From the NCBI RefSeq assembly GCF_020150815.1, contig NZ_CP083723.1, forward strand, positions 2,728,001 to 2,792,000: a stretch of DNA of 64,000 nt, read 5' to 3'. Below the pieces are notes generated by a model. The model was not told where the DNA came from, did not search any database, and worked only from the letters and a program-made list of their open reading frames with translations. Source of the DNA: Haloprofundus salilacus. Lineage in GTDB: Archaea; Halobacteriota; Halobacteria; Halobacteriales; Haloferacaceae. Positions 1-64,000 of this stretch are shown piece by piece. How positions within the stretch are numbered: position 1 is the stretch's first letter; every line of letters begins with the position of its first letter. A program made the translations under genes and the position numbers.

Positions 1-114
1 CGCGTCTCCGTGCCGCATCGTCTGTTCGATGGTCACTTCGTGCAGCGTGCGTTCGTCGCACGCCGAGCAGTACTCCCGTCTACCGTCGACGTGTGGCTCC
101 GTTCTCGTACTCAT
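1..114 (-). CDS. Small zinc beta-ribbon protein, partial (DUF7835-like)
   Basis: The minus strand opens with an ATG at 114 and stays open for 38 codons to the window edge, so the C-terminus is missing. The visible part has a CSAC metal-binding knuckle near residue 16 in an acidic, short N-terminus that begins MSTRTEPH. This layout matches the tiny CPxCG-like zinc-ribbon proteins that are abundant in haloarchaea; the DUF7835 label is from memory. A second cysteine pair would be expected beyond the edge. The function of the family is unknown. Confidence 0.55.
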   Translation of the reverse strand, partial: MSTRTEPHVDGRREYCSACDERTLHEVTIEQTMRHGDA

Positions 115-333
115 CTGTCAGCGTTCGCTGTGTCGAAGTTCGGCGAAACGGGTGTGTAGCGGGTTGCCGACGTCGTCGAGAACTCCCCCCTCGTTCTCGA
201 CGGGGGTCGTCCGTTCGCTCGCGTACCACACCGAATGGGCCGTAAGGCGCGTCGGCAACCGTCTAAACTGCCACCGCACAGACGGATACACGAACTCCTT
301 GTTGTGACAAGAGATACAAATTAGCTTCCGGAG

Positions 334-366
334 GAGACGGTCGAGCGGCTGAGACGGTCGAGCGGC
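334..366. repeat. 17-bp tandem duplication downstream of the DUF7344-type gene
   Basis: The 16-base unit gagacggtcgagcggc occurs at 334-349 and again at 351-366, one base apart. A partial third copy (gaggagacggtcg) lies at 376-388, overlapping the phase of the first copy at 331-343. The repeat lies just past the 3' end of the regulator gene at 392-772 in a stretch without a convincing gene. It looks like a recent slippage duplication, and no function can be assigned. Confidence 0.6.
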
Positions 367-391
367 GAACTCGATGAGGAGACGGTCGGCG

Positions 392-772
392 TTACTCGAC
401 GACACGGGAGAGGACGTCCATCAACTCCGCGACGCCCGCGTCGACGGTGTCTTCGTCCGGACCCAGTACCTCACCGGCGTCCGGGTCGTAGTCGAGAAGC
501 CCGACATCGTCGAGTTTCGGGAGATGCAGGTGGTGAAGCGTGGACGCGAGTTGGTCGGAGTCGTCGGTGGCCACCTCATCCGATTCGATGCATCGTTCGG
601 CGAGTTCGTTCGTCGAGACGACTTTCCGAGACCCCGAGTAGAGATACGAGAGCACCTGGCGTCGGACGGAGTCGCCGAAGATCTCGAACAGTTCCGTTTC
701 CGAGCAGGGAAGCGTCTCACTCTGCGTTATCTTCGGCAAATAGTCACCATCAGATAAGATCTTGTCCGACAT
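392..772 (-). CDS. DUF7344-type winged-helix protein
   Basis: 126-residue acidic cytoplasmic protein. Residues about 22-100 fit a winged helix-turn-helix: a helix with LFEIFGDSVRRQVLSYL, a variable acidic loop, then STLHHLHLPKLDDVGLLDYD as recognition helix and wing. This is the pattern of the haloarchaeal DUF7344 family of presumed transcription regulators, named here from memory. No membrane segment or signal peptide is visible. It lies upstream of a zinc-ribbon gene on the same strand and beside two Bat-like regulators. The regulated genes are unknown. Confidence 0.8.
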   Translation of the reverse strand: MSDKILSDGDYLPKITQSETLPCSETELFEIFGDSVRRQVLSYLYSGSRKVVSTNELAERCIESDEVATDDSDQLASTLHHLHLPKLDDVGLLDYDPDAGEVLGPDEDTVDAGVAELMDVLSRVVE

Positions 773-855
773 GGATGTAATTTACTCATCGAGACGGTTA
801 GTGAGGCGGGTAGTTCCAACAAGGGACTTTTGCGCCGTCGATACGGGACGGCCGT

Positions 856-1515
856 CTACGGACCGTCGGCGTCCGACAGTATCTCCTCGAAGACGGCCTT
901 CGTTCCGCGTCGAATCCGTTGCGAGAGCGCCTGTTGAGAGATTTCCAGCTGCGTCGACAGCTGTGAGAGCGTCGTCCGACTCGGGGTGTCGAAGTAGCCC
1001 TCTCGCAGCGCGAGCGAGATCGCCTCCCGCTGTTCGGCCGTGAGCGAATCGACGTTTCGACCGGAGGTTGAGTCGTCCAGGGGATAGATTCGACCAAGCG
1101 TGCAGCGAATCTCGTTGTCGAGGCAGAACTCGTGAAACGCCGACAACTCCTCGTGAGAGGGAAACAGAAGTTTCAGCCGCCACTGTCCATCGTCGCACCA
1201 CCGCGCCCGCAGCGCCACCGCGTTGGCCTCGTCGAGACCGTAGAGAAAACCGTTCGACGGCGGTTCCCACCTCACCGCGTACAGCACTCGGTCGTCGAAC
1301 CGTTCCAACGCGGTGTACTCGTCGACGGCGTCGCATCCGGCGAGTCGCCGCTCGAACCCGTCAACCTCACCGTGTCGGACCCAAAACAGCGGGCACGTCT
1401 CGTTGCCGAGCGAGACGATTCGCTCGAACTCGACGTGTAGTTCCCTCTCGTCGCTCAGCAGTTGTCCCAGAACGAAATCAGTAGATGGAAGTGAAATTTC
1501 AGCGATGACGGCCAT
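856..1515 (-). CDS. Bat-like helix-turn-helix transcription regulator (copy 1)
   Basis: 219 residues. The N-terminal ~155 residues match the layout of the BAT-associated sensor region and lack PAS or GAF motifs. The C-terminal part (about 160-212) is the HTH_10 DNA-binding domain typical of bacterio-opsin activator (Bat) proteins, with LTAEQREAISLALREGYF, the hallmark DTPSR and the recognition helix SQQALSQRIRRG. Proteins with only these two parts are common orphan regulators in haloarchaea. The next gene upstream on the same strand is a clear paralogue of the same length (1607-2266), so a duplication is likely. Target genes are unknown. An inverted repeat sits just upstream of its start. Confidence 0.88.
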   Translation of the reverse strand: MAVIAEISLPSTDFVLGQLLSDERELHVEFERIVSLGNETCPLFWVRHGEVDGFERRLAGCDAVDEYTALERFDDRVLYAVRWEPPSNGFLYGLDEANAVALRARWCDDGQWRLKLLFPSHEELSAFHEFCLDNEIRCTLGRIYPLDDSTSGRNVDSLTAEQREAISLALREGYFDTPSRTTLSQLSTQLEISQQALSQRIRRGTKAVFEEILSDADGP

Positions 1516-1553
1516 CGGCGTAACAGATACGGGGGACCTAGATTTGCCTCAGC

Positions 1554-1567
1554 CTTGTTTGAACAAG
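1554..1567. promoter_or_regulatory. Candidate operator upstream of Bat-like copy 1
   Basis: A 6-bp inverted repeat, CTTGTT-TG-AACAAG, lies 39-52 bp upstream of the ATG at 1515. An AT-rich TATA-like run (attttatc, 1569-1576) sits directly beside it on the promoter-distal side as read by the minus-strand gene. The position next to a TATA-like element suits a regulator binding site, possibly autoregulatory. This is inferred from position and symmetry only. Confidence 0.4.
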
Positions 1568-1606
1568 AGTATTTTATCCTCGTCGGTTTGGTTTCGAAGC
1601 CGACGG

Positions 1607-2266
1607 TCAGATGGGACGTTCGCCGGCGAACAGTTCGGCGAGCAGCTGTTCGTTCCCGCGGCGGATACGCTGTGAGAGCGCCTGCTGGGTGATTCCCAGT
1701 TCGTCAGCGAGTTCCGTCAACGTCACGCGACTCGGCGAGTCGAAGTAGCCGCGCTGGTACGCCAGAAGCAGCGCCTCGCGCTGTTCCGGCGTCAGGTCGA
1801 CGCGCTCGTCGCCGAGGTTCGCCTCGACCAGCGTCTGCACGCTGCCGAGCGTGTAGGGGATGTCGTTGCTCAGGAGGAAGTCGTGAAACGACGAGAGAGA
1901 CTCGTGGGAGCGAAACAGGAGGCGGAAATTCCAACTCTGGTCGTCGGAGCCGTGCGCGCTGAGGATAACCGCGTTCGCCTTCGCCAGTCCGTCGACGAAC
2001 CCGTACACTTCAGAGTCCCAGATCACCGAGTAGAGCGTTCGATCGTCGACGCGTTCGATGACGGTAAGTTCGTCGACGAACCGACTGGCCCGAACGCGCG
2101 ATTCGAACGTCTCGAACTCCCCGCCCCACGCCCAGAAGATGGGCAACACCTGTCCGCCGGCGGGGACGAGACGCTCGAACTCGACGTGAAACTCGTCGTT
2201 CGCCGTAAGCAGCGTCCCCAGCGCGAACGAATCCGACGGAATGTAGATTTCGGTGACGACGGCCAT
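1607..2266 (-). CDS. Bat-like helix-turn-helix transcription regulator (copy 2)
   Basis: 219 residues, the same length and domain order as its neighbour at 856-1515. It has the N-terminal BAT sensor region followed by HTH_10 at about 160-212 (LTPEQREALLLAYQRGYF, DSPSR, TQQALSQRIRRG). The two copies share the opening MAV-x-EI, the HVEFER block and nearly all of the HTH, but differ widely in the central sensor region. This suggests related DNA targets with different inputs. There are 91 bp between the two genes, so each may have its own promoter. Confidence 0.88.
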   Translation of the reverse strand: MAVVTEIYIPSDSFALGTLLTANDEFHVEFERLVPAGGQVLPIFWAWGGEFETFESRVRASRFVDELTVIERVDDRTLYSVIWDSEVYGFVDGLAKANAVILSAHGSDDQSWNFRLLFRSHESLSSFHDFLLSNDIPYTLGSVQTLVEANLGDERVDLTPEQREALLLAYQRGYFDSPSRVTLTELADELGITQQALSQRIRRGNEQLLAELFAGERPI

Positions 2267-2410
2267 TGTTCGGTCCGTTTTCAGATACGCAACCAGAATA
2301 GAAGAAAGCCGGGGCGCGACGGACGAGGCGACGGACGAAGCGTCCGTTCGGGTTCACAGAAACGACGACGGGACGGTGTCGACGGCAAGTCGGACGAGAC
2401 GACGCCGCAG

Positions 2411-2665
2411 TCAACGTTCGGGAGGACGGACGTCGACGAGTCGCTCCTTCTGTCGACGCGAGAGCTGTTTTATCTCGTACTCGCGGCTCATGGCCGCGGA
2501 CTTCGACGAGTACGACTCCGAGTGGACCAGTTCGACCGGCGTCCGTCCCCGCGTGTACTTCGCCCCGTCGCCCGCGTTGTGTTCGGCGACGCGTCGCCGT
2601 ACGTCGGTCGTGTAGCCGGTGTAGTAACTGCCATCGGCGCACTCGACGACGTAGACGTAGTGCAC
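2411..2665 (-). CDS. GIY-YIG domain protein (UPF0213/YhbQ-like)
   Basis: 84 residues that are almost entirely one GIY-YIG nuclease domain. The first strand has [18 protein letters not shown], followed by the conserved R in [14 protein letters not shown], the [13 protein letters not shown] strand and a catalytic-type glutamate in [12 protein letters not shown]. The length matches stand-alone YhbQ/UPF0213 proteins, which are proposed to act in DNA repair or nicking. It has a GTG start (HY follows) with no better ATG upstream. Confidence 0.85.
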
Positions 2666-2755
2666 GAGTCGACGCAGACGGCGACGACGCTAAACGGCGT
2701 CGGTCCGTCCCAGAAGGCTTCGCGTGGTGGTCATTGATTCGTTACCCGACAGTGG

Positions 2756-2905
2756 TTATGCATTGCGGGCGCGATGTCGTGCGACTTCCGCGATACCGGC
2801 GTTCGCCGAGCAAGCTGGACAGGCCATCAGACGCCCGTACTCGTCGGCAAACACCCGCGCGAAACGCTCGGACACGTGCGACCCGCAGTGGTCGCAGGTT
2901 GGCAT
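2756..2905 (-). CDS. Small zinc-finger protein (DUF7563-like)
   Basis: 49-residue protein that starts at the ATG at 2905. It carries two knuckles, CDHC at residues 4-7 and CPAC near residue 33, which would bind one zinc as a short zinc ribbon. The spacing and the SERFARVFAD stretch between them match the haloarchaeal DUF7563 family as remembered. The longer minus-strand reading frame through this region is not coding upstream of this ATG, because larB occupies another frame there. Function unknown. Confidence 0.75.
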   Translation of the reverse strand: MPTCDHCGSHVSERFARVFADEYGRLMACPACSANAGIAEVARHRARNA

Positions 2906-3005
2906 TGTTCGGGTCCGGCATCCACCAGTCAGCCGGTGCCTCGCTGTACGTGACCGAGGCACATGAAGGTGTTGCGCACGTGCGCGCGGCCGACGAAGTC
3001 GAACC

Positions 3006-3773
3006 CTACGCCTCGCGAGCGCCACCGACAGCTCGCGCGATGAGACCGGCCTGCGCACCCGCGACGAACCCGGCATCGACGTTGACGACTGAGAGCACCG
3101 AACACGACTGGAGCATTCCCGCGAGCGCCGCCTCGCCCTCGCCGCCGAAGCCGTAGCCGACGGAGACGGGCAGCGCGATGACGGGCGCGTCGACCATCCC
3201 GGCAACGACGGTCGGGAGCGCCCCCTCGCGCCCGGCGGCGACGACGAGTACGTCGGCCGCGCGGAGTGCCTCGCGCTGATCGAGCACGCGGTCGATGTTG
3301 GCGACACCCACGTCTTCGATGCGGTCGACCGTCGCACCCATCTCCCGGAGCACCGTAGTCGCCTCGCCCGCGGCGGCGGCGTCGGAGGTTCCGGCGGTGA
3401 CGACGGCCACCGTAGCGTCGAGCGACGGCCGCTCGTGGTCGGGCGTGCGCACGACGAGCGTCCGCGCGCGGTCGTCGGCGTCGACAATCGCGTCGGGGTA
3501 CGCCTCCTCGACACGCGCGCAGACGGCCGCGACGTCCGCCTCGTCGGTTCGCGTGACGAGCGCTCGACCCGTAGTTTCGAGTGCCGTGAGCGCAAGAGAC
3601 GCCGTCTCGTCGGGAGTCTTGCCGTCGGCGAGAATCGCCTCCGGCACGCCGCGTCGGTGCTCGCGGGCGGCGTCGAACCGCCCCGCGTCGGTACTGGCGT
3701 ATCCGGACAATCGAGCCTCGGCCGCCGCCGGGGAGAGCTTCCCCGAGGCGACGGCTTCCAAAATGTCTCGCAT
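3006..3773 (-). CDS. larB: Nickel pincer cofactor biosynthesis protein LarB
   Basis: 255 residues. LarB carboxylates and hydrolyses nicotinic acid adenine dinucleotide to pyridinium-3,5-biscarboxylic acid mononucleotide, the first step toward the nickel-pincer cofactor. The C-terminal half (about 115-250) is PurE-like: TVAVVTAGTSDAAAAGEA, then the AAGREGALPTVVAGMVDAPVI block and the VSVGYGFGG loop. The N-terminal half carries the LarB-specific ILEAVASGKLSPAAAEARL helix. A partner, larE, lies 13 kb away at 16039-16944. LarC is not in the window. Confidence 0.9.
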   Translation of the reverse strand: MRDILEAVASGKLSPAAAEARLSGYASTDAGRFDAAREHRRGVPEAILADGKTPDETASLALTALETTGRALVTRTDEADVAAVCARVEEAYPDAIVDADDRARTLVVRTPDHERPSLDATVAVVTAGTSDAAAAGEATTVLREMGATVDRIEDVGVANIDRVLDQREALRAADVLVVAAGREGALPTVVAGMVDAPVIALPVSVGYGFGGEGEAALAGMLQSCSVLSVVNVDAGFVAGAQAGLIARAVGGAREA

Positions 3774-3902
3774 GGCAGACGCTCGGCCCGCAGGGCACTC
3801 GTAGCTGTCGTTTCCGGTCCATCGACCCCGGAGTACTTAAATCCAACGGCGGATATGGACGCGAACACCCGCGAGGGGGGCTGACGGTGCGATTTGGGAA
3901 AT

Positions 3903-3914
3903 CTTATTAATAAG
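3903..3914. promoter_or_regulatory. Palindromic TATA-like element of the small histone-fold gene
   Basis: CTTATTAATAAG is a perfect 12-bp palindrome and the only strongly AT-rich patch upstream of the ATG at 3935, with 20 bp between them. It is likely the TATA box or part of the core promoter. Its dyad symmetry would let a dimeric protein cover the promoter. Confidence 0.5.
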
Positions 3915-3934
3915 GCCCCGGTAGCCTCGCCTGC

Positions 3935-4102
3935 ATGGCAGACCTTATCGTCAAGGCAGCTGTTAAAGAAGCGCTCGATGACAAAAACGTCGCGTCGGAC
4001 TTCTACGACGCGCTCGACGAGGAAGTCAAGGAGCTTCTCGACGACGCCGCCCGTCGCGCCGAGGCGAACGACCGAAAGACGGTCCAGCCGCGCGACCTCT
4101 AA
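3935..4102 (+). CDS. Small truncated histone-fold protein (DUF1931-like)
   Basis: 55 residues, too short for routine gene calls. Residues about 20-55 read as histone helix 2, loop 2 and the start of helix 3: YDALDEEVKELLDDAARRA followed by ANDRKTVQPRDL. RKTV-x-x-xD is the loop-2 DNA-contact motif of archaeal histones, but the protein ends where helix 3 would run on. Helix 1 would be DLIVKAAVKEALDD. This fits the DUF1931 or alpha3-truncated histone families. A T6 run follows the stop. It is single-gene, with its own palindromic promoter. Confidence 0.82.
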   Translation: MADLIVKAAVKEALDDKNVASDFYDALDEEVKELLDDAARRAEANDRKTVQPRDL

Positions 4103-4121
4103 GCCGGCGATCAACCCACAA

Positions 4122-4127
4122 TTTTTT
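4122..4127 (+). terminator. T-run terminator after the small histone gene
   Basis: Six consecutive T residues 20 bp after the TAA at 4102, on the coding strand. Archaeal transcription ends at such T tracts without needing a hairpin. The next gene (rpiA) converges from the other side. Confidence 0.5.
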
Positions 4128-4185
4128 CGCGACTACAGCTGCCAGCGACAGCGTTCGCGGCCGAAATCGGCTAAACGGGGAGTGA

Positions 4186-4872
4186 CTACGATGTCTCGAC
4201 TCGCACGCTGTCCTCGGTGCCGACGTGTATCTCGTCGGCGAGTCCGACGAACAGGCCGTGTTCGACGACGCCCGGCACCGCCGAGAGCGTCCGCGACAGC
4301 GCCGCGCTATCCTGCACCTCGCCGAAGTCGCAGTCCAGTACCAGATTGCCGTTGTCGGTGACGACCGGCCCGTCCTTGCGGTCGGCCTCGCGGAGCGTCG
4401 GCTCGCCGCCGGCGTCGGCGACGGCGGCGGCGACCGTCGACCGCGCGTCGGGCAGTACCTCGACCGGAACCGGGTGTGAGAGCGTCTCGACGACTTTCGA
4501 AGGGTCGGCGACGACGACGAATCGGTCGGCGAACGCGTCGACCACCTTCTCGCGGGCGTGTGCCGCGCCGCCGCCCTTCACGAGGTCGAACCCTGCGACC
4601 TGGTCCGCGCCGTCGATGGCGAGGTCCACGGCGTCCACGTCGTCGAGCGTGACGAGCGGCACGCCGACCTCGCGGGCGAGCTCCCGCGAAGCGAACGACG
4701 TCGGTACGCCGCGCACGTCGAGTCCGGCGTCTACCTTCCGGCCGAGCGCGCGAATCGCGTGCGCCGCGGTGCTCCCCGTACCGAGACCGACGACCATCCC
4801 GTCGGTCACGAGGTCGGCCGCACTCTCGCCCGCGCGTCGCTTCGCCTCGTCGCTCCCGCCCGTCGTCTTCAT
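4186..4872 (-). CDS. rpiA: Ribose-5-phosphate isomerase A
   Basis: 228 residues from the ATG at 4872. RpiA interconverts ribose 5-phosphate and ribulose 5-phosphate, which in haloarchaea supplies nucleotide synthesis. Motifs seen in order are the phosphate loop GLGTGSTAAHAI, DLAIDGADQV with the substrate-binding aspartates, the KGGGAAHAREK loop with catalytic lysine and glutamate, and the TDNGNLVLD and VVEHGLF blocks. The reading frame extends 41 codons further upstream, but that part lacks family similarity, so the internal MKTT start is preferred. Confidence 0.92.
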   Translation of the reverse strand: MKTTGGSDEAKRRAGESAADLVTDGMVVGLGTGSTAAHAIRALGRKVDAGLDVRGVPTSFASRELAREVGVPLVTLDDVDAVDLAIDGADQVAGFDLVKGGGAAHAREKVVDAFADRFVVVADPSKVVETLSHPVPVEVLPDARSTVAAAVADAGGEPTLREADRKDGPVVTDNGNLVLDCDFGEVQDSAALSRTLSAVPGVVEHGLFVGLADEIHVGTEDSVRVETS

Positions 4873-5049
4873 GGGTGAGGCTTCGGCGACGGCAGCAAAA
4901 ACGCTCCGGGGTTCGGTGCCAACGAATGTAGCTCGTTGGAGTGAGTTGCACGTAACAAACACTCCGGAAGGGGAGTCAGTCTTCGATACCGACAAGTAGT
5001 CAACCGTCTGACCTATATGGCCGGGCGCGAAAACACGGCTGGACAGTCA

Positions 5050-5838
5050 ATGACCGACATCAGGACCGGATTCGTCACGCAGACACACACGGGCGACGTG
5101 ACTGCCTCCGAAGCCGTCGAACAGGCCGACACGTTCGGCTTCGACTTTCTCGAACTGTACATGGACGGCGCGACCGAGCGCCGCAGACTGGACCGCGAAT
5201 CGTTCGTCGACGCCGTCGAAGACGCAGACCTCGCTTTACTCGTCCACCTGCCGTTCGTCGACTTGGACCTCGGAACTCCGCGCGACGACGTTCGGGACGC
5301 CGCGCTGGCGGAACACCGCGCGTGTCTCGACGCGGCCGCGGAGATGGGCGCGGAGAAGGCCGTCCTCCACGCGAGTACGCACGCGACGTACCCCGAGTGG
5401 GACGCCGAGACGACCCACCCGCGGATGCTCGACGCGGTGCGCCAGTTGGACGACCACGGCGGAGAAGTTGGCGTCGAGGTGTGCGTCGAGAACCTCCCGG
5501 GCGTCTCGTTCACCGTCCACGAGTTCGACCGCGTCTTCGAGGAGACCGACGCGTCGATGACGTTCGACACGGGCCACGCCCGCGTCGACGGGATGGACGC
5601 CGATGCGTCAGCGGCCTTTTTAGACGACCACCGCGACCGCGTCTCGCACGTTCACGTCAACGACGCCCGCGGCGCGAAGGACGAACACGTCCCGACCGGG
5701 TCGGGCACCACGGAGTTCGAGGCGATTCTCGCGCCGCTTCTCGACGACTGGACGGGAACCGTCTCCGCGGAAGTGTACACGTTCGACGCCGACTACCTCG
5801 AACTCAGCAAACGAAAACTGGACGAGGTTCTCGCCTGA
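5050..5838 (+). CDS. Sugar phosphate isomerase/epimerase (AP2-type TIM barrel)
   Basis: 262 residues from the ATG at 5050 (MTDIRTGFV). This is a xylose-isomerase-like TIM barrel with acidic and histidine metal ligands: FLELYMDG, VHLPFVDL, LHAST, VCVENLPG, MTFDTGHA and VSHVHVNDA. The E/D/H set is the usual site for a divalent metal in AP2Ec-family isomerases. The substrate cannot be told from sequence. Only 2 bp separate its stop from the next gene, a CDP-glycerol glycerophosphotransferase, so the two are probably co-transcribed. Confidence 0.82.
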   Translation: MTDIRTGFVTQTHTGDVTASEAVEQADTFGFDFLELYMDGATERRRLDRESFVDAVEDADLALLVHLPFVDLDLGTPRDDVRDAALAEHRACLDAAAEMGAEKAVLHASTHATYPEWDAETTHPRMLDAVRQLDDHGGEVGVEVCVENLPGVSFTVHEFDRVFEETDASMTFDTGHARVDGMDADASAAFLDDHRDRVSHVHVNDARGAKDEHVPTGSGTTEFEAILAPLLDDWTGTVSAEVYTFDADYLELSKRKLDEVLA

Positions 5839-5840
5839 GA

Positions 5841-7217
5841 ATGCGGGACGAGGGGTCGCCGCCCGAGGGAGTAGCGGGCGGACGCGACGCATTCGAGACG
5901 AGCGAAGCCGACGAGTGCGGCGACGCCGACGAGCGCGACGAGGCTGAAGAGTGCGGCGGGACTGGCGAAACGAGCGTAATCGACGAAACGAGCGATGAAC
6001 GGGCCGGGAGTCGGACGGACAGTCGGAGTCGCCCCCGGCGGTTGCTCTACTACGTCTCGTTGTTCTTCGAGGCGGTCGCCGTCGCCGTCGTCGGTGCGGT
6101 CACGCGGCGCGTCGGCCGCGACGACTCGCTGTGGGTGTTCGGCGCGCGCGGCGGTACCGACTTCTGCGAGAACAGCAAGTATCTCTACCTCTCGGTCGCT
6201 GCCGACAAACCCGACGTGCGGCCCGTCTGGGTGACCAAAAATCGAGCGATCGTCCGCGAACTCCAGGCGCACGGTTACGAGGCGTACCACGCGTTCTCGC
6301 CGCGCGGTATCTGGCTGCAACTCCGCGCCGGAACCGTCTTTCTGACCCACAACCTCAAGGACGTGAACCGCTTCGCCGTCGGCGGCGCGACGCTCGTGAT
6401 GCTGTGGCACGGCGTCCCACTGAAGCGCATCTCGTGGGACGCCGAACTGGCCGAACGCCCCCGACCCGTGCAGGCGCTCTCGCGCTACCTCTACGACCAG
6501 TACGACCTCGTCTCGCTCACCGGGTCGGGCGCGCGCGAGGCGTTTCGGACGGGATTCGGTCTCCCCGACGACAGACTGGTCGTGACGGGCTATCCGCGAA
6601 CTGACGTGTTCTTCGAGTCGGTTCCGGGCGCGACGCTCTGCACCGACGAGACGGAGTTGGACCGAATCCGGCGACTCGCCGACGACCACGACGTGTGGCT
6701 CTACATGCCGACGTTCCGTGAGGACCCGTCGGCGCAGGCGTCCGAGCACGTCGACTTCGCGGCGCTCGACGCAGTGTTGGCCGAGCGCGACGCCTACCTC
6801 GTCGTCAAGCTCCACCCGAAGGAGCGACTGGACGCCGATCTCTCGGCGTTCGACCGCCTGCTCGAACTCCCCGCAGGCGTCGACGTGTATCCACTCCTGC
6901 CGGCGACGGACGGCCTGATTACCGACTACTCGTCGGTGCTGTTCGACTACCTGCTGCTCGACAGGCCGGTGATTCGATACGCGTACGACCTGGAGGTGTA
7001 CCGCGCCGAGCGGGGGTTCTACTATGACTACGAGGAACTGTCGCCCGGCCCGACCGCGCGGGAGTTCGACGAACTACTCGACGCGCTGGCGACGGCGCTC
7101 GACGGCGACGACGACCACGCGGCCGAGCGTCGCGCCGTTCGCGACCGGTTCTTCGACGAGAACGGCGGCGGCTACGCTGACGCGGTGTACGAGGCGGTGA
7201 GAGAGCTACGTGGCTGA
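5841..7217 (+). CDS. CDP-glycerol glycerophosphotransferase family protein (TagB/TagF-like)
   Basis: 458 residues. The first ~65 are an acidic linker of low complexity, followed by a hydrophobic or amphipathic patch (LLYYVSLFFEAVAVAVVGAV) likely to bind the membrane. The catalytic part shows the TagB/TagF signatures: WHGVPLKR (catalytic-type histidine), TGYPRTD, VVKLHPKE and ITDYSSVLFDYLLLDRP. Family members transfer glycerol phosphate, or another polyol phosphate, from a CDP-activated donor to wall or surface polymers. The donor and acceptor in archaea are unknown. It follows the TIM-barrel isomerase by 2 bp, with a glycerophosphodiesterase and a nucleotidyltransferase fusion downstream. Confidence 0.85.
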   Translation: MRDEGSPPEGVAGGRDAFETSEADECGDADERDEAEECGGTGETSVIDETSDERAGSRTDSRSRPRRLLYYVSLFFEAVAVAVVGAVTRRVGRDDSLWVFGARGGTDFCENSKYLYLSVAADKPDVRPVWVTKNRAIVRELQAHGYEAYHAFSPRGIWLQLRAGTVFLTHNLKDVNRFAVGGATLVMLWHGVPLKRISWDAELAERPRPVQALSRYLYDQYDLVSLTGSGAREAFRTGFGLPDDRLVVTGYPRTDVFFESVPGATLCTDETELDRIRRLADDHDVWLYMPTFREDPSAQASEHVDFAALDAVLAERDAYLVVKLHPKERLDADLSAFDRLLELPAGVDVYPLLPATDGLITDYSSVLFDYLLLDRPVIRYAYDLEVYRAERGFYYDYEELSPGPTAREFDELLDALATALDGDDDHAAERRAVRDRFFDENGGGYADAVYEAVRELRG

Positions 7218-7386
7218 CAGTCGACCGAAAGATAGAGAACAGCGTGCGAATGAGACCGGGTGTGAACCGGGATGGCGGGTCGTGGCGGCCGAAACGCTCC
7301 GGAGATATATTGTTATCTAGTAGAGGTATGTATATGAACGGAGATAGTTTGATGTACATGACGGTACACACTTCGAACACGAACGC

Positions 7387-8343
7387 ATGGCACAGCTAGC
7401 AGGACAGGCAACGACGGTCGAAACGGAGGCTGACGTGTCGCTCATCGCTCACCGCGGGTTCGCGGGCGTCTACCCCGAGAACACGCGGGCGGCGTTCGGG
7501 CGCGCGGTCGGCGTCGATGTCGAAGGGACGACGATGACGCCGCAAGCCGACGTCGTCGAACTCGACGTGATGCCGACGGCGACGGGGGAAGTCGTCGTCT
7601 TCCACGACACCGAACTCGGCCGTCTGACGAACGCGCCGACGGCGCTGGCCGACCGGAAAGTGTGGGAGACGCCGTACGAGACACTCCGCAGATTTGACGT
7701 ACTCGGTACGGGCGAGTCGGTGCCGCTGCTCGGCGAGATACTCGACCTGATTCCGCTGGACGTCGGCGTCAACGTCGAGTTAAAGAACCCCGGTGTCGAG
7801 GACGTTCACTACGGCGCGCTCGACGCCGGCGAACTCGACGCTCGGTGCGAGGTGTGGGAGCCGTTCGTCGAACGCACGCTCTCGGTTCTGGCCGACCACC
7901 CCCACGAGACGCTGGTGTCGTCGTTCCACGAGGGAGCGCTCGCCGCCGTCCGAGAACTGGACGCCTCGGTCCCCATCGCGACGGTGTTCTGGGACGATAT
8001 CGAAGCGGGCTTTCGCACCGCCAGACGACACGACTGCGAAGTGCTGCACGTCCCGTGGAACATGGTGTACGGCACCGAACTGTTCAACGCCGACTACCAC
8101 GCCGGACCGTTCGACCCGGTAGATCTCGTCGACATCGCCCACGAGGAGTGCCGTCGGGTCAACGCGTGGACCGTCGAGAGTTGGTATCAGGCGGACCAGC
8201 TCCGGCAGGCGGGCGTCGACGGAATCATCGCCGACTACCCGAACCTACTACACTACGGCTCGAAGCGGTCAGAACGCCCGAAGGCGACCGACGCGGCACC
8301 GGCGAACCAGCAGCCGAACTCGCCGGACACGTCGGTCCGGTGA
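7387..8343 (+). CDS. Glycerophosphodiester phosphodiesterase
   Basis: 318-residue GDPD-family TIM barrel that hydrolyses glycerophosphodiesters to glycerol phosphate and an alcohol. Seen: IAHRGFAGVYPENT (catalytic His-Arg and metal Glu), the ELDVM strand, VVFHD with the second catalytic His, NVELKNP and the C-terminal VNAWTV and DGIIADYP strands. No signal peptide is present, so it acts in the cytoplasm. It lies 169 bp after the glycerophosphotransferase, and that gap contains an AT-rich promoter-like patch (atatattgttatct) near 7305-7318. The C-terminal ~25 residues are a disordered tail. Confidence 0.9.
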   Translation: MAQLAGQATTVETEADVSLIAHRGFAGVYPENTRAAFGRAVGVDVEGTTMTPQADVVELDVMPTATGEVVVFHDTELGRLTNAPTALADRKVWETPYETLRRFDVLGTGESVPLLGEILDLIPLDVGVNVELKNPGVEDVHYGALDAGELDARCEVWEPFVERTLSVLADHPHETLVSSFHEGALAAVRELDASVPIATVFWDDIEAGFRTARRHDCEVLHVPWNMVYGTELFNADYHAGPFDPVDLVDIAHEECRRVNAWTVESWYQADQLRQAGVDGIIADYPNLLHYGSKRSERPKATDAAPANQQPNSPDTSVR

Positions 8344-8449
8344 ATGGTCATCGACGACGTAGGTCGCTATTCGACGACTTACTTCTGCATTTTTAATTCC
8401 AACTAGTATTAATCCTCATTTATTGTCCCGGCCGTGGTACACACAGAGA

Positions 8450-9973
8450 ATGACATTTCCGAATAGTGCAGTCATTCTCGCTGCGGGCATCGGTTCTCGA
8501 CTCCGACCGATCACGCTTCGCAAGCCGAAGTGTAGCGTCACCGTCGACGGCACGCCGATTCTAGAGTACCAACTGCGCGCATACGCCGAGGCGGGTCTCG
8601 ACGAGGTAGTCGTCGTCGCTGGTTATCTGAGCGAAAAGACGCGGGCGCTGGCCGAGAGCATCGCCGCCGACTACGAGGAGTTCTCGGTCACCGTCGTCGA
8701 AAACGAGGTGTACGCCAACACGGACAACATGTACTCGCTGTCGCTCGTCGAACCGCTCCTCGACGGCGAGTCGTTCTTCCTGAGCAACGGCGACGTGGTG
8801 TTCGAACCCGAGGTGGTCGAGCAACTAGCGGCCGTCGACGGCGACAGCGCCATCGCCTGCGACACCTCGCTGTTCTCCGAGGAGGCGATGAAGGTGACCG
8901 CCGACGAACGCGACTGCATCTCGGGCATCTCGAAGGAGCACACGAGTTCCGAAGCCCACGCGGTCTCCATTGACGTGTATCGGTTCTCCGAGACGTTCTC
9001 GGCGGCGTTGTTCGACGAGATAGAGCGCAGCGTCGAACAGCACGGCGAGTACGGCGGGTGGACCGAGCTCGCCATCGACCGACTGCTTCAGAGCGGCCGC
9101 TTCGACGTCGAACCCGTTGACATCGCGGGAGCGCGCTGGGTCGAAATCGACAACCTCGACGACCTCGCGGAGGCCGACCGGCGGTTCGCGTCGCTGGGCG
9201 ACCTCGGCGAGAAGCGGGCGGTCTTCTTCGACCTCGACGGGACCGTCTACCTCGGCGACGAACTCATCGGCGGCGCGGCGGAAGTCGTCGCCGAACTCCG
9301 CGAGGCGGGCGTCGACGTGTTCTTCCTCTCGAACAACTCCTCGCGGTGGAAACCGGGCTACGTCGAGAAACTCCGGAAACTGGGCATCTCGGCGACGCCG
9401 GAGTCAGTCATCCTCTCGACGGACGGCGTCATCGACTACCTCGAATCGGTCGGCACCGACGAAACGTACGTCGTCGGCACCGAGGCGATGCGCGACGCCC
9501 TTCGTGAACGGGGGTTCGCCGCCGAGTCCGATGACCCGACGCACGTCGTCGTCGGCTTCGACACCGAACTCACCTACGAGAAAGTTCGCCGCGCGACGCT
9601 CGCGATCAACAACGGGGCCGAGTTCATACTCGCACACCCGGACGCGGTCTGTCCGACCGACGAGGGACCGATTCCCGACTGCGGTTCCATCGGCGCGCTG
9701 GTCGAGACGGCCGTCGGTCGCCCGCCGGCGCACGTCTTCGGCAAACCCAGTCCACAGATGCTCCTCCCGACGATGGAGGAGTACGGCTACGAACCCGAAG
9801 ACGTGGTCGTCGTCGGCGACCGACTCGAAACCGAGCTCAGGATGGCCGACCGAATCGGCTGCGAGTCCGTCTGCCTGCTCACCGGCGACGCGGACCGCGC
9901 CGACGTCGAGGCAAGTGACATCGTCCCGTCGTTGGTCGCGCCGTCGATAGCGACGCTCTCGGAGTTCCTCTGA
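8450..9973 (+). CDS. Nucleotidyltransferase / HAD-IIA phosphatase fusion
   Basis: 507 residues from the ATG at 8450; a TTG at 8423 is in frame but less likely. Domain 1 (about 1-245) is a sugar-phosphate or choline-phosphate type nucleotidyltransferase: AVILAAGIGSRLRPIT, the KPKCSVTVDGTPIL lysine, the NGDVVFEPE metal aspartate and WVEIDNLDDL. Domain 2 (about 255-505) is a NagD-like HAD: FFDLDGTVYLGD, SNNSS, FGKPSP and VVVGDRLETEL. The motif IV aspartate pair is D...E rather than D...D. It could make a CDP-polyol after or before a phosphatase step. Substrate unknown; the neighbours point to glycerol phosphate chemistry. Confidence 0.83.
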   Translation: MTFPNSAVILAAGIGSRLRPITLRKPKCSVTVDGTPILEYQLRAYAEAGLDEVVVVAGYLSEKTRALAESIAADYEEFSVTVVENEVYANTDNMYSLSLVEPLLDGESFFLSNGDVVFEPEVVEQLAAVDGDSAIACDTSLFSEEAMKVTADERDCISGISKEHTSSEAHAVSIDVYRFSETFSAALFDEIERSVEQHGEYGGWTELAIDRLLQSGRFDVEPVDIAGARWVEIDNLDDLAEADRRFASLGDLGEKRAVFFDLDGTVYLGDELIGGAAEVVAELREAGVDVFFLSNNSSRWKPGYVEKLRKLGISATPESVILSTDGVIDYLESVGTDETYVVGTEAMRDALRERGFAAESDDPTHVVVGFDTELTYEKVRRATLAINNGAEFILAHPDAVCPTDEGPIPDCGSIGALVETAVGRPPAHVFGKPSPQMLLPTMEEYGYEPEDVVVVGDRLETELRMADRIGCESVCLLTGDADRADVEASDIVPSLVAPSIATLSEFL

Positions 9974-10024
9974 GGACTCGGCTCGTACCTGTAACGCTTT
10001 GGACGCCGGGTCCGTACCCTCGGT

Positions 10025-10735
10025 ATGTCACGAACGGTCGTCATCGCCGGTGTCGGTCCCGGTCTCGGCGCGTCGGTCGCCAGACGCTTCGTCGACGAGG
10101 GCTGTCGAGTCGCGTTGTTCGCGCGGAGCGAGTCGTACATCGACGACCTCGCCGAAGAACTGAACGACGACGACGGGGACAACGGGGGCGAGGCGCTCGC
10201 AGTTCCGACGGATCTCGCTGACCCCGAATCGATAGAATCGGGGTTCGAGACCGTCCGGGAGGCGTTCGGTCCCGTCGACGTGCTCGTCAACCACGCCAGC
10301 GGCGGGTCGTGGAAAGGGCTGCTCGAACTCTCACTCGAGGAGTTCGAGCGGGCGCTCGACGTAAGCGCCCGCGGCGCGTTCCTCTGCTCGCAGGAGGCAG
10401 TCGGGGACATGCTCGACGGCGACGGCGGAACGGTCATCTTCACGGGCGCGACGTCGGCAGTTCGGGGTCGCGGCGGCGCGCTCGCGTTCTCGTCGGCGAA
10501 GTTCGCCGCCCGCGGGATGGCACAGTCGATGGCCAGAGAACTCGGACCGCGGGGGATTCACGTCGCACACGTCGTCATCGACGGCGGGATTCTGCCCCCG
10601 ACTCGCGAAGTCGAGAGTCCCGAAAAGTATCTCGACCCCGACGCCATCACCGACAGCTACTGGCACCTCGTCGAACAGGACGAGAGCGCGTGGACGCTCG
10701 AACTCGACTTACGCCCGCACGTCGAGGAGTTCTAG
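10025..10735 (+). CDS. Atypical short-chain dehydrogenase/reductase lacking the catalytic Tyr
   Basis: 236-residue Rossmann protein: GVGPGLGASVARRF for NAD(P) binding near residue 9 and NHASG after strand 4. The usual YxxxK is FSSAK here (F155 to K159), inside LAFSSAKFAARGMAQSMAREL, followed by GIHVAHVVIDGGI. Phe for Tyr in this position is typical of a small group of SDR-like proteins and suggests altered or absent dehydrogenase chemistry. Its role is unknown. The 3' remnant of a different, classical SDR lies immediately downstream. Confidence 0.85.
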   Translation: MSRTVVIAGVGPGLGASVARRFVDEGCRVALFARSESYIDDLAEELNDDDGDNGGEALAVPTDLADPESIESGFETVREAFGPVDVLVNHASGGSWKGLLELSLEEFERALDVSARGAFLCSQEAVGDMLDGDGGTVIFTGATSAVRGRGGALAFSSAKFAARGMAQSMARELGPRGIHVAHVVIDGGILPPTREVESPEKYLDPDAITDSYWHLVEQDESAWTLELDLRPHVEEF

Positions 10736-10767
10736 CGCGTCGCGGGGTCGTTCAGCGCGGTTCGCCG

Positions 10768-10959
10768 GTGCTCGTGACCAGGGACGTGCCGATACTCGGC
10801 TCTGTGAGCGAACCGGAGTTCACGAAACAGATCCCGGCAGGACGCTCCGACCAACCCGAAGACGTCACCGACGTGGCGCTCTACCTCGCCAGCGACCTCT
10901 CGAACTCCGTCACCGCCGAGTCCATCGTCGTCGACGGCGGCCTGTCGAACACGCAGTGA
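10768..10959 (+). pseudogene. 3' remnant of a classical SDR gene
   Basis: 63 codons that encode only the C-terminal end of a classical SDR: EPEFTKQIPAGRSDQPEDV, then ALYLASDLSN and ESIVVDGGLSNTQ before the stop. No cofactor-binding or catalytic segments precede it, and the region in front is the end of the neighbouring atypical SDR in another frame. It is best read as a truncated gene left after a deletion. A GTG at 10768 marks the start of the open stretch, but no functional product is expected. Confidence 0.72.
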
Positions 10960-11003
10960 GAATCGGCGGGGAAATTACACGGGTGGCGACCGAACGTGCC
11001 ACC

Positions 11004-11579
11004 ATGCTCGGTCGAACGAGGAGCGAAGTGGAGATCGCCGTCTCGTGGCTGCTGGTCGCCGCTCTGGTCGCGGTGGGCGTCGTGGGGCTCAGAAGCGGCG
11101 CGGACGCGACGACGACGTTCGCGTTCCTCTCGGCGCTGTTGGCCGCCGCTCCGGCGCTCCTCACTCGGGAGCGACGCGCAACACTTCCGTGGAGCGTCGT
11201 CGGACTGGCGGTCGTCGCGGCAGTCGGACAGCGGTTCACGCCGTTCGACGTCGTCTCGACGTATCTCTGGGTCGTCGCCGTGACGCTCATCCTCGTCGTC
11301 GATCTGGAGGCGTTCACCGAAGTGGAGATGTCGCCGCGGTTCTCGGCGGCGTTCGTCGCCACGACGACGATGGCAGTCGGCGCCGTCTGGACGGTGCTAC
11401 GCTGGGCCTCGGACGCATTCTTCGGAACGTCGTACCTCGGCGGTGTCGACCCCGTAATGTGGGAACTCGTCGGCGCGACGGCCGTCGGCGTCATCGTCGG
11501 CGTCGTCTTCGAGTACGGCTTTCACGAGGCCGTCGACGAGGGCGTCGAGCGTCGCCTCGGCGGTGGTGAACGCCGATGA
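11004..11579 (+). CDS. Haloarchaeal integral membrane protein, unknown function
   Basis: 191 residues from the ATG at 11004; the frame opens 48 bp earlier at a GTG. About five hydrophobic segments are visible, such as VSWLLVAALVAVGVVGL, TFAFLSALLAAAPALL, VVGLAVVAAVG and the C-terminal LVGATAVGVIVGVVFEYGF. The C-terminus is charged. Its stop overlaps the ATG of the next gene (ATGA), so the two are translationally coupled and may act together in the membrane. No family is recognised with certainty. Confidence 0.75.
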   Translation: MLGRTRSEVEIAVSWLLVAALVAVGVVGLRSGADATTTFAFLSALLAAAPALLTRERRATLPWSVVGLAVVAAVGQRFTPFDVVSTYLWVVAVTLILVVDLEAFTEVEMSPRFSAAFVATTTMAVGAVWTVLRWASDAFFGTSYLGGVDPVMWELVGATAVGVIVGVVFEYGFHEAVDEGVERRLGGGERR

Positions 11580-12208
11580 CGGTGCTCACGGAGCGTCTCG
11601 GCATCCCGCCGGCCTACCAGCGCGGCACGGCGCGGCTGATGCAGGTCGTTTTGCTCGGTATCGCCGTATACGGGGTCGTCAGAGGACAGTTCGGACTCGT
11701 CGTCAACGGAACGCTTCCGCTCCTCATCACCTTTCTTCCGGGAGTACTGCGCCGCGACTACGGCTTGCCGATGAACGCTGGGTTGACGCTGTGGGTGACG
11801 ACAGCGGTGTTCCTCCACACGCTCGGGATGATCGGCTTGTACGACGCCTTCGGCTGGTACGACCAACTGACGCACGTGCTCTCCGGCAGCGTCGTCGCCG
11901 GGTCCGGCTACGCGGTCACGCGGGCGCTCGAACTCCACTCCGACGAGGTTGAGTTCCCCGAGGAGTTCGTCTACGTCTACATGTTCATCTTCGTACTCGC
12001 GTTCGGCGTTTTATGGGAGATAATGGAGTTCTCGACGGAGGTGGCGGCGCGGGTGTTCGGCGGGCAGGCGTACCTGGCGATTCACGGCGTCCGCGACATC
12101 GCGCTGGATTTCGCCTCGAACGGCGCCGGGGCGGTGGTCGTCGCCCTGCTCGTCCGCGAGGTCAGAACTCGATTCCCGGCGGCGCTGGCCCGCGAGATGG
12201 ACGAGTGA
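11576..12208 (+). CDS. YjdF/DUF2238-like membrane protein
   Basis: 210 residues with about six membrane segments. Conserved polar residues typical of the DUF2238 family sit between them: WYDQLTHVLSGSV (Asp-x-x-x-His near the third segment), FGVLWEIMEFSTE and HGVRDIALDFASNGAGA. Such buried Asp, His and Glu residues suggest an enzyme or transporter, but the family has no firm biochemical role. It overlaps the preceding membrane-protein gene by 4 bp. Confidence 0.82.
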   Translation: MTVLTERLGIPPAYQRGTARLMQVVLLGIAVYGVVRGQFGLVVNGTLPLLITFLPGVLRRDYGLPMNAGLTLWVTTAVFLHTLGMIGLYDAFGWYDQLTHVLSGSVVAGSGYAVTRALELHSDEVEFPEEFVYVYMFIFVLAFGVLWEIMEFSTEVAARVFGGQAYLAIHGVRDIALDFASNGAGAVVVALLVREVRTRFPAALAREMDE

Positions 12209-12231
12209 GAATCGAGATACGGCTGGAAGGC

Positions 12232-13359
12232 TCAGTCGAGACGGTCCAAGACAGCGTCGGGGTCGTACGAGAGCGTCAGCGTCCGCGAGCGGCCGCGTCC
12301 CTCGACGTTGGCGTAACTCGCCTCGATGACGCCGAGTTGGTCGAGTTTGTTGATTATCTCCGAGTAGCGCGTGTAGCCGAGTCCGGTGTCGGCGTGGAAC
12401 GCCTCGAACACCTCGCCCGCCTGCTCGCCGTTGTGTTCGGCGAGCACCTCGACGAGCGCGCGCTCGGAGTCCGAGAGTCCGCGCAGACTGCGCGAAAGGT
12501 GAACGTACTTCGACTTGTCGTAGGCCTGCTCGACATCGTCGAGGGTGACCGTCCGACTGGCGCGCATCTCGGCGTTCAACCCCGCGCGGCGGAGTAAGTC
12601 GATGCCGACGCGCAGGTCACCGCTCTCAGCGGTGAGTTCCGCGACGCGGTCGAGCTCGGGGTCGCCGATGACGCCGTCGTGGAAGCCGAGACGGACGCGC
12701 TCGCGGAGGATGTCGACGATTTCGTCGATGTCGTAGACGGGGAAGTACACCTCTTCGGGCCGGAAGACGCTCTGGACGCGCGTGTCCAGCTCGTCCATGA
12801 TGTCGAGCGAGAGATCCGAAGAGATGATGATGACGCCGATCCGGGCGCCGCTGTGCGCCTCGTGCGCGCGGAGCAGCGAGTACAGCGTGTCGGACGCCTC
12901 GTTCTCGTAGAACAGGTAGTTCACGTCGTCGAGCGTGACGACGAGCACGTCGTCCTCCTCGACCAGTCGGTCGGTGATCTGTCCGAAGAGTTTCTTGAAA
13001 GAGATTCCCGACGACGGGGGTTCGTACTCGAAGATGCTCTCGAAGAGGCGCGAGAAGACGGCGTAGCGCGTCGAGTCCACCTGACAGTTGACCCGAACAG
13101 TTCGCACGTCCGTCTGGCCGCGGAGCTCGCCGAACAGTTTCTGGACGGCCGTCGTCTTCCCGGTTCCCGGCGGGCCGCGAACCATCGTGTTAAGCGGGCG
13201 CGCGCCACGAACGGCCGGACGAAGCGCGTACTGCAGGCTCTGCAGTTGGCTCTCGCGGTGGTGGAACGTCTCTGGAACGTAATCGATCTCGAAGACGTGT
13301 TCGTCCCGGAACACCGTCTCGTCCCACGAGAGCATCCCCCCGTCGGGGTCGTCAGCCAT
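12232..13359 (-). CDS. Orc1/Cdc6 family replication initiator
   Basis: 375 residues from the ATG at 13359. This is an AAA+ origin-recognition protein with Walker A GPPGTGKT at 62-69 and Walker B VVTLDDVNYLF at about 140-150 (DD rather than DE). The sensor and arginine-finger region has IIISSDL and LDTRVQSVF. A C-terminal winged helix at about 290-375 (LSDSERALVEVL, YTRYSEIINKLDQLGVI) binds origin DNA. It is one of several paralogues usual in haloarchaea. No clear origin-recognition-box array was seen beside it. A 9-bp inverted repeat lies in its promoter region. Confidence 0.93.
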   Translation of the reverse strand: MADDPDGGMLSWDETVFRDEHVFEIDYVPETFHHRESQLQSLQYALRPAVRGARPLNTMVRGPPGTGKTTAVQKLFGELRGQTDVRTVRVNCQVDSTRYAVFSRLFESIFEYEPPSSGISFKKLFGQITDRLVEEDDVLVVTLDDVNYLFYENEASDTLYSLLRAHEAHSGARIGVIIISSDLSLDIMDELDTRVQSVFRPEEVYFPVYDIDEIVDILRERVRLGFHDGVIGDPELDRVAELTAESGDLRVGIDLLRRAGLNAEMRASRTVTLDDVEQAYDKSKYVHLSRSLRGLSDSERALVEVLAEHNGEQAGEVFEAFHADTGLGYTRYSEIINKLDQLGVIEASYANVEGRGRSRTLTLSYDPDAVLDRLD

Positions 13360-13416
13360 CACTTTCACCACGCTTCGGCGGCTACTTAACCGTTTGCCAA
13401 CCCCGGAGTGAAAGTG
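13360..13416. promoter_or_regulatory. Spaced inverted repeat in the orc/cdc6 promoter
   Basis: cactttcac (13360-13368) and its exact complement gtgaaagtg (13408-13416) flank 39 bp that include a TTAAC patch. The first arm abuts the start codon of the Orc1/Cdc6 gene. The pair could be an operator or a partial initiator binding site. It does not show the G-string expected of a full haloarchaeal origin recognition box. Confidence 0.35.
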
Positions 13417-13486
13417 AAACTGGCCGCGACCCACCTCGAAAGCGGCTTCGACGACAGTTAGCCGAAAGAGAATGTCAGGCCGTCGG

Positions 13487-15505
13487 TCAGAACTTCTCCA
13501 GCAGACGCGCGTAGAATCCGCGCCGGGACACCGCTTCATCGCCGCGGCCGTTCGCCCGTTCGGCGTCGTCTCGGGCCTCGCCGGCCAACTTCTCGACGAT
13601 GAGTTCGGGTGTCGAGCGCGCGAGGTGGCCTTTGACGGGCGAGCGGTTCACCCGGAGTTCGCCGTCGACGAGACCCACGGCTTCGATACCGTCGACGGCG
13701 ACAGCGAAGTCGGCCGCTTCGCGGATCTCGTCGGCGAGGTGGGAGACGAACACGCCCGTCGTCCCCTGTTCGTCGAGCGCCTCCAGAATCCCGGCGATGA
13801 TTCGGGCGCTCGCGCCGGGTTCAGTGATGCTCTCCAGTTCGTCGACGAGGACGAGGCGGCCGGACGCGCCGTGGGTGAGCGTCGCGAACTCGCGGAGCGT
13901 GCTCTCGAACGCGCCCGCGTCGAGCGTCCCCTGACTCTTCGCGTAGTAGTGCAGTTCGGAGACGCGTTCGAGGCGGGCACGCTCGGCCGGGACGGGAAGC
14001 CCCATCTGCCCGAGGATGACGATAACGGCGACCAGGTCGAGCGTCGACGTTTTCCCGCCGCTGTTGACGCCCGACAGCAACGTTACCCCGGAGACGCCGT
14101 AGTCGACGGGGTCGACTGCCTCGAACGGTACGTCCAGCAGGGGAGAACGGCCGCCCTCGAATTCGAACCCCGTCCCTCCAAATTTGGGGAGCACGCAGTC
14201 GAAGTCGTCGGCGAATCGGGCGACGGCGAGTTCCACGTCGAGTTCCAGCGCGTCGGCGACGAGCGTCTCGACGGGCTCTCTGAGCGCCGCGAGGTCGTCG
14301 GCGAGATCGGCTTTCAGCGTCGCTGCGCGCCGGTCGCGACCGGCTTTCAGTTCGGTTCGGAGGCGGGAGACGGCCTCCTCGTTGTGGCCGACCGGGAACG
14401 TGGGGTCGCCGCCGAAGACGCGTTCGGCGAGGTCGTACTCGCCTTCCTCCAGCGAGAGCGCGTCCGCGAGGTGTTCTCGGGCCGTCTCGACGGCGGTGTC
14501 GTACTCGTCGGCGAGTTCGCGCGAGAGGAGGCTGTCGACGCGCGCGCCCTGTTCGACCAGTGAGAGGAAGTCCTGGCCCTGGATGGTCACGTCCTGCTCG
14601 CTGATGGCGTTTCTGAGGTGATCGTTGGCCGCGGACTCGGCGGTCGAAACGGCGGCGTCGAGGTCGTCGACGGCGGCGGTCAGGCGGTCGAGTTCCTCGT
14701 CGCCGACGAGTTCGCCGCTCTCGTCGACGCGCGCCAGCGCGTCGCGGAGGTCGCCGGGCGGACAGGCCGGGTCGAGTCCGGCGGCCTCGTGGACCGCGAC
14801 GGCCGCGAGCAGTCGCTCGCGGTTGGCGGCGAAGAAGGCCAAGAGGCGCTCGGGCACTATCTCCTCGGGGTGGTCGGCTGCGTCCGGGCGGACACGCACG
14901 TCGCCGTCGACGTCGACGCCCGCGAACGCCTCGTCGAGGGCGACGACTGTCGAGTACGATCGGGCGAGTTCGGCCAACCCCTGGGCGTCCTCGACGATTT
15001 CGACCGACAGTTCCGGAAACGCCGCTTTCGCCTCCGCGTACCGCTCGGCGTCGACCGTCGCGAGACAGCGCTCGCGGACCCGGAGGTTCGGCGGCGAACG
15101 GAGCGCCTCCACGTCGGCGAGGGCGTCGAGGACCGCCGGGTCGGTGGTGCGTTCGAGCGCCGACTCGACGAACGTGCGAACTTCCTCGATTCGCGACTCG
15201 GAGGCGGTCGGAAACAGCGTTTCGAGTCGCTTCTCTGCGTACTTTGTGACTGCGCGGTCTTGGAGCAGGCCGAGCACGTCGCGGTAAAGTTCGCGGGCGC
15301 GATCGGTCGCGAGAAAGTCGCCGTCGTCGCCGTGTTCCGCCTGGATGGCCGCCCGCGCGATGGCCGCTGCGCGACCCTCCGTGATTCCCGGAGCGCGCGA
15401 TAGCGCCGCCACGTCGCCGTCTCTGAGCGCCCGCTCGGCGTCGTCGAGCTCGGCGAGCGACGCCGCCGTCTTCTCGCCGACGCCCGGGATGGCCTCGAAC
15501 TCCAT
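13487..15505 (-). CDS. MutS-family ATPase with N-terminal helix-hairpin-helix (archaeal MutS2/MutS5-like)
   Basis: 672 residues from the ATG at 15505. Residues 1-60 hold helix-hairpin-helix signatures (IPGVGEKTAASLAEL, APGITEGRAAAIARA). A long helical middle region carries the MutS core without the mismatch-recognition domain. The ATPase has Walker A GVNSGGKTS (catalytic Lys about 485), VLVDELESITEPGAS as Walker B and signature, and FVSHLADEI. No C-terminal Smr nuclease domain is present. It resembles the protein called MutS5b in Haloferax (from memory). The family is thought to act on recombination intermediates rather than classical mismatch repair. Confidence 0.88.
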   Translation of the reverse strand: MEFEAIPGVGEKTAASLAELDDAERALRDGDVAALSRAPGITEGRAAAIARAAIQAEHGDDGDFLATDRARELYRDVLGLLQDRAVTKYAEKRLETLFPTASESRIEEVRTFVESALERTTDPAVLDALADVEALRSPPNLRVRERCLATVDAERYAEAKAAFPELSVEIVEDAQGLAELARSYSTVVALDEAFAGVDVDGDVRVRPDAADHPEEIVPERLLAFFAANRERLLAAVAVHEAAGLDPACPPGDLRDALARVDESGELVGDEELDRLTAAVDDLDAAVSTAESAANDHLRNAISEQDVTIQGQDFLSLVEQGARVDSLLSRELADEYDTAVETAREHLADALSLEEGEYDLAERVFGGDPTFPVGHNEEAVSRLRTELKAGRDRRAATLKADLADDLAALREPVETLVADALELDVELAVARFADDFDCVLPKFGGTGFEFEGGRSPLLDVPFEAVDPVDYGVSGVTLLSGVNSGGKTSTLDLVAVIVILGQMGLPVPAERARLERVSELHYYAKSQGTLDAGAFESTLREFATLTHGASGRLVLVDELESITEPGASARIIAGILEALDEQGTTGVFVSHLADEIREAADFAVAVDGIEAVGLVDGELRVNRSPVKGHLARSTPELIVEKLAGEARDDAERANGRGDEAVSRRGFYARLLEKF

Positions 15506-15572
15506 TCGGCCCCGATTACCGCGCCGGGTGATAAAAACGTTCGCGGAGCTACCCAACTCCGAGTGTCGGCGC

Positions 15573-15917
15573 TCAGTCGTCGCTGAAGTCGGCGTCCTCG
15601 AAGTTCTCGTTCGCCAGTTCGTCTACGAGGTCTTCGGTGTCGGATTTCGTCTCCTCATCGATATCGTCGATGGCGCCGACGCCGTGCCCGCCGCTCTTTG
15701 CCGTCTGGAGCGCACGCTTGTTCAGATTGCCGTCGGGGTCGACGACCGGGAGTTTGAGGTCGGTGAAGTTCTCCGGCGGAAATCCGGAGGTGGAGAGCAG
15801 AAAGTGGTCGGCTATCTCCGAGAGGTCGTCGGTGTCGAAATCGTTCTCCTGCGGCGCGTCCCACTCCTCCTCTGTCGTCCCCGAGAACTCTGGTTCGTGT
15901 AGCTCGTAGTCGGTCAT
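15573..15917 (-). CDS. Conserved haloarchaeal acidic protein of unknown function
   Basis: 114-residue soluble, very acidic protein starting at the ATG at 15917. Notable blocks are EEEWDAPQ near residue 17, FPPENFTDLKLPVVDPDGNL at about 46-65 and ALQTAKSGGHGVGAI at about 69-83, followed by an acidic tail. The block pattern looks conserved rather than random, and I recall similar proteins across haloarchaea, but no function is known. It is transcribed in the same direction as the MutS-family gene 67 bp downstream and diverges from larE. Confidence 0.72.
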   Translation of the reverse strand: MTDYELHEPEFSGTTEEEWDAPQENDFDTDDLSEIADHFLLSTSGFPPENFTDLKLPVVDPDGNLNKRALQTAKSGGHGVGAIDDIDEETKSDTEDLVDELANENFEDADFSDD

Positions 15918-16038
15918 GACTCCGCGAGAGTAGTCCGCGTCGAGCGTCTTCAGTAGTAGGTCCGCGGACGGGATTCGAGGCTCGTCGCCGACGTGCCGGG
16001 GACAACGGGCTTTTGACGTGGCGCGGCCAACGACGGTC

Positions 16039-16944
16039 ATGGACCTCGATGCGAAAGTCGATGCGGTCATCGACGACCTCGCCGACCGCGACGGCGTCGT
16101 CGTCGCGTTTTCCGGCGGCGTCGATTCGAGCGTCGTCGCCGCGCTCGCGTACGACGCTCTCGGCGACGACGCGGTCGCCTGCACCGCCAAGAGCGAGACG
16201 CTTCCGGCCGAAGAGCTGGACGACTCGGTGCGCGTCGCCGACGAGATCGGCATCCGCCACGAGCTCGTGGAGTTCTCCGAACTCGACAACCCCGACTTCG
16301 TCGCCAACGACGGCGAGCGGTGCTACCACTGCCGGACGATGCGCCTCGGCAAGATGTACGAGACGGCCCGCGACCTCGGCATCGACACCGTCTGCGATGG
16401 GACGAACGCCTCCGACCCCGGTGAGGGCCACCGGCCGGGACTGCGCGCAGTGAAAGAACTCGAAGTGTTCTCGCCGCTTCTGGTCCACGACGTGACGAAG
16501 GTGGAGGTACGCGAAATCGCCGACCGGTACGGTCTCTCGGTCGCAGAGAAACCGTCGATGGCGTGTCTCTCCTCGCGAATTCCGACCGGACTCGAAGTGA
16601 CCGAGGAGCGACTGACCCGCGTCGAGAAGGCCGAGCGACTGCTCCGGACGTGGGGCTTCTCGCAGTTCCGCGTCCGCGACCACGACGGTCTCGCGCGCAT
16701 CGAAGTCGCCGAGTCGGAGTTCGAGCGGGCGCTCGACGCCGACTTCGTCCGCGCGGCGCGCGAGCATCTCTCGGACGTCGGGTTCGACCACGTGACGTTG
16801 GACCTCCACGGCTACGCCACGGGGAGCGTCAGTCCGGCGAACGACGCGTACGGCGAAAGTGGTGGGGACGACGAGGACGGCGCGGACGAACCGGTCGTCG
16901 CCGACGTGTTCGCACAGGAGTACCCCGTCGGCGAGGACGACTGA
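16039..16944 (+). CDS. larE: ATP-dependent sulfur transferase LarE
   Basis: 301 residues from the ATG at 16039. LarE adenylates pyridinium biscarboxylate mononucleotide and inserts sulfur during nickel-pincer cofactor synthesis. The PP-loop SGGVDSS is at 25-31. Cysteines sit at C95 and C98 (ERCYHCR) and at C176 (MACLSSRIPTG), matching the three-cysteine pattern of [4Fe-4S]-type LarE rather than the single sacrificial cysteine type. CDGTNASD and the SSRIPTG loop are intact. The C-terminal ~40 residues are an acidic extension. LarB is encoded at 3006-3773. Confidence 0.92.
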   Translation: MDLDAKVDAVIDDLADRDGVVVAFSGGVDSSVVAALAYDALGDDAVACTAKSETLPAEELDDSVRVADEIGIRHELVEFSELDNPDFVANDGERCYHCRTMRLGKMYETARDLGIDTVCDGTNASDPGEGHRPGLRAVKELEVFSPLLVHDVTKVEVREIADRYGLSVAEKPSMACLSSRIPTGLEVTEERLTRVEKAERLLRTWGFSQFRVRDHDGLARIEVAESEFERALDADFVRAAREHLSDVGFDHVTLDLHGYATGSVSPANDAYGESGGDDEDGADEPVVADVFAQEYPVGEDD

Positions 16945-17118
16945 GTCAGTAGCGTCGTCAAGCACGGTCACGCATCGTCGAGCCGAAGGTCGTCGTCGCA
17001 CGACCGAAACTGAGGTTCTCCGGATCGAGGTACCGCCGCGAGAAGGTCGCCTCCTCGTTACAGACAGTAGTTCCGACGCTCGCGGGGTTGAACTGCGCGA
17101 AGCGAGTAGGTGCCTCGC

Positions 17119-17547
17119 ATGAAACAAACCGAGGCAATAGAAGTCGACGCGCCGCCGAAAGCCGTGTGGCGCGTGCTTACCAACTTCGACGAGTACGAGG
17201 CGTGGAACCCGGCGCTCAGCATCGACGGGCGACCGAAGCAGGGTTCGAAGCTCTCGGTGAAGCTTCACCCGAAAGGCATCTCGCCGATGCAGTTCCACGC
17301 GAAAGTGACCGCGGTGAAACCCAATCGACGCATCCACTGGCGGGCACGCTCGCCGATTCCCGGCGCGTACGCCGTCGACCACGAGTTCAGGCTGAAGCCG
17401 CTCTCGCCAGGACGGACACGTCTCGAACAGACAGCGAACGTCCGGGGCGCGGCGACGGCGGTGCTCCCCGAACGCGGCGCGCTCGACGACGGGTTACGCG
17501 GGATGAACGACGCGCTCAAGCGGCGCGCGGAGTCGCAGTCGAAGTAA
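17119..17547 (+). CDS. SRPBCC (START-like) family protein
   Basis: 142 residues from the ATG at 17119. Typical SRPBCC opening IEVDAPPKAVWRVLTNFDEYEAWNP, then the alternating strands LSVKLHPKG, FHAKVTAVKPNRRIHWRAR and HEFRLKPLSPGRTRLEQT, and a long C-terminal helix GMNDALKRRAE. The fold makes a hydrophobic pocket used for lipid or aromatic ligands. The ligand is unknown. No membrane segment is present. The gene converges on tatC. Confidence 0.85.
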   Translation: MKQTEAIEVDAPPKAVWRVLTNFDEYEAWNPALSIDGRPKQGSKLSVKLHPKGISPMQFHAKVTAVKPNRRIHWRARSPIPGAYAVDHEFRLKPLSPGRTRLEQTANVRGAATAVLPERGALDDGLRGMNDALKRRAESQSK

Positions 17548-17596
17548 GGCAGAGAAGGCCGAGATGTCGAAAAAGCGTCCGGGCGGGACAGGGGTG

Positions 17597-18484
17597 TCAG
17601 TTGCCGGTCCAGCGAAGCAGCGCCAGCGTCCCCTCGAAGAGGAATATCATCGTGACGGCGACGATGATCGGTGCCATCCCCGTCGGGTCCGGCGTCGCGA
17701 TGAAGGAGATACCGGCGAACGCGCCCCAAAAGAGGAGGCGCTTGTCCTCCATCCAGAGACGGGTGACGAGGTTCATCATCACCGCGAGCATGATGAACAG
17801 CGGAATCTGGAACACGATGGACATGTACGCGGTCAGCAGGACGATGAGGTTGAACGTGTCCTTCAGCGCGAAGGCGACCTCGACGGCCCTCGTCGTGTAC
17901 ACCGTGAAGTAGTCGAAGACGAACGGGAGGACGAGGAAGTGCGAGAACGCCGCGCCGACGACGGCGAGGACGAGACTCGTGGGAATTGCCGCGAGGTAGT
18001 AGCGGCGCTCTCGCGGATAGAGACCGGGGCGCATGAACCGGTACGTCTCGTAGACGAAGATGGGGAGGCCGACGATGACGCCCGCGAGTCCGGCCACCTT
18101 CAGTTCCGTGAGGATGAGTTCGAGCGGTCCGTAGACGTGTGGGCGGTTCTGCGCGGGGTTCGGGATGTACGACCCCCAGAGGTAGTTGACGAGGTCGGCG
18201 GCGAACGGGTACGCGACGAGCGTCGCGATGCCGCCGAAGAGGAAGACGACGCCGAGTCGGCGCATCATCTCCTCGATGTGTTCGGTGAGCGGCATCTCCT
18301 GGTCCGACGCCGGACCGTCGCCGAAGATGCCGCCGTCGTCGACGTGTTGCTCGTCCGGCGCGGGAGACACGGTGTCGTCGGTCTCCGGTGTCGCAACGTC
18401 GGCGTCAGCCGTCTCTGATGACTCGACAGTGGAGTCCGTGGACACCTCGGAGAAGCCGGGCGTCGAGTTCGCTTCCTCGCCCAT
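17597..18484 (-). CDS. tatC: Sec-independent translocase subunit TatC (haloarchaeal TatCo)
   Basis: 295 residues. The first ~65 residues form an acidic cytoplasmic extension that is usual in haloarchaea but absent from bacterial TatC. Then come the TatC hallmarks: MPLTEHIEEMMRRL with the conserved glutamate, six membrane helices, PRERRYYLAAIP after helix 2, and SFIATPDPTGMAPI near helix 5. It recognises twin-arginine signal peptides, the main export route in haloarchaea. It diverges from the fused TatC gene at 18586, and the 101 bp between them must hold both promoters. Confidence 0.94.
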   Translation of the reverse strand: MGEEANSTPGFSEVSTDSTVESSETADADVATPETDDTVSPAPDEQHVDDGGIFGDGPASDQEMPLTEHIEEMMRRLGVVFLFGGIATLVAYPFAADLVNYLWGSYIPNPAQNRPHVYGPLELILTELKVAGLAGVIVGLPIFVYETYRFMRPGLYPRERRYYLAAIPTSLVLAVVGAAFSHFLVLPFVFDYFTVYTTRAVEVAFALKDTFNLIVLLTAYMSIVFQIPLFIMLAVMMNLVTRLWMEDKRLLFWGAFAGISFIATPDPTGMAPIIVAVTMIFLFEGTLALLRWTGN

Positions 18485-18585
18485 TCATCTCCACTACGTT
18501 CCGGTGACGTTATAGGCCTTTTTCATCTGCGCGTCGCCGAGTCGGTGAGAAAAGATTGATAACCGCGAGAAGGCTTGCTACGGGT
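18485..18585. promoter_or_regulatory. Divergent tat promoter region
   Basis: This 101-bp spacer separates the two oppositely transcribed tatC genes. Leftward, the minus strand offers a TATA-like gcctataac at about 18511-18519, 27-35 bp before the ATG at 18484. Rightward, aagattgataacc (about 18552-18564) lies 22-34 bp before the ATG at 18586. Shared control of both translocase genes is plausible. Confidence 0.45.
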
Positions 18586-20775
18586 ATGTCTAGCGCGCTC
18601 GACGAGGATACCCGCCAGACGCTCTCGGAGGGGCGGGAAGCGGCCGGCGCGATGTTGCGGTCGGCCCAGAAAGACCTCCAGAAGGTATTCATCGTCTTTC
18701 TCATCGGTTTTCTCGGGACGTTCTACGCGCTCCAACTGTGGGTCTGGGAGTTCCTGAAGAACGTCACGGAGGCGCGGATGAATGCCGCGACTGCCGAGAA
18801 CGTCCGTTTCATCGCGCAGACGCCGTTCGACGTCATCCTCCTGCAGGGGAAGATAAGCATCGTCGCCGGCATAATCGTCGCGCTGCCGATATTCGTCTTC
18901 TTCTCGCGCGACGCGCTCCGAGAGCGCGGCGCGTGGCCACAGTCGCCCGTCAGTCTGTGGAAGCTCGTCGTCCTCGGACTGATGGCGGCGGCGCTGTTCT
19001 TCGCTGGTCTGGTGTACGGCTACTCGCTGTTCTTCCCGATAATGTTCAAGTTCCTCGCGGGCAACGCCATCTCTGTCGGCTTCGCCCCGCGCTACTCCAT
19101 CGTGAAGTGGGCGCAGTTTATCTTCCTGCTCACGCTCTCGTTCGGCTTCGCGGCCCAGATGCCGCTGGCTATCACGGGGCTGTCGTACAGCGGTATCGTC
19201 CGGTACGAGACGTTCCGCGACAAGTGGCGGCACGCGGTCGTGCTCATCTTCGTTTTCGGCGCGTTCTTCTCGCCACCAGACCCGTTCACCCAGATTATGT
19301 GGGCCGTCCCGCTTCTGGTGCTCTACGGCGCGAGCCTCTACCTCGCGAAAGTCGTCGTCACCGCCAAGCGCGGAAGCCAGCAGATAAACCTCCGGCGGAC
19401 CGTCCGCTCGCAGTGGAACGTCGTCCTCGGGTTCGCGGTACTGTTCGCCGGGACCGTCAACGCGTTCTACAGCTACGGCGGCGTCGACCGGTTGAACCGA
19501 GCGCTGGCGTGGCTCGGTAGCAGTTACCGCGTGGTGCCGGTCGCCGAACAGCTCCCGTACGCTGGGGAGACGACGATCCTCGTCTACTCCGCCGTCGCGG
19601 GCGCCGTCGGCCTGACTCTCGGCATGCTGTACGGCGTCTACCGCGACATCGAAGCGACCGCCGGATCGCAAGTGGGCGGCCGAGCGGGAGAGCCAGCGGC
19701 CATCGACCTCACGGAACTTGACGCGGCGGGCGTCCGCGCGGCCCCGCCGGAGGCGTTCGCCGATCTCACCGAAGACGAGGCGATGGCCCACGCCGGCGCC
19801 GCCATCGACAACGACGACAACGCGAAGGCGCAGGCCATCCTCGACCGCTTCGACGAGGCCGAGGCGACCCGCGACGAGGAGCCGGAGAGCCAAGACGGCG
19901 TCAGCGTCGTCAACGACGACGTGGGTGACAGAGCGTCGAGAGCCAGCGGCACGCTGTTGGAGGGACTCACCGACGGCGAGCGCGACGAGGACGACATCGG
20001 CGGCTACTACAAGGACGTGGCGTTCATCCTCGACAGCCTCCGCTCGCGGTCGTTCCTCATCATCGGTTGGTTCATGCTCGTCCTCGCGGGCACGTTCGCG
20101 TGGCTGTACAGCGGGGGTATCGGCGATATCTACGAGGGCTTCCTCTCGCAGATGCCCGCCGCCTTCGACATCGACCAGGTGAACGTCATCACGCTGCACC
20201 CCGTGGAGGCGCTCATCTTCGAGGTGAAGTTCTCGACGCTCGTCGCCGTCATCGCGACGCTGCCGCTCCTGGCGTACTTCGCGTGGCCCGCCCTCCGCGA
20301 CCGGAACCTCGTCCGCGGCCACCGCAGCGTCATCTTCGGCTGGGCCGGCGTGCTCCTCGCCGGCCTCCTCGGCGGTCTCTACCTCGGGTACAACTACATC
20401 GCCCCGGCAGTCATCTCGTATCTGGCCGCCGACGCGCTGGCGGCGAACGTCGTCATCAGCTACCAGATCACGGATTTCTTCTGGCTCATCTTCTTCACCA
20501 CCGCCGGTATCGGCATCCTCGCGGACATCCCGGTGTTGATGGTGTTGCTCAACACCATCGGTCTCTCGTACCGCCGGATGCGCGGGCGCTGGCGGGAGGT
20601 CACCGTCGGACTTCTCACCGTCGCGGCGCTGTTCACCCCGGCGGACATCATCACGATGTTCATGGTAACGATTCCGCTGATGGTCGCCTACGGCATCGGC
20701 ATCGCCCTGCTGTTCGTGCTGACGCTCGGCGGGCGGCGCGACCTCGCCCCCGCACCCGGAACGAGCGACGCCTGA
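18586..20775 (+). CDS. tatC2: Fused double TatC translocase (haloarchaeal TatCt)
   Basis: 729 residues from the ATG at 18586. Two TatC domains lie in tandem: domain 1 at about 20-330 (FIVFLIGFLGTFYALQLW, the degenerate GFAPRYSIVKWAQF loop, then FSPPDPFTQIM) and domain 2 at about 480-720 (RSFLIIGWFMLVLAGTFAW, LFTPADIITMFMVTIPLMVAYG). An acidic, probably cytoplasmic linker of about 120 residues joins them, with extra hydrophobic segments. This 14-segment fusion is known only in haloarchaea, where it works with TatA-type subunits and is essential. The diverging tatC gene encodes the partner translocase. Confidence 0.93.
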   Translation: MSSALDEDTRQTLSEGREAAGAMLRSAQKDLQKVFIVFLIGFLGTFYALQLWVWEFLKNVTEARMNAATAENVRFIAQTPFDVILLQGKISIVAGIIVALPIFVFFSRDALRERGAWPQSPVSLWKLVVLGLMAAALFFAGLVYGYSLFFPIMFKFLAGNAISVGFAPRYSIVKWAQFIFLLTLSFGFAAQMPLAITGLSYSGIVRYETFRDKWRHAVVLIFVFGAFFSPPDPFTQIMWAVPLLVLYGASLYLAKVVVTAKRGSQQINLRRTVRSQWNVVLGFAVLFAGTVNAFYSYGGVDRLNRALAWLGSSYRVVPVAEQLPYAGETTILVYSAVAGAVGLTLGMLYGVYRDIEATAGSQVGGRAGEPAAIDLTELDAAGVRAAPPEAFADLTEDEAMAHAGAAIDNDDNAKAQAILDRFDEAEATRDEEPESQDGVSVVNDDVGDRASRASGTLLEGLTDGERDEDDIGGYYKDVAFILDSLRSRSFLIIGWFMLVLAGTFAWLYSGGIGDIYEGFLSQMPAAFDIDQVNVITLHPVEALIFEVKFSTLVAVIATLPLLAYFAWPALRDRNLVRGHRSVIFGWAGVLLAGLLGGLYLGYNYIAPAVISYLAADALAANVVISYQITDFFWLIFFTTAGIGILADIPVLMVLLNTIGLSYRRMRGRWREVTVGLLTVAALFTPADIITMFMVTIPLMVAYGIGIALLFVLTLGGRRDLAPAPGTSDA

Positions 20776-20817
20776 GCGGGGATCGACGCCCAAGGAGCCC
20801 CGAGACGCCCGAAGCGG

Positions 20818-20835
20818 CCCCGAACGCCTTCGGGG
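20818..20835. terminator. GC-rich hairpin after the fused tatC gene
   Basis: CCCCGAA-CGCC-TTCGGGG forms a perfect 7-bp stem with a 4-base loop 43 bp after the TGA at 20775. It lacks a following T run, so the terminator role is uncertain. It could instead stabilise the transcript's 3' end. Confidence 0.35.
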
Positions 20836-20950
20836 GTCGACGCCGAGTCTCCCGAGAGGCGGTGACGAAACTGGCCGCCGCTGTCCGATTCTGTCGACGA
20901 GCGGTCGGCGAAACTGTAACACGTAAGTGGCCGCCTTCGATATGGCGGGT

Positions 20951-21169
20951 ATGGCCAAGATAAGCGTCGAGGTTCCCGACGAGTTGCTCGCGGACCTCGA
21001 CGAACACGTCGGCGACGACAGGAAGTTCGTCAACCGCAGCGACGCCATCCGGGCGTCGATTCGCAAGACACTGGACCTCCTCGACGAGATAGACGACCGG
21101 CACGGCCGGTTGGAGGACGAGAAAACCGACGCGTCGGCGAGCGACGAGACGAGGAACGACCGTGCGTGA
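20951..21169 (+). CDS. Ribbon-helix-helix (CopG-type) DNA-binding protein
   Basis: 72 residues from MAKISVEV (20951); an ATG three codons earlier (20942) is also possible. A ribbon strand KISVEVPDELLADLDEHV is followed by KFVNRSDAIRASIRKTLDLL, the classic RHH helix pair with the NRSDAIR turn. The C-terminus is an acidic tail. RHH proteins bind DNA as dimers and often regulate their own or adjacent genes. Its 3' end overlaps the next gene by 8 bp, so it may control the queuosine-precursor transporter. That link is inference. Confidence 0.87.
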   Translation: MAKISVEVPDELLADLDEHVGDDRKFVNRSDAIRASIRKTLDLLDEIDDRHGRLEDEKTDASASDETRNDRA

Positions 21170-21869
21170 GTCGCGCCTCGCGACGGGCGAAGTCGCGCTC
21201 GTCGGCCTGTTCGTCACGGCGCTCGTCACTGCGCAGTTGACCGCGGCGAAACTGCTCGCGTTCGACCTCCCGGCGTCGCTGCCGGTCGTCGGCGACAGCC
21301 TCGCGCTCCCCGGCGCGGCGCTGGCGTACGCGCTGACGTTCTTCGCCTCCGACTGCTACTCGGAACTCTACGGACGGGAGGCGGCCCAGCGGATGGTGAA
21401 CGTCGGCTTCGCGATGAACCTCGTCGTGCTCGCGCTTCTCGCCGGCACCATCGCCGCACCCGCGCTCGACCCCGCGTTCGGCGGCCAGTTCGCGGCCGTA
21501 CTCGCCCCGAGCGCGAACATCGTCCTCGGCAGCCTCGTCGCATACCTCGTGAGCCAGAACTGGGACGTGATCGTGTTCCACCGTATCCGCGAGGCGACCA
21601 GCGGCGACCACCTCTGGTTTCGCAACGTCACGTCGACGGCGACGAGTCAGGCGCTCGACACCGTGTTGTTCGTCACTGTCGGCTTCCTCGTCGCCCCGGC
21701 GGTGCTGGGCATCGGCGAGGCAACTCCCGTGCCCGTCGTAATCTCGCTCGTCGTCGGTCAGTACATCCTGAAACTGCTCATCGCCGTGGCGGACACGCCG
21801 TTCGTCTACGCCGTTGTCGGACTTCTCCGGCAGTCTACGGACGGCGACCGAGATCAGGTGTCGGCGTAG
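21162..21869 (+). CDS. Queuosine/archaeosine precursor transporter (VUT family, YhhQ-like)
   Basis: 235 residues with a GTG start at 21162 overlapping the RHH gene. Six membrane segments are visible, with the family markers TAAKLLAF in segment 1, FFASDCYSELYGREAAQRMV after segment 2, VSQNWDVIVFHRIRE and the RNVTSTATSQALDTVLF segment. Bacterial YhhQ imports preQ0 and preQ1. In archaea preQ0 is the base used to make archaeosine in tRNA, so this protein probably supplies salvage preQ0. Confidence 0.88.
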   Translation: MRESRLATGEVALVGLFVTALVTAQLTAAKLLAFDLPASLPVVGDSLALPGAALAYALTFFASDCYSELYGREAAQRMVNVGFAMNLVVLALLAGTIAAPALDPAFGGQFAAVLAPSANIVLGSLVAYLVSQNWDVIVFHRIREATSGDHLWFRNVTSTATSQALDTVLFVTVGFLVAPAVLGIGEATPVPVVISLVVGQYILKLLIAVADTPFVYAVVGLLRQSTDGDRDQVSA

Positions 21870-21956
21870 AGACGCGCAAAGACGAACGCGTCGCCACCCG
21901 AGACTATCTCACGGGACGGAGTCGACACTTATCATTGATAGTGGCTAACGGGAGTC

Positions 21957-22139
21957 ATGGAGAGTACGCGTCGTATTCGACTCACAGAGAGCGACTGGAT
22001 GGAGGGCGGCATCCACTGTCCGAACTGCAACCAGTATCTGTCGTTCGGCGACGTCGTCGCTGTCGGCCGGTGCCACGGGCGGGCCCGGCCAGGTAAAACG
22101 TGTCGCACCGAGTTGGCGCTGGACCTCGTCCTGCAGTGA
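21957..22139 (+). CDS. Small zinc-ribbon protein (CPxCN type)
   Basis: 60 residues. A CPNC knuckle at about 21-24 and a second pair formed by RCHG... and KTC near residues 38 and 49 could bind zinc. The first part (RIRLTESDWMEGGI) is amphipathic and acidic. It has an AT-rich promoter patch (cttatcattgat) about 25 bp upstream. Such micro-proteins are frequent in haloarchaea and some affect stress or motility phenotypes, but this one is not recognised. Confidence 0.7.
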   Translation: MESTRRIRLTESDWMEGGIHCPNCNQYLSFGDVVAVGRCHGRARPGKTCRTELALDLVLQ

Positions 22140-22182
22140 GCGGCTGACGCACCGGAGGACGACCCGGACGAGCTACGCGCCG

Positions 22183-22953
22183 TCAGTCGATTCGCTCGGC
22201 GAAGCCGAATTTCGGCTTGACGTCGGTGACGCGGACGCGGACCGTCTCGCCCTCCTCGGCGCCGGCGACAAACAGGGTGAACCCCTCAACTCGGGCGATG
22301 CCGTCGCCCTCGTTCCCGACGTCGGTGATTTCCACGTCGAGTTCGTCGCCGACGCCGACGGGCGCGGTGATGCGACCCTTGGCGACGAGGTAGAGTTCGG
22401 AGGACTGCTTCCGCGAGGCCTCCGGACGAACCTCGCGGACGTACTGGAACTCGGGTTCGATGTCGGCTTTGAGGTCCTGGAGATCCTGCCCGTCGAACAC
22501 CTTCACGGCGAAGTCGCCGCCGGCGTCGAGCACGTCCATCGCCACCTCGAACGCCTGACGAGCGAGATATACGGAGCGGGCGTGGTCGAGCGAGTACTCG
22601 CCGGTCATGTTCGGCGCCATGTCCGAGAGGACGACATCCGCGCCGTCCTCGCCGACGATCTCGAGCAATTTTTCCTTCGTCTCCGCCTCAGTCATGTCGC
22701 CGCGAATCGTCTCGACGTTGTCGGCGTCCAGCGATTTGATCCGCTGGAGGTCGACACCGACGACCGTCCCCTCGGGACCGACCTCCTCGGCGGCGACCTG
22801 CAGCCACCCGCCGGGGGCGGCCCCCAGGTCGACGACCGACGCCCCCCGGTCGAGGAGGTTCGCCGTCTCGTCGAGCTGCTGGAGTTTGTAGGCCGAGCGG
22901 GCGCGGTAGCCCTGCTGTTTGGCCTTGTTGTAGTATTCGTCTTTGCGCGCCAT
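22183..22953 (-). CDS. rlmE: 23S rRNA (uridine-2'-O-)methyltransferase RlmE with C-terminal TRAM domain
   Basis: 256 residues. Residues about 1-195 are the FtsJ/RlmE core: RSAYKLQQLDE, the SAM motif VVDLGAAPGGW, DVVLSDMAPNMTG, and FAVKVFDGQ with the catalytic Lys. The K-D-K-E tetrad typical of 2'-O-methylation is consistent with these blocks. Residues about 197-256 form a TRAM domain (VGDELDVEITDVGNEGDGIARV and VRVRVTDVKPKFGFAE), a beta-barrel that binds RNA. Bacterial RlmE lacks TRAM; the fusion is a haloarchaeal trait. It methylates 23S rRNA in the A-loop. Confidence 0.92.
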   Translation of the reverse strand: MARKDEYYNKAKQQGYRARSAYKLQQLDETANLLDRGASVVDLGAAPGGWLQVAAEEVGPEGTVVGVDLQRIKSLDADNVETIRGDMTEAETKEKLLEIVGEDGADVVLSDMAPNMTGEYSLDHARSVYLARQAFEVAMDVLDAGGDFAVKVFDGQDLQDLKADIEPEFQYVREVRPEASRKQSSELYLVAKGRITAPVGVGDELDVEITDVGNEGDGIARVEGFTLFVAGAEEGETVRVRVTDVKPKFGFAERID

Positions 22954-23041
22954 TTGCCGGGAGTTGCGCGCGAAGCCGGTAAACGCCTTCGTTCGGGGGC
23001 GAGGGAGTCGACGACTCGACTCCTCGGGTTCGACTCCTCGA

Positions 23042-23575
23042 CTACTCGATGCGCAGTTCGTCGTCCTCGGGAACGTCGTCGGCGTTCCATGCGATGGAGA
23101 AGTCGACGCGTTCGCGGGTGCCGGCCTCCATCAGCGACGAGTCGGAGTCGACGGCGACGTCAAAGGAGACGGTCTCCGGCGGGTTGATGGTCGCGCTGTC
23201 GTTGCCGACGAGGAACGTCACTTTGCGGTAGTCCGTCGCCGAGTGTGGTCGGTCGGAGCCGGTGGCGTCTGCGGCGTCGGCGGTACCGACGGTGTTGACG
23301 TCGGCGGTGTCGGTGGCATCCGGCGAATCAGCGGCGTCCGCTGTCTCGTCCGGTGTCGTCGAAACCGTGTCTGTCGGCGGCGTGCGCGTCGACTCGGTGT
23401 TCGTCTTCGTTGTCCGCGTATCGGTCGTTCGACCGGTCGTGTCGGGTCCCTGTGCCTCGCCTTCGCGCTGTCGAGCGGTCGTGTCGTCCTTTCGGTCGAG
23501 TTCGTCCGCGAACTCGCGGAGATACGCAGCGACCTCCGCACGCGACAGCTGCCGCGACGTTTCGAGTTCCGGCAT
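23042..23575 (-). CDS. Split amphi-Trp domain protein
   Basis: 177 residues. The family usually has a short helix (here LSRAEVAAYLREFADELDR) directly joined to the beta part with the amphipathic Trp pattern. In this protein about 85 residues rich in Thr, Asp, Ala and Ser (about 32-115) intervene, before the conserved VTFLVGNDSATINPPETVSFDVAV and ERVDFSIAWNADD. The inserted segment is low in complexity and probably disordered. The function of amphi-Trp proteins is unknown; they are common in halophiles. Confidence 0.75.
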   Translation of the reverse strand: MPELETSRQLSRAEVAAYLREFADELDRKDDTTARQREGEAQGPDTTGRTTDTRTTKTNTESTRTPPTDTVSTTPDETADAADSPDATDTADVNTVGTADAADATGSDRPHSATDYRKVTFLVGNDSATINPPETVSFDVAVDSDSSLMEAGTRERVDFSIAWNADDVPEDDELRIE

Positions 23576-23721
23576 GGTGTGAATCAGATACCAGAGACAG
23601 ACAGACAGTTCGATTGCTTGCGTACGCAGGCGCTACTGAAGCGTCTCGGCGACGGTCAGGTGCTCTCGACCGGACCGCACCTTATCGGCCATCTCGTCGT
23701 CTCGCGTCGTCTCGACGGCCT

Positions 23722-23742
23722 CATGCGCGCACGCGCACGCAC
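23722..23742. other. 21-nt alternating purine-pyrimidine tract upstream of pcn
   Basis: Strict alternation of pyrimidine and purine runs through catgcgcgcacgcgcacgcac without a break. Such CG/CA tracts favour the Z-DNA form under negative supercoiling. It lies 9 bp before the palindromic TATA element of the PCNA gene, so it could act as a supercoil sensor. That role is inference. Confidence 0.4.
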
Positions 23743-23750
23743 TAAACCAC

Positions 23751-23767
23751 GGGTATTTTTAATACCC
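23751..23767. promoter_or_regulatory. Palindromic TATA element of the PCNA gene
   Basis: GGGTATT-TTT-AATACCC is a perfect 7-bp inverted repeat around a TTT centre. It contains the only TATA-like sequence of this region, 19 bp before the ATG at 23787. A dimeric protein bound here would block TBP, so this could be an operator as well as the core promoter. Confidence 0.55.
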
Positions 23768-23786
23768 CTCTCGTACGTCGCCACAT

Positions 23787-24530
23787 ATGTTTCAGGCCAT
23801 CGTGAGCGCGTCGACACTCAGGGACGCGCTCGATTCCGTGAGCGTGCTGGTCGACGAGTGCAAAATTCGACTCAACGAGGACGAACTCGCCATCCGGGCC
23901 GTCGACCCCGCGAACGTGGGGATGGTCGACCTCTCGCTCGACGCCGCGGCGTTCGAGTCCTACGAGGCCGACGGCGGCGTCATCGGCGTCAACCTCTCTC
24001 GGCTGGAGGACATCGCCGGGATGGCGAACTCGGGCGACCTCGTCCACCTCGAACTCGACGAGGAGACGCGAAAGCTCCACATCCAGATAGAGGGCCTCTC
24101 CTACACGCTCGCGCTCATCGACCCCGACTCCATCCGACAAGAACCGGACATCCCGGATCTGGACCTCCCGGCGACCATCGTCGTCGAGGGGACCCACCTC
24201 GACCGCGGTATCAAAGCCGCCGACATGGTGTCGGACCACATCGGCCTCCGCGTCGACGAGGACGCCGAGACGTTCCACATCGAAGCGCAGGGCGACACCG
24301 ACGACGTGGACCTCGAACTCGGCCGCGACGACCTCATCGACCTCGCCGCCGGTCCGGCCGATTCGCTGTTCAGCCTCGACTACCTCAAGGACATGAACAA
24401 GGCGATTCCCTCCGACGCCGAGGTCACCGTCGAACTCGGCGAGGAGTTCCCGGTGAAGCTTCACTACGAATTCGCTGAGGGTATGGGTCACGTGACGTAC
24501 ATGCTCGCGCCGCGCATCCAGAGCGACTGA
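23787..24530 (+). CDS. pcn: Sliding clamp PCNA
   Basis: 247 residues, normal length for archaeal PCNA, which forms a homotrimer that tethers polymerases, Fen1 and ligase to DNA. Two clamp folds are visible: residues about 1-120 ([44 protein letters not shown]) joined by the interdomain loop [18 protein letters not shown] to residues about 130-247 ([40 protein letters not shown]). It is strongly acidic, as expected for a halophile. A palindromic TATA element lies directly upstream. Confidence 0.97.
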
Positions 24531-24662
24531 GCGCCCGCCTCTCGCCTCTCGCGGTTTTCTCCTCGTTTCGGCCGTCGCTTCGGTACCGATCACCGCTCAT
24601 ATCTGTTCCCTCTCTCTGATCTATCACCTCTCATCCACTACCCCTCTCACCAGTCGCCACCC

Positions 24663-26066
24663 TCATCTGTCACTACCCTCGCCACCGTCGGTTTCGCTCG
24701 GCGGGAGCGGGCCTTCTGCCGCGTCAACGTCTGCCGACGCGTCGAATCTCCTCCGGGCGATACCCAGGAGTATCGCCAGAATCGGCAGCACAAGCAGCGC
24801 GCCCGCGACGAACGGCGACCAGTAAGTGAAGACGTACAGCGCCGCCATCGCGGGCGGACCGACGGTGCGGCCCAAGCTCCCGGCCCCCTGCGTGACGCCG
24901 AACGCACTTCCTTGGGTCTCTGCACTCGTCGCCTTCGAGACGAGCGTCGTCAGCGCGACGTTCAGCAGACTGTTGCCGAGCGAGAGCAGCGCGAGGACCA
25001 CGAGTAGGGCTAGGAGCGCCGGTGTGAGATACGCCGGGCCGCCGAGCGCCGGGAGCAGACCGCCGAGTTCGGGCGAGAACGGAATCGCCGCGAGCGCGAC
25101 GAGCAGAATCACCGCGCCGGCGACGGCGATGGACGAGTCGCGGTAGCGCCGCGAGAGACGCCCGACGAGCAGGCCCTGGTTGAACACGCCCAGCACACCG
25201 ATGTAGGTGAGCAGGAACGCGGTCTGCGTCTCCTGATAGCCGTAGACGTCGGCCGCGAAGGGGATGAACATCACCTGGATGCCCGAGAAGGCGACGGAGA
25301 CGAGGAAAAATGCGACGACGAGTCCGCGGAGCCTCGGGTCGCGGAGCGCGTCGGCGAACTGCGAGACAAGCGTCGTTCGCGGGGCGGTGCCGCGGCTCCG
25401 TGCCGGTTCTTCGAGGAACGCAGCGGCGAAAGCGAGACTCGTCAGACTGAGTCCGGCGGCGGCGAAACTCGGCAGTGAGAACGGCGTCGCGGGGACGAAC
25501 GCCGGGAACACGTCCCGGGCGACGGCGACGACAGCGTCGCTGGCGAACAGGCCGCCGATGGCAGGACCGAAGACGAAGCCGAGTGCGAACGACGCGCCGA
25601 CGAGACCCAGCGCCTCGGCGCGGCGCTCCGCGGGTGTGATGTCGGCGATGTACGCCTGCGCGGCGGCGATGTTTCCGCCCATCGCTCCGGCGACCATCCG
25701 GGAGACAAACAGCACAGCAACGCCCGCGGCGACGCCGAACAGCGAGGAGAACTCCGCCGCGAGGCCGAAGATGGTCCACGCGACGGCGCTGCCGGCCAGC
25801 GAGAGCATGATGACCGGGCGGCGACCTCGCTGGTCGGAGAGGCGGCCGAGAAACGGCGCGAAGCCGAACTGCATCACCGAGTAGGAGGCGGCGAGCAGGC
25901 CGATAAACACGTCGCTGACGCCGAAGCTCCGGACGTAGAACGGCAGAATAGGGATGACCACCCCGAAACCGAGCAGGTCGACGAAGACGACGGCGACGAC
26001 GGTGGCGAGCGCCCGTCGCGGATTCCGAACGGCGTCTGTCGCCGTCGCTGACCGAGGTGTACTCAT
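24663..26066 (-). CDS. MFS transporter (TetA-like drug/metabolite exporter)
   Basis: 467 residues with 12 membrane segments. Motif A (FLGRLSDQRGRRPVIM) lies between segments 2 and 3, and the drug/H+ antiporter hallmark AYIADITPAERRAEALGLVGASFALGFVFGP covers segment 5 as in the TetA/TCR subfamily. The second half repeats the pattern with GVLGVFNQGLLVGRLS and SAFGVTQGAGSLGRTVGP. It probably exports a small hydrophobic compound by proton antiport. The substrate is not predictable. Confidence 0.9.
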   Translation of the reverse strand: MSTPRSATATDAVRNPRRALATVVAVVFVDLLGFGVVIPILPFYVRSFGVSDVFIGLLAASYSVMQFGFAPFLGRLSDQRGRRPVIMLSLAGSAVAWTIFGLAAEFSSLFGVAAGVAVLFVSRMVAGAMGGNIAAAQAYIADITPAERRAEALGLVGASFALGFVFGPAIGGLFASDAVVAVARDVFPAFVPATPFSLPSFAAAGLSLTSLAFAAAFLEEPARSRGTAPRTTLVSQFADALRDPRLRGLVVAFFLVSVAFSGIQVMFIPFAADVYGYQETQTAFLLTYIGVLGVFNQGLLVGRLSRRYRDSSIAVAGAVILLVALAAIPFSPELGGLLPALGGPAYLTPALLALLVVLALLSLGNSLLNVALTTLVSKATSAETQGSAFGVTQGAGSLGRTVGPPAMAALYVFTYWSPFVAGALLVLPILAILLGIARRRFDASADVDAAEGPLPPSETDGGEGSDR

Positions 26067-26151
26067 TGTGGGGAGAGTGGGTCTCTTCGGGCCTAACTCT
26101 ATCGTGGCCGGGAATCCGAAGAGCCGGGAGGTTCGAGCGCGGCCGAGCTAC

Positions 26152-26739
26152 TCAGCCGTGCCGCTCGATGACGTGCTTGGCTGCTTGAGCTTTCTCCTTC
26201 CAGCCGTAGCCTGCCTCGTAGACGTGGCGCTTGCTCTCGACGAGCTGTTCGGGCGATGCCTCCTCGAAGCCGCCGCGGTCCCACGTGCCGCTCTCGCGGA
26301 GCCACGCAACGACGTTCTCCTTCGTCTCGGCCCACGAGAGGCCGACCATCTCGTACCAGGCAATCATCGCGAAGACGGCGTTGTCGTGACAGCCGGGGTA
26401 GCTCCCCTTTCGATAGATGGTCAGCATGGGTTCGCGAGTTGGCTCAGACACCATCTCCTTGTACTCGGCGGCGGTGAGCAGTTCGAGGCGGCCGTCTTCT
26501 TCCTGCAGTCGTTCGTCGTACTTCAGGCGGTCGAGCGCGGCGACGTGCAGCGGTCCCCACTCGCCGTGGACGGCGTCGGGGAGGTCATCCTCGCGTTTCG
26601 GTCCCGCGGAGAGCAGCGAGACGATGTCGGTGTAGGCTTTCTCCACCTCGGGCCACGCCGTGCCCTCGAACCGGCAGTCGGCGTCGTGGAGGCTGTTGGT
26701 GGTGAGACAGCCCGGACAGGGGTAGTCGAAGCGTGGCAC
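26152..26739 (-). CDS. Conserved haloarchaeal protein with N-terminal CPGC knuckle (DUF7474-like)
   Basis: 195 residues with a GTG start (PRF follows). The N-terminus has YPCPGC and then NSLHDADCRFEG, three cysteines that may bind a metal. The middle has a helix-rich block, EWGPLHVAALDRLKYDERLQ, that resembles a winged-helix segment. Conserved aromatic blocks follow (YPGCHDNAVFAMIAWYEM, GTWDRGGFEEASPEQLV, EAGYGWKEKA). The DUF label is from memory. It sits between PCNA and PriL, which hints at a replication-linked role. No catalytic motif was recognised. Confidence 0.75.
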   Translation of the reverse strand: MPRFDYPCPGCLTTNSLHDADCRFEGTAWPEVEKAYTDIVSLLSAGPKREDDLPDAVHGEWGPLHVAALDRLKYDERLQEEDGRLELLTAAEYKEMVSEPTREPMLTIYRKGSYPGCHDNAVFAMIAWYEMVGLSWAETKENVVAWLRESGTWDRGGFEEASPEQLVESKRHVYEAGYGWKEKAQAAKHVIERHG

Positions 26740-26864
26740 GGTCTGGAGCGTGTTTTTCGGTCGGTGGTCTTAGGTTTCGCGGTTGGCGGTTGCGTGAGAT
26801 GGGTTTGAACGGCGCGCAAGTGTAGAAGGAATCGAGCAGGAGGAAATCGGGCAGGAGACCTCGA

Positions 26865-27149
26865 CTGCCGGGCGCACCGAGACGACCGCACCGCCGCCTC
26901 AGCCCTCCCCAGCCTCGTCGGCGACACGAGCGTCGCCGACTCTCTCGCACGCCTCTCGCGCCGGGAGAGCGTTGCTCTCCCGAGCCTGCACTTCATTTCG
27001 TTGCGCAGACGCCGACGAGACGGCGCGCCGACGCGCGTCGGAGGGCAGTTCCGTCCGCCCGACAGATGCGCGAGGGCAACTGAACGAGCGCCACGGCGCG
27101 AGCGAAGGAGTCGGCTGGGGAGGGTGAGGCGTCTCGGTGCGCCCGGCAG
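26865..27149. repeat. 285-bp inverted-repeat region between the DUF7474-like gene and priL
   Basis: This holds most of the 517-bp stretch without a gene (26740-27256). The ends are perfect 20-bp inverted arms, 26865-26884 and 27130-27149. Inside them a second arm pair (26897-26914 and 27113-27129) matches in 17 of 18 positions with one bulged base. Shorter partial complementarity continues inward. The centre contains a perfect 9-bp hairpin (26962-26982) and a 14-bp palindrome CCGACGCGCGTCGG (27028-27041). The direct repeat GCAGGAG occurs at 26851-26857 and 27149-27155. It has no convincing ORF. It could be a MITE-like element or a structured RNA. Confidence 0.7.
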
Positions 27150-27256
27150 CAGGAGTCTACTTCGGACCGTCCTCTCGACGCTCCGCTTCTAACGCTCACC
27201 CGAGCCCGCCAGCCAACCGCCGTATTTATCCATACCTACCGAAAACCGTACGCTCC

Positions 27257-28357
27257 ATGAACGCGCGCCACGCCCGCTACCCGTTCTTTGCGGCCGCCAG
27301 GGAGGCCGTCGGCGAGTCGGACGTGGAACTCGGTGAACTCGTCACCACCGACGACCCCGCCGTCTCCCGCGGCCTCGAACGCGTCGAGCGCGCGCTGATG
27401 GCCGGCACCGTCGAGAGCGAGACGCCCGGCGAGTGGTCGACCCGCGACGAACTGCTCTCCTACCCCGTCGCGCGAATCCTCGTCTCGCTCATCGACGCCC
27501 CCGCCGCCGTCCGCAAGTACGCCCACGCGGAGGCGACGACAGCGTACGAGCGCTTCACGGAGGATTTCGTGGCGGACGACGACGGTCTCAAGAGCACCGG
27601 AACGACCACCGTCGAGCTCGACGACTTCCTCGTCGAGTTCGGCTTGACCGACGACGTACGGCCCGAGGACGGCGCGCAGGCGACGTCGGCGCGGACTCGC
27701 AAAACCGACGCCTACCGCGTCGCGCTCGGGACGTATCTCACGCTCTCGACCCCCGACTGGGGCGAGAACTGGCGGCTCGTCAACCGGGAAGTCGCCGACG
27801 GCGAGGTCCGAATCGTCCGCGAGGAACTGTACGAACTGCTCCGCGAGGCGGTGCGCCGTCGGGTGGCCGAGGGGCTTCCGTTCGTCGTCGGCGACGACGC
27901 CATCGCCGAGGCGCTCGACGCGGAGATCGACTCGCTGCGGGGACTGCTGGCCGACCGGAAGCCCGTCGGGCGCATCGACACCGTCGTTCCCGAGCTCTTT
28001 CCGCCGTGCATGAAACACCTGCTCGAACGCGCTGGGCGCGGCGCGGAGTTAGACCACCACTCGCGGTTCGCGCTCACCGCCTTCCTCACGGGCATCGGGA
28101 TGGACACCGACGAGATCGTCGCCGTCTACCGCGAGACGGCGCTCGACGAGGAGGAGATTCGCTACCAGACGGAGTATCTCCGCGACGACGCGGGGACGCA
28201 GTACGCGCCGCCGTCGTGCGCGACGATGGCCGCCTACGACGACTGCGTGAACAGAGACGAGCGCTGCGAGACGATTACGCACCCGATGGCGTACTACGCG
28301 CGGGCGCTTGACGACGACGGCGAGAGCGGGGCGCGCGGGACGAACACCGCCGACTGA
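27257..28357 (+). CDS. priL: DNA primase large subunit PriL
   Basis: 366 residues from the ATG at 27257. PriL pairs with the catalytic PriS to make RNA primers. The N-terminal domain (about 1-200) is helical: ARYPFFAAAREAV, LSYPVARILVSLIDAP, SARTRKTDAYRVALGTYL. The C-terminal domain carries the four cysteines of the [4Fe-4S] cluster at C251 (FPPC), C321 (PPSC), C330 (DDC) and C337 (ERC). THPMAYYARAL follows. PriS is not in the window. It has a TATA-like patch (cgtatttatcc, about 27221-27231) 25-35 bp upstream. Confidence 0.95.
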   Translation: MNARHARYPFFAAAREAVGESDVELGELVTTDDPAVSRGLERVERALMAGTVESETPGEWSTRDELLSYPVARILVSLIDAPAAVRKYAHAEATTAYERFTEDFVADDDGLKSTGTTTVELDDFLVEFGLTDDVRPEDGAQATSARTRKTDAYRVALGTYLTLSTPDWGENWRLVNREVADGEVRIVREELYELLREAVRRRVAEGLPFVVGDDAIAEALDAEIDSLRGLLADRKPVGRIDTVVPELFPPCMKHLLERAGRGAELDHHSRFALTAFLTGIGMDTDEIVAVYRETALDEEEIRYQTEYLRDDAGTQYAPPSCATMAAYDDCVNRDERCETITHPMAYYARALDDDGESGARGTNTAD

Positions 28358-28402
28358 TTCCTCTGGACGGACGAGAGACCGAGCGGGAGACGGCGTCGCC
28401 GC

Positions 28403-28600
28403 CTACCGCGAGAGAAAGACGCCGACGAGAGCCATCAGCACGACGAACAGCGCGATACTTGCGACGAGCGCGAGTCCGCCGGTCGGGTCGAGGTTCGAGC
28501 CGCCGTAGTTCGTGCCGATCACGACGACGGCGACGATGAAGAGGCTGACGGCGACAACGGAGACGACGATTTCACGCAGCGTCTCCCCATCGAGTTCCAT
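28403..28600 (-). CDS. Small two-helix membrane protein (DUF7472-like)
   Basis: 65 residues from the ATG at 28600. The amphipathic start ELDGETLREIVVSV precedes a first membrane segment (VVAVSLFIVAVVVIG), then a polar loop TNYGGSNLDPTGG and a second segment (LALVASIALFVVLMALVGVFL). The open frame upstream of this ATG is not coding-like. Similar small membrane proteins are conserved in haloarchaea, named here from memory. It converges on priL. Function unknown. Confidence 0.72.
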   Translation of the reverse strand: MELDGETLREIVVSVVAVSLFIVAVVVIGTNYGGSNLDPTGGLALVASIALFVVLMALVGVFLSR

Positions 28601-28827
28601 GGCGCTGGCTTCCCGCGAACGGAGTAAAACATCTTCGATGCCGTTCTCCCGGAGCGCGCGCCGGTCGGTCCCGCTTCGGGTCCCGAAACGCCCCCGAAAC
28701 GCCGCCGGTTTTGACCACCCAATTTTGCCGAATTCTGGCGTTTCGAACGCACTAGCCGAAGGTTTAGGTACGTTCGGACCCTCTCTATATCCACGGGGAG
28801 TGCCGCCCACGCCCCAGTGAATAACTC

Positions 28828-29529
28828 ATGACGCACTCACGAAACGCACTCGCGTCATCCGCGACCCGAAAGACCACACTGCCAGCTGACGGCTACGAGG
28901 GTCGGTCGCTGCGTGCCCGCGCCGACCCGATGGCCGTCCGACCGCTCCGCGACCGCCGCTACGTCGTCGAGACCGACAGCGGAACGTACGTCGTCGACCT
29001 CGAAGCGCGGTCGTGCACCTGTCCCGACTACGCCATCCGTGGCGCGCGCTGCAAACACCTGCGCCGCGTCGCCATCGAGGTGAACGAACGACGCCAACCC
29101 GCGCCTACCGAACGGCGCTCCGTCTGCGCTGTCTGCGGCCGCCGGGTGTTCGTCCCGTTCGAGGCGACCGGCCCGCAACTCTGCGCCGACCACGACTTCG
29201 AGAGCGGCGAGTTCGTCCGCGACCGCGAGAGCGGGTCGGCGCTCGTCGTCACCAACGTCGTCCACCGCCGGGCCGACGAAGTCGTCGTCGAGGACGGCGC
29301 CGGCCGCACCGTCGCCGACTACGAGACCAACGCCGACTACGGCGACCACGAACCCGTGGTCGAGGCTGTCTACCTCGGTTCCGTTCGGGCCGTCGACGGC
29401 GAACTAGAGTTCGACCGCGCTCGCCGGTACAGTTTCCCGGCGTCGCGACTCCGCCATGTCGACCGCGAGCAGACCGACCGACCGCGACCCGACGGCTTCC
29501 AGTCGCAGCTGCCGCTCGCGGAAGCGTAG
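28828..29529 (+). CDS. SWIM zinc-finger protein
   Basis: 233 residues. The SWIM motif CxCx9CxH is at C63, C65, C75 and H77 (SCTCPDYAIRGARCKHLRRV), preceded by the beta strands RRYVVETDSGTYVVDLEA. A second zinc knuckle, CAVCGRR near residue 101, pairs with CADH further on. The C-terminal half is an acidic beta-rich domain of unknown type. SWIM domains bind DNA or protein partners. A TATA-like ctctatatcc lies near 28784-28793, 35-44 bp before the start. No partner gene is evident. Confidence 0.85.
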   Translation: MTHSRNALASSATRKTTLPADGYEGRSLRARADPMAVRPLRDRRYVVETDSGTYVVDLEARSCTCPDYAIRGARCKHLRRVAIEVNERRQPAPTERRSVCAVCGRRVFVPFEATGPQLCADHDFESGEFVRDRESGSALVVTNVVHRRADEVVVEDGAGRTVADYETNADYGDHEPVVEAVYLGSVRAVDGELEFDRARRYSFPASRLRHVDREQTDRPRPDGFQSQLPLAEA

Positions 29530-29646
29530 CTGCGGTAGCGATGCGACTTCTGTCCCCACTCGTACCCGACCGAGAGAGTTGAATCGCTGGCGTTCCCACC
29601 CGTCGAGAGAGCCGAGTCCAGCGAGACGCTGGCGGTACCTACTCTG

Positions 29647-30072
29647 TCAGCGGTCGCACGAGTTGTGATCGAGTGCCGTCGGGCAGTCACTCGCCTCGTA
29701 GAACGACACCGGTCCATACCCTACACCGACCTCGTGGATCCCTATCTTCTTGCAAACCTGTCCGTTCTCGTCCCACGTGATGGCGTGCCACGTATCGTCC
29801 TCCGGAAGACGGACAGCCATCTGGTAGGACCACGCCGACCGTGGCCAGTCGCACGGCAGATGAATCTGTTCGCCCGGTCGTAAGTCGACTGTCGAGCGAA
29901 AAACCTTCTCGCCGTTCGCATCCAGCCGAAGGTCTACGCTGACCGACTCTGACCGCCGACTGACAACCCGAACGTCGTAGAGACGAGTCCGGAAGAAAAG
30001 CGAGCTCAAACCGAGTAGTCCGGCACTACCGATGACGCCGCTCGCTTTGAGAACTGTTCGTCTCTGAGGCAT
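29647..30072 (-). CDS. Putative Tat-exported protein of unknown function
   Basis: 141 residues. The N-terminus MPQRRTVLKASGVIGSAGLL has a twin-arginine motif (QRRTVLK) and a hydrophobic core, so export through Tat is likely. The mature part is predicted beta-rich, with three cysteines. No known domain was recognised. Codon use and local base composition are less GC-rich than the neighbours, and the upstream region (30073-30120) is AT-rich, which is consistent with a recently acquired gene. Confidence 0.6.
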   Translation of the reverse strand: MPQRRTVLKASGVIGSAGLLGLSSLFFRTRLYDVRVVSRRSESVSVDLRLDANGEKVFRSTVDLRPGEQIHLPCDWPRSAWSYQMAVRLPEDDTWHAITWDENGQVCKKIGIHEVGVGYGPVSFYEASDCPTALDHNSCDR

Positions 30073-30258
30073 ACGAATATAATACAGTAATCTACCGCTA
30101 AGTCATATAACAATTGTGACCTGTCGAAACGATTCCGTCTTGCCGACGGTTGAGAGAAAGGTACGCCGAGATAACCCGTCGAACTGTCGAACCGAAAGCG
30201 ACAGCAACGAGAAAGAGAGAACGAAAAGAAAACCCCGAGCGCGTCGAGCAACCCCCAA

Positions 30259-30684
30259 TCAGGATTCGGCGTCGCCGAGCGTCGTCTTCGCCGACTCGCC
30301 GACGAACTCCGCGAAGTCCTCGCCGTCGGCCAGCGCCGTCTCCTTCTTCACTCGATAGTTTCCGCCGTCGGTGACGTAGAGGTCGCCGGGGTGGAAGAAG
30401 TACCAGTCCTCGCGGTCGAAGCGGACTGCAATGCGCGCTTTCGCGCCGAAGTTTCGGGCGAAGAAGATGAGTGCCTCGACCTCCTCGCCGGTGAGATAGA
30501 TGGGGTCGCCCGCGCTCGACTTCGCCTCGATGGCGTAGAACAGGTCGCCGTTGCCGGCGAGTACGTCGGGGAGTTCGCGGGTCGTCGCGCCGCCGCTCGC
30601 GGGCGCGCGCATCACCGCGAAGCCCGCCTCGTCGAGTCTGTTGACGAGTTCGCGCTCGCGACGGTCACCTTTCGCGTTAGACAT
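30259..30684 (-). CDS. hjc: Holliday junction resolvase Hjc
   Basis: 141 residues from the ATG at 30684. It has the endonuclease fold with the expected catalytic set: an N-terminal Glu in [18 protein letters not shown], the SGGAT loop, DVLAGNGD with the metal aspartate, and AIEAKSS with the E-x-K motif. It then continues [19 protein letters not shown] as the dimer helix. Hjc is a dimer that cuts four-way junctions during recombination and fork repair. Confidence 0.94.
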
Positions 30685-30716
30685 GGTGTGTTCTGTGCGG
30701 AATCGCCGTAAAAAGG

Positions 30717-30902
30717 CTACGTCCGCCGCGTCAGGTCGGCGATTGGGTCGGCGTCGCCGCCGGAGAGCACCGCGACGACGACGAAAGCGATTCCGACGGC
30801 GAACCACGCGATGGCGAGAACCGAGACGCCGAGCGCGATGTTCGCGACACTGGCGAGCATGAAGAGCGCGATTGGCAAGGAGTACTCCTCGTCTACGTCC
30901 AT
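30717..30902 (-). CDS. Small two-helix membrane protein
   Basis: 61 residues from the ATG at 30902. After [12 protein letters not shown] come two hydrophobic helices ([36 protein letters not shown]) and a short acidic tail. It lies 32 bp upstream of hjc on the same strand and could be co-transcribed with it. Family and function are not recognised. Confidence 0.65.
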
Positions 30903-31038
30903 GCCCGGCGGTTCCCGAGACTCACTATAGGCCTTCTGTCTCCCGGCGCACAGCGCGCCGAACGGCTGTCGGGACGCTGACGCCGGACTCCCGGCCGCGA
31001 AAGGCCAGAGTGATAGTCTCCGGGTCCTGAGCGACGCT

Positions 31039-32550
31039 ATGGCTGAGGGTACGGACGAATCCGCGCGAGAGGGGGCGTGGCGATTCGAGGCGATGTTCGA
31101 CGACCCCACCTCGTTCATCGGCGTGTTGACGCCGGAGGGGCGACTCCGCCGGGTCAACGAGACGGCGCTGTCGTTCGGCGACGTCAACGCGGCGGCGGTG
31201 AGTGACGAACTGTTCTGGGAGACACCGTGGTGGTCGCACGACGAGGCGCAGGCGGCGGGGTTGCAGCGGCAGGTCGGACGAGCCGCCGACGGGGAGTTCG
31301 TACGGTTCGAGGCAACGAACGTCGGAGCGGGCGGCGAACGGGTCCACCTCGACGTCTCGCTGCAACCGGTCCGAGACGACGCCGGGTCGGTCGTCTCGAT
31401 CATCGCCCAGGGGCGGGACGTCACCGACCGCGTCGGGGCGCAGCGCGCGCTCGAAGCGCGGCAGCGGACGATAGAGACGCTTCACGGCGTGGCGAGCGAC
31501 CTCGAAGCCAGTGACTCCCCGGATGCGGTGTACGAACGAACGGTGACCGCCGCCGAGGAGGTGCTGGAGTTCGAACGGTGTTACGTCGGCGTGTTGGAGG
31601 ACGGCCTGGTCGTCCCGCGGGTGCAGTCGTCCGGATCGACGAGCGACGACGTCCGCGCGATGCGTCCCGACGAGGGATTGGTCGGCAAGACGCTGCGCAC
31701 CGGAGAGTCGTACCTGGTCCGCGATGTCGACGACGATGAGGACACGCAGCCGACGAGGGAGACGTTCCGATCGGGCATGAGCGTCCCCTTCGGCGACAGC
31801 GCGGTGTTTCAGGCCGTCGCCACTGAGCCGAACGCGTTCGACGAGTCGGACCTCGAACTGGCGGAGTTGCTGCTGACACACGCCTCCGAGGCGCTCGCTC
31901 GAATCGAGACCGAAGCGACGCTCCGTCAGCAGAACGAGCGCCTTGAGGAGTTCGCCTCGGTCGTCGCCCACGACCTCAGAAACCCGCTGAACGTCGTCGC
32001 GGGTAACGTCGAACTCGCGCGGGAGACGGGCGAGTTAGAGCGGTTGGACGCCGCGACGCGGGCCATCGAACAGATGGACGACCTGTTGTCGAAGCTACTG
32101 AGCCTCGCACGGGCGGGGAAAGTAGTTGGCGAGCCGAACCCAGTGTCGCTCTCGACGGTCGCCGAGGCGGCGTGGTTCGGCATCGACACGCCCAACGCGA
32201 CGCTGGCGGTGGAGACGGACCTCGTCCTCGCGGCCGACGAGTCTCGGCTCAGGCAACTGCTGGAGAACCTGCTTCGCAATAGTGTTGAACACGGCGGGTC
32301 GACCGTATCGATGACCGTCGGCCGACTCGACGACCGACCGGGCTTCTTCGTCGCCGACGACGGTCCCGGCATCCCGCCGGAGCTGCGCGACGACGCGCTC
32401 GAACACGGCTTTTCGACGGCCGACGACGGCACCGGGTTCGGGCTGGCTATCGTCTCGACCATCGCCGAAGCGCACGGCTGGACGGTCACCGTCGCGGAGA
32501 GCGAAGACGGCGGCGCCCGGTTCGAGTTCTCGGGCGCCCTCGCCGCCTAA
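31039..32550 (+). CDS. PAS-GAF sensor histidine kinase
   Basis: 503 residues, no membrane segment, so it senses cytoplasmic signals. Residues about 14-135 are a PAS domain (FEAMFDDPTSFIGVLTPEGR, SIIAQGRDVTDR). Residues about 145-290 are a GAF domain (LEFERCYVGVLEDG, SYLVRDVDDDED, FGDSAVFQAV). The kinase has the H box VVAHDLRNPLN, N box LLRNSVEHGG, G1 DDGPGIPPE and G2 GTGFGLAIV. The phospho-accepting His is in HDLRNP, as usual in haloarchaea. No response regulator gene is adjacent, so it is an orphan kinase. Confidence 0.93.
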   Translation: MAEGTDESAREGAWRFEAMFDDPTSFIGVLTPEGRLRRVNETALSFGDVNAAAVSDELFWETPWWSHDEAQAAGLQRQVGRAADGEFVRFEATNVGAGGERVHLDVSLQPVRDDAGSVVSIIAQGRDVTDRVGAQRALEARQRTIETLHGVASDLEASDSPDAVYERTVTAAEEVLEFERCYVGVLEDGLVVPRVQSSGSTSDDVRAMRPDEGLVGKTLRTGESYLVRDVDDDEDTQPTRETFRSGMSVPFGDSAVFQAVATEPNAFDESDLELAELLLTHASEALARIETEATLRQQNERLEEFASVVAHDLRNPLNVVAGNVELARETGELERLDAATRAIEQMDDLLSKLLSLARAGKVVGEPNPVSLSTVAEAAWFGIDTPNATLAVETDLVLAADESRLRQLLENLLRNSVEHGGSTVSMTVGRLDDRPGFFVADDGPGIPPELRDDALEHGFSTADDGTGFGLAIVSTIAEAHGWTVTVAESEDGGARFEFSGALAA

Positions 32551-32571
32551 AACCGCCGCTTCCCCGGGGCT

Positions 32572-33858
32572 CTACGTCCCGTGCTGCCAGCTACCCATGT
32601 ACTCGCGCTGTTCGTCGGTGAGCGCGTCGTGTTCGACGCCCTCGGCGTCGAGTTTTATTTCGGCGACGCGGCGGTCGAGTTCGTCGGGGACATCGTGGAC
32701 ACCCGCCTCGTACGCGTCGGCGTTGTCGACGAGTTCGCGCACGCAGACGGCCTGTACGCCGAAGCTCTGGTCCATCACTTCGACGGGGTGACCGAGCGCG
32801 ATGGGCGCGGCAAGGTTGACGAGTCGACCCTTGGCGATGACGTTGAGGCGGCGGCCGTCCGCCATCTCGAACGCCTCGACGCCGTCGCGGGCCTCGTAGC
32901 GGTCGACCGCGAGGTCGTCGAGGTCGTCGAGGTTCACTTCGATGTCGAAGTGACCCGCGTTGGCCAGCAGGACGCCGTCTTTCATGCGCTCGAAGTGCTC
33001 GCGGGTGACCACGTCGCGGTTACCCGTTGTGGTGAGGACCACGTCGGCTTTCTCGGCGGCTTCGGCCATCGGCAGCACCTCGTACCCCTCCATGTGCGCT
33101 TCGAGAGCTCGGCGCGGTTCGACCTCGGTGACGATGACGTTCGCGTTCTGGCCGCTCGCTTTCTTCGCGACGCCCTTCCCGCAGTAGCCGTAGCCCGCGA
33201 CGATGACGTTCTTGCCCGCCCACGAGAGGTTCGTCGTCATGGCGATGGTGGCGAGCGAGGACTCGCCGGTACCGTGGACGTTGTCGAACAGTCGTTTCAT
33301 CGGCGTGTCGTTGACGGCGAACACGGGGTACTTGAGTTCGCCGTCGGCGTCCATCGCGCGCAGGCGGTGGACGCCCGTGGTGGTCTCCTCGCACCCGCCG
33401 ACGATCGAGTCGATGAGTTCGGGGTACTCCTCGTGGACGACTTTCACCATGTCCATCCCGTCGTCGACGGTGATGGTCGGGTCGTGGGAGACGACCGAGT
33501 GGATGGCCGCGTAGTAGCCCTCGTCGTCGACGCCGCGGACGGCGTAGGAGGTGATGTTCTCGTGGGCGTCGAGCGCCGCGCTCACGTCGTCGTGCGTCGA
33601 CAGCGGGTTGCAGCCGGTGATGGCGACCTCCGCGCCGCCGTCGGCGAGCAATTCGACGAGGTTCGCCGTCTTCGCCTCGACGTGCATCGCCATCCCGATG
33701 GTCTGGCCCGCGAACGGTTTCTCGGCCTCGTACTCCTCGCGGAGCGCGGTGAGAATCGGCATGTGCTGTAGCGCCCAGTCCATCTTGCGTCGACCCTCCG
33801 CGCGGGCGGCATCGACGTCGTCGAGATGTTCGCTCACGGGAGCGTACGTCGTACTCAT
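32572..33858 (-). CDS. ahcY: Adenosylhomocysteinase
   Basis: 428 residues from the ATG at 33858. It splits S-adenosylhomocysteine to adenosine and homocysteine, relieving product inhibition of methyltransferases. Seen: TANLVELLADGGAEVAITGCNPLSTHDDVSAAL, the active-site ETTTGVHRL, the NAD-binding GYGYCGKGVAKKA, TTTGNRDVV, and NAGHFDIEVNL. The length suits the archaeal form that lacks the eukaryotic insertion. An SAH/5'-deoxyadenosine deaminase lies 1.5 kb away (35388-36677). Confidence 0.95.
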   Translation of the reverse strand: MSTTYAPVSEHLDDVDAARAEGRRKMDWALQHMPILTALREEYEAEKPFAGQTIGMAMHVEAKTANLVELLADGGAEVAITGCNPLSTHDDVSAALDAHENITSYAVRGVDDEGYYAAIHSVVSHDPTITVDDGMDMVKVVHEEYPELIDSIVGGCEETTTGVHRLRAMDADGELKYPVFAVNDTPMKRLFDNVHGTGESSLATIAMTTNLSWAGKNVIVAGYGYCGKGVAKKASGQNANVIVTEVEPRRALEAHMEGYEVLPMAEAAEKADVVLTTTGNRDVVTREHFERMKDGVLLANAGHFDIEVNLDDLDDLAVDRYEARDGVEAFEMADGRRLNVIAKGRLVNLAAPIALGHPVEVMDQSFGVQAVCVRELVDNADAYEAGVHDVPDELDRRVAEIKLDAEGVEHDALTDEQREYMGSWQHGT

Positions 33859-34199
33859 GGCAGAGGCTTTGCTCACCGCGCCCAAAACGATACCGAAGAC
33901 GGAGACGGAAGGCGGCGTCCGCGGAGCAATCGACGAGGGAGGGCGGAGCGACGAGCGACAGACACCGACGGAACGAGCAACGAGCGACGACGGAACGAGG
34001 GCGAGCGAGTAACAGACGAGTGGCGGTGCGGCCGCTCTCGGCGGGAGCGTCGAAAGAAAGTCCGACCGTCGGGCCGAATCGGCGTTGCTGCGTCCAGAGC
34101 GGGGACGGGCGGGGAGGACTGCTGTGTCAGCGGGAGTCTGCGTCTGCGAAGCGTCGACGCGACGTGCGTACGGGAACGTCGAACCGACGTGCTGGAGGG
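33859..34199. other. 341-bp stretch without a recognised gene
   Basis: Between the ahcY start and the 3' end of a secreted-protein gene. The left part must contain the ahcY promoter. The middle (about 33900-34010) is rich in repeated GACGA/GACGG units and purines on the plus strand. No ORF here has family-like blocks, and no RNA gene was seen. Confidence 0.5.
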
Positions 34200-35240
34200 T
34201 TACGCGCTAGCGTGTTCGTCGTCGGAGACGGTCGGACCCGTTACCGCGGGACCGTTGTCGATTTCGGGCGAGTCGTTGCCGTTACCGTTGCCGTTGTTGC
34301 CCCGTTTTTCGTCCGAATCCTTCGTGTCGACGTCGTCGCCGTCACCGGATTCGTCCGAGGCGTTCTTCCCGTTGGCGTTGCCCGGATGGTCCTCGCCCTT
34401 GTCGGCGCCGTTACCGCTGCCGTTGCCCGCCTTCGACTGGTTACCGCGGTCGGCGTTCGGACCCTTGTCTTCGGGCGGACCCGCGTGGTCGGGGCGGTTC
34501 TCGTCGGCTTTTCCGGGGTTGTTGCCGCGGACGTACTCGGAGACGATCTGTCCGATGCCGCCCTCGCGGTCCTCGTCACCGAGGATGCTCTGGACGAACG
34601 AGGAGACTCGCTGGCCGAACGACATCGGTTCGTCGTCGGCGACGGTGAGCGTCGCCGTCGTGGTCACGGAGTCGTTGTCGGTCGTCGCAGTGACGGTGAT
34701 GGTGACGTTCTCCTCGGGCTCGGGCAGCGAGACGCTGCCGTTCTCGCCGGTCGTGTAGTTGCCGACGCCCGAGTAGTTGCCGTCGGTGACCACGTTGACC
34801 GTCGTATTGTTGACGGCGGTGCTGTTCTCAGTCACCGAAACCGTGGCCTCGCCGTCGTCTCCCTGCGAGACCGACACCGAGAGCCCTTCGCCGGTCGACG
34901 GCGTGAGTTCGACGGACTCGGTCGCCGCGAGCGAATCGTTGGTGACGTTCAGCGTCACGTTCACGGCCGACTTGGGGGCGGGGAGAATCACGGTCCCGTT
35001 TTCGTCGGTCGTGTGGTTGCCGACGCCGGCGTAGTTGCCGTCGGTGGTCACGTTGACCGTCGCGTTCTGCACCGTGGTCGCGTTCTGCGTCACGGTGACC
35101 GTCGCTTCGCCACTGTCGTCATCCTGTTCGACGTTCACGTCGAGGGGTGCGTCCGCCGCAAGTGCGCCTGCAACGCCCGGCGCGACTGCCGTGCAGAGCA
35201 GCACCAATACGAACGTGAGAGTCACTTTTTTCGAACTCAT
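34200..35240 (-). CDS. Secreted repeat protein with Sec signal peptide and disordered Asn/Gly tail
   Basis: 346 residues from the ATG at 35240. A Sec-type signal peptide (VTLTFVLVLLCTAVAPGVAG) precedes two tandem beta-rich modules, about residues 35-110 and 115-185. Both contain TVNV-x-TDGNY-x-GVGN-x-TT-x-ENG and many NxT/NxS sequons, so they look like Ig- or CARDB-like surface domains that may be N-glycosylated. The C-terminal ~140 residues are hydrophilic, with Asn-Gly and Gly-Lys-Glu-Asp runs. No PGF-CTERM or other anchor is seen, so it may be released or held by other means. Confidence 0.75.
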   Translation of the reverse strand: MSSKKVTLTFVLVLLCTAVAPGVAGALAADAPLDVNVEQDDDSGEATVTVTQNATTVQNATVNVTTDGNYAGVGNHTTDENGTVILPAPKSAVNVTLNVTNDSLAATESVELTPSTGEGLSVSVSQGDDGEATVSVTENSTAVNNTTVNVVTDGNYSGVGNYTTGENGSVSLPEPEENVTITVTATTDNDSVTTTATLTVADDEPMSFGQRVSSFVQSILGDEDREGGIGQIVSEYVRGNNPGKADENRPDHAGPPEDKGPNADRGNQSKAGNGSGNGADKGEDHPGNANGKNASDESGDGDDVDTKDSDEKRGNNGNGNGNDSPEIDNGPAVTGPTVSDDEHASA

Positions 35241-35387
35241 CAATTTCGTTGAATCCTGACGAGGAGATAAAGGGGGGTCGTCGTTCACCCGGTTCGATTC
35301 GTTGAAAACGGACGAGAACCGTTTATAACCGTTCAAATGACTCTCTTAGTCGTTTATTAGTTGTTCGGAGAATAAATCTGCGGAGGG

Positions 35388-36677
35388 TTACGTGGCGCGG
35401 TCGAGCGCCTCCCGGGCGTGCTCGGTCGCCCGCTGCATCACCGCCGCGGCGTCGAGCGTGAGCACCTTCCGGTCCCGCATCAGCACCTCGCCGTCGCAGA
35501 CCGTGTGACGCACGTCGGAGCCGCGAACCGCGTAGGCGAGGTGACTCACGGGGTCGTGGGCGGGCGTCAGATGCGGCGCGTCGAAGTCGACGACGACGAG
35601 GTCGGCGTTCGCACCCGCTTCGAGTCGACCGGAGTCGAAGCCTAGCGCGTTCGCGCCACCCCGCGTCGCCATCTCGACGACCGTCTCGGCGGCGACGGCG
35701 CTGGCATCGTCGGCCGCGAGTTTGCCGACCATCGCCGCGTCGCGCATCTCGTCGAACAGGTCGAGATCGTTGTTCGACGCCGCGCCGTCGGTACCCAGCC
35801 CGACCGAGACCCCCGCGTCGAGCATCCGCTGGACCGGCGCGATGCCGCTCGCGAGTTTCATGTTCGAGGCCGGACAGTGAATCACGCTCGTCCCCCGCTC
35901 AGCGAGGAGGTCGATTTCGGCGTCGTCGACGTGGACGCCGTGGGCCACGAAGTCAGCGTCGCCGAGCATCCCGAGATCGTCGGCGTACTTCAGGGGCCGT
36001 TCGCCGCGTTCGTCGACGATGGGGTCGACTTCGTCGGTCGTCTCGTTGGCGTGGTAGTGGACCGGGATTCCGAGGTCGCGGGCGCGAGCGACCGACTCGC
36101 GGAGTTCGTCCTCGCCGACGGTCGTGAGACTGTGCGGCATGTACGCCGTCGAGATTCGTCCCCCCGCTGCGCCGTCGAACTCGGCGGCGATGTCGAGGCT
36201 CTCGTCGATGTCGGCCCGCGCCGCCTCGTCGTCCTTCCCGACGGTGACGACGCCGTGGCCGAGGCGGGCGCGAAGTCCCGCGGAGTCGACAACGTCCACG
36301 ATTTCGGGGACGTCGAAGTACATGTCGGCGAAGCCGATCGTCCCCGAGCGAATCATCTCCACCATCGCCAGTTCCGCGCCGACGCGCACGTCCTCGAGGG
36401 TGAACGCGCCCTCGACGGGCCAGATGTCCTCGCGAAGCCACGTTTCGAGCGGTTTGTCGTCGGCGACGCCGCGGAGCAGCGTCATCGGTACGTGGGTGTG
36501 CGCGTTGACGAGACCGGGCATCACGAGTCCGCCCTCGGCGTCGAGCGTCTCGTCTCCGCTCTCGGTGTCGCCGACGGCGAGAATCTCGCCCGAATCGGTG
36601 TCGACCAGTACGTCGCCGCGCACGACCGATAAATCCGGACGGAGTACCTTCCCGCCGGTGATCTGGAGCGTCGTCAT
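35388..36677 (-). CDS. dadD: SAH / 5'-deoxyadenosine / methylthioadenosine deaminase family amidohydrolase
   Basis: 429 residues from the ATG at 36677. It has the amidohydrolase metal site: NAHTHVPMTLLRG (HxH), the VHYHANET His, DFVAHGVHVD and the GLGTDGAASNNDLDL aspartate. The pattern GTDGAASNN is characteristic of the MtaD/DadD group that deaminates 5'-deoxyadenosine, S-adenosylhomocysteine or methylthioadenosine. The gene symbol is given by family only; the true preference among these substrates is not known. Together with AhcY it could clear nucleoside by-products of SAM-dependent reactions. Confidence 0.87.
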   Translation of the reverse strand: MTTLQITGGKVLRPDLSVVRGDVLVDTDSGEILAVGDTESGDETLDAEGGLVMPGLVNAHTHVPMTLLRGVADDKPLETWLREDIWPVEGAFTLEDVRVGAELAMVEMIRSGTIGFADMYFDVPEIVDVVDSAGLRARLGHGVVTVGKDDEAARADIDESLDIAAEFDGAAGGRISTAYMPHSLTTVGEDELRESVARARDLGIPVHYHANETTDEVDPIVDERGERPLKYADDLGMLGDADFVAHGVHVDDAEIDLLAERGTSVIHCPASNMKLASGIAPVQRMLDAGVSVGLGTDGAASNNDLDLFDEMRDAAMVGKLAADDASAVAAETVVEMATRGGANALGFDSGRLEAGANADLVVVDFDAPHLTPAHDPVSHLAYAVRGSDVRHTVCDGEVLMRDRKVLTLDAAAVMQRATEHAREALDRAT

Positions 36678-36840
36678 GGGTCTCGCTACACCGGAGGCGA
36701 CCAAAGGCGGACCGGTTTTCGCGGCGACCGACGCGGACCGCGCTCCGAACGATGAACGCATTGGAGACCGATGCCGAGTCGTGGCACCGGGGAAACTGTC
36801 TTCGAGGAAAACTTATCAGCTCTGATGAAATAGTTGGCGT

Positions 36841-37227
36841 ATGGCCGTCACAAGGTCCTCGCTCCATCGCCTCGTCGTCGGCGACGAGGACGCCGTCGAG
36901 TGGCTCGCCCTCATCCCCCTCCTCTTCACCACCGAGTGCATCGGCGTCATCGCCTGCCGGAGTTTCGGCGTGTTCTCGCTGCTGCTCGTCCCCGGTACGC
37001 TCCTCACGCTCGCGCTGATGGTGGTCCCGTCGGCGCTGAGCGCGACTAACGGCGGCGGCCTGTTCGGGAGCGTCGTCCTCGGACTCGCGCCCGCCTCTGG
37101 ACTCCAACTCGCGCTGACTGGCGACCCGACGCTCGGCGTCGACATCGCCACTGTTGCCAGCACGGGTGTCGTTGCGGGCGTCGTCTGTGGCGCGACAGGG
37201 TTCGTCGTCGGCGCGGCGATGCGGTAG
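36841..37227 (+). CDS. Haloarchaeal integral membrane protein, unknown
   Basis: 128 residues with about four hydrophobic stretches: WLALIPLLFTTECIGVIACR, FGVFSLLLVPGTLLTLALMVV, LFGSVVLGLAPASGLQLAL and VDIATVASTGVVAGVVCGATGFVVGAA. A TATA-like aaaacttatc lies near 36808-36817, 24-33 bp before the ATG. No family is recognised. It runs in the same direction as hisG 72 bp downstream but no functional link is apparent. Confidence 0.7.
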   Translation: MAVTRSSLHRLVVGDEDAVEWLALIPLLFTTECIGVIACRSFGVFSLLLVPGTLLTLALMVVPSALSATNGGGLFGSVVLGLAPASGLQLALTGDPTLGVDIATVASTGVVAGVVCGATGFVVGAAMR

Positions 37228-37299
37228 CAACTAGAGCGGCGGGGGCCACCGCAGCCACCGGAGGGAAAGACAGTTCTCCCGGGCGTGCGAGCATCCGGT

Positions 37300-38157
37300 A
37301 TGCGAATCGCCGTGCCCAACAAGGGCCGACTGCACGACCCGTCGATGGAACTTCTGGAGCGCGCCGGACTCCACGTCGAGAACGGTGCCGCCCGGAAACT
37401 GTACGCCGAGACCGTCGACCCTGACGTGACCGTCCTCTTCGTCCGCGCGGCCGACATCCCGGGGTACGTCCGCGACGGCGCCGCCGACATGGGAATCACC
37501 GGTCTCGACCAGGCGCGCGAGTCGGGTCACGAACTCACCGACCTGCTGGATTTGGGCTTCGGGAAGTGTCGCCTCGTCCTCGCCGCGCCCGAAGACGGCG
37601 ATATCCACTCGGTCGGCGACATCGAGGGGAAGACCGTCGCCACCGAGTTCCCGCACATCACACGCTCGTTCTTCGAAAAGCGCGGCGTCGACGCCGACGT
37701 GGTCGAAGTGACCGGCGCGACTGAACTAACCCCGCACGTCGAGATGGCCGACGCCATCGTCGACATCACGAGCACGGGGACGACGCTGCGCGTCAACCGC
37801 CTCGCCGTCATCGAGGAGGTGCTGTCGAGTTCGGTCCGCCTGTTCGCGCGGCCCGACGTGGCCGACGACGAGAAGGTGCAGCAGGTACTGACGGCGTTCG
37901 AGTCCGTGCTCGCCGCCGACGGCAAACGCTACCTGATGATGAACGCGCCGAAGTCGAGGTTAGACGAGGTGCGCGAGGTTATCCCCGGAATGGGCGGGCC
38001 GACGGTGATGGACATCGCCGGCGAGTCAGACGACGACGCCACCGTCGCGGTTCACGTCGTCGTCGACGAGCGCGAGGTCTTCGAGACAATCGGCAACCTC
38101 CGAGAGGTCGGCGCGTCGGACATCCTCGTCACCGAAATCGAGCGTCTGGTCGAGTAG
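37300..38157 (+). CDS. hisG: ATP phosphoribosyltransferase HisG (long form)
   Basis: 285 residues from the ATG at 37300. It catalyses the first step of histidine synthesis, ATP plus PRPP to phosphoribosyl-ATP. The catalytic domain has [10 protein letters not shown], the DMGITGLDQ loop, VATEFPHIT and the PRPP loop [14 protein letters not shown]. The long form adds a C-terminal regulatory domain of about 75 residues ([20 protein letters not shown]), which binds histidine for feedback inhibition, so HisZ is not needed. No other his gene adjoins. Confidence 0.95.
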
Positions 38158-38190
38158 CGCAGTCGAAGACGGGACCACCAGACGGGCGCT

Positions 38191-39171
38191 TCAGCGCCGC
38201 CGGAGGTCCGGTTCGGTGAGTCCGGAGTAGAGCACCACCCGGCCGTACCGTCTCTTCGTCCACGCCGCGACAAGCAGACAGCCGATCGAGAGCGCGGAGA
38301 CGCCGAGCAACCCCGCCTCGGGGCCGAACACGCCGCCAGTGTAGAGATTGGGTCCGTGGCGGTTCACCACCAGAAGCGACGCCGTGGGGTCGACGCCGCT
38401 GACCGGCAGGCCGAACACCGGCCCCTGAAAGACGTTCCACGAGACGTGGAAGCCGACCGGGAGCGCGATTTCGCCGGTCAGTACGTAGGCGAACGCGAGC
38501 AGTACGCCCGCGAATCCGACGCCGAGCGTGCTGACGACGGTGGCACCCGGGTTCGTCGCGTGGAGTAGCGCGAAGACGGCCGCCGAGGCGACGATTGCGC
38601 CGCCGACCGCCCTGTCGGCGTCGAAGTCGGCGTGACCGAACAACCCCTCGGCGAGGTTCGTGACGAGATAGCCGCGAAACAGCAGTTCCTCGTGGAAGCC
38701 GACGAAGACGAACAGCGCGACCGAGAACAGCAGTTCCGGAACGAGCAGTTCGAGCGGGGCGCTGAACACCGCCTCGACGCTCACCCATCCGGCAGAGTAC
38801 TCGACCAGAAAGACGAGCGTCATCAGCGCGGTTCCGAGTCCGAAGCCGACGCCGAGATCGGTCCACCAGTCTCGGTCGACGTGGAGCCCGAAATCCGTGA
38901 AGTAGCGCCGATCGAGGAACGTGCCGCTGAACGAGACGGCCGCGATAGTCGCCGCGCCGAGGAGCACGAGCGGTGCGAACTCGGTGAGACGGGTGAGACC
39001 GTCGCCGACGGCTGCCTCGCCTCCTGACCCGGGTGCGGTGAACGCGACGAGCGCGAACCAGCCGGTGACCGTCAAAGCGACGATGAGCAGCGTCGTCACC
39101 GCAATGCGCCACGGCGCGCGGAGGCGTCGTTCGTCGAGATTCCAGAGTATCTTCGGAACGAGACCGTTCAC
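38191..39171 (-). CDS. CPBP family intramembrane metalloprotease
   Basis: 326 residues with a GTG start and about eight membrane segments. The CPBP (Abi, Rce1-like) motifs are in order: EELLFRG in VGFHEELLFRGYL, FALLHATN and HVSWN. These Glu and His residues form the intramembrane active site. Family members cleave prenylated proteins or act in bacteriocin self-immunity. The substrate is unknown here. Confidence 0.88.
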   Translation of the reverse strand: MNGLVPKILWNLDERRLRAPWRIAVTTLLIVALTVTGWFALVAFTAPGSGGEAAVGDGLTRLTEFAPLVLLGAATIAAVSFSGTFLDRRYFTDFGLHVDRDWWTDLGVGFGLGTALMTLVFLVEYSAGWVSVEAVFSAPLELLVPELLFSVALFVFVGFHEELLFRGYLVTNLAEGLFGHADFDADRAVGGAIVASAAVFALLHATNPGATVVSTLGVGFAGVLLAFAYVLTGEIALPVGFHVSWNVFQGPVFGLPVSGVDPTASLLVVNRHGPNLYTGGVFGPEAGLLGVSALSIGCLLVAAWTKRRYGRVVLYSGLTEPDLRRR

Positions 39172-39393
39172 CGGACGTTCACCCGCCCGGATCTCTCCGT
39201 CGGAGCGGCGAAAACCGCCAAACGAGGCCGTCTCGCGGCGAACCAGCGCCGCACCGAGTGACGAAGAACGTCCATATTCGTTCTTACGCTCACGAACGTA
39301 CTACTTGTATCTATCCGTCGTCGGAGTTCTGCTCGTTTGCTGTCAGAACCCGGGGCGGGCGGCCGAGATTCGGTGCGAATCCGGCGAGTTCCG

Positions 39394-39765
39394 TCAGCCC
39401 GGAGCGCTCTGCCAGAGCGCGAGCAGACTGAACAGGAGCGCCCCGAGGATGACGGTGACGACGAAGTGGATGACGACGATGTAGGCCGTCAACCGCCATG
39501 ACCGGTCGTAGAGATATCTCACCGCGGCAGCGTCGAGCGCGAGCGCCGCCGGGAGCGCCAGTGCCGCCGAGACGCCGAACGTCGTTGCGAGAACTGCGAC
39601 GACGGCGGGAAGGGGACCGACGGCGAAGGCGTTACGGATGGCGACGTCGCCGAGGACGTTGCGGGCGGCGATGTGGGCGGTCACCGAGAGAAACAGCGCG
39701 AACAGGCCGACGGTTCCGGCGATGGCGACCGGACTGCCGAGCGTCGTCTGCAGCGGAACGACCAT
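39394..39765 (-). CDS. Haloarchaeal membrane protein (DUF7473-like)
   Basis: 123 residues from the ATG at 39765 with four hydrophobic segments: VAIAGTVGLFALFLSVTAHI, the AVGPLPAVVAVLATTFGVSAAL stretch, LALPAALALDAAA and the long YIVVIHFVVTVILGALLFSLLAL. The frame is open further upstream but without coding character. It lies 222 bp after the protease gene on the same strand. The label is a memory-based guess and the function is unknown. Confidence 0.68.
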   Translation of the reverse strand: MVVPLQTTLGSPVAIAGTVGLFALFLSVTAHIAARNVLGDVAIRNAFAVGPLPAVVAVLATTFGVSAALALPAALALDAAAVRYLYDRSWRLTAYIVVIHFVVTVILGALLFSLLALWQSAPG

Positions 39766-39905
39766 GCGGGCGCTTCGACCCCCGACCGTATGGTGTTTTC
39801 CGAACGCGACGGACGATGAAAGCGCCGAACGACAGGCGCGATGGGCGAAAGGCGAACCGGATCGACCAACCGACCGACTTTGTGAGTCGCTCCCGAACCA
39901 TCCGT

Positions 39906-40421
39906 ATGCCGACCGATGGCGATACGGAGACCGATGAGACACCAGAGACTGACGGTGCTCCAGAGACCGACGCAGACGGAGGCGACAGAGGCCGACACGA
40001 GGGGCACGACAGAAACGGACGCGACGAACGCAGCGAACGCGACGACGACAACGACGCGGAACCGAGTTCTCCGAACGCCGAGAGGAAGGAACCGAACCCG
40101 CCGGAGAACCTCCCGACGGCGGTGGCGGAGACGCTTCGAGCGCTCTCGACGGAGAACCTCCGCGAGGCGGTAGTCTACGGACAGGAGTTGCTGCAGGTGC
40201 AGCGGAAAACGGCGCCGCGCATCGACCCGAAACCCGGCGAGGAGTTCGTCCGCGTCGAGGACCGCGACGGCTACACGCTAGTCGTTAAACGCGAACCCTG
40301 TGGCAACGACTGCGAGGACTGCCCGCACGGGCCGTACGTGTACCACGTGACAGAAGAGGTGACGCCGAGCGGGGAGCGACGAGCGCGTTGGGCGCTCATC
40401 GGTCGCGTCAGCGAAACGTGA
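39906..40421 (+). CDS. Conserved haloarchaeal protein with a Cys-rich CPHGPY motif
   Basis: 171 residues from the ATG at 39906. The first ~65 residues are a disordered Asp/Glu/Thr/Arg-rich segment. The ordered part has LPTAVAETLRALSTENLREAV as a helix, then beta strands DGYTLVVKREPCG and the motif CGNDCEDCPHGPYVYHV with three cysteines and a histidine that could bind zinc, ending in RARWALIGRV. It resembles the short zinc-binding domain seen in DUF6788-like proteins, though this match is weak. It is convergent with tbp and ends directly beside it. Confidence 0.72.
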   Translation: MPTDGDTETDETPETDGAPETDADGGDRGRHEGHDRNGRDERSERDDDNDAEPSSPNAERKEPNPPENLPTAVAETLRALSTENLREAVVYGQELLQVQRKTAPRIDPKPGEEFVRVEDRDGYTLVVKREPCGNDCEDCPHGPYVYHVTEEVTPSGERRARWALIGRVSET

Positions 40422-40982
40422 TCAGTCGAGAAGACCGAGTTCCGAGAGCCGACTGACGATCTTGTCGACAGCGTGTTCGGCGTCGACCGGTTGTTTGCCG
40501 CCCGTGATGACGAGTTTGCCGGAGCCGAAGAGAAGCGCAACGACTTTCGGTTCGTCGAGGCGGTAGACGAGACCCGGGAACTGCTCGGGTTCGTACTCGA
40601 TGTTCTCGAGACCGAGACCGATGGCGATGGCGTTCAGATTGAGGTTGCGTCCGAGGTCGGCGCTCGTGACAATGTTCTGGACGGTTATCTCGGGGTCCTC
40701 GTCGACGGGTATCTGGAGTTCGCGGAGTTTGTCGAAGACGATGCCGAGACTCTCGTGGACGTCGTCGGTGGATTTCGCGCCCGTGCAGACGATTTTCCCC
40801 GATCGGAAGATGAGCGCGGCCGATTTCGGGTTCTGGGTGCGGTAGACGAGACCCGGGAACTGCTCGGGGTCGTAGTCCGCCCCCTCCAGGTCCATCGCGA
40901 CGCTCTGAAGGTCGAGTTCCTGCCCGATTCCCGTGGAGGCAACTACGTTCTCAATGTTGATGGTGTCCTTGGGGTCACTCAT
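40422..40982 (-). CDS. tbp: TATA-box binding protein
   Basis: 186 residues. It has two direct repeats of about 90 residues that form the saddle: NIENVVASTGIGQELDLQSVA with FPGLVYRTQNPKSAALIFRSG, and VQNIVTSADLGRNLNLNAIAI with FPGLVYRLDEPKVVALLFGSG. GKIVCTGAK and GKLVITGGK end each repeat. With TFB it recruits RNA polymerase to TATA boxes. Haloarchaea usually have several paralogues; this looks like the main chromosomal copy, with tandem TATA-like sites upstream. Confidence 0.96.
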   Translation of the reverse strand: MSDPKDTINIENVVASTGIGQELDLQSVAMDLEGADYDPEQFPGLVYRTQNPKSAALIFRSGKIVCTGAKSTDDVHESLGIVFDKLRELQIPVDEDPEITVQNIVTSADLGRNLNLNAIAIGLGLENIEYEPEQFPGLVYRLDEPKVVALLFGSGKLVITGGKQPVDAEHAVDKIVSRLSELGLLD

Positions 40983-40989
40983 GGAACGG

Positions 40990-41019
40990 TTTAAGTATCG
41001 TATTTAAGGTTTAAAAAGG
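40990..41019 (-). promoter_or_regulatory. Tandem TTTAA motifs in the tbp promoter
   Basis: Three TTTAA-type motifs occur within 30 bp upstream of the tbp ATG at 40982: at 40990-40995 (next to the start), 41003-41007 and 41010-41016. Read on the coding strand they are ctttttaaacc, cttaaatac and cttaaacc. The outermost one is placed as a normal TATA box, about 28 bp before the ATG. The inner ones overlap the initiation zone. Extra TBP-like sites suggest autoregulation by TBP, which is inference. Confidence 0.5.
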
Positions 41020-41150
41020 TTGGTGCAGAGGCTGATAGGTTCGATTTCTAGGAGTTCGTGCGATATCGAGCCGCTCGGCGGGTCGAACCCGAAGAGACGC
41101 TCACTCTGACCGTTCGACACGCTCATACGTCGGCCCCGACAGATTCGACC

Positions 41151-42122
41151 GTGTACTGTCTGGAACTCGCGGGCGAGGACGACGCGTTCGCCGCCTACGA
41201 GGCCCGCGCGGCGGCCGGAGAACCGGATCTCGCCGCGCCCGGCGTCGCCATCGCGCGAACGCTCGACGCGGCGCGCGCGAGAACGCTCGCCTACACCCGC
41301 CGAGCGAGCGATCTGCTCGGTCACACCGACGCCAGCGTCGAGAGCGCGCGGACGCTCCTCGAAGCGGCGTCGCTGTCGCGGGAGGGGACCGTCGCCGTCC
41401 GCGCCCGGGACGTTCGCGGCGAGAGCGGCATCTCGACGAGTGCAGCCGAGCGCGAACTCGGCGGCGTGCTGGTCGACCGCGGTTACGCCGTCGACCTCGA
41501 CGACCCCGACAACGTTCTCAGAGTTGTCTTTGCGGGCGAGCGTTGTTTCGTGGGGTGGCAGCTCGCCGAGAGCGTCCGCGACTACGGGAGCAGGCGACCG
41601 ACCGACCGACCGTTCTTCCAACCGGGGAGCATGGCGCCGCTGGACGCCCGCGCGTTCGCCAACATCGCCGGGGCGAGACCGGGCGCGAGGATTTTAGACC
41701 CGATGTGCGGCACAGGCGGCACGCTCATCGAGGCGGGACTCGTCGGTGCGACGCCCGTCGGCGTCGACGCGCAGGCGAAGATGGCCGCCGGCGCGCGGAC
41801 GAACCTCGACGCCTACGTCGACGGCGACGCCCACGTCGTCCGCGGCGACGCCACGTCCTTGCCGTTTCGCGACGACGCCGTCGACGGCGTCGTCTTCGAC
41901 GCGCCGTACGGTCGACAGTCGAAGATTGCGAGACACACGCTCCGCGATTTGGTCTCGGGTGCGCTCGAGGAGGCGCACCGCGTCGCCCCGCGTGGCGTCG
42001 TCGTCGCCGACCGCTCCTGGCACGAGGAAGCCGAAGATGCGGGATGGACCGTCGACGCGACGTTCGAGCGGCGCGTGCATCGGTCGCTCGTCAGGCACGT
42101 CCACGTACTGCGAGACGAGTAG
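41151..42122 (+). CDS. trmG10: tRNA (guanine(10)-N2)-dimethyltransferase TrmG10
   Basis: 323 residues with the preferred GTG start at 41151, which gives the usual YCLELAGEDDAFAAYEA opening; the frame is open 93 bp upstream. A THUMP-type RNA-binding region occupies about residues 1-150. The Rossmann methyltransferase has ILDPMCGTGGTLIEAGL, GVDAQAKMA, and DAPYGRQSK as the target-base motif (DPPYG in most homologues). It methylates G10 in tRNA. It diverges from tbp with 168 bp between. Confidence 0.87.
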   Translation: MYCLELAGEDDAFAAYEARAAAGEPDLAAPGVAIARTLDAARARTLAYTRRASDLLGHTDASVESARTLLEAASLSREGTVAVRARDVRGESGISTSAAERELGGVLVDRGYAVDLDDPDNVLRVVFAGERCFVGWQLAESVRDYGSRRPTDRPFFQPGSMAPLDARAFANIAGARPGARILDPMCGTGGTLIEAGLVGATPVGVDAQAKMAAGARTNLDAYVDGDAHVVRGDATSLPFRDDAVDGVVFDAPYGRQSKIARHTLRDLVSGALEEAHRVAPRGVVVADRSWHEEAEDAGWTVDATFERRVHRSLVRHVHVLRDE

Positions 42123-42178
42123 GTCGCAGTCGAGTCAGGGCGCACCGACGCTACGCGCTACGTCTTCCCGAGAGTCCG

Positions 42179-42808
42179 TCACGACTCCTGCGCGATGACC
42201 GTCTCACCCGCCCGCACGCGCTGACCTTTCTCGACGCAGAGATCGGTCCCGTCGAACCGTTCCGGCAACAGCACGTCGGCGCGACTGCCGAAGGCGATGT
42301 GGCCGATGCGCTGCCCGCGTTCGAACGTCGTCCCCGCCTCGACGTACGGGTGGATGCGCCGGGCGAACGCGCCCGCGATGAGCGACACTTCGTACTCGCC
42401 GCAGTCGATATCGACGCGTTCGTTTCGCATTGAATCCTTCGAGAACGCCGGTTTGTGCGCCCCCGGTCGGTGAGTCACCGACTCGACGTCTCCATCGGCG
42501 GGCGCGCGGTTGACGTGGACGTCAGTGACGTTCATGAACACGCCGACGCGCACCCGGTCGCCCTCACGTCGAATCACGGAGACGCGTCCGTCGGCGGGCG
42601 AGACGAACCCCGACTCGGGCGCGACGCGGTCGGGGTCGCGGAAGAACCAGACGACGAACAGCGCCGCCCCGACGCAGAGGAGACCGAGCGGCGGGACGAG
42701 AACCGAAAGCGGCAGGGCCAGGAGCGCCGGCGGAAGCCCGTAGCGCCGCATCGACGGGGCGAACTGTCGCGGAACCGCCGCCGTGAGGCGTCCGATGAGT
42801 GAGACCAT
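42179..42808 (-). CDS. asd: Archaetidylserine decarboxylase (phosphatidylserine decarboxylase family)
   Basis: 209 residues with two N-terminal hydrophobic segments (LPPALLALPLSVLV, LGLLCVGAALFVVWF). The family blocks are FVSPADGRVSVI, VGVFMNVTDVHVNRAPADG, RNERV and IGHIAFGSRADVLLP, in which the Gly-Ser is the self-cleavage site that makes the pyruvoyl group. It decarboxylates archaetidylserine to archaetidylethanolamine in polar lipid synthesis. The short form is usual in archaea. Its ATG directly follows the stop of the RfcC gene, so the two are in one operon. Confidence 0.9.
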   Translation of the reverse strand: MVSLIGRLTAAVPRQFAPSMRRYGLPPALLALPLSVLVPPLGLLCVGAALFVVWFFRDPDRVAPESGFVSPADGRVSVIRREGDRVRVGVFMNVTDVHVNRAPADGDVESVTHRPGAHKPAFSKDSMRNERVDIDCGEYEVSLIAGAFARRIHPYVEAGTTFERGQRIGHIAFGSRADVLLPERFDGTDLCVEKGQRVRAGETVIAQES

Positions 42809-43819
42809 CTATGCGGCCCCACCCGCGGGCGACCACTCGGTCAGCAAGTGGCAGACGTGGATTCGCGCGTCCGTGCCCGTCGTCAAATCGAGATCGACCT
42901 GTCCAGCGAGGCGGTGAAGGCGGGCGAGTTTGTCGCCGCTGTAGTCCGTCCGGGCGACGCGGAGCAGTTCGCCGAGCAGTTCCTGTCCGCCGTATCCCTC
43001 CCCCAGAAGGTCGTCGACCGCCTTGCGGGCGTTTTTGAACTCGCCCGCCTCGGCGTCGGCGAGCACGCCGCGGAGCGTCTCGTCGTCGCCGACGTCGCCG
43101 AGCGTCTCGAACGCCGCGTTCATCGTCAACTCGTCGGCGGCGACGGCGGTTGCCTGTGCGCTGAGAATCGCCTTTCGGAGGTCGCCGCCGGCGTATCCGG
43201 CGACGTACTCCAGGCCGTCGTCGTCGTAGTCGACTCCCTCGGCGTCGACGATGCGCTGCAGCACCTCGACCGTCTCGTCGGTCGTTGGCGCGCGTACCGG
43301 TACCGGGAAACAGCGCGACCGAATCGGCGGGATGAGTTTGGTCGGTTGCCGGGTCGTGATGACGAACTGCGTCGTCCGGTGGTGCTGTTCCATCACGCGG
43401 CGAAGCGCCTGCTGGAAGTCCTCGCGGATGGCCTCGGCGTTGTCGAGGACGATGGTCTTGTAGTCGCCGGAGACGGGCGCGTAACTCGCCGATTCCTTGA
43501 GCACGCGGTTTATCATGTCGCGCTTGGCCATCCGACTGCGACCCGCGAGAAACGACTCGAACCGGGGGTCCTCGCGGAGTTCCTTCTTGGTTCGATTGAA
43601 GAAGTCGGCGACGTTTATCTCGACGAGGTCGTTCTCTACGTCCTCGTGCGTTTCGCGGGCGAGCGCACGAACCGCCGCCGTCTTCCCCGCGCCCGGCGGT
43701 CCCTGGACGACGAGGTTCATCGGTTCGTCGACGGTGCGGGCGAGTCGGTCGCGAACCGCCGCCTGCGGGAGGTCGGCGAGTTCCGGTGCGTAGGCATCGG
43801 TCCACAGGGGGGCGTTCAT
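42809..43819 (-). CDS. rfcC: Replication factor C small subunit paralogue (RfcC)
   Basis: 336 residues. Clamp-loader AAA+ ATPase with Walker A GPPGAGKT at 40-47, Walker B TIVLDNAEA with D126 followed by N127 where most RFC subunits have Glu, then the clamp-loader SRC motif (IRSRCFPVPV) and the helical collar. Haloarchaea have two RFC small subunits, and this matches the one called RfcC in Haloferax (from memory). The Asn in Walker B suggests weak ATP hydrolysis in this subunit. It is followed without a gap by asd. Confidence 0.9.
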   Translation of the reverse strand: MNAPLWTDAYAPELADLPQAAVRDRLARTVDEPMNLVVQGPPGAGKTAAVRALARETHEDVENDLVEINVADFFNRTKKELREDPRFESFLAGRSRMAKRDMINRVLKESASYAPVSGDYKTIVLDNAEAIREDFQQALRRVMEQHHRTTQFVITTRQPTKLIPPIRSRCFPVPVRAPTTDETVEVLQRIVDAEGVDYDDDGLEYVAGYAGGDLRKAILSAQATAVAADELTMNAAFETLGDVGDDETLRGVLADAEAGEFKNARKAVDDLLGEGYGGQELLGELLRVARTDYSGDKLARLHRLAGQVDLDLTTGTDARIHVCHLLTEWSPAGGAA

Positions 43820-44164
43820 TGACGTGTTATTGTTGGCAACGACGTAAGAATCGGTCGGTTCAAACAGTCAACGGAAACGACAGGTGATTCGCTCCGACTT
43901 CGAGAGAATTTGGCCGCGTCGTTCGAGTTTCTGCAGTTCCGCGTGCTCAGCGGTCGGGTTCTCGGCTTCCTTCGTGAGGCTCTCGGCTCGGCCGCCGGAA
44001 ACTGTCTTGCGCTCCCTCGTACGTCTCGGTTTCGAGCGGTCGCTTCGGATTCCGGTTTCGAATGGTCGCTTCACTCTCCGCTCGAACGTCTTATCGAAGC
44101 GTTCGCTTGGTCTCCCGTCGACGGTTTCGACACGCGTTTAGTCCGTGCCCGTCTCACAACCAGT
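43820..44164. other. 345-bp stretch without a recognised gene
   Basis: Between the divergent rfcC and RNase Z genes. It contains two similar 20-bp copies, cggtttcgagcggtcgcttc (44027-44046) and cggtttcgaatggtcgcttc (44053-44072), differing at two positions. A minus-strand frame at 43868-44074 has no family-like features. No RNA gene was recognised. Promoters for both neighbours must lie here. Confidence 0.5.
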
Positions 44165-45094
44165 ATGTCGATGCGCGTGACCTTCTTAGGAACCAGTGGG
44201 GCCGTCCCGACGACCCAGCGGGCCCCCAGCGCCGTCCTGCTCAACCGGGAGGGCGAGCGCCTGCTGTTCGACTGTGGCGAGGGGACCCAGCGGCAGATGA
44301 TGCGCTTCGGGACCGGGTTCGGCGTCTCGCAACTGTTCGTCACGCATCTGCACGGCGACCACATCCTCGGTATCCCCGGACTGGTGCAGTCGTGGGACTT
44401 CAACGGCCGCGACGACCCGCTGGCCATCCACGCGCCTCGCGGGTCGAGAGAACACATCGAGAACCTCGTCCGCGCCGGCGGCTACCGGCCGAGTTACCCG
44501 GTTCGAATCCACGAGATCGTTCCCGGTTCGACGGCGCTGGAGGAAGACGGATACGAGGTTCGGGCGTTCCGGACGAACCACCGGACCCGCTCTCTCGGAT
44601 ACGCGCTCGTCGAGGACGACCGGCCCGGGCGGTTCGACCGCGAGAAGGCCGAATCGCTGGGCGTCCCCGTCGGTCCGAAGTTCGGGAAACTCCACGAGGG
44701 CGAGTCGGTCGAACTCGACGACGGCCGCGTCGTCGAACCCGAGGAGGTCGTCGGAAAACCCCGTCCGGGCCGAACGTTCGTCTACACCGGAGACACCCGC
44801 CCGGTGCAGGAGACGGTCGACATCGCCGAGAGTGCGGATTTGCTGATTCACGACGCGACGTTCGCCTCCGACAACGCGGGGCGCGCCCGCCAGACCGCCC
44901 ACTCGACGGCGGCGGAAGCCGCCGACGTCGCCCAGCGTGCGGGCGCGAAACGTCTCGCGCTGACCCACATCTCCTCGCGCTACGCGGGCGACGCCTCACA
45001 GTTGGCCGAGGAGGCGAGGGAGGCGTTCGACGGCGAATCGTTCGTCGCCGAGGACGGCCAACGGATCGAGATTCCGTACCCGGACGCCGAGTAG
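44165..45094 (+). CDS. rnz: Ribonuclease Z
   Basis: 309 residues from the ATG at 44165; a second ATG two codons on is equally usable. It cuts the 3' trailer of tRNA precursors. Metallo-beta-lactamase motifs: VTFLGTSGAVPT, FDCGEGTQRQM, THLHGDHILGIPG (zinc ligands), TFVYTGDTRP, LIHDATFASDN and LTHISSRYAG. The GKLHEGESV exosite-type region is present. The length is that of the short RNase Z used by archaea. Confidence 0.95.
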   Translation: MSMRVTFLGTSGAVPTTQRAPSAVLLNREGERLLFDCGEGTQRQMMRFGTGFGVSQLFVTHLHGDHILGIPGLVQSWDFNGRDDPLAIHAPRGSREHIENLVRAGGYRPSYPVRIHEIVPGSTALEEDGYEVRAFRTNHRTRSLGYALVEDDRPGRFDREKAESLGVPVGPKFGKLHEGESVELDDGRVVEPEEVVGKPRPGRTFVYTGDTRPVQETVDIAESADLLIHDATFASDNAGRARQTAHSTAAEAADVAQRAGAKRLALTHISSRYAGDASQLAEEAREAFDGESFVAEDGQRIEIPYPDAE

Positions 45095-45182
45095 GACGCG
45101 TCGAGCGGGCCGGTACGCTCTCGAATGTGCGGCCTCAATTTCGGCGTGGGGTATTTACTCACTGACCACTTATTCCGTCAGC

Positions 45183-47156
45183 GTGAACGCTCGGACGCGT
45201 GCGCTCGACTCCGTTGTCTTCGGCGTCGACATCCAGAGCGGTGACGTTCGCGGAGACGCTCCCTCCTACGCCCTCGTCGTCCTCGACGGCGACGAGGCGG
45301 AACGCGACGTGGTCTCGCTGCGAAAGCTGAGACGACTGGTCGAAGCGCGAGAACCGGCGATGTTGGCGACCGACAACATGTACGAACTCGCCGCCGACAA
45401 GGACGCGCTCGTCCACTTTCTGCGGTGGCTCCCCGAGGGGACGAAACTCGTTCAGGTGACCGGAGCGGAGCGCCCCGAACCGCTCTCGCGCGTCGCCTCC
45501 CGCCACGGCGTCCCCTACGGCAAAAAACCGATGAAAGAGGCGGAGGCGGCCGCCCGCCTCGCGCTCGGCAACGTCGGCTACGAAGTCAGCGCCTTCACGA
45601 ACACGACGACGGTGAAAGTCTCACGGGGGCGCTCGACCGGCAAAGGTGGGTGGAGCCAGGACCGCTACACCCGCCGCATCCACGGCAACGTGAGGCGTCG
45701 CGCCCGCGAAATTGAGTCCGAACTCGACAAAGCGGGGCTGGAGTACGAACGCGACGCGACCGAGAAGTACGGCGGCTTCTCGAACGCAATCTTCACGGTC
45801 GAGGCGCGTCCGAAAGAGATCCCCGTCTCGGCGAACCGCTCGGGAGACGTGCGGGTCGAAATCGAACGCGAGCGACGCGACGGGGTCGAGTTCGAACCGC
45901 TGGTGAAGCGGCGCGACCGGGTCATCGTCGGTATCGACCCCGGCACGACCACCGCCGTCGCTGTCGCGGACCTCGACGGCAACGTCCTCGACGTCTACTC
46001 GACGCGCACCGACGACACCGCGGGCGTCGTCGAGTGGCTCATCGAGCGCGGGCGACCGACCATCGTCGCCGCCGACGTGCAGCCGATGCCCGAGACCGTC
46101 GAGAAGTTCCGCCGGAGCTTCGACGCCGTCGGCTGGGCCCCGCCGACGGACCTCCCAGTCGACGAGAAACTCCACCGGACCCGCGACATCGACTACGACA
46201 ACGACCACGAACGAGACGCGCTGGCGGCGGCACTGTTCGCCTACGACGACCACGAGAACCAGTTCGCCCGCATCACGCGGAAGGTGCCGCCGAACGTCGA
46301 CCGCAGCGAGGTCATCGCCCGCGTCCTCGCCGACGAGGAGTCCGTCGAGGCGGTGCTCAGAGAGCTCGACCCCAACGTTGAGGACGAGGAAGAAGAGGAG
46401 TCGACACACGAGCCGCGCGAACTCACCGCGGAGGAAAAGCGCATCAAGCGCCTCGAACGGCAGGTCGAACGCCTCGAAGACCACGCCGACGACCTGAAGA
46501 CGCGCCTCGACGAGAAGGACGAGACCATCGAAGAGTACGAGCAGGAACTCTCCGACGCCCGTCGAAAGGAACGACGAGAGGCGAGAGAGCGCCGGGAGGT
46601 GAACCGCCTGGAGCGCGAGAACGAGCGACTGGAGCGCGAACGCGACCGCGCCGAGGAGCGAGCCGGCGAACTAGAGCGGAAGCTCGACCGCCTGAAGACG
46701 CTGTGGAAACTCGACCACTCGAACTTCTCGGACGTAGCGGGCGACCGGAATCTGGTCGCGGTGAAAGTCGTCGAGCAGTTCACGCGTGGCGCCATCGAAC
46801 GCGCCGACGAACAGTTCGGACTCGCCGCCGGCGACGTGGTGTACCTCCGCGATGCCAGCGGTGCAGGCCGACGCACCGCCGAACTGCTCGCCGAGACCGA
46901 ACCACGCGTCGTCCTCCGCGACGGCGGTCTCTCGGATGCCGCCGACGAGGTGCTGTTCGACGCCGAGATTCCTGTCGGTCCCGCCGACGACGTGTCGATG
47001 CAGGAGGTCGACGAACTCGCCGTCGCCCGCGAGAGCGACGTCGAAGCCGTCGTCGACGACTGGGAGGAGCGCGCCGAGGAGCGCCGTCGTGACCAGAACG
47101 CGGCGATGGTCGACGAAATCATCTCCGAGCATCGCGCCGGAAATCGCGGGAAGTAA
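45183..47156 (+). CDS. DUF460 RNase H-like protein with coiled coil
   Basis: 657 residues with a GTG start. The N-terminal part (about 1-220) and the central RNase H-like domain (about 225-390, opening VIVGIDPGTTTAVAVADLDG and with YDNDHERDALAAALFAYDDH) both have the acidic residues of the retroviral integrase/RNase H superfamily. A long coiled coil follows (about 415-530, Lys/Arg/Glu heptads). The C-terminal domain is smaller and acidic. COG2433 members are conserved in archaea, predicted as nucleases, and their role is unknown. Confidence 0.85.
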   Translation: MNARTRALDSVVFGVDIQSGDVRGDAPSYALVVLDGDEAERDVVSLRKLRRLVEAREPAMLATDNMYELAADKDALVHFLRWLPEGTKLVQVTGAERPEPLSRVASRHGVPYGKKPMKEAEAAARLALGNVGYEVSAFTNTTTVKVSRGRSTGKGGWSQDRYTRRIHGNVRRRAREIESELDKAGLEYERDATEKYGGFSNAIFTVEARPKEIPVSANRSGDVRVEIERERRDGVEFEPLVKRRDRVIVGIDPGTTTAVAVADLDGNVLDVYSTRTDDTAGVVEWLIERGRPTIVAADVQPMPETVEKFRRSFDAVGWAPPTDLPVDEKLHRTRDIDYDNDHERDALAAALFAYDDHENQFARITRKVPPNVDRSEVIARVLADEESVEAVLRELDPNVEDEEEEESTHEPRELTAEEKRIKRLERQVERLEDHADDLKTRLDEKDETIEEYEQELSDARRKERREARERREVNRLERENERLERERDRAEERAGELERKLDRLKTLWKLDHSNFSDVAGDRNLVAVKVVEQFTRGAIERADEQFGLAAGDVVYLRDASGAGRRTAELLAETEPRVVLRDGGLSDAADEVLFDAEIPVGPADDVSMQEVDELAVARESDVEAVVDDWEERAEERRRDQNAAMVDEIISEHRAGNRGK

Positions 47157-47273
47157 GGGTCGGGCGTCAGTCGACCGCCTCGTCGGCGGGCTCGCGGTAC
47201 TCGATGCGTATCCGACTGCTCGACCGAGTTTCCGGCCCAAGAACCATTCGTTTTCGCGTTGAGCATGCAGTGT

Positions 47274-48302
47274 ATGTCTTCGCACGAGGTTCGCGGTGCC
47301 AACGTTCGTGTCGTCTTCGCCGGTGTGCTGGTGACCGTGTTGGGCGTAATCTCCGGTCTCATGTTGCTCCCGTTTCTCACCTACTTACTCGCCGCCGCGC
47401 TGCTCGCGTTCGTGCTCTACCCGCTTCAGGAACGGCTCTCAGGGCGGATCGGCTCGCAGGCCTCAGCGGCCGTCCTGGTTACGCTGTCAGTTCTCGGTGT
47501 GGTCTTGCCGCTGGGACTCCTGCTGTACGGGCTGGCGAGCGGTGGACGCGTCGTTCCGCGAGAACTCGAGGAACTACCCCAACTGCGGACGGTCGACTCG
47601 CTCGTCGAGCAGTATCTCGGTGTCGAGATAGCGATTCGATCGCAGTTGAACGCCGCACTCGGTCAGCTCTCGTCGATGCTCGCCGAGCAGAGTTCCGGTA
47701 TCATCGGTGCGGGGGTTCACGCGACGCTCGGCGTGCTCCTCCTCGTCTTCGTCATCTACTACCTGCTGAAGGACGGCCGCCAGTTGGTGCAGTGGCTGAA
47801 GTACGTCACGCCGCTCCCGCAAACGGTGCAGGACGAACTGTACGAGAGAACGACTGCGATGACGTGGGCGGTGCTCAAAGGACACGTCCTCGTAGCCGTC
47901 GTTCAGGGTCTCGTCGCCGGTGTCGGGCTCTTCGTCGCCGGCATCCCGAATGCTGGCTTCTGGACGCTCGTGATGATGATACTCGCGCTCGTCCCGATTC
48001 TCGGTGTCGGCATCGTGGTTGGACCGGCGGTGCTCTACCTCGCGGTCGTGAACCGATTACTCGCGGCGGTCCTGCTCGCGGTGTACGGACTGACCATCGT
48101 CGCGCTCATCGACGACTACCTCCGGGCGTACCTCATCGACCGAGGCTCGGCGCTCAATTCGGCGGTCATCCTCGTGGGCGTCTTCGGCGGGATCTACGTC
48201 CTTGGCCCGATGGGGCTGTTCTACGGGCCGATTCTGCTCGGACTGTTCAAGGCGACCATAGAGGTGTTCGACGACTACTACGAGGTGCTGAATCAGCCGT
48301 GA
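47274..48302 (+). CDS. AI-2E family transporter
   Basis: 342 residues from the ATG at 47274; ATG 47265 is also in frame. Eight membrane helices are visible, and the family blocks are SSMLAEQSSGIIGAGVHATLGVLLLVFVIYYLLKDG (helix 4), the LPQTVQDELYERTTAMTWAVLKGHVLVAVVQGLVAG region, LALVPILGVGIVVGPA and VFGGIYVLGPMGLFYGPILLG. The family exports AI-2 or acts as Na+/H+ antiporters in other organisms. The substrate here is unknown. Confidence 0.85.
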   Translation: MSSHEVRGANVRVVFAGVLVTVLGVISGLMLLPFLTYLLAAALLAFVLYPLQERLSGRIGSQASAAVLVTLSVLGVVLPLGLLLYGLASGGRVVPRELEELPQLRTVDSLVEQYLGVEIAIRSQLNAALGQLSSMLAEQSSGIIGAGVHATLGVLLLVFVIYYLLKDGRQLVQWLKYVTPLPQTVQDELYERTTAMTWAVLKGHVLVAVVQGLVAGVGLFVAGIPNAGFWTLVMMILALVPILGVGIVVGPAVLYLAVVNRLLAAVLLAVYGLTIVALIDDYLRAYLIDRGSALNSAVILVGVFGGIYVLGPMGLFYGPILLGLFKATIEVFDDYYEVLNQP

Positions 48303-48511
48303 CGCGGGGGAGTCCGGCAACTCGTGGAGCGTTCGCTCGAAAGCAGAGGGGCAGACAGCCGGGAGCAGATTCACGGAGCGGTTTCCCGGACACCCGCCTC
48401 GGCTCGCTCCGCGACGACTGGTCAGCGCACGCGACCGACTGGTCCCGTCGCTGTATTTGAACCCTCAGGCGATGAGGAGAGTTTTAACGTCCGCATCGCT
48501 CGACACGAACA

Positions 48512-49126
48512 ATGCAGTTACTCGCCCTCCAAGCCGGAAGGCAGTGGTCGCTACTGGAACTCGTCTTACTTCTCGCCGTCGGCGGTGTCTGTGGGTTCGT
48601 CGGAGCGCTCGTCTGTAGCCCGGCGCTCGCCTCCGAACGAGTTCGCCAGACGTTCTCAACGGCCGGTCCGACGCCAAGTTGGCCGTCGAGTTACGTGCTG
48701 AGCGTCGTTATGCTCGGGACTCCGGTGCCGCTGCTCGTCGAACTATTCGAGTGGGTCGTCTACCTGACGGGGCCGGTGGGACGTGGCGTGTACGGTTGGG
48801 TACCGATGTGGGGACTGTTCGGCGTCTACGCGGCGTTCTGTGGCGTTCTCGCCGTCGCTGCAGCGTTTCGTACCGATGAAGGGCGCGCCGAGTACCGAAC
48901 GCTCGGTGCGCTCGGTGTACTCGCGGTCGCGTACAGCGGTGTCGTCGTTGCGGTCGCGATCAGCTTTCGTTTGCAGTGTGAGCGGCAAACAAGCCTACTC
49001 GGGCGCTCTGACACACTTCCAGAAGTCATATCCCACACCCAGCGTTCGGTACGAGTATGGACGCCTACGAGCGAATCACCCGGAACGCCTCCGAGGTGGT
49101 CACCGAGGACGAGGTGCGCGCGCTAG
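48512..49126 (+). CDS. Membrane protein whose reading frame runs on into tyrS
   Basis: 204 residues with about four hydrophobic helices (LLELVLLLAVGGVCGFVGALV, YVLSVVMLGTPVPLLVELFEWVVYL, GVYAAFCGVLAVAAAF, ALGVLAVAYSGVVVAVAIS). The last ~50 residues are Arg/Ser/Pro-rich and not membrane-like, and the frame crosses 70 bp of the TyrRS coding region. A TGA at 48978-48980 in another frame suggests that an earlier stop was lost by a frameshift. The family is not recognised. Confidence 0.55.
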   Translation: MQLLALQAGRQWSLLELVLLLAVGGVCGFVGALVCSPALASERVRQTFSTAGPTPSWPSSYVLSVVMLGTPVPLLVELFEWVVYLTGPVGRGVYGWVPMWGLFGVYAAFCGVLAVAAAFRTDEGRAEYRTLGALGVLAVAYSGVVVAVAISFRLQCERQTSLLGRSDTLPEVISHTQRSVRVWTPTSESPGTPPRWSPRTRCAR

Positions 49127-50052
49127 CTGAATCACCCGAGGGCAAGCGGGCGTACGTGGGCTACGAGCCGTCTGGCGTCCTCCACATCGGCCACATGCTG
49201 ACGGCGACGAAACTCATCGACCTGCAGGAGGCGGGCTTCGAGGTGACCGTGCTTCTGGCCGACGTCCACGCCTACCTCAACGACAAGGGGACGTTCGAGG
49301 AGATTCGCGAGACCGCAGAGCGCATGAAGGAACAGTTCGTCGCCTACGGTCTCGACGAGTCGAAGACCGAGTTCGTGCTCGGCTCCGAGTTCCAGTTCGA
49401 CCGCGAGTACACGCTCGACCTCCACGCGCTCGAACTGAACACGTCGATGTCGCGCGCCGAGCGGGCGATGGCCGAGATAAAGAGCGGCGAGACGGTGAAA
49501 GTCTCGCAGGCGGTCTACCCGCTGATGCAGGCGCTCGACATCGTCTACCTCAACGTGGACCTCGCAATCGGCGGGATGGAGCAGCGCAAGGTCCACATGC
49601 TCGCCCGCGACACGCTCCCGAACATCGGCGAGGAGTCGCCGACCTGCCTGCACACGCCGCTGATCGCCGATCTTGGCACTGGCATCGGCAAGATGTCGTC
49701 TTCGAAAGGCGTCACCATTTCGATGGAGGACACCACCGAAGAGATCGAGGAGAAGGTCAACGGCGCGTACTGCCCGCCGACGGCCGACCCCGATCCCGAC
49801 GACCAGGGCAACGAGCGCGAGAACCCGGTGCTCCAGATCTTCGAGTATCACGTCTTCCCACGTTTCGAGACGGTGGTCGTCGAACGCCCCGAGAAGTACG
49901 GCGGCGACCTTGAGTACGACGATTACGAGTCGCTGGCGGCTGACCTCGAATCCGGCGAGTTACACCCGGCGGACGCGAAGGGCGCGCTGGCGACGTACCT
50001 CGACGAACTCGTCGCACCGGGTCGCGAGAGGATTCGCCGAGCCGAGCGGTAG
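49057..50052 (+). CDS. tyrS: Tyrosyl-tRNA synthetase
   Basis: 331 residues, normal for archaeal TyrRS. Class Ic catalytic fold with HIGH at 43-46, VGYEPSGVLHIGH, and KMSSSKG in the C-terminal half (IGKMSSSKGV). VYPLMQALDIVYLNVDLAIGGMEQRKVHMLAR is the conserved tyrosine pocket block. It charges tRNA-Tyr. Its start lies inside the run-on frame of the preceding membrane protein, so the TyrRS promoter is within that gene's tail. TrpRS lies 2 kb downstream. Confidence 0.95.
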   Translation: MDAYERITRNASEVVTEDEVRALAESPEGKRAYVGYEPSGVLHIGHMLTATKLIDLQEAGFEVTVLLADVHAYLNDKGTFEEIRETAERMKEQFVAYGLDESKTEFVLGSEFQFDREYTLDLHALELNTSMSRAERAMAEIKSGETVKVSQAVYPLMQALDIVYLNVDLAIGGMEQRKVHMLARDTLPNIGEESPTCLHTPLIADLGTGIGKMSSSKGVTISMEDTTEEIEEKVNGAYCPPTADPDPDDQGNERENPVLQIFEYHVFPRFETVVVERPEKYGGDLEYDDYESLAADLESGELHPADAKGALATYLDELVAPGRERIRRAER

Positions 50053-50061
50053 CTGACCCGT

Positions 50062-50238
50062 TCAGAACCCGAACGCCTGCATCGTACTTTTCAAGATTCC
50101 CTGCGCGACGAGACCGACGCCCGCCAGCACAAGCGCGAGACCGGCGGCGACGATGGGCGCCTGATAGGCGACGATACCGATTCCGGCGAGCAGCAGGACG
50201 ATACCGAGAATCCCGGACGTACCGAGTTTGTCGAGCAT
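50062..50238 (-). CDS. Small membrane protein (DUF7470-like)
   Basis: 58 residues from the ATG at 50238. Two glycine-rich hydrophobic helices, SGILGIVLLLAGIGIVAYQ and IVAAGLALVLAGVGLVAQG, are followed by LKSTMQAFGF. The gene fills the space between tyrS and eif1A on the opposite strand and ends 9 bp past the tyrS stop. It is similar in pattern to small haloarchaeal membrane proteins (label from memory). Function unknown. Confidence 0.72.
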   Translation of the reverse strand: MLDKLGTSGILGIVLLLAGIGIVAYQAPIVAAGLALVLAGVGLVAQGILKSTMQAFGF

Positions 50239-50357
50239 ATCCGATACTCCTCGTCTGCGTCCGGTAAAACCACCGGTCGAGTCGCCGGAGGAGTCGTTCT
50301 GTCGCTTGCTCGGCTTTCAACGGCGGTTTTAACAATTACGACGACGAACAACCCAGT

Positions 50358-50642
50358 ATGAGCGAGAACGAAGGGCGTAACGACCTTCGAATGCCGAACG
50401 ACGACGAGGAGTTCGCGGTCGTAACGAACATGCTCGGCGCAAACCGCGTGAAGGTCCGCTGCGCGGACGGCACGGAACGAACCGCTCGCATTCCCGGGCG
50501 GATGCAGAAACGCATCTGGATTCGCGAAGACGACGTCGTCCTGGTCGAACCGTGGGACTGGCAGGACGAGAAAGCCGACGTGACGTGGCGCTACAAGAAG
50601 CAGGAAGCCGAGCAGTTGCGCGAGGAAGGACACATTCAGTAG
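50358..50642 (+). CDS. eif1a: Translation initiation factor aIF-1A
   Basis: 94 residues, an S1-like OB-fold factor that binds the ribosomal A site during initiation. Seen: [65 protein letters not shown], with the basic RIPGRMQKR turn typical of IF1/aIF1A. The first ~20 residues are a flexible tail. The Rio1 kinase gene is 104 bp downstream in the same direction. Confidence 0.96.
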
Positions 50643-50746
50643 CTTCGTTCTGCGAAGGAGCGAGCCGACAACGACAGTGCGATGCAGAGCAACCGCTGCG
50701 GCACACCTGTGAGCCTTTTAGTGCCCGCGCCCGTACGGGCCTACGA

Positions 50747-51604
50747 ATGACAGACGAGTTCGGCCTGATAGCGCCCGACGCCGTCGACGGCTTCGGAGAC
50801 GAGTGGGAGGAGATAGACGTCTCCGACACGGAGGCCGACCGTATCGCACGCCGCCGGGACCGCGAGTTCAGCAAGTTCAGAAAACGCATCAAAGACGCCG
50901 ACCAGTTCAAAGTCGAACAATCGGTGTTCGACGACGCCACCTTCGCGGCCATCTACAAACTGGTTCAGGACGGCTACATCGAGGCGTTCGGCGGCCCAAT
51001 CTCGACGGGGAAGGAAGCGAACGTTTACGAGGCGCTCGGAGACGACGACACCGACGTTGCGGTGAAGATTTATCGAATAAACGCCTCGAACTTCCAACAG
51101 ATGCGCGAGTACCTCGAAGGCGACCCGCGCTTCGAGGGCATCGGCAACGACAAGGGGAAGATCGTGCTCGCGTGGGTCAGAAAGGAGTTTGCCAACCTCG
51201 AACGCGCCCAGAAGGCGGGCGTCCGCGTCCCGACACCCATCGCCGTCGAGCGGAACGTCCTCGTGATGGAGCTCGTCGGACTCGTCGAGGAGCGTGCGCG
51301 CCGTCTCGCGGAGGTAAACGTCGAAAATCCGCAGACCGCGTACGAAGTCGTCCGCGAGTACATGCGCCGCCTCCACGGCGCCGGACTGGTCCATGGCGAC
51401 CTCTCGGAGTACAACATGATCATCCACGAGGGCGAACTCGTCATCATCGACCTCGGGCAGGCGGTGACGGTCCACCACCCCAACGCCGAAGAATTCCTCG
51501 ACCGCGACTGCGAGAACGTCGCGAAGTTCTTCTCACGGCAGGGTCTCGACGTGACCGGCGAGCAGTTGCGCGAGTACGTCACCGAAGTCGAACCCGAACC
51601 GTAG
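50747..51604 (+). CDS. rio1: RIO-type protein kinase Rio1
   Basis: 285 residues from the ATG at 50747. RIO1 kinase fold: P-loop ISTGKEANVYEAL, the conserved Lys in VAVKIYRI, a helix KEFANLERAQKAGVRVPTP, hinge MELVG, catalytic loop VHGDLSEYNM and metal-binding IIDLGQAV. Rio1 takes part in 40S/30S subunit maturation. It follows aIF-1A, a conserved archaeal pairing. The KH protein that usually completes the group lies 2.8 kb away at 54411. Confidence 0.94.
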   Translation: MTDEFGLIAPDAVDGFGDEWEEIDVSDTEADRIARRRDREFSKFRKRIKDADQFKVEQSVFDDATFAAIYKLVQDGYIEAFGGPISTGKEANVYEALGDDDTDVAVKIYRINASNFQQMREYLEGDPRFEGIGNDKGKIVLAWVRKEFANLERAQKAGVRVPTPIAVERNVLVMELVGLVEERARRLAEVNVENPQTAYEVVREYMRRLHGAGLVHGDLSEYNMIIHEGELVIIDLGQAVTVHHPNAEEFLDRDCENVAKFFSRQGLDVTGEQLREYVTEVEPEP

Positions 51605-51647
51605 TCAGTCGTCGCATCTCGGTGCGTCTCTTCTCGTCCTGTCGTCG

Positions 51648-51869
51648 CTACTGGAGAAACAACCCATAGACGACGAAGTATGCGCCGAGAACGACCATCC
51701 CCGGACCCCACACTTTCGTGAGGTTCACTTTCCAGTCGGCGGGTTCGACCGCGTGCGGCGGCGTCTCGCTCCCGACGGCGTCGAGTTGCTCGCTGATTCG
51801 CGAGGGCGGATACGCGTATCTGACGAGGACAGCGCCGACGGCGACGTTGCCGACGAAGATGGAGGACAT
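51648..51869 (-). CDS. Small membrane protein (DUF7315-like)
   Basis: 73 residues from the ATG at 51869. The N-terminal SSIFVGNVAVGAVLVRYAYPPSR has one hydrophobic stretch. A polar, Glu- and Pro-rich middle and NLTKVWGPGMVVLGAYFVVYGLFLQ end the protein in a second membrane segment. Two helices are likely. The family name is from memory. It is transcribed opposite to rio1 and trpS. Confidence 0.65.
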   Translation of the reverse strand: MSSIFVGNVAVGAVLVRYAYPPSRISEQLDAVGSETPPHAVEPADWKVNLTKVWGPGMVVLGAYFVVYGLFLQ

Positions 51870-52125
51870 CGGTGGAGGGAGAGAGACCGTCGCAAAAAAT
51901 GACTGTTCCCGTCGTTCTCCCCGACACGCTTTTTCCGTTCCCGGGTCTACTCTGAGACGATGAGAACCGCTCCCTGGCGCTGGTGGTCGCCTACTCCGGG
52001 AGCGGACAGTCCCGCTGTCGTCATCGCCGCGGCGTAACCCGTCGAGCGCGACGCAGGTGCTCACTCTGTTCTCCTCGCTTTCGTACCACGTTCGACCAGC
52101 ACGACGAACCAACCCACCAGCACAC

Positions 52126-53280
52126 ATGCACGACTTTACCGTCACGCCGTACAGCGTCGAGGGAGCGGTCGACTACGACCGTCTCCTCGACCAGTTTGGC
52201 GCGGACGCGCTGACAGACGAACAGCTATCCGACTTCCCGCAACCGCCGCACCCGCTGCTCCGACGCGGCGTGTTCTACGCCGGACGCGACGTGGAGCGCT
52301 TCACGAGCGCCGCCAACCGGGACGAGACCGTCTCGGTTGTCACCGGGCGCGGTCCATCGGGACCGATGCATCTCGGTCACGTCCTGCCCTTCTACTTCGC
52401 GAAGTGGTTGCAGGCGGAGACGGGTGCGTACGTCTACGTCCCGCTCTCGGACGACGAGAAGTACTTCGCCAAAGACCTCGACTTCGAGGAGATACACGAA
52501 CACACCCGCGAGAATCTTCGGGATCTGGTCGCCGTCGGCTTCGACCCCGAGCGGACGCGCTTCGTCGTCGACACTGCGGATTCAGACGTGATCTACCCGC
52601 TCGCCGCCGAGTTCGCGAAGGACATCACGCCCGCGACGGTGGAGGCGACGTACGGCGACCCGCCGAACGTCGGCTTGGGTTTCTACCCGGCGGTGCAGGC
52701 GACGCATCTCCTGTTGCCGCAACTGCTCTACGGCCGTCACCCGACGCTCGTCCCCATCGCCGTCGACCAGGACCCCCACATCCGCGTCTGCCGCGACATC
52801 GCGGGCAAGCAGCGCTACGACGTCGAAAAACCGGGCGCGCTGCTATCGAAGTTCTTGCCCCGATTGGGCGGCGGGGGCGGCAAGATGAGCAGTTCGGGCG
52901 ACGAACCGACCATCTACCTCATGGACGACCGCGAAACCGTCCACGAGAAGGTGTCGAAATACGCCTTTTCGGGCGGGCGGGCGGACATAGACGAACACCG
53001 CGAGAAAGGTGGTGATCCCGACGCGGACGTCGCCTATCAACTGCTGTTCTCGTTCTTCGAAGAGGACGACGAGACGGTCGAGCGACTCGCCCGGGAGTAC
53101 CGCGCCGGGGAGTTGCTGAGCGGCGAGATGAAGCAGTACGCCGCCGGGCGAATCGCCGACTTCCTCGAGATGCACCAGTCGCGACGACCCGAGGGCTCGA
53201 TTCGAGACGCAGTCGAACCGTACCGCCTGACCGACGCCGAACGAGCGCGGTTGCGACCGGACGTGTTCGGCGCAGAGTGA
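52126..53280 (+). CDS. trpS: Tryptophanyl-tRNA synthetase
   Basis: 384 residues from the ATG at 52126. Class Ic synthetase with a HIGH-like HLGH in GRGPSGPMHLGHVLPFYFAKWLQ, and KMSSSGDEPTIYL near residue 265. The Trp-pocket block DDEKYFAKDLDFEEIHEH and the VDQDPHIRVCRDIA block are typical of the archaeal/eukaryotic type TrpRS. It charges tRNA-Trp. TyrRS, a class Ic relative, is encoded 2 kb upstream, but the two are not adjacent in one operon. Confidence 0.94.
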   Translation: MHDFTVTPYSVEGAVDYDRLLDQFGADALTDEQLSDFPQPPHPLLRRGVFYAGRDVERFTSAANRDETVSVVTGRGPSGPMHLGHVLPFYFAKWLQAETGAYVYVPLSDDEKYFAKDLDFEEIHEHTRENLRDLVAVGFDPERTRFVVDTADSDVIYPLAAEFAKDITPATVEATYGDPPNVGLGFYPAVQATHLLLPQLLYGRHPTLVPIAVDQDPHIRVCRDIAGKQRYDVEKPGALLSKFLPRLGGGGGKMSSSGDEPTIYLMDDRETVHEKVSKYAFSGGRADIDEHREKGGDPDADVAYQLLFSFFEEDDETVERLAREYRAGELLSGEMKQYAAGRIADFLEMHQSRRPEGSIRDAVEPYRLTDAERARLRPDVFGAE

Positions 53281-53412
53281 GCGCTCGAGAGTGACCGGTC
53301 GTCGGAGCCACTTGGTCGTTGGTAGCAACTCGACCGTCGATAGCGACTCGGCCGCCCGACAGTCCGCGAAACCGCCGACGAACGTTATTCTGTCCGACAG
53401 CGTACCGATAGT

Positions 53413-54339
53413 ATGAATCGCACCCGGATAGCGGGGCTTTTTCTCCTCCTGCCGGTCCTGTTCGGGGCCGCCTTCCCGGCCATCAAACTCGGACTCGACT
53501 ACGTGCCGCCGCTTCTGTTCGCCGCCGGGCGCTATCTGCTGTCGGCGGGTTTGCTCCTCGGCTTCGCCGCTATGACGACTGACGCGTGGCTGCCGCGGAC
53601 GCGAGGCGACTGGGTCGCCGTGCTCGGCGCGGGCGTCTTCTTCGTCGGCGGTACCGGACTCCTGTACCTCGGCCAGCAGTACACGACCAGCGGCGTCGCC
53701 GCCATCATCTACAGCCTCATTCCGATTCTGACGCCGCTCGTCGCGTGGGGGTTGCTCCCGCACGAGCGCTTTTCGCGCCGATATCTGCTCGGCCTGTTCG
53801 TCGGCTTCGTCGGGGTCGCGCTCGTGATTCGCCCCGAACCGACGAATCTCTTGGGGGAGTCGGTCGTCGGCGAGGGTTTGGTGCTCTTGGCAGCGACGAG
53901 CGTCACGCTCGGGAGCGTCCTCGTCCGCCGCTACCGCTCGACGATGTCGGTCGTCGCGCTCACCGGGTGGGCGATGATTCCCGGCGCGCTGATACAGCTC
54001 GCGTTCAGCGCCGCGCTCGGTGAGTCGCTCGCGGCGGTTCGTCCGACTGCGACGGCAGCGTTGCTCCTGCTCTACCTCGCGGTGTTCGCCAGCGGCGTCG
54101 GGTTCGCCGTCTACTTCTACCTCCTGGAGAGGCTGGGACCGCTCCAGGTGAACCTCATCTCGTACCTCATTCCGGTCGTCGCAGTCACCGTCGGGTGGCT
54201 CTTCCTCGACGAACCCATCACGGCGCTCACGCTCGCCGGATTCGCCGTCATCGTCGTCGGATTCGCGCTCCTCCGGGCGGACGACCTCGTGCCGATGGCG
54301 CGTCGGCGCCTCCGGAACCGGAGACGCCCGGCCGCGTGA
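53413..54339 (+). CDS. DMT-superfamily (EamA) transporter
   Basis: 308 residues with ten membrane helices in two EamA repeats. The first is LFLLLPVLFGAAFPAIKLGLDYVPPLLFAAGRYL (helices 1-2) and ends at about residue 140; the second starts FGLVLLAATSVTLGSVL-like with SGVGFAVYFYLLERLGPLQVNLISYLIPVVAV. Members export amino acids or other metabolites. The substrate is unknown. It is co-directional with the KH-protein gene downstream. Confidence 0.9.
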   Translation: MNRTRIAGLFLLLPVLFGAAFPAIKLGLDYVPPLLFAAGRYLLSAGLLLGFAAMTTDAWLPRTRGDWVAVLGAGVFFVGGTGLLYLGQQYTTSGVAAIIYSLIPILTPLVAWGLLPHERFSRRYLLGLFVGFVGVALVIRPEPTNLLGESVVGEGLVLLAATSVTLGSVLVRRYRSTMSVVALTGWAMIPGALIQLAFSAALGESLAAVRPTATAALLLLYLAVFASGVGFAVYFYLLERLGPLQVNLISYLIPVVAVTVGWLFLDEPITALTLAGFAVIVVGFALLRADDLVPMARRRLRNRRRPAA

Positions 54340-54410
54340 GTATCGGTATCGGAAACCGAGGAGGCGGTGCTGAGGGAAATCTTAAACCGCTCCGACGGGT
54401 AGCACGGTGC

Positions 54411-54950
54411 ATGCAACACGTGAAGGTTCCGCAGGACCGCATCGGTGTCCTCATCGGTGACGGCGGCGAGACCATGCGCGAGATCGAGAGTCAGGCGGAG
54501 GTTCGCCTCGACATCGATTCCGAGTCCGGGTCGGTCGCCATCGACTCGGTCGGCGACCCCGTTACGGGCCTCGTTGCGCCGGACATCGTCCAGGCTATCG
54601 GTCGCGGATTCTCACCCGAAGCCGCGCTGTCGCTACTGAACGACGAGATGCGGATGTTCGACCTCATCGACCTCGACGAACAGACGCGAAACAAAAACGA
54701 TCTCCAGCGTCAAAAAGGCCGTCTCATCGGCGAGAACGGCCGGACCCGCCAACTGATGGAGGAACTCAGCGGCGCGAACGTCGTCATCTACGGCTCGACG
54801 CTCGGCATCATCGGCCAACCCGAGGAAGTCGAAGCGGTCCGCCGTGCGGCCGGGATGCTGCTCGACGGCGCGCCCCACGGCGCGGTGTACTCGTTCCTCG
54901 AACGGAAACACAACGAACTCACCCGCGGATTCGACGTCTCCTCGGACTGA
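54411..54950 (+). CDS. KH-domain RNA-binding protein (Dim2/Krr1-like)
   Basis: 179 residues from the ATG at 54411. Two KH domains: residues about 1-80 start VKVPQDRIGVLIGDGGETMREIE, and residues about 95-170 contain QKGRLIGENGRTRQLMEELSGANVVIYG. The GxxG loops are intact (IGDGGE, GENGR), and the second repeat has the TLGIIGQPEEVEAVRRAAGML block. The family is tied to small-subunit rRNA processing and to Rio1/aIF-2alpha. Here it precedes the thermosome gene rather than joining Rio1. Confidence 0.93.
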   Translation: MQHVKVPQDRIGVLIGDGGETMREIESQAEVRLDIDSESGSVAIDSVGDPVTGLVAPDIVQAIGRGFSPEAALSLLNDEMRMFDLIDLDEQTRNKNDLQRQKGRLIGENGRTRQLMEELSGANVVIYGSTLGIIGQPEEVEAVRRAAGMLLDGAPHGAVYSFLERKHNELTRGFDVSSD

Positions 54951-55094
54951 GTTCGCCGTCCGCTGCCCGCCGCTCGAAGCAGCGCACCCGGCGACCTGTC
55001 CGCTATCGACTACTTATACCCGTCTAGAACGGACAGTTCCTGTCGCCGTCGACCCCCCACCGTGTGCCGTTTTGGCATAGCATCGTTCGACAGA

Positions 55095-55102
55095 TTTTTA
55101 TA
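55095..55102 (+). promoter_or_regulatory. TATA box of the thermosome gene
   Basis: TTTTATAG sits 27-34 bp before the ATG at 55129, at the usual spacing for a short or absent leader. It is the only AT-rich element in the 178-bp spacer. Heat-responsive thermosome promoters in haloarchaea carry signals around this box; none could be assigned here with certainty. Confidence 0.6.
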
Positions 55103-55128
55103 GAATCACAAACAATCCCGGAGTGATT

Positions 55129-56802
55129 ATGTCTCAGCGACGCCGGATGGGCAATCAGCCCATGATCGTACTCTCGGAGGACAGTCAGCGAACGTCCGGA
55201 AAGGACGCGCAGTCGATGAACATCACCGCGGGCAAAGCCGTCGCGGAGTCGGTCCGCACGACGCTCGGCCCGAAAGGGATGGACAAGATGCTCGTCGACT
55301 CCTCGGGCGGCGTCGTCGTTACGAACGACGGCGTGACCATCCTCAAGGAGATGGACATCGACCACCCCGCGGCGAACATGATCGTCGAAGTCTCCGAGAC
55401 GCAGGAGGACGAGGTCGGCGACGGCACCACATCCGCCGTCGTCGTCGCCGGTGAACTCCTCGACCAGGCCGAGGAGCTTCTCGACTCCGACGTCCACGCG
55501 ACCACGGTCGCGCAGGGCTACCGGCAGGCCGCCGAGAAAGCCAAGGAGATTCTGAACGAGCAGGCCATCGATGTCTCCGAGGACGACCGCGAAACGCTCG
55601 TCAAGATCGCCGCGACGGCGATGACGGGTAAGGGCGCAGAGAGCGCCAAAGACCAGCTCGCCGAGCTCGTCGTCGACGCGGTTCTCGCCGTCGCGGACGA
55701 GGACGACATCGACACCGAGAACGTCAGCGTCGAGAAGGTCGTCGGCGGCGCCATCGACAACTCCGAACTCGTCGAGGGCGTCATCGTCGACAAGGAGCGC
55801 GTCAACGAAAACATGCCGTACGCGGTCGAAGACGCCAACGTGGCGCTGTTCGACGGCGCGCTCGAAGTGAAGGAGACCGAAATCGACGCCGAGGTCAACG
55901 TCACCGACCCCGACCAGCTCCAGCAGTTCCTCGACCAGGAAGAGAAACAGCTGCGCCAGATGGTCGACAAGCTCGTCGACGTCGGTGCCGACGTCGTCTT
56001 CGTCGGCGACGGCATCGACGACATGGCCCAGCATTACCTCGCCAAGGAAGGCATCCTCGCCGTGCGCCGCGCCAAGAGCGGCGACCTCAAACGCCTCGCC
56101 CGCGCGACGGGCGGCCGCGTTGTCTCCAGCATCGACGACATCGAGGCCGAGGACCTCGGCTTCGCCGGCTCTGTCGCCCAGAAGGACGTCGGCGGCGACG
56201 AGCGCATCTTCGTCGAGGACGTCGAAGAGGCCAAGTCCGTGACGCTCATCCTCCGCGGCGGCACCGAGCACGTCGTCGACGAGGTCGAGCGCGCTATCGA
56301 GGACTCCCTCGGCGTCGTCCGCACGACGCTGCAGGACGGCAAAGTGCTGCCCGGCGGCGGTGCACCCGAGACTGAGCTCGCGCTGCAGCTCCGCGACTTC
56401 GCCGACTCCGTCGGCGGTCGCGAGCAGCTCGCCATCGAGGCGTTCGCCGACGCGCTGGAAGTCATCCCGCGCACGCTCGCCGAGAACGCGGGTCTCGACT
56501 CCATCGACTCGCTCGTCGACCTCCGCTCGCGCCACGACGGCGGCGAGTTCGGCGCGGGTCTCGATGCGTACACCGGCGACGTCATCGACATGAACGAGGA
56601 GGGCGTCGTCGAGCCCCTCCGCGTGAAGACGCAGGCCATCGAGTCCGCCACCGAGGCGGCCGTGATGATCCTCCGCATCGACGACGTCATCGCGGCGGGC
56701 GACCTCCGCGCGTCCACCGACGACGGCGACGACGAGATGCCGCCGGGCGGCGGCGGCATGGGCGGTATGGGCGGCATGGGCGGTATGGGCGGCGCGATGT
56801 GA
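55129..56802 (+). CDS. thsA: Thermosome (group II chaperonin) subunit
   Basis: 557 residues from the ATG at 55129; a GTG two codons earlier is possible. Equatorial domain motifs are [31 protein letters not shown], the nucleotide loop [15 protein letters not shown] and [14 protein letters not shown]. The apical and intermediate domains lie between. The C-terminus is a Gly-Met repeat ([14 protein letters not shown]), which lines the folding chamber. It forms large double-ring complexes that fold proteins; haloarchaea usually have two or three paralogues. The DNA matching the repeat is a natural slippage site. Confidence 0.95.
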
Positions 56803-57095
56803 AGATAGGGCAAATCACATCCGCACCCCACCGCAACCGCTTCGCACCGCTTTCGACCGTCGGCCCGTTCGCCGACTCCGATTTTCTTTCGCACGTAACC
56901 GACCGACAGTGGCGCGGCTCTGTCGGCTGCACACCGCGTCGAACTCGTCGCCAACACCGTCCCAAATCTGTCTTTGGAGCTGAATTTAGTCATTTTAATG
57001 TAAAGCGATCTTCGAATGACTGTCGACTATACCTCTATTTATTCAGATTTGACTAGTGAGAGAATTTATCACACGATTCGACATACGGATTCAGT

Positions 57096-59876
57096 ATGTG
57101 CCAAGAAGAAAACGAAAGGTCGAAGGGCTACGGTTCGGGTGACGCGGTGGAGCGGACGGCGTCCGACTCCGATGGCGTTGGGCGACGAGCGTTTCTCGCT
57201 GCCGGTGCGGCGGCCGCCGGCCTCGCGCCCGACATCGCGCGGGCGAACCGCACACCGGTGGTAAACGACGTACAGCAGACGAACCAGACGCTCGAATCGC
57301 CGGACGGAAGCGTTCGGGTGCGATTCTCGGTCGGCGGCGGGCGGCCGCGGTACGCGGTCCAGTACGAGGATCGGCAGGTGATTCGGCCGTCGCCGCTCGG
57401 ATTCCAGTTCCGGGATGTCCCGTCGATGACGGACGGCTTTGCCATCTCCGGCGTCGAGCGAAACGGCGCGGACGAGACGTGGGAGCCGGTGTGGGGGACG
57501 AAGTCGGAGATACGCGACAACTACAACGAACTCATCGTCGGCCTGCAGGAATCGTCGTCGCCGGGGCGGTCGCTGACGCTCGTCTTCCGCGCCTACGACG
57601 ACGGCGTCGGCTTCCGGTACGTGCTGCCCGAACAGGAGAACCTCGGCGAGTTCGCCATCACGAACGAGACGACTGGCTTCCGCTTCGCGGGTGACTACAC
57701 GACGTGGTGGATTCCGGACGACTACGACAACTACGAGTACCTCTACGAGGAGACGCCGCTGAGCGAGATTTCGGCGCGCGAAGACGCCGGACAGAACGTC
57801 TCGCCCATGGACGGCGTCTCGACGCCGGTGACGATGCGGACGCCCAACGGGATTCACCTGAGCGTCCACGAGGCGGCGCTGACCGACTACGCGGGGATGA
57901 CGCTCACGCGCGCCGACGGGAAGCCGACGGCCTTCGAGTCGACGCTTGTCCCGTGGCCCGACGGCGCGAAGGTGAAAGCCGAGACGCCGCACGCCTCGCC
58001 GTGGCGGACGATTCAGTTGGCGAGTGAACCCGGCGAGCTCGTCGAATCCGACCTCGTCGTTAACCTCAACGAGCCGAACGCGCTGGACGACGTCTCGTGG
58101 ATCGAACCTCAGAAGTACATGGGCATCTGGTGGGAGCTCCACGTCGGGAAGACAAGGTGGGCACCCGGTCCGGACGTCGGCGCGACCACCGAAAACGCCA
58201 AGCGGTACATCGACTTCGCGAGCGCCCACGGCATTCCTTCACTCTTGGTCGAGGGGTGGAACGTCGGCTGGGGCACGTTCGAGCAGTGGAGCAACCCGCC
58301 GCGGACGTTCAACTTCACGCAGTCGACGAAGTACTACGACCTCGAAGAAGTCGTCCAGTACGGAAAACAGCAAGAGCCGCCCGTCGACATCGTGATGCAC
58401 AACGAGACCGGCGGCGGCGTCGGCAACTACGAGCGCCAACTTGACGAAGCGTTCGACCTGTATCAGGAACTCGGCATCCCGGCCATCAAGTCGGGCTACG
58501 TCAGCGAGGAGGGCGTCGACCTCGAGGGCGAGCGCTACCACCACCACGGCCAGCGGATGGTCAACCACTACCGGCTGGTGACGCGGAAAGCCGCCGAACA
58601 CGAAATCATGCTCAACGTCCACGAACCCATCAAACCGACGGGCGTCCGGCGGACGTATCCGAACCTCATGACCCGCGAGGGGGTTTCGGGCCTCGAGTAC
58701 GAAAACTTCCGCGAGGAGGGGAACCCGCCGGCGCACACCGTGACGATTCCATTCACCCGGATGCTCGGCGGACCGCTCGACTACACGCCGGGCATCTTCG
58801 ACCTCACCTACCCCGAGTACGGCGACACCCGGGTCCACGACACCCGCGCCCGGCAACTCGCGCTCTACCCGATGCTGTTCAGCGGCCTCCAGATGGTCGC
58901 GGACCTTCCCGAGAACTACGACGACCTCGACGTCTTCGAGTTCATCGAGGAGGTACCAGCGGCATGGGACGACACCGTCGTCGTCGACGCCGAAATCGGC
59001 GAGTACGCGACCATCGCTCGCCGCTCGGGCGACGTCTGGTACGTCGGCACCGGCACGAACGAGACCCCGCGCACAGTCTCAGTCTCCTTGGACTTCCTCG
59101 ACGACGGCGAGTACGTCGCGACCACGTATACCGACGGTCCCGAGGCTGACCTCGAAACGAACCCGACACCGGTCGAGATTCGGCGCTTCCGCGTCACCGC
59201 CGACGACGCGGTTCCGGCGTCGATGGTCGCAGGCGGCGGCCAGGCGATTCGACTCGTCCCAATTGGGCAGGTCGAGGACGACGGACAGACACCGTCGCTC
59301 GCCGCCCCCGACTACGAGTACGACACCCTGTTGGTACCGTACGGCGTCGCCGCGGGCGACCCCTTCACCGTGAGCGTCGAGGTAACCAACCCCGGCACCG
59401 TCGTCGGCGGCACGCGACTGGCGCTCTACGTCGACGGCGAGACCGTCGCATCGAAGTTCGTCCGTGTCGGCGCAGGCGAAGAGACCCAGTTCGACTTCCC
59501 GCTCCGGCTCGGCGACGTCGGCGACCACGAACTCGGCGTCGGCCCGGTCGACGAGGGACCGACGCTGTCGAAGCCGACGGCGGTCGAACGGCCCTCGGCG
59601 GAGTTCCGGATGTTCGACTACAGTGGCTTCTCGGTCCCGGAGGAGGCCGAGGTAGGGACACCGGTCGAGATTCCGGTGACGGTGCGGAATACCGGCGATG
59701 AACTCAGCGTGCAGGTGCTCCGACTCACCGTCGACAACGAGGTCGTGGAAGCCCAGAGTCTGACGCTCGAACCGGGTCAGAAAGTGGACCTGACGTTCGA
59801 CCACGCCTTCGAGGTGGCCGGAACGTACGAGGTCGCGCTGGAGAATCTCGAAGCGCAGCAGGTGACCGTCGAGTGA
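57096..59876 (+). CDS. Secreted glycoside hydrolase family 97 protein with CARDB-like C-terminus
   Basis: 926 residues. A Tat signal (GRRAFLAAGAAAAG) follows a 28-residue polar start, so it is exported folded. The GH97 N-terminal beta-domain and TIM barrel span about 55-690: GFQF, TTWWIPDDYDNYEYLYEE, the IWWELHVGKTRWAPG region and the YLDLEEV-type strand. Candidate catalytic residues are E437 (HNETGG), E510 (VHEPIKPTG) and E534 (SGLEYE). The lack of Asp in IPAIKSGYV argues for the inverting, alpha-glucosidase-type branch. Residues about 720-926 are two CARDB-like Ig modules. An AT-rich promoter region precedes it. Confidence 0.88.
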   Translation: MCQEENERSKGYGSGDAVERTASDSDGVGRRAFLAAGAAAAGLAPDIARANRTPVVNDVQQTNQTLESPDGSVRVRFSVGGGRPRYAVQYEDRQVIRPSPLGFQFRDVPSMTDGFAISGVERNGADETWEPVWGTKSEIRDNYNELIVGLQESSSPGRSLTLVFRAYDDGVGFRYVLPEQENLGEFAITNETTGFRFAGDYTTWWIPDDYDNYEYLYEETPLSEISAREDAGQNVSPMDGVSTPVTMRTPNGIHLSVHEAALTDYAGMTLTRADGKPTAFESTLVPWPDGAKVKAETPHASPWRTIQLASEPGELVESDLVVNLNEPNALDDVSWIEPQKYMGIWWELHVGKTRWAPGPDVGATTENAKRYIDFASAHGIPSLLVEGWNVGWGTFEQWSNPPRTFNFTQSTKYYDLEEVVQYGKQQEPPVDIVMHNETGGGVGNYERQLDEAFDLYQELGIPAIKSGYVSEEGVDLEGERYHHHGQRMVNHYRLVTRKAAEHEIMLNVHEPIKPTGVRRTYPNLMTREGVSGLEYENFREEGNPPAHTVTIPFTRMLGGPLDYTPGIFDLTYPEYGDTRVHDTRARQLALYPMLFSGLQMVADLPENYDDLDVFEFIEEVPAAWDDTVVVDAEIGEYATIARRSGDVWYVGTGTNETPRTVSVSLDFLDDGEYVATTYTDGPEADLETNPTPVEIRRFRVTADDAVPASMVAGGGQAIRLVPIGQVEDDGQTPSLAAPDYEYDTLLVPYGVAAGDPFTVSVEVTNPGTVVGGTRLALYVDGETVASKFVRVGAGEETQFDFPLRLGDVGDHELGVGPVDEGPTLSKPTAVERPSAEFRMFDYSGFSVPEEAEVGTPVEIPVTVRNTGDELSVQVLRLTVDNEVVEAQSLTLEPGQKVDLTFDHAFEVAGTYEVALENLEAQQVTVE

Positions 59877-60091
59877 GCGGAGGTGGCACGTTCTCGAGAC
59901 GAGCAACAGTTCTTCTCGGGTCGGGCGGTCCGCCGCTTCGTCGAGAGTGACGACACCGCCGTCAGCGACGTCACTCGAGGCGACACCACTCGACGCACGG
60001 TACCCGGAGTGCCGACCGCGTGAGTACCGCTTCCAAATACTAGCCCAACCGACAACGTCCCTTTCTGCCCAAGAAGACACGGGTGATTTTC

Positions 60092-60919
60092 ATGTCCAAG
60101 AATCGGCGCGCGTTCGTTCGCGGCATCGGTACGACGCTCCTCGTGGCGGGAGTCGCCGGCTGTACCGACACAGGAGGAGAGACCGACGGCGGAGACGACC
60201 AAGCCCAGCAAGACGGGACCGAGACCGACGGTGCCGCGGATGCGGGCAACGAGACCGAGACGACGACCGCGGCCGAAGAAACGGGCGGCAACGAGACCAC
60301 CGGCAACGAGAACGACGTGCAAGGAACGGTCGGCGAGCTGTCCCACCAAGACCTTGTAGTAGTGCGCCACAGCTACTTCCAGCGCGACGGTCAGAGCGGC
60401 GTCGAAGGGGTGGTCCGGAACACCAGTGACACCGACTACGAACTGGTGACCGTCCACATCACGCCCCGAGCGGACGAACAGACCGAAGCCCGAAAGGACT
60501 ACCCCGAACAACAGGAAAAGTACCGCGACACGCTCACAGCGGGCGCGACGTGGAAGTTTCGGGTCGTCTTCGAAGATCCCGAGGTGCAGAGTCCCGACAG
60601 CTACGGCGTCTGGGTGACGGGCCAAGAAGCGTCGTTACTCCGATTCCAGAAACGGGAGCACGTCGGCGTTCGGACGGCTTTCGGAGACCGAGCGTTTCAG
60701 GTTTCGGGACTCTGCGCGGCTAGTTCTTCGAGCGCAGCGGCCATCTCGTCGTCGTCGTCGAGGGCTTCGAGTCTCTCCAGCGCGTGCTGCTCGTCCGAAC
60801 GGTTCGCCGCTAGCGCGTCGGTCGCCTCCTCCGGAAGGTCTAGCGCCTCCGCGAGTCCGAGCAGGCGGTCATACAGTCGGAGTTCGAGTTCCTCGACGGT
60901 CGCGGCGGCGTCAAGGTAG
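60092..60919 (+). CDS. Tat lipoprotein with FxLYD-like domain, run-on C-terminus
   Basis: 275 residues from the ATG at 60092. A twin-arginine start, NRRAFVRGIGTTLLVAGVAGC, has the lipobox cysteine (GVAGC) for lipid anchoring. An acidic Thr/Glu linker follows to about residue 78. The FxLYD-type domain (about 85-190) has VVVRHSYFQRDGQSGVEGVVRNTS, VTVHITPR and TWKFRVVFEDPEV. After about residue 195 the frame continues as a Ser/Ala-rich, low-complexity stretch that overlaps the opposite-strand DUF892 gene by 223 bp. That tail is probably a stop-codon loss. Confidence 0.7.
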   Translation: MSKNRRAFVRGIGTTLLVAGVAGCTDTGGETDGGDDQAQQDGTETDGAADAGNETETTTAAEETGGNETTGNENDVQGTVGELSHQDLVVVRHSYFQRDGQSGVEGVVRNTSDTDYELVTVHITPRADEQTEARKDYPEQQEKYRDTLTAGATWKFRVVFEDPEVQSPDSYGVWVTGQEASLLRFQKREHVGVRTAFGDRAFQVSGLCAASSSSAAAISSSSSRASSLSSACCSSERFAASASVASSGRSSASASPSRRSYSRSSSSSTVAAASR

Positions 60920-61254
60920 TACGGGAGTCTGAGCGCGTCGTTCAGTACGAGGTTGTTGAATCGCTCGGTTCCGTCGACGAGACCGTCCAGCATCGGCACC
61001 TCCTTCATCTCCGGCCGGCGCTCGATGGTCTCGAACACCGTCTCGATGCGGTTGACGTGGGTTCGAGTCTCTTCGCGGTGCGTCTCGAAGGCGTCGAGCA
61101 GTTCGTCGCGAATCGACGGGTCCGCCACCTCGTCGAGCGCGTCGACGTTCGCGGCGGTGGCGAGTTCGTCGAGAACGTCGACGAGTTCGGTTTCGAGGTA
61201 GTAGGCGCTCTGCAGGCGGTACGTGAACAGGTCGTGGAGCGTTTCGATGTTCAT
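60697..61254 (-). CDS. DUF892/YciF-like ferritin-fold protein
   Basis: 185 residues from the ATG at 61254. Four-helix ferritin-like pattern: LHDLFTYRLQSAYYLETELVDVLDELAT, a THREET-like helix FETHREETRTHVNRIETVF, ERFNNLVLNDALRLPYY and ELRLYDRLLGLAEALDL. YciF-type proteins respond to stress and bind di-iron through Glu and His in helix pairs. The end of the protein is acidic and lies under the run-on part of the opposite-strand lipoprotein. Next to it is DUF5789. Confidence 0.8.
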   Translation of the reverse strand: MNIETLHDLFTYRLQSAYYLETELVDVLDELATAANVDALDEVADPSIRDELLDAFETHREETRTHVNRIETVFETIERRPEMKEVPMLDGLVDGTERFNNLVLNDALRLPYYLDAAATVEELELRLYDRLLGLAEALDLPEEATDALAANRSDEQHALERLEALDDDDEMAAALEELAAQSPET

Positions 61255-61321
61255 TAGTATGAGTCCGTCAGTCGTGGGTCTCTCTGAAACGATTCGGCGC
61301 GGAAACCGCGGGAGTGAGGCG

Positions 61322-61648
61322 TCAGAACGACCGCCAATGGTCGTACTCGTCGGCGACGACCGGCGGGTCGCGGTCGCTGTAACGCGGGCGACCGACCGCG
61401 TTGCGCTGGACGCCGTTGAGTATCGACAGTCGGAGGTCGTCCATCGTCTGGTAGGTCTGGCTGCCGGAGGTCCGAAGCACGCGCGCCAACGGGTCGCTGC
61501 CGCCGCCGGAGTACGTGACCTCCACGTCGTCGTACGCCGAACAAATCTCGTCGGTGTCGACGGGAAACGACTGGTCGCCGAGCAGGTCGAAGATGCGGTT
61601 GATATCCAGCGAACGGAGCGTTCCGGTGCTGTTTGGCTCGTCCTCCAT
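61322..61648 (-). CDS. DUF5789 family protein
   Basis: 108 residues from the ATG at 61648. Conserved blocks include FPVDTDEICSAYDDVEVTYSGG, DPLARVLRTSG and YQTMDDLRLSILNGVQRNAVGRPRYSDRDP. This matches the DUF5789 family (up to about 100 residues, haloarchaeal) as remembered. It is acidic, with no membrane segment. It lies directly upstream of the DUF892 gene on the same strand, so both may be expressed together, possibly under stress. Function unknown. Confidence 0.75.
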   Translation of the reverse strand: MEDEPNSTGTLRSLDINRIFDLLGDQSFPVDTDEICSAYDDVEVTYSGGGSDPLARVLRTSGSQTYQTMDDLRLSILNGVQRNAVGRPRYSDRDPPVVADEYDHWRSF

Positions 61649-61809
61649 GTCAAGCAACTATGCGGCACCGACGCGGAAGTCGCTTTGGTGGGAAGTCGGT
61701 GATACTCACTCGGAGGCGTGGGACGGTCGAATCGAACGCTCTCTCTCCGATGACAGACACCACGGGCGGACAAAAATCACATTCCGACCGTCGTGGTATG
61801 GTGTCGCGC

Positions 61810-62019
61810 ATGACCGTAGTGAAAATCGTCAAAGTGCTCGGTACGTCGGAAGAGTCGTGGCAGGACGCCGCTGAAGAGGCGTTCAGACAGGCGAACAAGA
61901 CCATCGACGACATCAGCGGCATCGAGATCAAAGACTGGACGGCCGACGTCGAGAACGACGAGATCGTCGAGTACCACGCGACGGCGGAGGTGGCGTTCCT
62001 CGTACACGACCCCGAGTAG
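61810..62019 (+). CDS. Dodecin family flavoprotein
   Basis: 69 residues from the ATG at 61810; another ATG four codons earlier (61798) is in frame. It is the small beta-alpha-beta dodecin fold: VVKIVKVLGTSEESWQDAAEEAFRQANKTIDDISGIEIKDWTADVEND, with the Trp in KDW that stacks on the bound flavin. Twelve subunits make a hollow sphere that stores FMN, FAD, riboflavin or lumichrome. This sequence is of the bacterial-like dodecin type rather than that of Halobacterium. Confidence 0.87.
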   Translation: MTVVKIVKVLGTSEESWQDAAEEAFRQANKTIDDISGIEIKDWTADVENDEIVEYHATAEVAFLVHDPE

Positions 62020-62152
62020 CGAAGGTCGACCGAGCGGATTGTGAGACGGAACGGATATCCGGGGGCACGCAGCGCCGACCACCCGGACTTTCATTTACGT
62101 GCTCCAAAGCTAATGCCGAAACGAGGTTACGTTACTTGGGTTCTGTTAACAC

Positions 62153-62263
62153 ATGTTCAGTACCGACGATGCCCTTGCAGACGAACAGCGCACTCTCGAC
62201 GAGCGGAGACGTGACCGGGTAGACGACACCAGGATCCGACGTCCCGTCGAGGTATCGGTATGA
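62153..62263 (+). CDS. Short acidic/basic ORF coupled to the SRPBCC gene
   Basis: 36 codons, ATG 62153 to TGA 62261-62263. It begins MFSTDDALADEQRTLDER and ends RIRRPVEVSV. The stop overlaps the next ATG at 62260 as ATGA, the usual sign of coupled translation. This makes it more likely to be a real leader or small protein than a chance frame. No family is recognised. Confidence 0.45.
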   Translation: MFSTDDALADEQRTLDERRRDRVDDTRIRRPVEVSV

Positions 62264-63057
62264 CCGCAGAATCGCAGCCGTCGGCCGAAGGCGATCCCGG
62301 AGTCGTCACAGGCGCACCGGACCCCCCGAACGCCCAACTCGGAATCTCGAACCGGGTCGCCTCCGCGGTCGTCGGCGGGGCGCTCGTGCTGCTCGGTCTC
62401 AGGCGTCGCTCGCTCGTCGGGGCGGTGTTGGTACTCGTCGGCGGCTGGCTCCTCTACCGCGGCGGCAGCGGACAGCGCCGCCCCGGGTTGACGGGGTCAG
62501 AGTCCGTCAGTTCCGTCGGTTCCGACCGTCGGGAGCACCGAGACGGCGAAGCGTCGCCGGCTCCGATGGACGTCGAGCGCTCGACGACTGTCGGGAAGTC
62601 GGCGGACGAACTCGACGACCTGTGGCGCGACCCGGAGACACTGACCCGGGTCGTCGGCGGCGTCGCCGAGGTGAACCTCGAAGACGAAGACATGGGGCGA
62701 TACCGCTGGCGAGTCGACGCTCCGCTCGGACGAACCCTGACGGGGGAGACTCGAATCGTCGAAGACTGCCCCGGCGAGTTCCTGCGCTGGGAGTCGGTCG
62801 AGAACGCAGCCGTCTCCACCGAAGGCTCCCTGCGGTTTCGGCCGGCACCCGCCGGCCGGGGAACCGAGGTGACGCTCCGCCTCCGGTTCGACCCGCCGGG
62901 CGGTCCGGTCGGCGGTACGGCGATGAACCTCCTGGGTTTCGTCCCCGAGACGCTCGCTTCCTCGGTTCTCTACCGCTTCAAGAGCCTCGCGGAGACAGGC
63001 GAGATTCCAACGCTCGAACGCAACCCCTCGGCCCGTGGGAAGGGTGATCTGGTGTGA
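62260..63057 (+). CDS. DUF2892 membrane segment plus SRPBCC domain
   Basis: 265 residues. The N-terminal part (about 25-75) is a DUF2892/YgaP-like membrane pair: GISNRVASAVVGGALVLLGLRRRSLVGAVLVLVGGWLLYRG. An acidic, Ser-rich linker follows. The SRPBCC part (about 105-250) has VERSTTVGKSADELDDLWRDPETLTRVVGGVAEV, RYRWRVDAPLG, GEFLRWESVEN and EVTLRLRFDPPGG. The gene is coupled to a 36-codon ORF upstream and overlaps the dehydrogenase gene downstream by 4 bp (GTGA). The family sits next to zinc dehydrogenases in halophiles. Ligand unknown. Confidence 0.83.
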   Translation: MTAESQPSAEGDPGVVTGAPDPPNAQLGISNRVASAVVGGALVLLGLRRRSLVGAVLVLVGGWLLYRGGSGQRRPGLTGSESVSSVGSDRREHRDGEASPAPMDVERSTTVGKSADELDDLWRDPETLTRVVGGVAEVNLEDEDMGRYRWRVDAPLGRTLTGETRIVEDCPGEFLRWESVENAAVSTEGSLRFRPAPAGRGTEVTLRLRFDPPGGPVGGTAMNLLGFVPETLASSVLYRFKSLAETGEIPTLERNPSARGKGDLV

Positions 63058-64000
63058 GAGCGCTCTGCTGGGAGGGCGTCAACGACCTGCAGGTCGAGAC
63101 CGTCCCCGAACCCGAACTCGTAAACCCCCGGGACGTGGTCCTCCGCGTGACGCTGTCGACGACGTGCGGTTCCGACCTCCACTTCATCGACGGCTACCTC
63201 CCGACGATGCGCGAGGGCGACGTCATCGGCCACGAATTCATGGGCGAGGTCGTCGAAGTCGGTCGCAAGGTGGAGACCGTCGAGGAGGGCGACCGCGTGG
63301 TCGTCCCCTCGTTCATCGGCTGTGGGAACTGCCACTACTGTCAGACCGACCAGTGGTCGCTCTGTGACAACACGAATCCGAACCCCGAGTTACAGGAGCC
63401 GGTGCTCGGCTACCCGACCGCCGGAATTTACGGCTACACGCACGCCTTCGGCGGCTATGCCGGGTCGCACGCCGAGTACGTCCGCGTCCCCCACGCCGAC
63501 GAGGACTGCTTCGTCGTCCCCGACGAATTGAGCGACGAGCAGGCGCTTTTCGCCTCCGATGCGTGGCCGACCGGCTACATGGGCGCGGACTTCTGCGACA
63601 TCGAACCCGGCGATACGGTCGCCGTCTGGGGCTGCGGCGGCGTCGGACTGATGGCTCAACAGAGCGCCGCGCTCATGGGCGCAGAGCACGTCGTCGGCAT
63701 CGATCGCTTCCCCGAGCGACTGAAGATGGCTGAGCGGGACGCCGGTTCGGAGACCATCGACTACACCGATGTCGACAGCGTCGTCGACGAACTGAAGCGG
63801 CTGACCGGCGGCCGCGGTCCGGACGCCTGCATCGACGCCGTGGGGATGGAGGCGCACGGCACCGGCATCGCCCACACGTACGACCGCGCGAAGCAGTCGA
63901 TGAAGCTACACACCGACCGCGGCGACGCGCTCCGGCAGGCCATCCGTGCCTGTCGCAAGGGCGGGACGCTGTCGATTCTCGGCGTCTACGGCCTGATGGA
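63054..64000 (+). CDS. Zinc-dependent alcohol/formaldehyde-type dehydrogenase, partial
   Basis: The start GTG at 63054 overlaps the preceding TGA; the frame is open to the window edge (315 codons seen). Catalytic zinc site STTCGSDLHFIDGY and GHEFMGEVVEVG; structural zinc loop GCGNCHYCQTDQWSLC; NAD motif VAVWGCGGVGLMAQQSA at about residue 195. The DGY and structural-loop pattern matches glutathione-independent formaldehyde dehydrogenase-like MDR proteins. The C-terminus lies beyond the window. It is in the same operon as the SRPBCC gene. Confidence 0.88.
   Translation, partial: MRALCWEGVNDLQVETVPEPELVNPRDVVLRVTLSTTCGSDLHFIDGYLPTMREGDVIGHEFMGEVVEVGRKVETVEEGDRVVVPSFIGCGNCHYCQTDQWSLCDNTNPNPELQEPVLGYPTAGIYGYTHAFGGYAGSHAEYVRVPHADEDCFVVPDELSDEQALFASDAWPTGYMGADFCDIEPGDTVAVWGCGGVGLMAQQSAALMGAEHVVGIDRFPERLKMAERDAGSETIDYTDVDSVVDELKRLTGGRGPDACIDAVGMEAHGTGIAHTYDRAKQSMKLHTDRGDALRQAIRACRKGGTLSILGVYGLM

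Follow-up and report, generated by a model that had tools for sequence, protein, structure and literature searches.

A co-inherited haloarchaeal gene cassette that probably attaches a CTP-activated phospho-alcohol to the cell envelope

Four co-directional genes at positions 5050–9973 of the window, the 64,000-nucleotide stretch of the Haloprofundus salilacus genome analyzed here, encode a TIM-barrel protein, a TagF-like transferase, a glycerophosphodiester phosphodiesterase (GDPD), and a nucleotidyltransferase-HAD fusion, all in frame, and raise the question of what such a set does in an archaeon. Teichoic-acid-type chemistry is mainly bacterial, and TagD is the source of its best-known glycerol-phosphate donor. 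In another archaeon, Methanobrevibacter ruminantium, PF04464 genes carry a teichoic acid synthesis annotation (PMC5816558; PMC7772410), and public genomes already list single genes of the cassette kind under their family names. We found no description of a haloarchaeal cassette of this type in the open-access papers searched, which is weak evidence, as most subscription papers lay outside the search. Our results suggest that the cassette probably attaches a CTP-activated small phosphate alcohol to a cell-surface lipid or glycan, akin to bacterial teichoic acids.

The TIM-barrel protein (5050..5838, + strand), xylose-isomerase-like and putatively a sugar/sugar-phosphate isomerase or epimerase, matched AP_endonuc_2 (PF01261) with 108.7 bits. 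The putative TagF-like CDP-polyol phosphotransferase (5841..7217, + strand) matched Glyphos_transf (PF04464) with 234.7 bits against a cut-off of 22.1, and the GDPD (7387..8343, + strand), predicted to be cytoplasmic, matched PF03009 with 89.9 bits. In the fusion (8450..9973, + strand), Pfam and NCBIfam models delimited a COG1213/LicC-like cytidylyltransferase (residues ~1–250) and a HAD-IIA phosphatase/phosphotransferase (residues ~256–507), with NTP_transf_3, Hydrolase_6, and Hydrolase_like scoring 58.3, 87.3, and 58.3 bits, respectively; its start is the ATG at 8450, and a TTG is present at 8423. The Pfam matches of all four genes were well above the curated cut-offs and the predicted active-site residues were kept, which bears out the families named in the preliminary description. 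None of the four proteins reached an NCBIfam equivalog cut-off, and an exact function therefore cannot be named for any of the genes. The TIM-barrel gene stops 2 bp before the start of the TagF-like gene, and gaps of 106–169 bp precede the GDPD and fusion genes. The genome holding the window is nearly complete and has a single PF04464 copy; it belongs to the same family as comparison genome G148.

Co-inheritance was assessed across 292 genomes of the class Halobacteria. The fusion was found in 21 of them, distributed over eight genera, as a full-length protein in 20 and as two separate matches in G255, and all 21 also carried a strong PF04464 gene. The resulting table (21/0/24/247) gave a Fisher p of ~7e-20; because the genomes are related, the safer figure is that at the genus level, where PF04464 occurred in 8 of 8 fusion genera versus 13 of 69 other genera (p ~1e-5). 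Orthologues of the TIM barrel with at least 60% identity were present in 16 of the 292 genomes, every one a fusion genome and every one at the cassette. The GDPD and TagF genes adjoined in 19 and 18 of the 21 fusion genomes, respectively. Co-conservation, which had been set beforehand as a test of the proposed locus, was thus confirmed. On a tree of the TagF-like proteins, the fusion-linked members grouped together (81/96), with one solo member from G225 among them as the exception, and the fusion-linkage label needed two changes, a number as low being obtained in 0 of 500 shuffles.

The gene order of the cassette differs between genomes. In the window's family, the TIM-barrel gene precedes the TagF-like gene and either overlaps it or lies 2 to 80 bp away. 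The TIM-TagF gaps in one set of loci (2, −14, and −16) and the TIM-fusion gaps in another (−4, −1, and −8) indicate translational coupling. In Halorussus-type genomes, the TIM-barrel gene follows the fusion, with overlaps of 1–8 bp at five of the stop-start junctions. The cassette is split in G146 and G024, with TagF beside its old neighbors and GDPD-fusion-TIM elsewhere, and both halves have been retained. Independent housekeeping genes that are neighbors by chance would be in line with the gaps before GDPD and the fusion, which suggest separate promoters, and with the GDPD paralogues present in many genomes, but this explanation is contradicted by the co-occurrence, the coupling in differing gene orders, and the retention after cassette splitting, and we regard it as extremely improbable. 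The four genes are a real unit, with linkage far above chance. A downstream SDR-family oxidoreductase (10025..10735, + strand; PF00106, 133 bits), initially counted as a fifth cassette gene at 13 loci, was dropped from the core because its cluster mixes unrelated SDR groups: this variable neighbor has its sole orthologue in one congener, and similarly placed SDRs elsewhere are only 24–33% identical.

The best PDB matches of the N-terminal domain of the fusion were 1jyk (LicC, the top match), 6pd1 (PntC), and 4jd0 of T. maritima, and the domain is about equally close to the three enzymes. LicC is a CTP:phosphocholine cytidylyltransferase and has no HAD domain, in contrast to the haloarchaeal fusion; PntC is a fused nucleotidyltransferase that acts on aminoethylphosphonate. 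The 4jd0 protein has been named inositol-1-phosphate cytidylyltransferase, and such enzymes have been placed in COG1213, with phosphosugars, phosphocholine, phosphoglutamine, and phosphoglycerate as substrates (PMC12275187); because of this diversity, COG1213 membership does not fix the substrate. Judged by sequence, the nearest solved relatives of the N-terminal domain are CTP enzymes on non-hexose phosphates. In line with the COG1213/LicC-type assignment, CTP enzymes on phospho-alcohols were closest and the GxGxRLxP...K nucleotide motif was kept, G13xG15xR17 and K27 being invariant in the aligned set. The C-terminal domain scored 126.9 bits with TIGR01460 (cut-off 100.15) and has the DxDGT, K, and GD motifs of HAD-IIA, with D261, D263, K432, and D457 invariant in the aligned fusion set. 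Possible roles of this domain are the trimming of a bisphosphate, phosphotransferase activity, and hydrolysis of a competing substrate. A search for bacterial counterparts of the fusion yielded only separate HAD-IIA or nucleotidyltransferase matches.

TagD (TIGR01518) was over its cut-off in 0 of the 292 genomes, and no fusion genome had a match at E ≤ 1e-10. In genomes that have PF04464 but lack the fusion, TagF is commonly adjoined by a stand-alone nucleotidyltransferase relative (about 30–37% identical where aligned), with gaps of 0, −4, and −11 and often with overlap. The simplest inference from the CTP-enzyme relatives, these stand-alone relatives coupled to TagF, and the lack of TagD over its cut-off is that the fusion nucleotidyltransferase would make the CDP donor used by TagF.

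The cargo of this donor might be other than a polyol: the fusion might activate phosphoglycerate, a phosphocholine-like compound, inositol phosphate, or a phosphonate, for addition to a lipid as a head group by the TagF-like protein. The near-equal distance of the N-terminal domain from LicC, PntC, and the inositol-1-phosphate enzyme fits this explanation, as does the inclusion of 2-phosphoglycolate phosphatases in HAD-IIA. A further parallel is CpgD of Caulobacter, likewise a COG1213-type enzyme acting on a three-carbon phosphate for an anionic envelope lipid, which makes CDP-glycerate for the head group of the sphingolipid ceramide diphosphoglycerate; it differs in that its lipid is a bacterial sphingolipid, no HAD fusion is mentioned, and the transferase step (CpgA) is uncharacterized (PMC12275187). 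However, the structures solved for PF04464 proteins are those of capsule polymerases or of transferases for glycerol phosphate or ribitol phosphate, and the cassette GDPD better fits a glycerol or polyol phosphodiester. Non-polyol cargo is considered rather unlikely.

S. epidermidis TagF (E 1.8e-30) and TarL (E 9e-23) both aligned with the TagF-like protein, whose H190 and H325 correspond to H444 and H584 of the former, the positions altered in its mutant crystal structures; the PF04464 score and this catalytic histidine pair place it in the family. Its N-terminal part comprises a charged tail of 70 aa and, at roughly residues 69–87, a hydrophobic segment; such a segment, varying in strength, is common to the window protein and most of its relatives. 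AlphaFold models built from shallow alignments had pLDDT values of 58 (fusion) and 50 (TagF) and were too poor for fold searches. In a stronger form of our main explanation, the TagF-like protein would polymerize polyol phosphate into a true teichoic-acid-like polymer at the surface of haloarchaea, as its likeness to TarL and to the catalytic domain of the TagF polymerase and its hydrophobic N-terminal segment may suggest. Against such a polymer, which we hold to be unlikely, the protein also matched the single-unit enzymes TarF and TarB, no equivalog cut-off was reached, and the cassette is without linkage-unit or exporter genes. A single-domain enzyme of this kind is compatible with the addition of a single unit as well as of many.

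The comparison with Gram-positive wall teichoic acid synthesis by TagD and TagF is close in that a cytidylyltransferase feeds a PF04464 transferase in both systems, with the catalytic histidines conserved. The haloarchaeal cytidylyltransferase, in contrast to TagD, is COG1213-like and HAD-fused, and the cassette adds a TIM barrel and a cytoplasmic GDPD; at the cassette loci, to which this comparison applies, no wall teichoic acid linkage-unit enzymes or export genes belong to the conserved set.

The GDPD, with its PF03009 match over the cut-off, has the catalytic H/R/E/D/H set, and H22, R23, E58, D60, H73, E131, and K133 were invariant in 18 cassette copies. No obvious signal peptide was found in these 18 copies, and a GDPD paralogue elsewhere in the same genome starts with a twin-arginine-type leader. 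In the TIM barrel, E147, D173, H176, and E241 were conserved. The preliminary description called this protein a sugar-phosphate isomerase, which, from its sequence, is a family-level guess only. A TIM-barrel paralogue adjoins a gene that resembles, by eye, a PfkB-type sugar kinase, and a sugar-related role of the TIM barrel is therefore favored. Several phosphoester enzymes in one cassette, with a cytoplasmic GDPD, would also suit the synthesis and turnover of a soluble glycerophosphodiester, such as a diglycerol-phosphate-like solute, in place of an envelope component. This is very unlikely, however, since the TagF family works on membrane acceptors, the TagF-like protein here has a hydrophobic N-terminal segment, and the known makers of soluble phosphodiester solutes are CDP-alcohol phosphotransferases and not PF04464 proteins.

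The gene content, families, intact catalytic residues, co-inheritance, and coupling, and the lack of TagD above its cut-off, are best accommodated by a dedicated route in which a small phospho-polyol is activated with CTP and then transferred to a cell-envelope acceptor, an explanation that we consider reasonably likely. The N-terminal domain of the fusion would form a CDP-alcohol from CTP and a phospho-alcohol other than a hexose phosphate, a glycerol phosphate or some other short polyol phosphate being the most likely substrate, and the fused HAD-IIA domain may shape the substrate by taking a phosphate off, or moving it onto, the same small molecule. The TIM barrel may supply or isomerize the precursor. 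The membrane-associated TagF-like enzyme would then take the phospho-polyol from CDP and attach it, at the cytoplasmic face, to an acceptor that is either lipid-linked or a glycan, and the cytoplasmic GDPD might cut misplaced or surplus phosphodiesters and recycle the unit. Counting against this pathway, the window cassette contains no dedicated polymerase pair, exporter, or glycosyltransferase, and the TIM barrel and GDPD are missing from 5 and 2 fusion loci, respectively. In addition, the fusion can occur without TagF, because a divergent full-length fusion with an altered nucleotide-binding loop in another halobacteriotal family has no TagF beside it. The preliminary description proposed that the four genes could make, polymerize, and recycle a glycerol phosphate unit; the making and transfer of an activated phospho-alcohol is well supported by the co-conservation and the non-hexose CTP-enzyme relatives, whereas glycerol phosphate and a polymer as opposed to one unit, like every other substrate, the HAD and TIM roles, and the acceptor, are inferred. 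With its different, fused activating enzyme, this compact archaeal cassette, whose parts are inherited together, suggests that several haloarchaeal families possess an anionic envelope component not yet described.

In the pneumococcal 23F capsule locus, wchX (putative glycerol phosphotransferase), gtp1 (glycerol-2-phosphate dehydrogenase), gtp2 (nucleotidyltransferase), and gtp3 (phosphotransferase) stand side by side (PMC3493582). The line-up of this CDP-2-glycerol pathway is similar to that of the cassette, the likeness being an analogy based on gene descriptions. The haloarchaeal cassette differs in fusing two activities, adding a GDPD and a TIM barrel, and having no conserved reductase; the cytidylyltransferase and phosphotransferase of the pathway may be present as the fusion, and the SDRs near the cassette are non-orthologous. 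It is conceivable, and in our judgment quite unlikely, that one bifunctional cytidylyltransferase-HAD enzyme provides achiral CDP-2-glycerol for a teichoic-acid-like polyol-phosphate surface polymer. If so, the envelope unit would stay separate from the pool of glycerol-1-phosphate used for archaeal lipids.

Some loci without the fusion, which carry decarboxylase-like and aminotransferase genes by the pair, were considered for a phosphonate role, and inspection of the sequences did not support it. On a plasmid of Halorussus aquaticus, the stand-alone nucleotidyltransferase and TagF lie among glycosyltransferases and an ABC transporter. Near some non-fusion loci and f8 loci, ABC transporters were also observed; as they do not share an operon with the fusion cassette, they carry no weight in the interpretation.

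Divergent full-length nucleotidyltransferase-HAD fusions, with about 32% identity, were encoded at three loci of another halobacteriotal family (L125, 8961-10481; L126, 6048-7550; L127, 1254-2756). Their nucleotide-binding G-loop was altered to AANDNxQLRP, and glycosyltransferase-like genes were located close by, with TagF absent beside the fusion in each locus neighborhood. In G225, whose genome contains no fusion, a TagF of the fusion-linked group was preceded, with a gap of 4 bp, by a metallophosphoesterase-like gene (L132, 5868-8133 for the two), and no GDPD gene was present next to this TagF. A stand-alone NTP transferase paired with a CDP-glycerol glycerophosphotransferase was encoded on the Halorussus aquaticus plasmid NZ_CP100401.1 (L116, 7146-9182), within a cluster containing glycosyltransferases, polysaccharide lyases, and an ABC transporter.

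Downstream of the cassette and its neighboring SDR-family oxidoreductase gene, a C-terminal remnant of a second SDR was found at 10774-10959, in a frame different from that of the first. Across 62 residues, the remnant shared 81% identity with an SDR that a congener (L054) encodes in full length at the same place.

Elsewhere in the window, two divergent genes (17597-18484 and 18586-20775) look like TatC homologues, as judged by eye. The latter is long enough for a doubled TatC.
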